Assembly: GCA_900759225.1 (NCBI GenBank)
Contig: CAAEUM010000145.1
Span: 1-12,169, forward strand
Length of the DNA stretch: 12,169 bases
Origin: Lachnospiraceae bacterium
Lineage (GTDB): Bacteria; Bacillota; Clostridia; Lachnospirales; Lachnospiraceae
Direction: 5' to 3'
In this document: positions 1 through 12,169 of the stretch, piece after piece
Numbering within the stretch: position 1 is the first letter of the stretch
How the letters are laid out: every line of letters begins with the position of its first letter
Made by a program: the position numbers and the translations under genes
The notes under the pieces: model-generated
Database searches by the model: none
Seen by the model: the letters and a program-made list of their open reading frames with translations, nothing else
What the model was told of the DNA's origin: nothing

Positions 1-870
1 AACGGTGATGAAAATCTGGAGCAGTATCTGGAACAGGTGGACACAATTGAACCCATCCCTGACGCCTTTTTTAATCCGCTGTATGAGAAGCTGAAGATGT
101 ATTACGTCACCGGCGGTATGCCGGAGTCGGTATTGATGTGGACGGAGGCACGGGATGTTTCTGCCATGCAGGAAACACTGTCTGGAATCATTGGAGCTTA
201 TGAGCATGACTTTGCTAAGCATCCGAATCTCAGTGAGTTCCCGAAAATCTCAATGATCTGGAAGTCTGTTCCTTCTCAACTGGCAAGGGAGAACAAGAAG
301 TTTATCTATAAGGTGGTCAAGGAAGGCGCACGAGCCCGTGAGTACGAGGATGCCTTGCAATGGCTGGTGGATGCCCGTCTGGTGCATAAGATCTACCGCA
401 GCGTTGCTCCTGGCCTGCCGATCGCAGCCTACGATGATTTGTCTGCGTTCAAGATTTATCTGGTGGATGTGGGGCTGCTCCGCCGTCTGGCGCAGCTGGC
501 GCCTACTGCCTTTGGCGAAGGCAACCGCCTGTTTACTGAATTCAAAGGTGCATTGAGCGAAAACTTTGTGTTGCAGACTTTGATCACTCAGTTTGAAGTC
601 ATGCCACGTTATTGGAGCCAGAACAATCCATCTTACGAAGTGGATTTCCTTATTCAGCGGGAGAATGATATCTTCCCTGTGGAGGTTAAATCCGAAACCA
701 ACACCACCAGTAAAAGTATGAAGAAGTTCAAGGAACTATTTCCTGAAAAAGTTAAGCTCCGCATCCGGTTTTCGTTGGATAATTTGAAACTGGACAATGA
801 TGTGCTGAATATCCCGCTTTTTATGGCAGATCAGGCGGATCGATTGATTGGATTGGCATTAGAAAAGTAG
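1..870 (+). CDS. ATP-binding protein with DUF4143 domain (3' part only)
   Basis: The frame is open to the first base, so the gene begins outside the window. The 289 visible residues lack the N-terminal P-loop ATPase part; family members are usually about 400-450 residues. What is seen is the C-terminal DUF4143 region: GALSENFVLQ at visible residues 183-192, then EVDFLI (213-218) and PVEVKSE (226-232), an arrangement resembling a PD-(D/E)xK nuclease-type core. The preceding stretch has the mixed helical character of the lid/winged-helix part of these AAA-type ATPases. The family is common as single accessory genes in anaerobes and its role is not well established. A GTG at 37 could be read as a start but lies mid-domain with no ribosome binding site. 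It is the only plus-strand gene here and converges on the kdpE-like gene, leaving a 61-base gap. Confidence 0.85.
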   Translation, partial: NGDENLEQYLEQVDTIEPIPDAFFNPLYEKLKMYYVTGGMPESVLMWTEARDVSAMQETLSGIIGAYEHDFAKHPNLSEFPKISMIWKSVPSQLARENKKFIYKVVKEGARAREYEDALQWLVDARLVHKIYRSVAPGLPIAAYDDLSAFKIYLVDVGLLRRLAQLAPTAFGEGNRLFTEFKGALSENFVLQTLITQFEVMPRYWSQNNPSYEVDFLIQRENDIFPVEVKSETNTTSKSMKKFKELFPEKVKLRIRFSLDNLKLDNDVLNIPLFMADQADRLIGLALEK

Positions 871-882
871 AAGCACTCCCGC

Positions 883-905
883 GATCGCCGCCTGTATTCG
901 CGATC
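883..905. repeat. small inverted repeat between convergent genes
   Basis: GATCGC (883-888) and GCGATC (900-905) are a perfect 6-base inverted repeat with an 11-base loop. They lie in the short gap between the convergent DUF4143 gene and the kdpE-like gene. No T-run follows on either strand, so it does not qualify as an ordinary intrinsic terminator. It may still act as a weak bidirectional stop, or be chance. Confidence 0.3.
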
Positions 906-931
906 CATGCTGCCTTACATTGTGTCAGTGA

Positions 932-1624
932 TCATTCCTCCCGCATACGGTATCCAACGCCAATCTCCGTAAAGATATACTGAGGCTCTGCCGGATTTTC
1001 CTCCAGCTTTCTGCGGATGTGGGCCATATTTACCCGGAGGATCTGGTTGTCGCTGTCTGCGTAAGGGCCCCAGATTTTCGTGATGATGGATTCGTAGGTA
1101 AGCACTTTTCCGGCATTCTGGGCCAGAAGGGAGACCAGCTTGTATTCAATCTGGGTCAGGTGTACATCCTGGCCCTTTAATTTAATAAGACGGCGCTCAA
1201 AATCAATGCTTAAATCCCCGACCTCATATTTGGACTCCCGTATCCGGTTCCCGTTCTGAACATGGCGCAGGGCTGTGCGGATGCGCGCTAAAAGCTCTCC
1301 GGTTCCAAAGGGCTTAGTGAGATAATCGTCTGCACCCAGATCAAGGGCGGTAACCTTGCTTTTTTCCATAGTCCGGGCAGAAATCACAATAATGGGCACA
1401 GAGCTCCAGGAACGTACCTGCCGGATTACATCCAGACCGTCCATATCAGGCAGCCCAAGATCCAGTAGGATAAGATCAGGATGGCCGGAGGTAATGGCCT
1501 GAAGTCCGTCACGTCCTGTATAGGCACAGGTTACCTTATAATTTTGAGGCTCCAGAATACGTTCAATAAAGCTGCAGATGTTTTTTTCGTCTTCAATAAT
1601 GATAATATTCGCTTTCGTCGGCAT
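932..1624 (-). CDS. kdpE: KdpE-like response regulator, OmpR/PhoB family
   Basis: A 230-residue DNA-binding response regulator. The receiver domain (about residues 5-118) has the acidic pair E11-D12, phospho-acceptor D55 (in LILLD), S82 and K104 (in TKPF). A winged-helix OmpR-type output domain fills residues about 130-228, with typical elements such as LTQIEYKLVSLLAQNAG and HIRRKLEE. Overall it resembles KdpE. I place the start at ATG 1624 (MPTKANIIIIEDE), preceded by GGAGAG. The TTG at 1642 would overlap the kinase gene and add six atypical residues. The gene follows the kinase stop after two bases, so the pair is translationally linked. No kdpFABC genes are in view; targets could instead be cell-wall genes. 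The KdpE name reflects resemblance, not demonstrated potassium control. Confidence 0.9.
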   Translation of the reverse strand: MPTKANIIIIEDEKNICSFIERILEPQNYKVTCAYTGRDGLQAITSGHPDLILLDLGLPDMDGLDVIRQVRSWSSVPIIVISARTMEKSKVTALDLGADDYLTKPFGTGELLARIRTALRHVQNGNRIRESKYEVGDLSIDFERRLIKLKGQDVHLTQIEYKLVSLLAQNAGKVLTYESIITKIWGPYADSDNQILRVNMAHIRRKLEENPAEPQYIFTEIGVGYRMREE

Positions 1625-1626
1625 AA

Positions 1627-2712
1627 TCAGTATTCTCTCCAATCAGGTAAGGTAAAAGTAAACATGGCGCCCTGGCTGTGGTTGGAAGCACATATGGTAC
1701 CGCCATGGGCTGTAATAATGGATTTGCACAGGCTCAGGCCGATTCCCATGCCCTTATGCCCGTCTCCGGATTGATTCTTATAAATCCCTCCGCCGTCAAA
1801 GAGCTTGTTTAAAAGCTCCGGGTCAATCCCTTTCCCGTAATCCTTAATAGTGATCAGGACATCATTTCCCTTTGTATCCACATTCAGGTCAATGGGAGCG
1901 CTGCTTTGTGCATGGAACAGGGAATTTTCAAGAAGATTGTTGATAACCTGTTCAATGAGCACCGCATCCATAGGCACCATAAGAATGGCATCCGGGATAT
2001 TTACATTGACGCGGATCTGGGGGAAGCGTTTGCGGAAGCGGAGTACCGCCTCAGAAATAACCTCTTCCAGAGGCTCCTCGGTTTTTGCTACAGTAGGAAC
2101 GCCGCGTTCGTCCAGGATCCGGGCAGCAGCCAGATAATTTTCCACCATATATAAAAGCCACTGTGCATCTTCCTCAATATTTTTTACCAGGATATGTTTT
2201 TCTTCCGGCGTCATGATGCTTTCCTGCTCCAGGTAAGTGGAGCTGGAGCCCATGATGGTGGTTAAGGGGGTGCGCAGGTCATGAGACAGGGCGCGCATGA
2301 GATTGGTTTTCATGGCTTCCTTCTCTGCTTCCAGAAGCTTCCGGTCCTTTTCCTGAAGCTGGGCGCTCTGACGGGCGATCATAATGCAGATGCTGCTGGA
2401 AACACAGGAAATAAGGGTCATGCCCAGAAAGGTAATAGGGTAACCGCTTAAGGTAAAATTCAGCTCCATAAACGGATAGGTAAAGGCATAATTAACCCAG
2501 AAAACACTGTACAGAGAAGCGACTATTCCGGATTCGTAACAGCAGGTGGCTCTGGCAACTAAAATGATTGCTAGGATAAAGATAATGGAAACATTGGTTA
2601 CATTGTTGCTGAAATGAAACAGCAGGGTGGCAAAAAGAGTAGCCATGGCCATGTATCCGATAGTAATAGGAAGATGCTTCCATATATTTGACAGGATTGT
2701 TTTAAATTTCAT
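1627..2712 (-). CDS. KdpD-like sensor histidine kinase, short form without KdpD/Usp N-terminal domains
   Basis: A 361-residue membrane kinase. Hydrophobic segments within residues about 14-112 match the DUF4118 four-helix membrane region of KdpD. A HisKA dimerisation domain follows, with H144 in SHDLRTPL, then a HATPase_c domain with N-box NNLLENS (258-264), G1 DYGKGI (291-296) and G2 GMGIGL (321-326). Full KdpD is near 900 residues; the cytoplasmic KdpD and universal-stress domains that precede the membrane region in E. coli are absent. The start is ATG 2712, which has AAGGAGG six bases upstream; the in-frame TTG at 2751 overlaps the dacF stop and lacks such a site. It sits directly between dacF and the kdpE-like regulator, all co-directional. 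The signal sensed cannot be read from sequence; potassium, turgor or envelope state are candidates. Confidence 0.88.
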   Translation of the reverse strand: MKFKTILSNIWKHLPITIGYMAMATLFATLLFHFSNNVTNVSIIFILAIILVARATCCYESGIVASLYSVFWVNYAFTYPFMELNFTLSGYPITFLGMTLISCVSSSICIMIARQSAQLQEKDRKLLEAEKEAMKTNLMRALSHDLRTPLTTIMGSSSTYLEQESIMTPEEKHILVKNIEEDAQWLLYMVENYLAAARILDERGVPTVAKTEEPLEEVISEAVLRFRKRFPQIRVNVNIPDAILMVPMDAVLIEQVINNLLENSLFHAQSSAPIDLNVDTKGNDVLITIKDYGKGIDPELLNKLFDGGGIYKNQSGDGHKGMGIGLSLCKSIITAHGGTICASNHSQGAMFTFTLPDWREY

Positions 2713-2747
2713 CCTCGTCCTCCTTATGAAAAAACCAGACGGAAACT

Positions 2748-4307
2748 TCAATGGAAAATAGACTTTTTACGTTTCCGCCTGCGCCTGTGTCTGGCGGAAG
2801 CAGTGTCCGTTGGGAAGGAGGTGCTTCTGCGCTGGGCTACCAGGCGGTCAAAATCAGAAGCAGAAAAGCCCATATCTTCCAGACGGTCCAGGCGGCGCTG
2901 ACGGCGCAGCAGCAGGTCTGCCTTTTCGCGCCTGCGGCTGTAAAGCTTCCAGCCCACAAGCGCTGAGGCCAGAAGGAAGAGGGCAAGAACTGCCCAGATG
3001 GCCGGGTTTATGGAAATTTGTTTGGGTGAAGGAAGCTGTCTGGAAGCGGGGGCAGTTTTCAGAGTGTCCGCAGCAGCTGCAGCTTCCCGGATTCCGCTCT
3101 CTGGCTCCGCAGCAGCAGCAGCCTCCTGGATTGCGCTTTCCGGCTCCGCAGCAGCAGCAGCCTCCTGGATTGCGCTTTCCGGCTCCGGAAGGGCCGTCAG
3201 GCCCGGATACAGCAGGTGGACGCAGCCTACAGGCTTATCTCCGTAGGTATATTGGATACGGGCGATTGCCTTCTCCGGGGCATTCTCGTCTAAATCGTAG
3301 GACAGGGAGGATGAGAGGTCTGAGAAAACAGCCTGCTTTGGTATCAGCACCGTTTCCTTATCATCCAGCTCCAGGGTAATACTGTCCTGAGCAGTCATCC
3401 CTGCAATGGTCATATCATTTTCCAGAGATTTATAATTTGTTTCGTAGTCGCTGGCCCTTAAGGATTGGAAGCTGGAAAAGCCGAAGTCCATAAGGGCTTT
3501 GGTGTCAGGATAATGGGTCAGGTGGCTGCCTAAGACAACTGTAATAAGGCGCATCCCGTTCCGCTCAGCACAGGTTACAAGGGTATTGCCGGCAATGGAT
3601 GTGTAGCCGGTTTTTCCTGCAAATGCGCCGGGGTAATAGAGTGGGTCATGCTTCATCAGCATTTTATGATGGTTGGCAACATAACCGCCCTCCGGTGTCC
3701 GCTTTGTGGGGGCAAGCTGGTAGTTTCTGGCGCCGTTGATTTTCAGATATTCAGGATTTTTGATGGCTTCCTGGATGATCAGAGCCATGTCATGGGCGGT
3801 GGTATAATGATTCTCATCATTGAGACCGCTGGGGTTGGCAAAATGGCTTCCGGTGCAGCCGAGACGGGCCGCTGTTTCGTTCATCAGCTTGGCGAACTCT
3901 TCCCGGGAGCCGCTTACATGGCAGGCAAGGGCATTGGCGCTTTCGTTGGCGGAAGCCAGCATAAGGGCATAAAGGCAGTCCCGGACGGTCAGTATGTCAC
4001 CCTCGTCGATCCCTGCGCTGCTGCTGCCTTCCTCCACATTGTAGACATCATCATGGGAAAATTCTACCATTTCATCTAAATCACAGTGCTCCAATACAAT
4101 AAGGGCTGTCAGGATTTTTGTAATGCTGGCAGGATAGTAAGGCTGGTCTATGTTTTTTCCATATAAGATAGTGCCGGTATCTGCATCCATAAGGATTCCG
4201 GCTTCCGATTCAATGGAAATATCAGCGGGCCAGTCCGGCGCAGCCCATACCTCTAAGGGCATGATCAGGCTCAGGCACAGACAGAGAAGCAGAAGCATTC
4301 GTTTCAT
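2748..4307 (-). CDS. dacF: D-alanyl-D-alanine carboxypeptidase (peptidase S11, DacF/PBP5-like)
   Basis: A penicillin-binding protein that removes the terminal D-Ala of peptidoglycan pentapeptides outside the membrane. The 519-residue product has a signal peptide (residues 1 to about 23) and the three S11 active-site motifs: S61-I-T-K64, S119-A-N121 and K232-T-G234. A PBP5 C-terminal-type domain ends near residue 370. Then come three 13-residue Ala/Glu/Pro repeats (375-413), a Pro-rich stretch, one transmembrane helix (about 436-456) and an unusual cytoplasmic tail of about 60 residues ending in a run of Arg and Lys. Most S11 enzymes attach by an amphipathic C-terminal helix, so a true helix plus basic tail is a variation. 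The start has GGGAGA upstream and is separated from the DUF1461 gene by 15 bases. The kinase gene follows, so wall trimming and two-component signalling are probably co-expressed. Confidence 0.95.
   Translation of the reverse strand: MKRMLLLLCLCLSLIMPLEVWAAPDWPADISIESEAGILMDADTGTILYGKNIDQPYYPASITKILTALIVLEHCDLDEMVEFSHDDVYNVEEGSSSAGIDEGDILTVRDCLYALMLASANESANALACHVSGSREEFAKLMNETAARLGCTGSHFANPSGLNDENHYTTAHDMALIIQEAIKNPEYLKINGARNYQLAPTKRTPEGGYVANHHKMLMKHDPLYYPGAFAGKTGYTSIAGNTLVTCAERNGMRLITVVLGSHLTHYPDTKALMDFGFSSFQSLRASDYETNYKSLENDMTIAGMTAQDSITLELDDKETVLIPKQAVFSDLSSSLSYDLDENAPEKAIARIQYTYGDKPVGCVHLLYPGLTALPEPESAIQEAAAAAEPESAIQEAAAAAEPESGIREAAAAADTLKTAPASRQLPSPKQISINPAIWAVLALFLLASALVGWKLYSRRREKADLLLRRQRRLDRLEDMGFSASDFDRLVAQRRSTSFPTDTASARHRRRRKRKKSIFH
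3070..3186 (-). repeat. three tandem 39-bp in-frame repeats within dacF
   Basis: Three consecutive 39-bp units (3070-3108, 3109-3147, 3148-3186) encode the 13-residue unit EPESAIQEAAAAA. The last two are identical at the DNA level; the first, which is the C-terminal unit in the protein, has diverged (EPESGIREAAAAA). They form a flexible linker between the extracellular enzyme domain and the membrane helix. Identical adjacent units suggest recent duplication by slippage or unequal recombination, and a length that may vary between strains. Confidence 0.95.
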
Positions 4308-4322
4308 AAACAGTTCTCCCTT

Positions 4323-5036
4323 TTAAGCATTGTCCGGTGCAGTTTTCTCAGATTTCCTGTTTCGCAGAGTGAGAAACAGGCAGATGCCAAACAGCAGCAG
4401 GGAAGCGCCGCAGAAGGTCAATGCAATGCGTCCGGCAGTATCCATAAAAAAGCCTTCCGGCACAATATTGATCAGCATATCAGTAGAGGGGTCAAGGATC
4501 CACAAGTCATTGTCAAAGAAAATGTGATGGAACAGGATGAAATACCGGGTAAAATCGGTGGCAATAATCAGTGCCAGTGCGGCTATAAGGCCGAAAAACA
4601 ATCCCGTTCCTATGCACATGGAGGGCGGAAGTACCTGGATCAGCTTTGCGCCGGTAACAGCCATGAAAACCAGCATAAGGGCACAGAAAATCAGGCAGAC
4701 CCGGCGGATGAAGATGGCCTTTAAAAAGAGCTCTTGCACATCCTCCATATGGGCGATTTCTCGTTCATTAAAAAATTCCCGCTCTTCTCCGTCCATGGTG
4801 GTTACCACATGAAGATCCTCACGTTCCCCTTTCAGGTAGTCCATCATTTCCTCTGTGACATACAGCAAATCCTTCATTGTCATAGGCGGAAGCTGGTCAA
4901 GAACCTGGTATTTTGTGTATTCTTTCTTAAAATATCCGGGCGTCCAGTATACAACGGCCTGGATCGAGGTGATAAACAGGATGATCATCAGACAAAAGGC
5001 AGCAGTAATTCCTGCCAGTCGGTGCATCAGCTTCAT
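4323..5036 (-). CDS. TIGR01906/DUF1461 integral membrane protein
   Basis: A 237-residue membrane protein of the DUF1461 (TIGR01906) family, whose function is unknown to me. Predicted membrane helices lie near residues 8-30, 112-130, 140-160 and 204-224. The family-typical blocks are present: YVTEEMMDYLKGE (59-71) and FFNEREIAHM (88-97) in the first extracytoplasmic region, and FHHIFF (169-174) followed by LDPSTDMLI (181-189). The start is ATG 5036, with AGGAGGT about six bases upstream. An upstream in-frame start at 5111 would add 25 polar residues before the first helix and lies near the putative promoter. It is the first gene of the operon leading into dacF and the two-component genes. The large extracytoplasmic loop and the dacF linkage suggest an envelope role, which is inference. 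Confidence 0.88.
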   Translation of the reverse strand: MKLMHRLAGITAAFCLMIILFITSIQAVVYWTPGYFKKEYTKYQVLDQLPPMTMKDLLYVTEEMMDYLKGEREDLHVVTTMDGEEREFFNEREIAHMEDVQELFLKAIFIRRVCLIFCALMLVFMAVTGAKLIQVLPPSMCIGTGLFFGLIAALALIIATDFTRYFILFHHIFFDNDLWILDPSTDMLINIVPEGFFMDTAGRIALTFCGASLLLFGICLFLTLRNRKSEKTAPDNA

Positions 5037-5068
5037 GGGATACCTCCTGTAAATTTGGTGGTGTTGTC

Positions 5069-5098
5069 TGTGCGTGAAGGCGTGTGCCTTCCTGCACA
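5069..5098 (-). promoter_or_regulatory. hairpin in the 5' leader of the DUF1461-dacF operon
   Basis: Read on the minus strand, TGTGC pairs with GCACA and, inside a 2x2 internal loop, GAAGGC pairs with GCCTTC around an ACAC loop: 11 base pairs in 30 bases. No T-run follows, so it is not a terminator. It falls at or near the predicted 5' end of the operon mRNA and could stabilise the message or be bound by a protein; neither is shown. Confidence 0.5.
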
Positions 5099-5101
5099 TT
5101 G

Positions 5102-5130
5102 ATGTTACCATAAAATAAAGAAAAGTCCAA
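5102..5130 (-). promoter_or_regulatory. possible promoter of the DUF1461-dacF-kinase-regulator operon
   Basis: On the minus strand TTGGAC (5125-5130), a 17-base spacer and TAACAT (5102-5107) with TG one base upstream of the -10 box form a modest extended -10 promoter. Its -35 box coincides with the 3' arm of the upstream tRNA terminator. No better candidate lies between that terminator and the first gene. Low-level readthrough from the tRNA promoter is the alternative source of transcription. Confidence 0.35.
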
Positions 5131-5162
5131 CCCCGCAGCCTCTAATATCTGCAAAGTCAGAC
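5112..5162 (-). terminator. intrinsic terminator of tRNA-Lys copy 1
   Basis: On the minus strand a 14-pair stem (5149-5162 with 5125-5138, including several G-U pairs) closes a 10-base loop and is followed by a T-rich run (5124-5112). It starts seven bases after the discriminator base. Copy 2 has five substitutions in the matching 38 bases; the four that fall in the stem all keep pairing and the fifth is in the loop, which supports the fold. Confidence 0.85.
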
Positions 5163-5169
5163 CTTTAAA

Positions 5170-5242
5170 TGCGCCTTCGGGGGCTCGAACCCCGGACAAA
5201 TAGATTAAGAGTCTACTGCTCTACCAACTGAGCTAAAGGCGC
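5170..5242 (-). tRNA. tRNA-Lys (anticodon CTT), copy 1
   Basis: A 73-base cloverleaf. The 7-pair acceptor stem is GCGCCTT/AAGGCGC, the D arm is GCTC/GAGC, and the anticodon stem GTAGA/TCTAT has loop CTCTTAA, giving anticodon CTT, which reads AAG (Lys). The T arm is CGGGG-TTCGAGC-CCCCG and the discriminator base is A. CCA is not encoded. A consensus promoter and an intrinsic terminator flank it. Positions 5125-5242 match 9611-9728 at 110 of 118 bases. Confidence 0.97.
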
Positions 5243-5274
5243 GGATTAATGTGTTTTCAAATGACACTTTTAGA

Positions 5275-5303
5275 ATTATAATGGAAGATACCGAAAATGT
5301 CAA
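5275..5303 (-). promoter_or_regulatory. consensus sigma-A promoter of tRNA-Lys copy 1
   Basis: On the minus strand a perfect TTGACA (5298-5303), a 17-base spacer and a perfect TATAAT (5275-5280). The -10 box lies 32 bases before the mature tRNA 5' end. Confidence 0.93.
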
Positions 5304-5343
5304 GAAGTTATTTTTGCATTTTTTTAGATACAGTACCAATTTT

Positions 5344-5496
5344 TGTAACAGTTCAGCCATGCGAAGATTTAGGCAGTAAAACAACATTGAAAGCTTGCTT
5401 TCATAAGCGTTTTACTGCCTAAATCTTCATAGGGCGGACGCCCGATGCTTCTTGTCCGCTGCAAGCGGGCAAGAAGATGCACGGCTGAACTGTTAC
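5344..5496. mobile_element. MITE-like multiply inverted element with 8-bp flanking direct repeat
   Basis: About 153 bases without a plausible gene. The terminal inverted repeats are 18 bases (5345-5362 and 5479-5496, 17 matching). Nested inside are a perfect 20-base inverted repeat (5363-5382 with 5409-5428) around the near-palindrome GAAAGCTTGCTTTC, a small GGGC-GGAC-GCCC hairpin (5432-5443), and a 13-base inverted repeat (5448-5460 with 5464-5476, one mismatch). The folded form would be a closing stem carrying three arms. The exact octamer CCAATTTT lies immediately outside both ends (5336-5343 and 5497-5504), as expected of target-site duplication on insertion. This looks like a non-autonomous transposed repeat; I cannot name the family or its transposase. 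It lies between the purine permease stop and the tRNA-Lys promoter. It could also act as an mRNA-stabilising structure. Confidence 0.7.
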
Positions 5497-5506
5497 CCAA
5501 TTTTCA

Positions 5507-5540
5507 CATCGGATGGACATCCGATGCTTCTTGCCCGGTG
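5507..5540. repeat. GGAC-loop hairpin with tail shared with the adjacent MITE-like element
   Basis: CATCGGAT-GGAC-ATCCGATG (5507-5526) is a perfect 8-pair hairpin, followed by CTTCTTGCCCG. The loop and tail copy the element just upstream (5436-5459), with GATGCTTCTTG shared exactly and only the stem and a few tail bases changed. It lies 19 bases from the permease stop, outside the element's flanking octamer, so it may be a remnant of a second related element. Confidence 0.6.
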
Positions 5541-5558
5541 CCTTTACAGGCTTATCGT

Positions 5559-6926
5559 TTATTCATCCAAAGCAACCTTACCATGCCGGGGAATGGGCGC
5601 CTCTTCTGTTTCTTCTTCATCCAGGTTTTTTGGGAGAAGGAGATTTAAGGCTACGGCAGTGATGGTAGCAATTACTACAGGAGAGGTTCCGAAAATAGTC
5701 TTTGCCCATTCAGGAAACAGGGCGAAGCAGTCAGCAACCTGGATAACGCCGCTTCCAAGGGCTACAGACAAGCCCACAACAGCGGTATTGTGGGTATTTA
5801 AGCCTTCCTTTACTACCAGCTTAATTCCGGTCATAGAAATCATTGCGAAAACAGAAACAGTTGCTCCGCCTAAAACACTGGACGGGATTGTAGTCAGCAG
5901 GGCAGCAAATTTTGGCACCAGCCCGGCTAAGATGATCATAACAGCAGCCAGCCCCAGAACACAGCGGTTTACCACCTTTGTCATGATCACAATTCCTACG
6001 TTCTGGCTGAAGGTTGCAGTGGGAAGGCCGCCGAAAATAGAACCAAGGATACTGATCACACCATTCCCGATAATGCCTCCGCACATTTCCTCGTCCTTTA
6101 CACCCCGGTTTAATCCGCCGCCTGCAGTGGAGGTGAAGTCACCCATAATCTCCAGGGAGCCCACTACATACATAATTGCCATAGAGATAATGGCTGTAAT
6201 ATCAAACTTCAATCCGAAGTAGAATGGAGATGTAAATTGAAACCAACTGGCGTCCTTAATCCCTTCAAAGGAAACCATTCCCATTGCCAGGGCCATCAGG
6301 TAGCCGCAGATAATTCCAATGAGGATGGAGGCCAGCTTGCAGATCCCCTTTGTAAAGTAGCTGAAAAAGGTTACGATTGCCAGGGTTGCAATGGCTAAAA
6401 ACCAGTGGCGCGGGCTTCCGAAATCCGGGGCTCCTGCTCCTCCGGCCATATAGTTAATGGCAGTGGGATAAAGTGACAGGCCAATGGTAAATACAACCGT
6501 TCCTGTAACAAGAGGTGTAAACAGGCGGCTTAGCCTGCGGTAAAATACACCTACAAGAATTGCCACGATGCCGCCAACCATCTGCGCCCCTAATACAACA
6601 GGCATGCCAAATTGACCGCCCAATGCAATCAACAGCGGTACATGGGCGAAGCTGGCTCCCATAATAACCGGCAGTCCAGAGCCGGCAAAGCGGCCCAGCG
6701 GAAACAGCTGAAGAAGCGTTGCAAGGCCGGAGATTAACAGGGAGGCCTGAATCAGACGTACCTGGTCAGCGGCATTGAGCCCGGTTGCACCGGATAAAAT
6801 AATGGCAGGAGTGACACAGCCTACAATCATTGCTACAACATGCTGCATTGCAAGCGGGAAAGCCTCAGCTGCCCGCGGAATCCCATTTAATTCTGTTACA
6901 CGTGCGAAATGTCCAGTTTTATTCAT
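5559..6926 (-). CDS. NCS2/NAT-family purine (urate or xanthine) permease
   Basis: A 455-residue polytopic nucleobase-cation symporter-2 protein, the usual family length. The first helix holds the family's QH motif (Q28-H29). The signature motif QNVGIVIMTK (308-317) fits the NAT pattern, and a conserved membrane glutamate (E259, in VGSLEIMGD) lies where substrate-binding residues sit in UraA and UapA. The alternating hydrophobic segments agree with the 14-helix fold. The gene follows the predicted 8-oxoguanine deaminase by 18 bases with GGGGGAG upstream of ATG 6926, so the two form an operon. The deaminase product is urate, which makes urate or xanthine the likely cargo, by import or export; sequence alone does not separate these from uracil. 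No clear U-rich terminator follows. Confidence 0.9.
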   Translation of the reverse strand: MNKTGHFARVTELNGIPRAAEAFPLAMQHVVAMIVGCVTPAIILSGATGLNAADQVRLIQASLLISGLATLLQLFPLGRFAGSGLPVIMGASFAHVPLLIALGGQFGMPVVLGAQMVGGIVAILVGVFYRRLSRLFTPLVTGTVVFTIGLSLYPTAINYMAGGAGAPDFGSPRHWFLAIATLAIVTFFSYFTKGICKLASILIGIICGYLMALAMGMVSFEGIKDASWFQFTSPFYFGLKFDITAIISMAIMYVVGSLEIMGDFTSTAGGGLNRGVKDEEMCGGIIGNGVISILGSIFGGLPTATFSQNVGIVIMTKVVNRCVLGLAAVMIILAGLVPKFAALLTTIPSSVLGGATVSVFAMISMTGIKLVVKEGLNTHNTAVVGLSVALGSGVIQVADCFALFPEWAKTIFGTSPVVIATITAVALNLLLPKNLDEEETEEAPIPRHGKVALDE

Positions 6927-6944
6927 TTGTTCTCCCCCTGTAAA

Positions 6945-8300
6945 TTAACCCATGATATATGCGTTTACAAGCTGATTTGCCTTCTCTGCAATGACGGCCT
7001 CGTCAATCCCCGTCAGCTTCCCTTCTTTTACTGCAATTTTTTCGTTTACAACGGTGTAATCCACACTTCCCTTTAACCCCACAGTGGACAGCATGGATCT
7101 TACATCGAACTGGGCTCCCACAAGCTCCAGCCGGTTTAAGCGGATCAGGAAGAAATCGGCGGCCATTCCTACAGCCAGCCGTCCTAATTTTTCCCGGCCA
7201 AGAAGGGCTGCGCTTCCCCGGGTAGTCATTTTCAGAATGTCATAACCGGAGGGCGCATTGCGGCTGCTATTTAAGCGGTGCAGCAGATAGGCTGCCCGCA
7301 TTTCTTCCAAAAGATTGGAGCCGTCATTGCTGGCAGAGCCGTCCACTGCCAGACCTACAGGCACACCTGCCTTAAGCATCTGCGGAATTTTGGCGATGCC
7401 GGAGGAGAGCTTCATATTGGAAATCGGGCAGTGAGCCACGCCTGTTTTTGTTTTGGCCAGATAAGCGATCTCTTCATCTGTAAAATGGATTCCATGGGCA
7501 TACCATACGTCAGGTCCGATCCAGCCAAGGCTTTCCATGTACTCCAGGGGGCGCATATGGAAGTGGGAGAGGGTAAATTGCTCCTCATCCTTTGTTTCAG
7601 CCAGATGGGTATGGAGCCGTACCTTTAATTTCCGGGCCAGCTTTGCGGATTCCCTTAGGAGCTCACCTGTTACACTGAAGGGGGAGCAGGGAGCAAGGGC
7701 AACCTGATGCATGGAATAAGGGTCATCATCATGGAACTTTGAAACTGCTTCCTCTGATGCAGAGAGAATCTCATCTACGGTCTGTACCACGCTGCCAGGA
7801 GGCAGGCCTCCGTCTTTTACACTTAAATCCATACTTCCCCTGGTAGCGTGAAAACGGATTCCAAGTGCATCAGCAGCCGCAAACTGGGCGTCCATGATCC
7901 CGTCTGCATGGGCCTTTGGAAAAACGTAATGATGGTCAAGACAGGTTGTGCAGCCTGTTTTCAGCAATTCACCCATTCCGGTTAAAGAGCTGTAGTAGGT
8001 CACATCCTCATCCACATTTTTCCAGATTTCATATAAAGTTTTTAACCATGGAAATAATTCCATATTTTGAACCTGCGGTAAATTTCGACTGAAGGTCTGA
8101 TATAAATGATGGTGTGTATTAATCAATCCGGGATACATCACCATGCCAGAAGCGTCAATCATATCATCTGCTGCCACAGCCTCCTTCCCGATGTAGGTAA
8201 TAACCCCATCTTCCGCCAGAACATTTACATCCTGCAGGACGGCATCATCCGCATCACAGGATACGAGATGAGCCACGTTCTTGATCAACAGTGTTCCCAT
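6945..8300 (-). CDS. predicted 8-oxoguanine deaminase (amidohydrolase superfamily)
   Basis: A 451-residue cytoplasmic metal-dependent aminohydrolase of the COG0402 type, predicted to turn 8-oxoguanine into urate plus ammonia. Metal-site features are visible: HHH at 63-65, H232 in LHTHLAE, H269 in AHGIHF and D320 in VDGSASND. The blocks YQTFSRNLPQ, HCPISNMKLSSG and VDGSASND are as I recall for the 8-oxoguanine deaminase branch rather than SsnA or plain guanine deaminase, but related hydrolases share much of this, so the substrate is a prediction. The start is ATG 8300 (MGTLLIKN), with AAGGAGG nine bases upstream; a start at 8342 would add 14 charged residues inside the leader. It heads a two-gene operon with the purine permease, behind a long structured leader. 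Confidence 0.87.
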   Translation of the reverse strand: MGTLLIKNVAHLVSCDADDAVLQDVNVLAEDGVITYIGKEAVAADDMIDASGMVMYPGLINTHHHLYQTFSRNLPQVQNMELFPWLKTLYEIWKNVDEDVTYYSSLTGMGELLKTGCTTCLDHHYVFPKAHADGIMDAQFAAADALGIRFHATRGSMDLSVKDGGLPPGSVVQTVDEILSASEEAVSKFHDDDPYSMHQVALAPCSPFSVTGELLRESAKLARKLKVRLHTHLAETKDEEQFTLSHFHMRPLEYMESLGWIGPDVWYAHGIHFTDEEIAYLAKTKTGVAHCPISNMKLSSGIAKIPQMLKAGVPVGLAVDGSASNDGSNLLEEMRAAYLLHRLNSSRNAPSGYDILKMTTRGSAALLGREKLGRLAVGMAADFFLIRLNRLELVGAQFDVRSMLSTVGLKGSVDYTVVNEKIAVKEGKLTGIDEAVIAEKANQLVNAYIMG

Positions 8301-8348
8301 AATCACATGCCTCCTTCTGCAAATTTTCTTTTCTTTGCACACTCGACT

Positions 8349-8461
8349 ATATGACTGGTATACTGCTGGCGGTTCGGGCGTTCACGAGGCGCCCATACGA
8401 ATTGCATATATGATACAAACCGTACACCGCGTGAATCCAGCTATGTTTTAAACAGCTATAT
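8349..8461 (-). promoter_or_regulatory. structured 5' leader, candidate riboswitch, of the 8-oxoguanine deaminase-permease operon
   Basis: The predicted transcript has about 190 untranslated bases. On the minus strand ATATAGCTG (8461-8453) pairs with CAGTCATAT (8357-8349) as an outer stem with one mismatch. Inside, GCTGG (8441-8437) pairs with CCAGC (8369-8365) and CGGTTTG (8422-8416) with CGAACCG (8376-8370). That last stem encloses two abutting hairpins, ATATG-CAATT-CGTAT (8409-8395) and GGGCG-loop-CGCCC (8394-8376). The 9-base loop of the second contains CGTGAA (8386-8381), a perfect complement of TTCACG (8435-8430) in the joining strand, so a 6-pair pseudoknot is possible. A further short stem, GCAAA/TTTGC (8333-8317), sits just before the ribosome binding site. 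I do not recognise a known class; the purine-riboswitch core is not seen. Confidence 0.55.
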
Positions 8462-8496
8462 CGATATGATTTTTTCAAAGAACAAAGACAGTTAAC

Positions 8497-8525
8497 ATTA
8501 TAACAAGCGTATAAATCGTAAACAA
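8497..8525 (-). promoter_or_regulatory. promoter of the purine operon
   Basis: On the minus strand TTGTTT (8520-8525), a 17-base spacer and a perfect TATAAT (8497-8502) preceded by TGT, an extended -10. Initiation near 8490 would give a leader of about 190 bases. The upstream mscS terminator lies just before it, so the operon is an independent unit. Confidence 0.8.
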
Positions 8526-8540
8526 TGGTAATAAATGCAA

Positions 8541-8595
8541 AAAAACAATAAAAAAATTGTGAAAATCCACCAAAATACAGACGGATTTTCACAAT
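8541..8595 (-). terminator. intrinsic terminator of the mscS-family gene
   Basis: A perfect 13-pair stem (8583-8595 with 8556-8568) closes a 14-base loop and runs directly into a T-rich tract on the minus strand (8555-8541). It lies about 40 bases after the channel stop codon. Confidence 0.92.
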
Positions 8596-8603
8596 CACTT
8601 ATA

Positions 8604-8622
8604 AGTTCAGCCATGTGAAGAT
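8604..8622. repeat. solo fragment of the MITE-like element end
   Basis: These 19 bases match 5350-5368, spanning the terminal and inner inverted repeats of the element near the permease, at 18 positions. The rest of the element is absent. The fragment sits 13 bases from the mscS stop codon, next to its terminator, and may be a decayed copy or an end left by deletion. Confidence 0.6.
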
Positions 8623-8634
8623 AAACACAATCGT

Positions 8635-9555
8635 TTAATTTGGGGTTTTCAAGTTGACATCTAACTGGTTAAAGGGAATTTCGATTCCAGCGCGGTCAAA
8701 TTCTTCCTTAATCTGCTCTGTGATCTGCCATTTTACGGTCCAGTAGTCTTCTGTGGCAGTCCATCCCCTGGCTCCTAATATGACAGCGTTGTCAGCCAGC
8801 TGGTCAACAAAGACAGAGATGGTTTCATCCTTTAATACAAGAGGATTTTCGTGGTAAAGCCGGTTAAGAATATCCTTGGCAGCTTTTATGTCGGAGGAGT
8901 AGCCGATTCCTACGGAGATATCGACCCGGCGCTTTTCCTGGGCTGTTACATTGGTGATAATATCGTTGGCCAGGTTTCCGTTGGGGACTGTGATCTTTTT
9001 GTTGTCTACGGTTACAAGGGTTGTGTAGACAAGACCGATATTATGAACGGTACCTTCTACGCCCTGGCATATGATATAGTCATCAATGGAGAAGGGGCGC
9101 ATTACGAGGATCAGGATGCCTCCGGCAAAGTTTGCAAGGCTTCCCTGGAGGGACAGGCCAATAGCCAGGGTGGCAGAACCTAACAGGGCAAGAATCGAGG
9201 CGGAGGGGATTCCGATTTTTTCAAGTGCAATAAAAATGGTAATGGCATAGGCCAGGGCATTTGCCAGTGAAATCAGGAATTTGCTTAATCCCAGATCCAG
9301 GTTCATGCGGCTGAATGTCTTTTTTAAGAACTTTCGCAGGGAATGGGCTGCGCGCATGCCGATCACGATGATCAGAGCAGCAATGGCCAGACGGTATGCC
9401 AGCGTCAGAAGGGCTGGTGTCCACCCACGGATGGTATCTAAAATGACATGGGGCTTTAGCTGCTGCAAATCTGTCTGGACTTCAGCGGCAATGGCCGGTG
9501 TCTGAATTGCTTCAAGGGTCTGGGAAATGGAAGTGTCTGCTGTAAATAGGATCAT
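8635..9555 (-). CDS. mscS: small-conductance mechanosensitive channel, MscS family
   Basis: A 306-residue pore protein that would open under membrane tension to release solutes after osmotic downshock. An N-terminal extracytoplasmic stretch of about 45 residues precedes predicted helices at about 46-68, 90-112 and 117-152. The last is the typical Gly/Ala-rich pore helix (GLSLQGSLANFAGG, 133-146) ending in MRPF. The cytoplasmic beta domain shows VPNG (190-193) followed by a C-terminal alpha/beta part. Length and order match MscS/YggB (286 residues in E. coli). ATG 9555 has AAGGAGAGG close upstream. No promoter is evident in the 48 bases between this start and the tRNA-Lys terminator, so readthrough from the tRNA promoter is a possible source of transcription. 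A strong terminator follows. Confidence 0.95.
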   Translation of the reverse strand: MILFTADTSISQTLEAIQTPAIAAEVQTDLQQLKPHVILDTIRGWTPALLTLAYRLAIAALIIVIGMRAAHSLRKFLKKTFSRMNLDLGLSKFLISLANALAYAITIFIALEKIGIPSASILALLGSATLAIGLSLQGSLANFAGGILILVMRPFSIDDYIICQGVEGTVHNIGLVYTTLVTVDNKKITVPNGNLANDIITNVTAQEKRRVDISVGIGYSSDIKAAKDILNRLYHENPLVLKDETISVFVDQLADNAVILGARGWTATEDYWTVKWQITEQIKEEFDRAGIEIPFNQLDVNLKTPN

Positions 9556-9603
9556 GGTCCTCTCCTTTCGTGCTGCGCATGGCAGAGCCGTTTGCGCTGG
9601 TAC

Positions 9604-9648
9604 AAAAAAAGCCCGACCCTGCAGCCTCCAATATCTGCAAAATCAGAC
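9604..9648 (-). terminator. intrinsic terminator of tRNA-Lys copy 2
   Basis: On the minus strand a 14-pair stem (9635-9648 with 9611-9624, with G-U pairs) closes a 10-base loop and is followed by seven T. It is homologous to the terminator of copy 1, and all stem substitutions between the two preserve pairing. Confidence 0.92.
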
Positions 9649-9655
9649 CTTTAAG

Positions 9656-9728
9656 TGCGTCTTCGGGGGCTCGAACCCCGGACAAATAGATTAAGAGTCT
9701 ACTGCTCTACCAACTGAGCTAAAGACGC
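9656..9728 (-). tRNA. tRNA-Lys (anticodon CTT), copy 2
   Basis: A 73-base cloverleaf identical to copy 1 except for one acceptor-stem pair: GCGTCTT/AAGACGC here against GCGCCTT/AAGGCGC, a compensatory C-G to T-A change. The anticodon loop CTCTTAA gives CTT (Lys), the discriminator base is A and CCA is not encoded. It has a perfect promoter and its own terminator. Confidence 0.97.
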
Positions 9729-9770
9729 ATGTTTTGTTTTTTTATGTCCTGTATCAACAGCACGTTTGGT

Positions 9771-9799
9771 ATTATAGCGCACATATATGGAGTTGTCAA
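9771..9799 (-). promoter_or_regulatory. consensus sigma-A promoter of tRNA-Lys copy 2
   Basis: On the minus strand a perfect TTGACA (9794-9799), a 17-base spacer and a perfect TATAAT (9771-9776). The spacer and flanks differ from copy 1, so the similarity of the two loci stops near the mature tRNA 5' end although the promoter boxes agree. Confidence 0.93.
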
Positions 9800-9866
9800 T
9801 AGGTTTAAAAAAATTTTTGAGTAATTTTTGAGCGAGATAAAGACGGGAGGAAAGGATGGCCATGTT

Positions 9867-10028
9867 TCAGCCTTTTTTCTCCTTGTCCTCCGGACACCAG
9901 CATCCGCATCCCAGGGCCTTCTGGGCTTCCTTAAAGCAGCGGCGTATGCGCAGGATCCGGCAGTTTAAGGCAATTTTGTGGCAGGTAGCTTTTTGAAGCT
10001 TTCGGGTTATGGATGGGGGAAGGTTCAT
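9867..10028 (-). CDS. possible 53-residue Cys-rich basic small protein
   Basis: A short reading frame on the minus strand, ATG 10028 to TGA 9867, has GGAG six bases before the start. The product begins MNLPPSITRKLQK and has six cysteines (16, 23, 31, 41, 43, 45). The last three form a C-x-C-x-C cluster (GCGCWCPED), and the protein is rich in Lys and Arg. No signal peptide or membrane helix is evident. The spacing could suit a small metal-binding knuckle, but I do not recognise a family. It fills most of an otherwise gene-free gap between the trmB terminator and a tRNA-Lys promoter, on the same strand as its neighbours. An 11-base near-palindrome (10039-10049) lies just before the ribosome binding site. 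No clear promoter was found. It may be a chance frame; codon choice looks ordinary for the region. Confidence 0.42.
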   Translation of the reverse strand: MNLPPSITRKLQKATCHKIALNCRILRIRRCFKEAQKALGCGCWCPEDKEKKG

Positions 10029-10084
10029 AGGGGACTCCGAAACAGTTTCTTCCTATAAAATATGCAGGGGACATGGGACGGGTG

Positions 10085-10165
10085 ATAAAAGAAAAACAGC
10101 CTCGCAGGAAATGTATGGCAGCAATGGATCTGCTGCAATGAAAATCCTGTTTTGGAGGCTGTTTT
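10085..10165 (-). terminator. bipartite intrinsic terminator of trmB
   Basis: An 11-pair perfect outer stem (10155-10165 with 10093-10103) encloses a 5-pair stem (10145-10149 with 10105-10109) and a 6-pair tip hairpin (10131-10136 with 10118-10123). On the minus strand it runs into TTTTTCTTTT. It lies about 45 bases after the trmB stop codon. Confidence 0.85.
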
Positions 10166-10209
10166 AAAGCAGAGCTTCAATCATATATCTTCCCGCCTGT
10201 CATAGGCAG

Positions 10210-10860
10210 TCAGGAAGCGTCAGGTGCCCGCCCTGCGATCAGCTTGCAGATAGGGTTTCCCATCTGGGAAAATTTTGTTTCGTATTCGGTCATGACATTC
10301 CCCTGGGCCATAGGGCTGTGATGAAGGTCAAAGGTATGGGCTTTAATCTCCCAGCCGGCAGCAGGGATCGCCTCCATAGAGTAATCGAAGAGAGGCCGGT
10401 TGTCGGTCTTAAATTCAACAACACCCTCCGGAGCTAAAATCTGGCTATAGACAGCCAGAAAGGCCGGAGAAGTAAGGCGGCGCTTTGCATGGCGATCCTT
10501 GGGCCAGGGGTCGGAGAAATTCAGGTAGATCTTGTCGACCTCGCCTGGAGCAAAAATATCTGCCATGTCTTTTGCATCAATGCACATAAAATAAATGTTG
10601 GAAAGCTCCAGCTGGGCCCGTTTTTCCAGTGCCCTCAAAAGGACGGAGGAATAACGCTCAATACCGATATAATTAATATCCGGGTTGGAGGCAGCCAGCT
10701 CCATAAGGAAGCGGCCCTTTCCCATTCCCACCTCGATCTGGATGGGGTTTGTATTTTCAAATACCTGGTGCCAGGTGCCCTTGTGAATGGAAGGCTCCTG
10801 GATAACATAGGGGCTGGAAGCAATGGTTTCTTCCGCGCCGGGAATATGACGTAAACGCAT
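10210..10860 (-). CDS. trmB: tRNA (guanine-N7-)-methyltransferase TrmB
   Basis: An S-adenosylmethionine-dependent enzyme that methylates N7 of G46 in the tRNA variable loop. The 216 residues match the usual bacterial length. The SAM-binding motif EVGMGKG (43-49) opens the Rossmann-like domain; the catalytic and tRNA-binding block YLNFSDPWPKDRHAKRRL spans 112-129; FKTDN (150-154) and TEYE (191-194) complete the family signature. AAAGGA lies nine bases before ATG 10860. It has its own extended -10 promoter in the 58-base gap after the NTF2-like gene and its own terminator, so it is probably monocistronic, with possible readthrough from upstream. Confidence 0.97.
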   Translation of the reverse strand: MRLRHIPGAEETIASSPYVIQEPSIHKGTWHQVFENTNPIQIEVGMGKGRFLMELAASNPDINYIGIERYSSVLLRALEKRAQLELSNIYFMCIDAKDMADIFAPGEVDKIYLNFSDPWPKDRHAKRRLTSPAFLAVYSQILAPEGVVEFKTDNRPLFDYSMEAIPAAGWEIKAHTFDLHHSPMAQGNVMTEYETKFSQMGNPICKLIAGRAPDAS

Positions 10861-10883
10861 GAAATCAATCCTTTCTGCGCCCT

Positions 10884-10912
10884 ATTTTATCATTGCAGCC
10901 CTATATTTGCAA
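10884..10912 (-). promoter_or_regulatory. promoter of trmB
   Basis: On the minus strand TTGCAA (10907-10912), a 17-base spacer ending in TGA, and TAAAAT (10884-10889): four of six and five of six consensus bases with an extended -10 TG. It fits entirely within the gap between the NTF2-like stop and the trmB start. Confidence 0.7.
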
Positions 10913-10918
10913 TCAGTT

Positions 10919-11257
10919 TTACAGCGGATAAATGTTTAAACGGGTAATTTTTCCGTTTTCATCTGCTCCGGAAAGAAAAGCGGCGCAGGGGATGATCTTT
11001 CCCTGATAGGTGATGAAGTACCACACGATCCGCTCCTCTACATGGCGCACACCCTGAATCTTAAAGGGGCCTCCATTAAAGCCGAACTTGTGGTGGAACA
11101 TCATTTCAATTGCCATTTTCCCTTCCAGGTGCAGCGTGTCCATGCCTGCCTTGATAACGGAAGAATCATGGAGAACCCCGTTTTCATGGAAAAGGTCGGC
11201 AAGGGCTGCGCAGTCGCCCTTTTTCATACAGTCAATATAATTTTCTAATATAGTCAT
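10919..11257 (-). CDS. NTF2-like (SnoaL/ketosteroid-isomerase fold) protein
   Basis: A 112-residue single-domain protein without signal peptide. The opening NYIDCMKKGD followed by ALADLF and a later beta-rich half ending KITRLNIYPL fit the cone-shaped NTF2 fold shared by SnoaL cyclases, limonene hydrolases and delta-5-3-ketosteroid isomerase (KSI). By a manual alignment to KSI as I remember it, Y7 and D31 fall where KSI has its catalytic Tyr14 and Asp38, whereas the third residue (Asp99) is not conserved. Enzyme activity is therefore plausible but unproven. AGGAGG lies nine bases upstream of ATG 11257. The gene follows the SDR gene after 21 bases on the same transcript, so it may act on the same ring compound or bind the SDR product. 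Confidence 0.8.
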   Translation of the reverse strand: MTILENYIDCMKKGDCAALADLFHENGVLHDSSVIKAGMDTLHLEGKMAIEMMFHHKFGFNGGPFKIQGVRHVEERIVWYFITYQGKIIPCAAFLSGADENGKITRLNIYPL

Positions 11258-11278
11258 AATCTGAAACCTCCTATGCGT

Positions 11279-12052
11279 TTAAACCTGTTCGGAACGGAGC
11301 AGGGCGTCAATGCCCCCGTCGATAAAGAGAATTACGCCGTTAATGCCGCTGGCTTTGGGGGAGGAAAGAAAGACGATCCCCTGTGCGATCTCCTCCGCAT
11401 CCAGGAATTCCCTTGTACCGTAACGGGTGGGGATTGGGATCAGCAGAGCGGCGTCCCTCTGGGCTTCAGTCATGCCCTGGGTCATGGGGGTGGTGGTATT
11501 TCCAGGAGCAACGGAGTTGATCCGCAGTCCGTCTACAGCCCAGGAAGCGGAAACACGCCGAACCCAGCGTGCCAGTGCGCGCTTGGAGGAGCTGTAACAG
11601 GAAGGTCCAAGGTTTTTCGGCAGTTCCAGGGCAACCTCCCTGGTGCGCTCCTCGTCCATTACATTTGAGAGCATATCCACCAGATCCATGCGCACCGTCA
11701 TGTTGGTAATGGAGTTGGAGGAAGTAACGACGCAGTTCCCTTTTTTCTTTTTTAAAAGAGGGCGCAGGCCCTCAGCCATTGCAATAACTGCGTAAAAATT
11801 CAGGGAGAAAATGATTTCCGCAGGAGCAGTAGGGCCCACACCTGCATTGCAGATCAACCCATCAATCCCATCCGGATAACGCTGGAATACAGCGTCAATC
11901 GCATCCTGGCGTCCCGGTTTGGTGGAAAGGTCGGCAAGGAAATCGCCGCCCTTATAGTCGATATTAAATACTTCATGGCCTTCCGCCTGCAGCATCTGCC
12001 GCGCAGCAGCGCCAATTCCGGTAGTGCCTCCTGTAATGACATAAATAGCCAA
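11279..12052 (-). CDS. SDR-family NAD(P)-dependent oxidoreductase, HsdA (3-alpha-hydroxysteroid dehydrogenase)-like
   Basis: A 257-residue short-chain dehydrogenase. The cofactor motif TGGTTGIG (7-14) is followed by D32 at the end of the second strand, a position that favours NAD(H). NAG lies at 69-71. The active site has a Ser cluster (S111, S112, S114) and Y153-S-S-S-K157. The stretch before the YxxxK motif is longer than in most classical SDRs. That, the length, the start (GIGAAARQMLQAEGHEV then ADLST) and the ending (IDGGIDALLRSEQV) resemble Comamonas testosteroni 3-alpha-HSD/carbonyl reductase, as far as I can recall that sequence. I chose TTG 12052: AGGAGG lies eight bases before it, whereas the in-frame ATG at 12091 lies inside the -10 box. 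Likely substrates are steroid, bile-acid or other cyclic ketones and alcohols. Confidence 0.85.
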   Translation of the reverse strand: MAIYVITGGTTGIGAAARQMLQAEGHEVFNIDYKGGDFLADLSTKPGRQDAIDAVFQRYPDGIDGLICNAGVGPTAPAEIIFSLNFYAVIAMAEGLRPLLKKKKGNCVVTSSNSITNMTVRMDLVDMLSNVMDEERTREVALELPKNLGPSCYSSSKRALARWVRRVSASWAVDGLRINSVAPGNTTTPMTQGMTEAQRDAALLIPIPTRYGTREFLDAEEIAQGIVFLSSPKASGINGVILFIDGGIDALLRSEQV

Positions 12053-12086
12053 TATAATTTCCTCCTTATCAAAATATTCTAAAAAT

Positions 12087-12115
12087 ATCATATATTATAA
12101 TAAAATATTTGTCAA
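12087..12115 (-). promoter_or_regulatory. promoter of the SDR-NTF2 operon
   Basis: On the minus strand a perfect TTGACA (12110-12115), a 17-base spacer and TATGAT (12087-12092, five of six). The surrounding 12060-12140 stretch is very AT-rich. Initiation near 12080 leaves about 28 untranslated bases before the TTG start codon. Confidence 0.78.
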
Positions 12116-12169
12116 TTTCAATATATATTTAACAATGTAGATAAAAAAGTAACAATTTTGAGAAGATAA

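Follow-up and report, generated by a model that had tools for sequence, protein, structure and literature searches.

The locus considered here raises the question of whether the long leader ahead of an 8-oxoguanine deaminase gene is a regulatory RNA and, if so, which class it belongs to and what it senses. The window, by which we mean the whole 12,169-nt stretch of Lachnospiraceae DNA that was analysed, carries this candidate regulatory RNA on the minus strand at about 8490-8301, 5' of the deaminase gene. An initial annotation of the window had proposed an extended -10 promoter and a leader of about 190 nt, and both can be read directly on the minus strand. The main features of the transcription unit are as follows.

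8497..8505, minus strand: extended -10 promoter element TGTTATAAT (TG-T-TATAAT), read from the sequence
8310..8316, minus strand: Shine-Dalgarno AAGGAGG, read from the sequence
6945..8300, minus strand: 8-oxoguanine deaminase (amidohydrolase), ATG at 8300; NF006055 at 564.8 bits, cut-off 532
5559..6926, minus strand: NCS2 purine permease, second gene; TIGR00801 over its cut-off, pbuX at 410.3, slightly below its cut-off of 414.15

The best solved relatives of the deaminase are 3hpa (404 bits, 'amidohydrolase') and 7ww2 (385 bits, '8-oxoguanine deaminase'), and the permease gene begins 18 nt after the deaminase gene. The position of the -10 element would place the transcript start at about 8490. 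A consensus promoter scan does not report the extended -10 at 8505-8497, its -35 rule being unmet; by eye, several relatives have -10-like elements at a comparable distance. The MscS-type gene upstream stops at 8635, and the sole terminator-like site within 8200-8700 (8596-8555) comes after it, an order that makes a separate promoter for the leader probable. Two near-identical minus-strand tRNA genes lie on either side of the region, at 5170-5242 and 9656-9728, some 4.4 kb from each other; both have the anticodon CUU (lysine, by eye). Between the permease gene and one of the tRNAs lies a long hairpin (5353-5438) that gives a sub-threshold match to an Rfam microRNA family on both strands and is probably a terminator or a repeat.

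Distribution and gene association

Relatives of the leader were sought by scanning genome contigs for the deaminase gene, with the best 80 of 90 loci used, and by searching with blastn and then with a covariance model, R1, built from 12 leaders and excluding L003, L007, L020 and L065. R1 finds the element in the window and at 15 of these 80 loci. Every match sits directly upstream of the deaminase and ends about 30-55 nt before the gene. Genome searches added L095, L097-L101 and a partial leader, L096, which brings the total to 22 leaders with 19 distinct sequences. The leaders of L098-L100 are identical to that of L097, and L096 was left out of all alignments.

The deaminase is the constant target of the leader, and no other gene context was found for any leader. 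The initial annotation had placed both the deaminase and the permease under its control; the first assignment holds throughout, and the permease follows the deaminase in just 8 of the 15 leader-carrying loci. Its absence from the other seven (7/15) points to the chemistry of the deaminase. Two loci record the joint decay of RNA and gene: a degraded leader (L095) and one whose 5' half has been replaced (L096) each neighbour a deaminase gene that is broken or truncated. In a metagenome assembly, L073, an intact leader precedes a deaminase split in two frames, a split that may be recent or an error.

The RNA is rare and restricted to a clade. Carriers known by name comprise Lacrimispora, Hungatella, Hespellia and [Clostridium] asparagiforme (Enterocloster), all Lachnospiraceae, together with [Clostridium] citroniae. 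It occurs in 6 of 25 genomes in the genus of G001, in 8 of 17 in the genus of G005 (two of them degraded), in 1 of 2 in the genus of G003 (the centre genome itself) and in 4 of 11 in the genus of G441 and again in that of G439, both searches covering the same 11 genomes. The larger genome draws ran under stricter filters and gave 3 of 397 genomes for the family of G001 (an even draw, centre genome counted), 1 of 392 for the order (the centre genome) and 4 of 391 for the class. The class matches consist of the centre genome and three weak matches (E 0.01-0.09), which were rejected as the invariant core is missing. A search of viral contigs for the exact core gave no match. An Rfam scan of 40 of the 65 leaderless loci, at gathering score, yielded five tRNAs and no known riboswitch. 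One carrier locus has a Clostridiales-1 RNA (RF01699, an orphan sRNA) at a distance of about 0.5 kb on the upstream side of the leader (L003:2092-2253).

Comparative fold of the leader

Folded as a single sequence, the window leader has an energy that chance alone would give (z = -0.82, with 43 of 200 shuffles as good), and in its lowest-energy fold another hairpin takes the place of P1. The case for the fold therefore rests on comparison. The parts of the leader are listed below in the order of transcription.

8472..8483, minus strand: boxA-like element GTTCTTTGAAAA near the transcript 5' end; GYTCTTTGANAA in 16/19 distinct leaders
8464..8470, minus strand: conserved AUCAUAU ahead of P1, unpaired in the model; UCAUAUC in 16/19 distinct leaders
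8453..8463, minus strand: P1 5' strand CGAUAU-A-GCUG, pairing with 8357-8347
8445..8452, minus strand: J1 5' strand UUUAAAAC, the core internal loop; invariant in 19/19 distinct leaders save one U/C position
8442..8444, minus strand: P2a 5' strand RUA; A-U in 11 and G-C in 8 of 19 leaders, with zero mismatches
8437..8441, minus strand: P2b 5' strand GCUGG; pairing equalled by 51/1000 nulls, not beyond 5%
8430..8435, minus strand: pseudoknot 5' strand UUCACG, pairing with 8386-8381
8395..8425, minus strand: P3 hairpin, variable; letters differ and a hairpin is drawable in most relatives (by eye)
8376..8394, minus strand: P4 hairpin GGGCG/CGCCC, with the pseudoknot 3' strand CGUGAA (8386-8381) in its loop
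8365..8372, minus strand: P2c and P2b 3' strands CCG CCAGC, P2b by comparison
8358..8364, minus strand: AG bulge (8364-8363), P2a 3' strand UAU (8362-8360) and J1 3' strand AC (8359-8358); invariant in 19/19 leaders apart from the covarying P2a position
8347..8357, minus strand: P1 3' strand CAGU-C-AUAUAG, from comparison and helix tests

In the comparative fold, P1 (CUAUAU-A-GCUG with CAGU-C-AUAUAG; in the window with a single mismatch, G8462.A8348) leads into J1, an asymmetric loop with UYUAAAAC opposite AC. Three pairs of P2a (RUA/UAY), a 3' AG bulge, P2b (GCUGG/CCRGC) and P2c follow, and then the P3 and P4 hairpins, the loop of P4 forming a pseudoknot with the strand that joins P2b to P2c. 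The outer and inner stems of the initial annotation, together with its pair of abutting hairpins, can be drawn in the window and are backed by this comparison. Its pseudoknot is also borne out: CCTCGTGAA (8389-8381) and TTCACGCGG (8435-8427) pair at eight of nine positions, with the contiguous UUCACG/CGUGAA exact. Relatives keep just 4-6 bp or so of this helix, and the extra CC/GG pairs in the nine-base count compete with stem P2c. A further short stem proposed before the ribosome binding site (RBS), 8339-8334 with 8323-8318, could be seen by eye in just two leaders, those of the window and L002. A second outer pairing, UCAUA/UAUGA, was rejected, being absent by eye from the window, L004, L006, L003, L020 and L095.

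Conservation and covariation

A 34-nt core is 94% identical among the leaders, against 39% identity at fourfold-degenerate sites of the deaminase (136 pairs from the 17 leaders with an unsplit gene, L073 being omitted). Across 12 leaders, 93.2% of cells pair and 18 are double-change cells, against 6.0 in shuffles. Because shuffles ignore ancestry, alignments simulated along the leader tree served as the null. In a test of all 2654 pairs, the P2a pair (A-U/G-C) ranks first, above 95% of 200 null maxima, and no other single pair is significant alone. This pair changes four times on the deaminase gene tree, which has several unresolved forks, so that two changes are enough if these are favourably resolved; L095 was left out of the tree, and for L073 just the first fragment of the split gene was entered.

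Whole helices were evaluated against 1000 simulated alignments started from the consensus, with P3 inserts cut from the alignment where the middle part of a leader exceeds 75 nt. The pairing of P2a and that of P4 are each reached by 0 of 1000 null alignments. The five-pair pseudoknot is matched in pairing by 13 and in double changes by 2 of 1000; when it is reduced to four pairs, the pairing is reached by 23/1000 and the double changes, at 85/1000, are not beyond the null. For the outer six pairs of P1, 14/1000 null alignments are equally paired. Pairing is not beyond the null in P2b (51/1000), P2c (91/1000) or the inner three pairs of P1 (169/1000), and P2c, with nothing beyond conservation in its favour, was set aside.

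The null alignments are more variable than the real data in most helices. In change-matched subsets, pairing is equalled in 7/514 nulls for the pseudoknot (double changes in 1/514), 0/436 for P4, 8/144 for P1 and 45/87 for P2c. Mismatches in the pseudoknot occur in L009, L018 and L095, and the 3' strand of L003 was placed by hand; without L003, the pseudoknot is matched in pairing by 17/1000 and in double changes by 7/1000 nulls. When L003, L095 or both are removed, double changes are reached per 1000 nulls by 0-1 for P4, 0-3 for P2a and 0-7 for the pseudoknot, and pairing by 0, 4-16 and 17-30, respectively.

The initial annotation had proposed aligning homologous leaders and looking for conservation and covariation; the leaders are conserved, and covariation in these alignments exceeds phylogeny-aware nulls for P2a, for P4 and, more weakly, for the pseudoknot. 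As judged by comparative analysis, the leader is a real, conserved, structured cis-regulatory RNA tied to the deaminase gene. It is very improbable that the conservation instead reflects intergenic DNA, such as operators, coding sequence or a repeat, with no RNA function. Conserved AT-rich repeats could serve as DNA sites, but the compensatory changes exceed the phylogeny-aware nulls, the conserved segments lie downstream of the promoter and the length differences are not multiples of three.

Comparison with Rfam and known purine riboswitches

An Rfam search, which the initial annotation had suggested, gives no match to the leader among 4227 families. No riboswitch match was obtained for the leader when the whole window was searched against these families at E up to 5, and cmscan of the window leader and of the minimal L065 leader at E up to 10 returns no riboswitch family. 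At gathering score, the leader is without a match in all 14 carrier loci scanned (the 15 minus L006), and Rfam elements other than the leader occur elsewhere in carrier loci. A published description of the element was not found among the titles and abstract openings of the open papers searched. The earlier claim of a distinct class stands to the extent that the leader is a conserved, covarying and structured RNA, regulatory in cis, that none of the 4227 Rfam families covers.

The 8-oxoguanine riboswitches, a variant class mentioned in PMC9295807, are variants of the guanine three-way junction. They have a possible ligand and purine genes in common with the leader and differ from it in that no purine-type Rfam model fits the leader. 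The initial annotation had seen no guanine three-way-junction core, which agrees with the lack of any purine-family match among the 4227 families (window at E<=5, leader at E<=10).

The closest architecture known to us is that of the NMT1 xanthine/urate riboswitch (RF03054; PMC7373994, PMC8266621), of which the leader is not a family member; a search of two carrier genomes with RF03054 gives 0 of 2 over the cut-off. As described in PMC8266621, NMT1 consists of P1, J1 (GAAGCG/AU), a 3-bp P2a, a bulge with extruded C34 and G35, and P2b; G35 pairs with C11, A39 lies in a triple, and G10 and U40 read xanthine. By eye, the leader has the same order of P1, J1, 3-bp P2a, two-base 3' bulge ending in G, and P2b. 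Its J1 3' strand is likewise two bases long with A first, and its J1 5' strand has AA plus a C near P2a. Counterparts can be named for the C before P2a, for two A's opposite A8/A9, for the bulged G and for the A of the J1 3' strand.

There are also differences. The J1 5' strand of the leader is UYUAAAAC rather than GAAGCG and has extra U's, neither the A16.C33 pair nor G12 has a counterpart, and the places of G10 and U40 are taken in 19/19 leaders by A and C, which lie at 8446 and 8358 in the window, under the by-eye mapping. Xanthine presents O2 and N3-H where guanine-type bases present N2-H and N3, and such a U-to-C exchange would invert exactly this arrangement of donors and acceptors. The leader also adds the arm of P3, P4 and pseudoknot, and it is found in Lachnospiraceae, whereas NMT1 is found in Proteobacteria. 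The likeness, mapped by eye, is best taken as a lead and not as membership.

The same likeness, in the order of helices from P1 to P2b (the last after the bulge) and in the two-base, A-first J1 3' strand (compared with PMC8266621), is what speaks for the leader as a divergent representative of either the NMT1/xanthine or the guanine-type purine riboswitches, too remote for the Rfam models. This explanation is improbable, since cmscan at E up to 10 reports no NMT1 or purine family on the window or L065 leader and the loop strands are unlike those of NMT1 in length and at the ligand-reading positions.

BoxA-like element and mode of control

The 5' end of the leader had an alternative explanation as one strand of an outer helix, UCUUUG with CAAAGA. 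This helix is perfect in many leaders and was rejected on uncompensated breaks, seen by eye, in L001, L065, L003, L020 and L043, so that the 5' element is better taken as boxA-like. The leader motif GYTCTTTGANAA is one base off the published boxA consensus GYTCTTTAANA, which is gammaproteobacterial (PMC5725501). Of 12 genomes queried for an rrn boxA, 16S was found in two, and the rrn operons of these two related genomes carry boxA-like GTACCTTGAAAA and close variants. The L020 leader has GCACCTTGATAA, close to GTACCTTGAAAA, and the element is unmatched in L043 and L095.

A leader that works mainly through boxA would recruit NusB/NusE for antitermination or Rho control, with the fold acting as a structural or timing element and not as a metabolite sensor. 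The boxA-like sequence near the 5' end in 16/19 leaders, and in L020 as GCACCTTGATAA, fits this account, as does a boxA outside rRNA, that of the suhB leader, reported in PMC5725501. We consider it quite improbable nonetheless: L043 has an intact core with the boxA-like element unmatched, in G006 and G402 the rrn boxA copies are not the same as the boxA-like stretches of these genomes' own leaders (L065 and L043), and a boxA role needs no invariant internal loop. The rRNA and suhB leaders share with the present one a boxA-like sequence by the transcript start; here, in contrast, a conserved pseudoknotted RNA comes after it.

No terminator-like site lies inside the window leader. The accessibility of the RBS was predicted with and without the aptamer fold for 17 leaders (L020 and L095 left out), and the two values differ by <=0.04 in 15 of them; predicted accessibility falls slightly in L003 (0.51 to 0.40) and in the window (0.66 to 0.49). 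Occlusion of the RBS, which the predictions do not show consistently across the 17, was rejected, as was pairing of the RBS with GCCUC in the P4 loop, which by eye is confined to the window, L002, L004 and L006. Nus- or Rho-linked control of the deaminase gene is possible on the basis of the boxA-like element.

Putative binding site, ligand and supporting arm

Across the 19 distinct leaders, J1, P2a and the bulge are invariant except for one U/C position and the covarying pair. The arm above them is variable: the L065 leader is without P3, P4 and pseudoknot, and L003 retains the pseudoknot in different letters (CAUAAGC/GCUUAUG). With the core nearly invariant and the arm variable, the internal loop is likely to be the putative binding site and the pseudoknot a brace. 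The emphasis that the initial annotation placed on the pseudoknot is shifted by this comparison, for the pseudoknot exists, but the arm that carries it is missing in L065 and the evidence favours the internal loop below it.

A purine-responsive RNA-binding protein that recognises the internal loop and the UCAUAU repeats, and so controls the gene, is an unlikely alternative. Three copies of UCAUAU are present in the window leader, one ahead of P1 (8464-8469), one in P3 (8408-8413) and one in the 3' strand of P1 (8349-8354), and the first copy is kept in 16/19 leaders as UCAUAUC though the model leaves it unpaired. Such a leader would also suit the lack of a detected expression platform and the single gene family served. 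The invariance is nevertheless concentrated in an asymmetric internal loop, which is aptamer-like, the P3 copy (UCAUAUA) is exact in just 9/19 leaders, and no regulator gene was recognised beside the deaminase of the window, the neighbours at other loci having been scanned in part.

We favour, with reasonable though far from full confidence, the explanation that the leader represents a class of riboswitch not yet described, which responds to 8-oxoguanine or a closely related purine and sets the expression of the deaminase and, where present, of the permease. Judged from the gene that it serves, the most likely ligand would be 8-oxoguanine, followed by guanine, xanthine or urate. PMC6186785 describes characterised deaminase relatives that act on 8-oxoguanine and also on guanine and isocytosine, and PMC13054789 describes the wider enzyme cluster as promiscuous on guanine analogues. 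The predicted ligand is uncertain for this reason.

In the proposed riboswitch, the invariant internal loop that separates P1 from P2a (UYUAAAAC opposite AC) would take up a purine and be closed by a cross-strand contact of the bulged G (8363) with the last loop C (8445). P2c, P3, P4 and the pseudoknot would form a bracing arm. Control would act through translation initiation or through Rho/Nus-dependent elongation; we infer this mode because no terminator and no conserved RBS sequestration were found. Such an RNA would be a purine-sensing class absent from Rfam and would show how some Lachnospiraceae monitor oxidized or catabolic purines.

A more detailed version, which is doubtful and draws on the by-eye analogy, is a dedicated 8-oxoguanine/guanine riboswitch with an NMT1-like pocket, reached by descent or convergence and altered by U-to-C and G-to-A changes, with a pseudoknotted brace and boxA-coupled control of elongation. 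Should the NMT1 likeness be real, it would be a natural case in which exchanged pocket letters shift a binding site between xanthine and guanine-type ligands.

In the putative bracing arm, P3 accepts large inserts in L007 and L020. At L020:2620-2948, the insert held in P3 folds into a long, nearly perfect inverted repeat, at about -127 kcal/mol for the 259-nt element, and resembles a small mobile element that landed in a tolerant stem.
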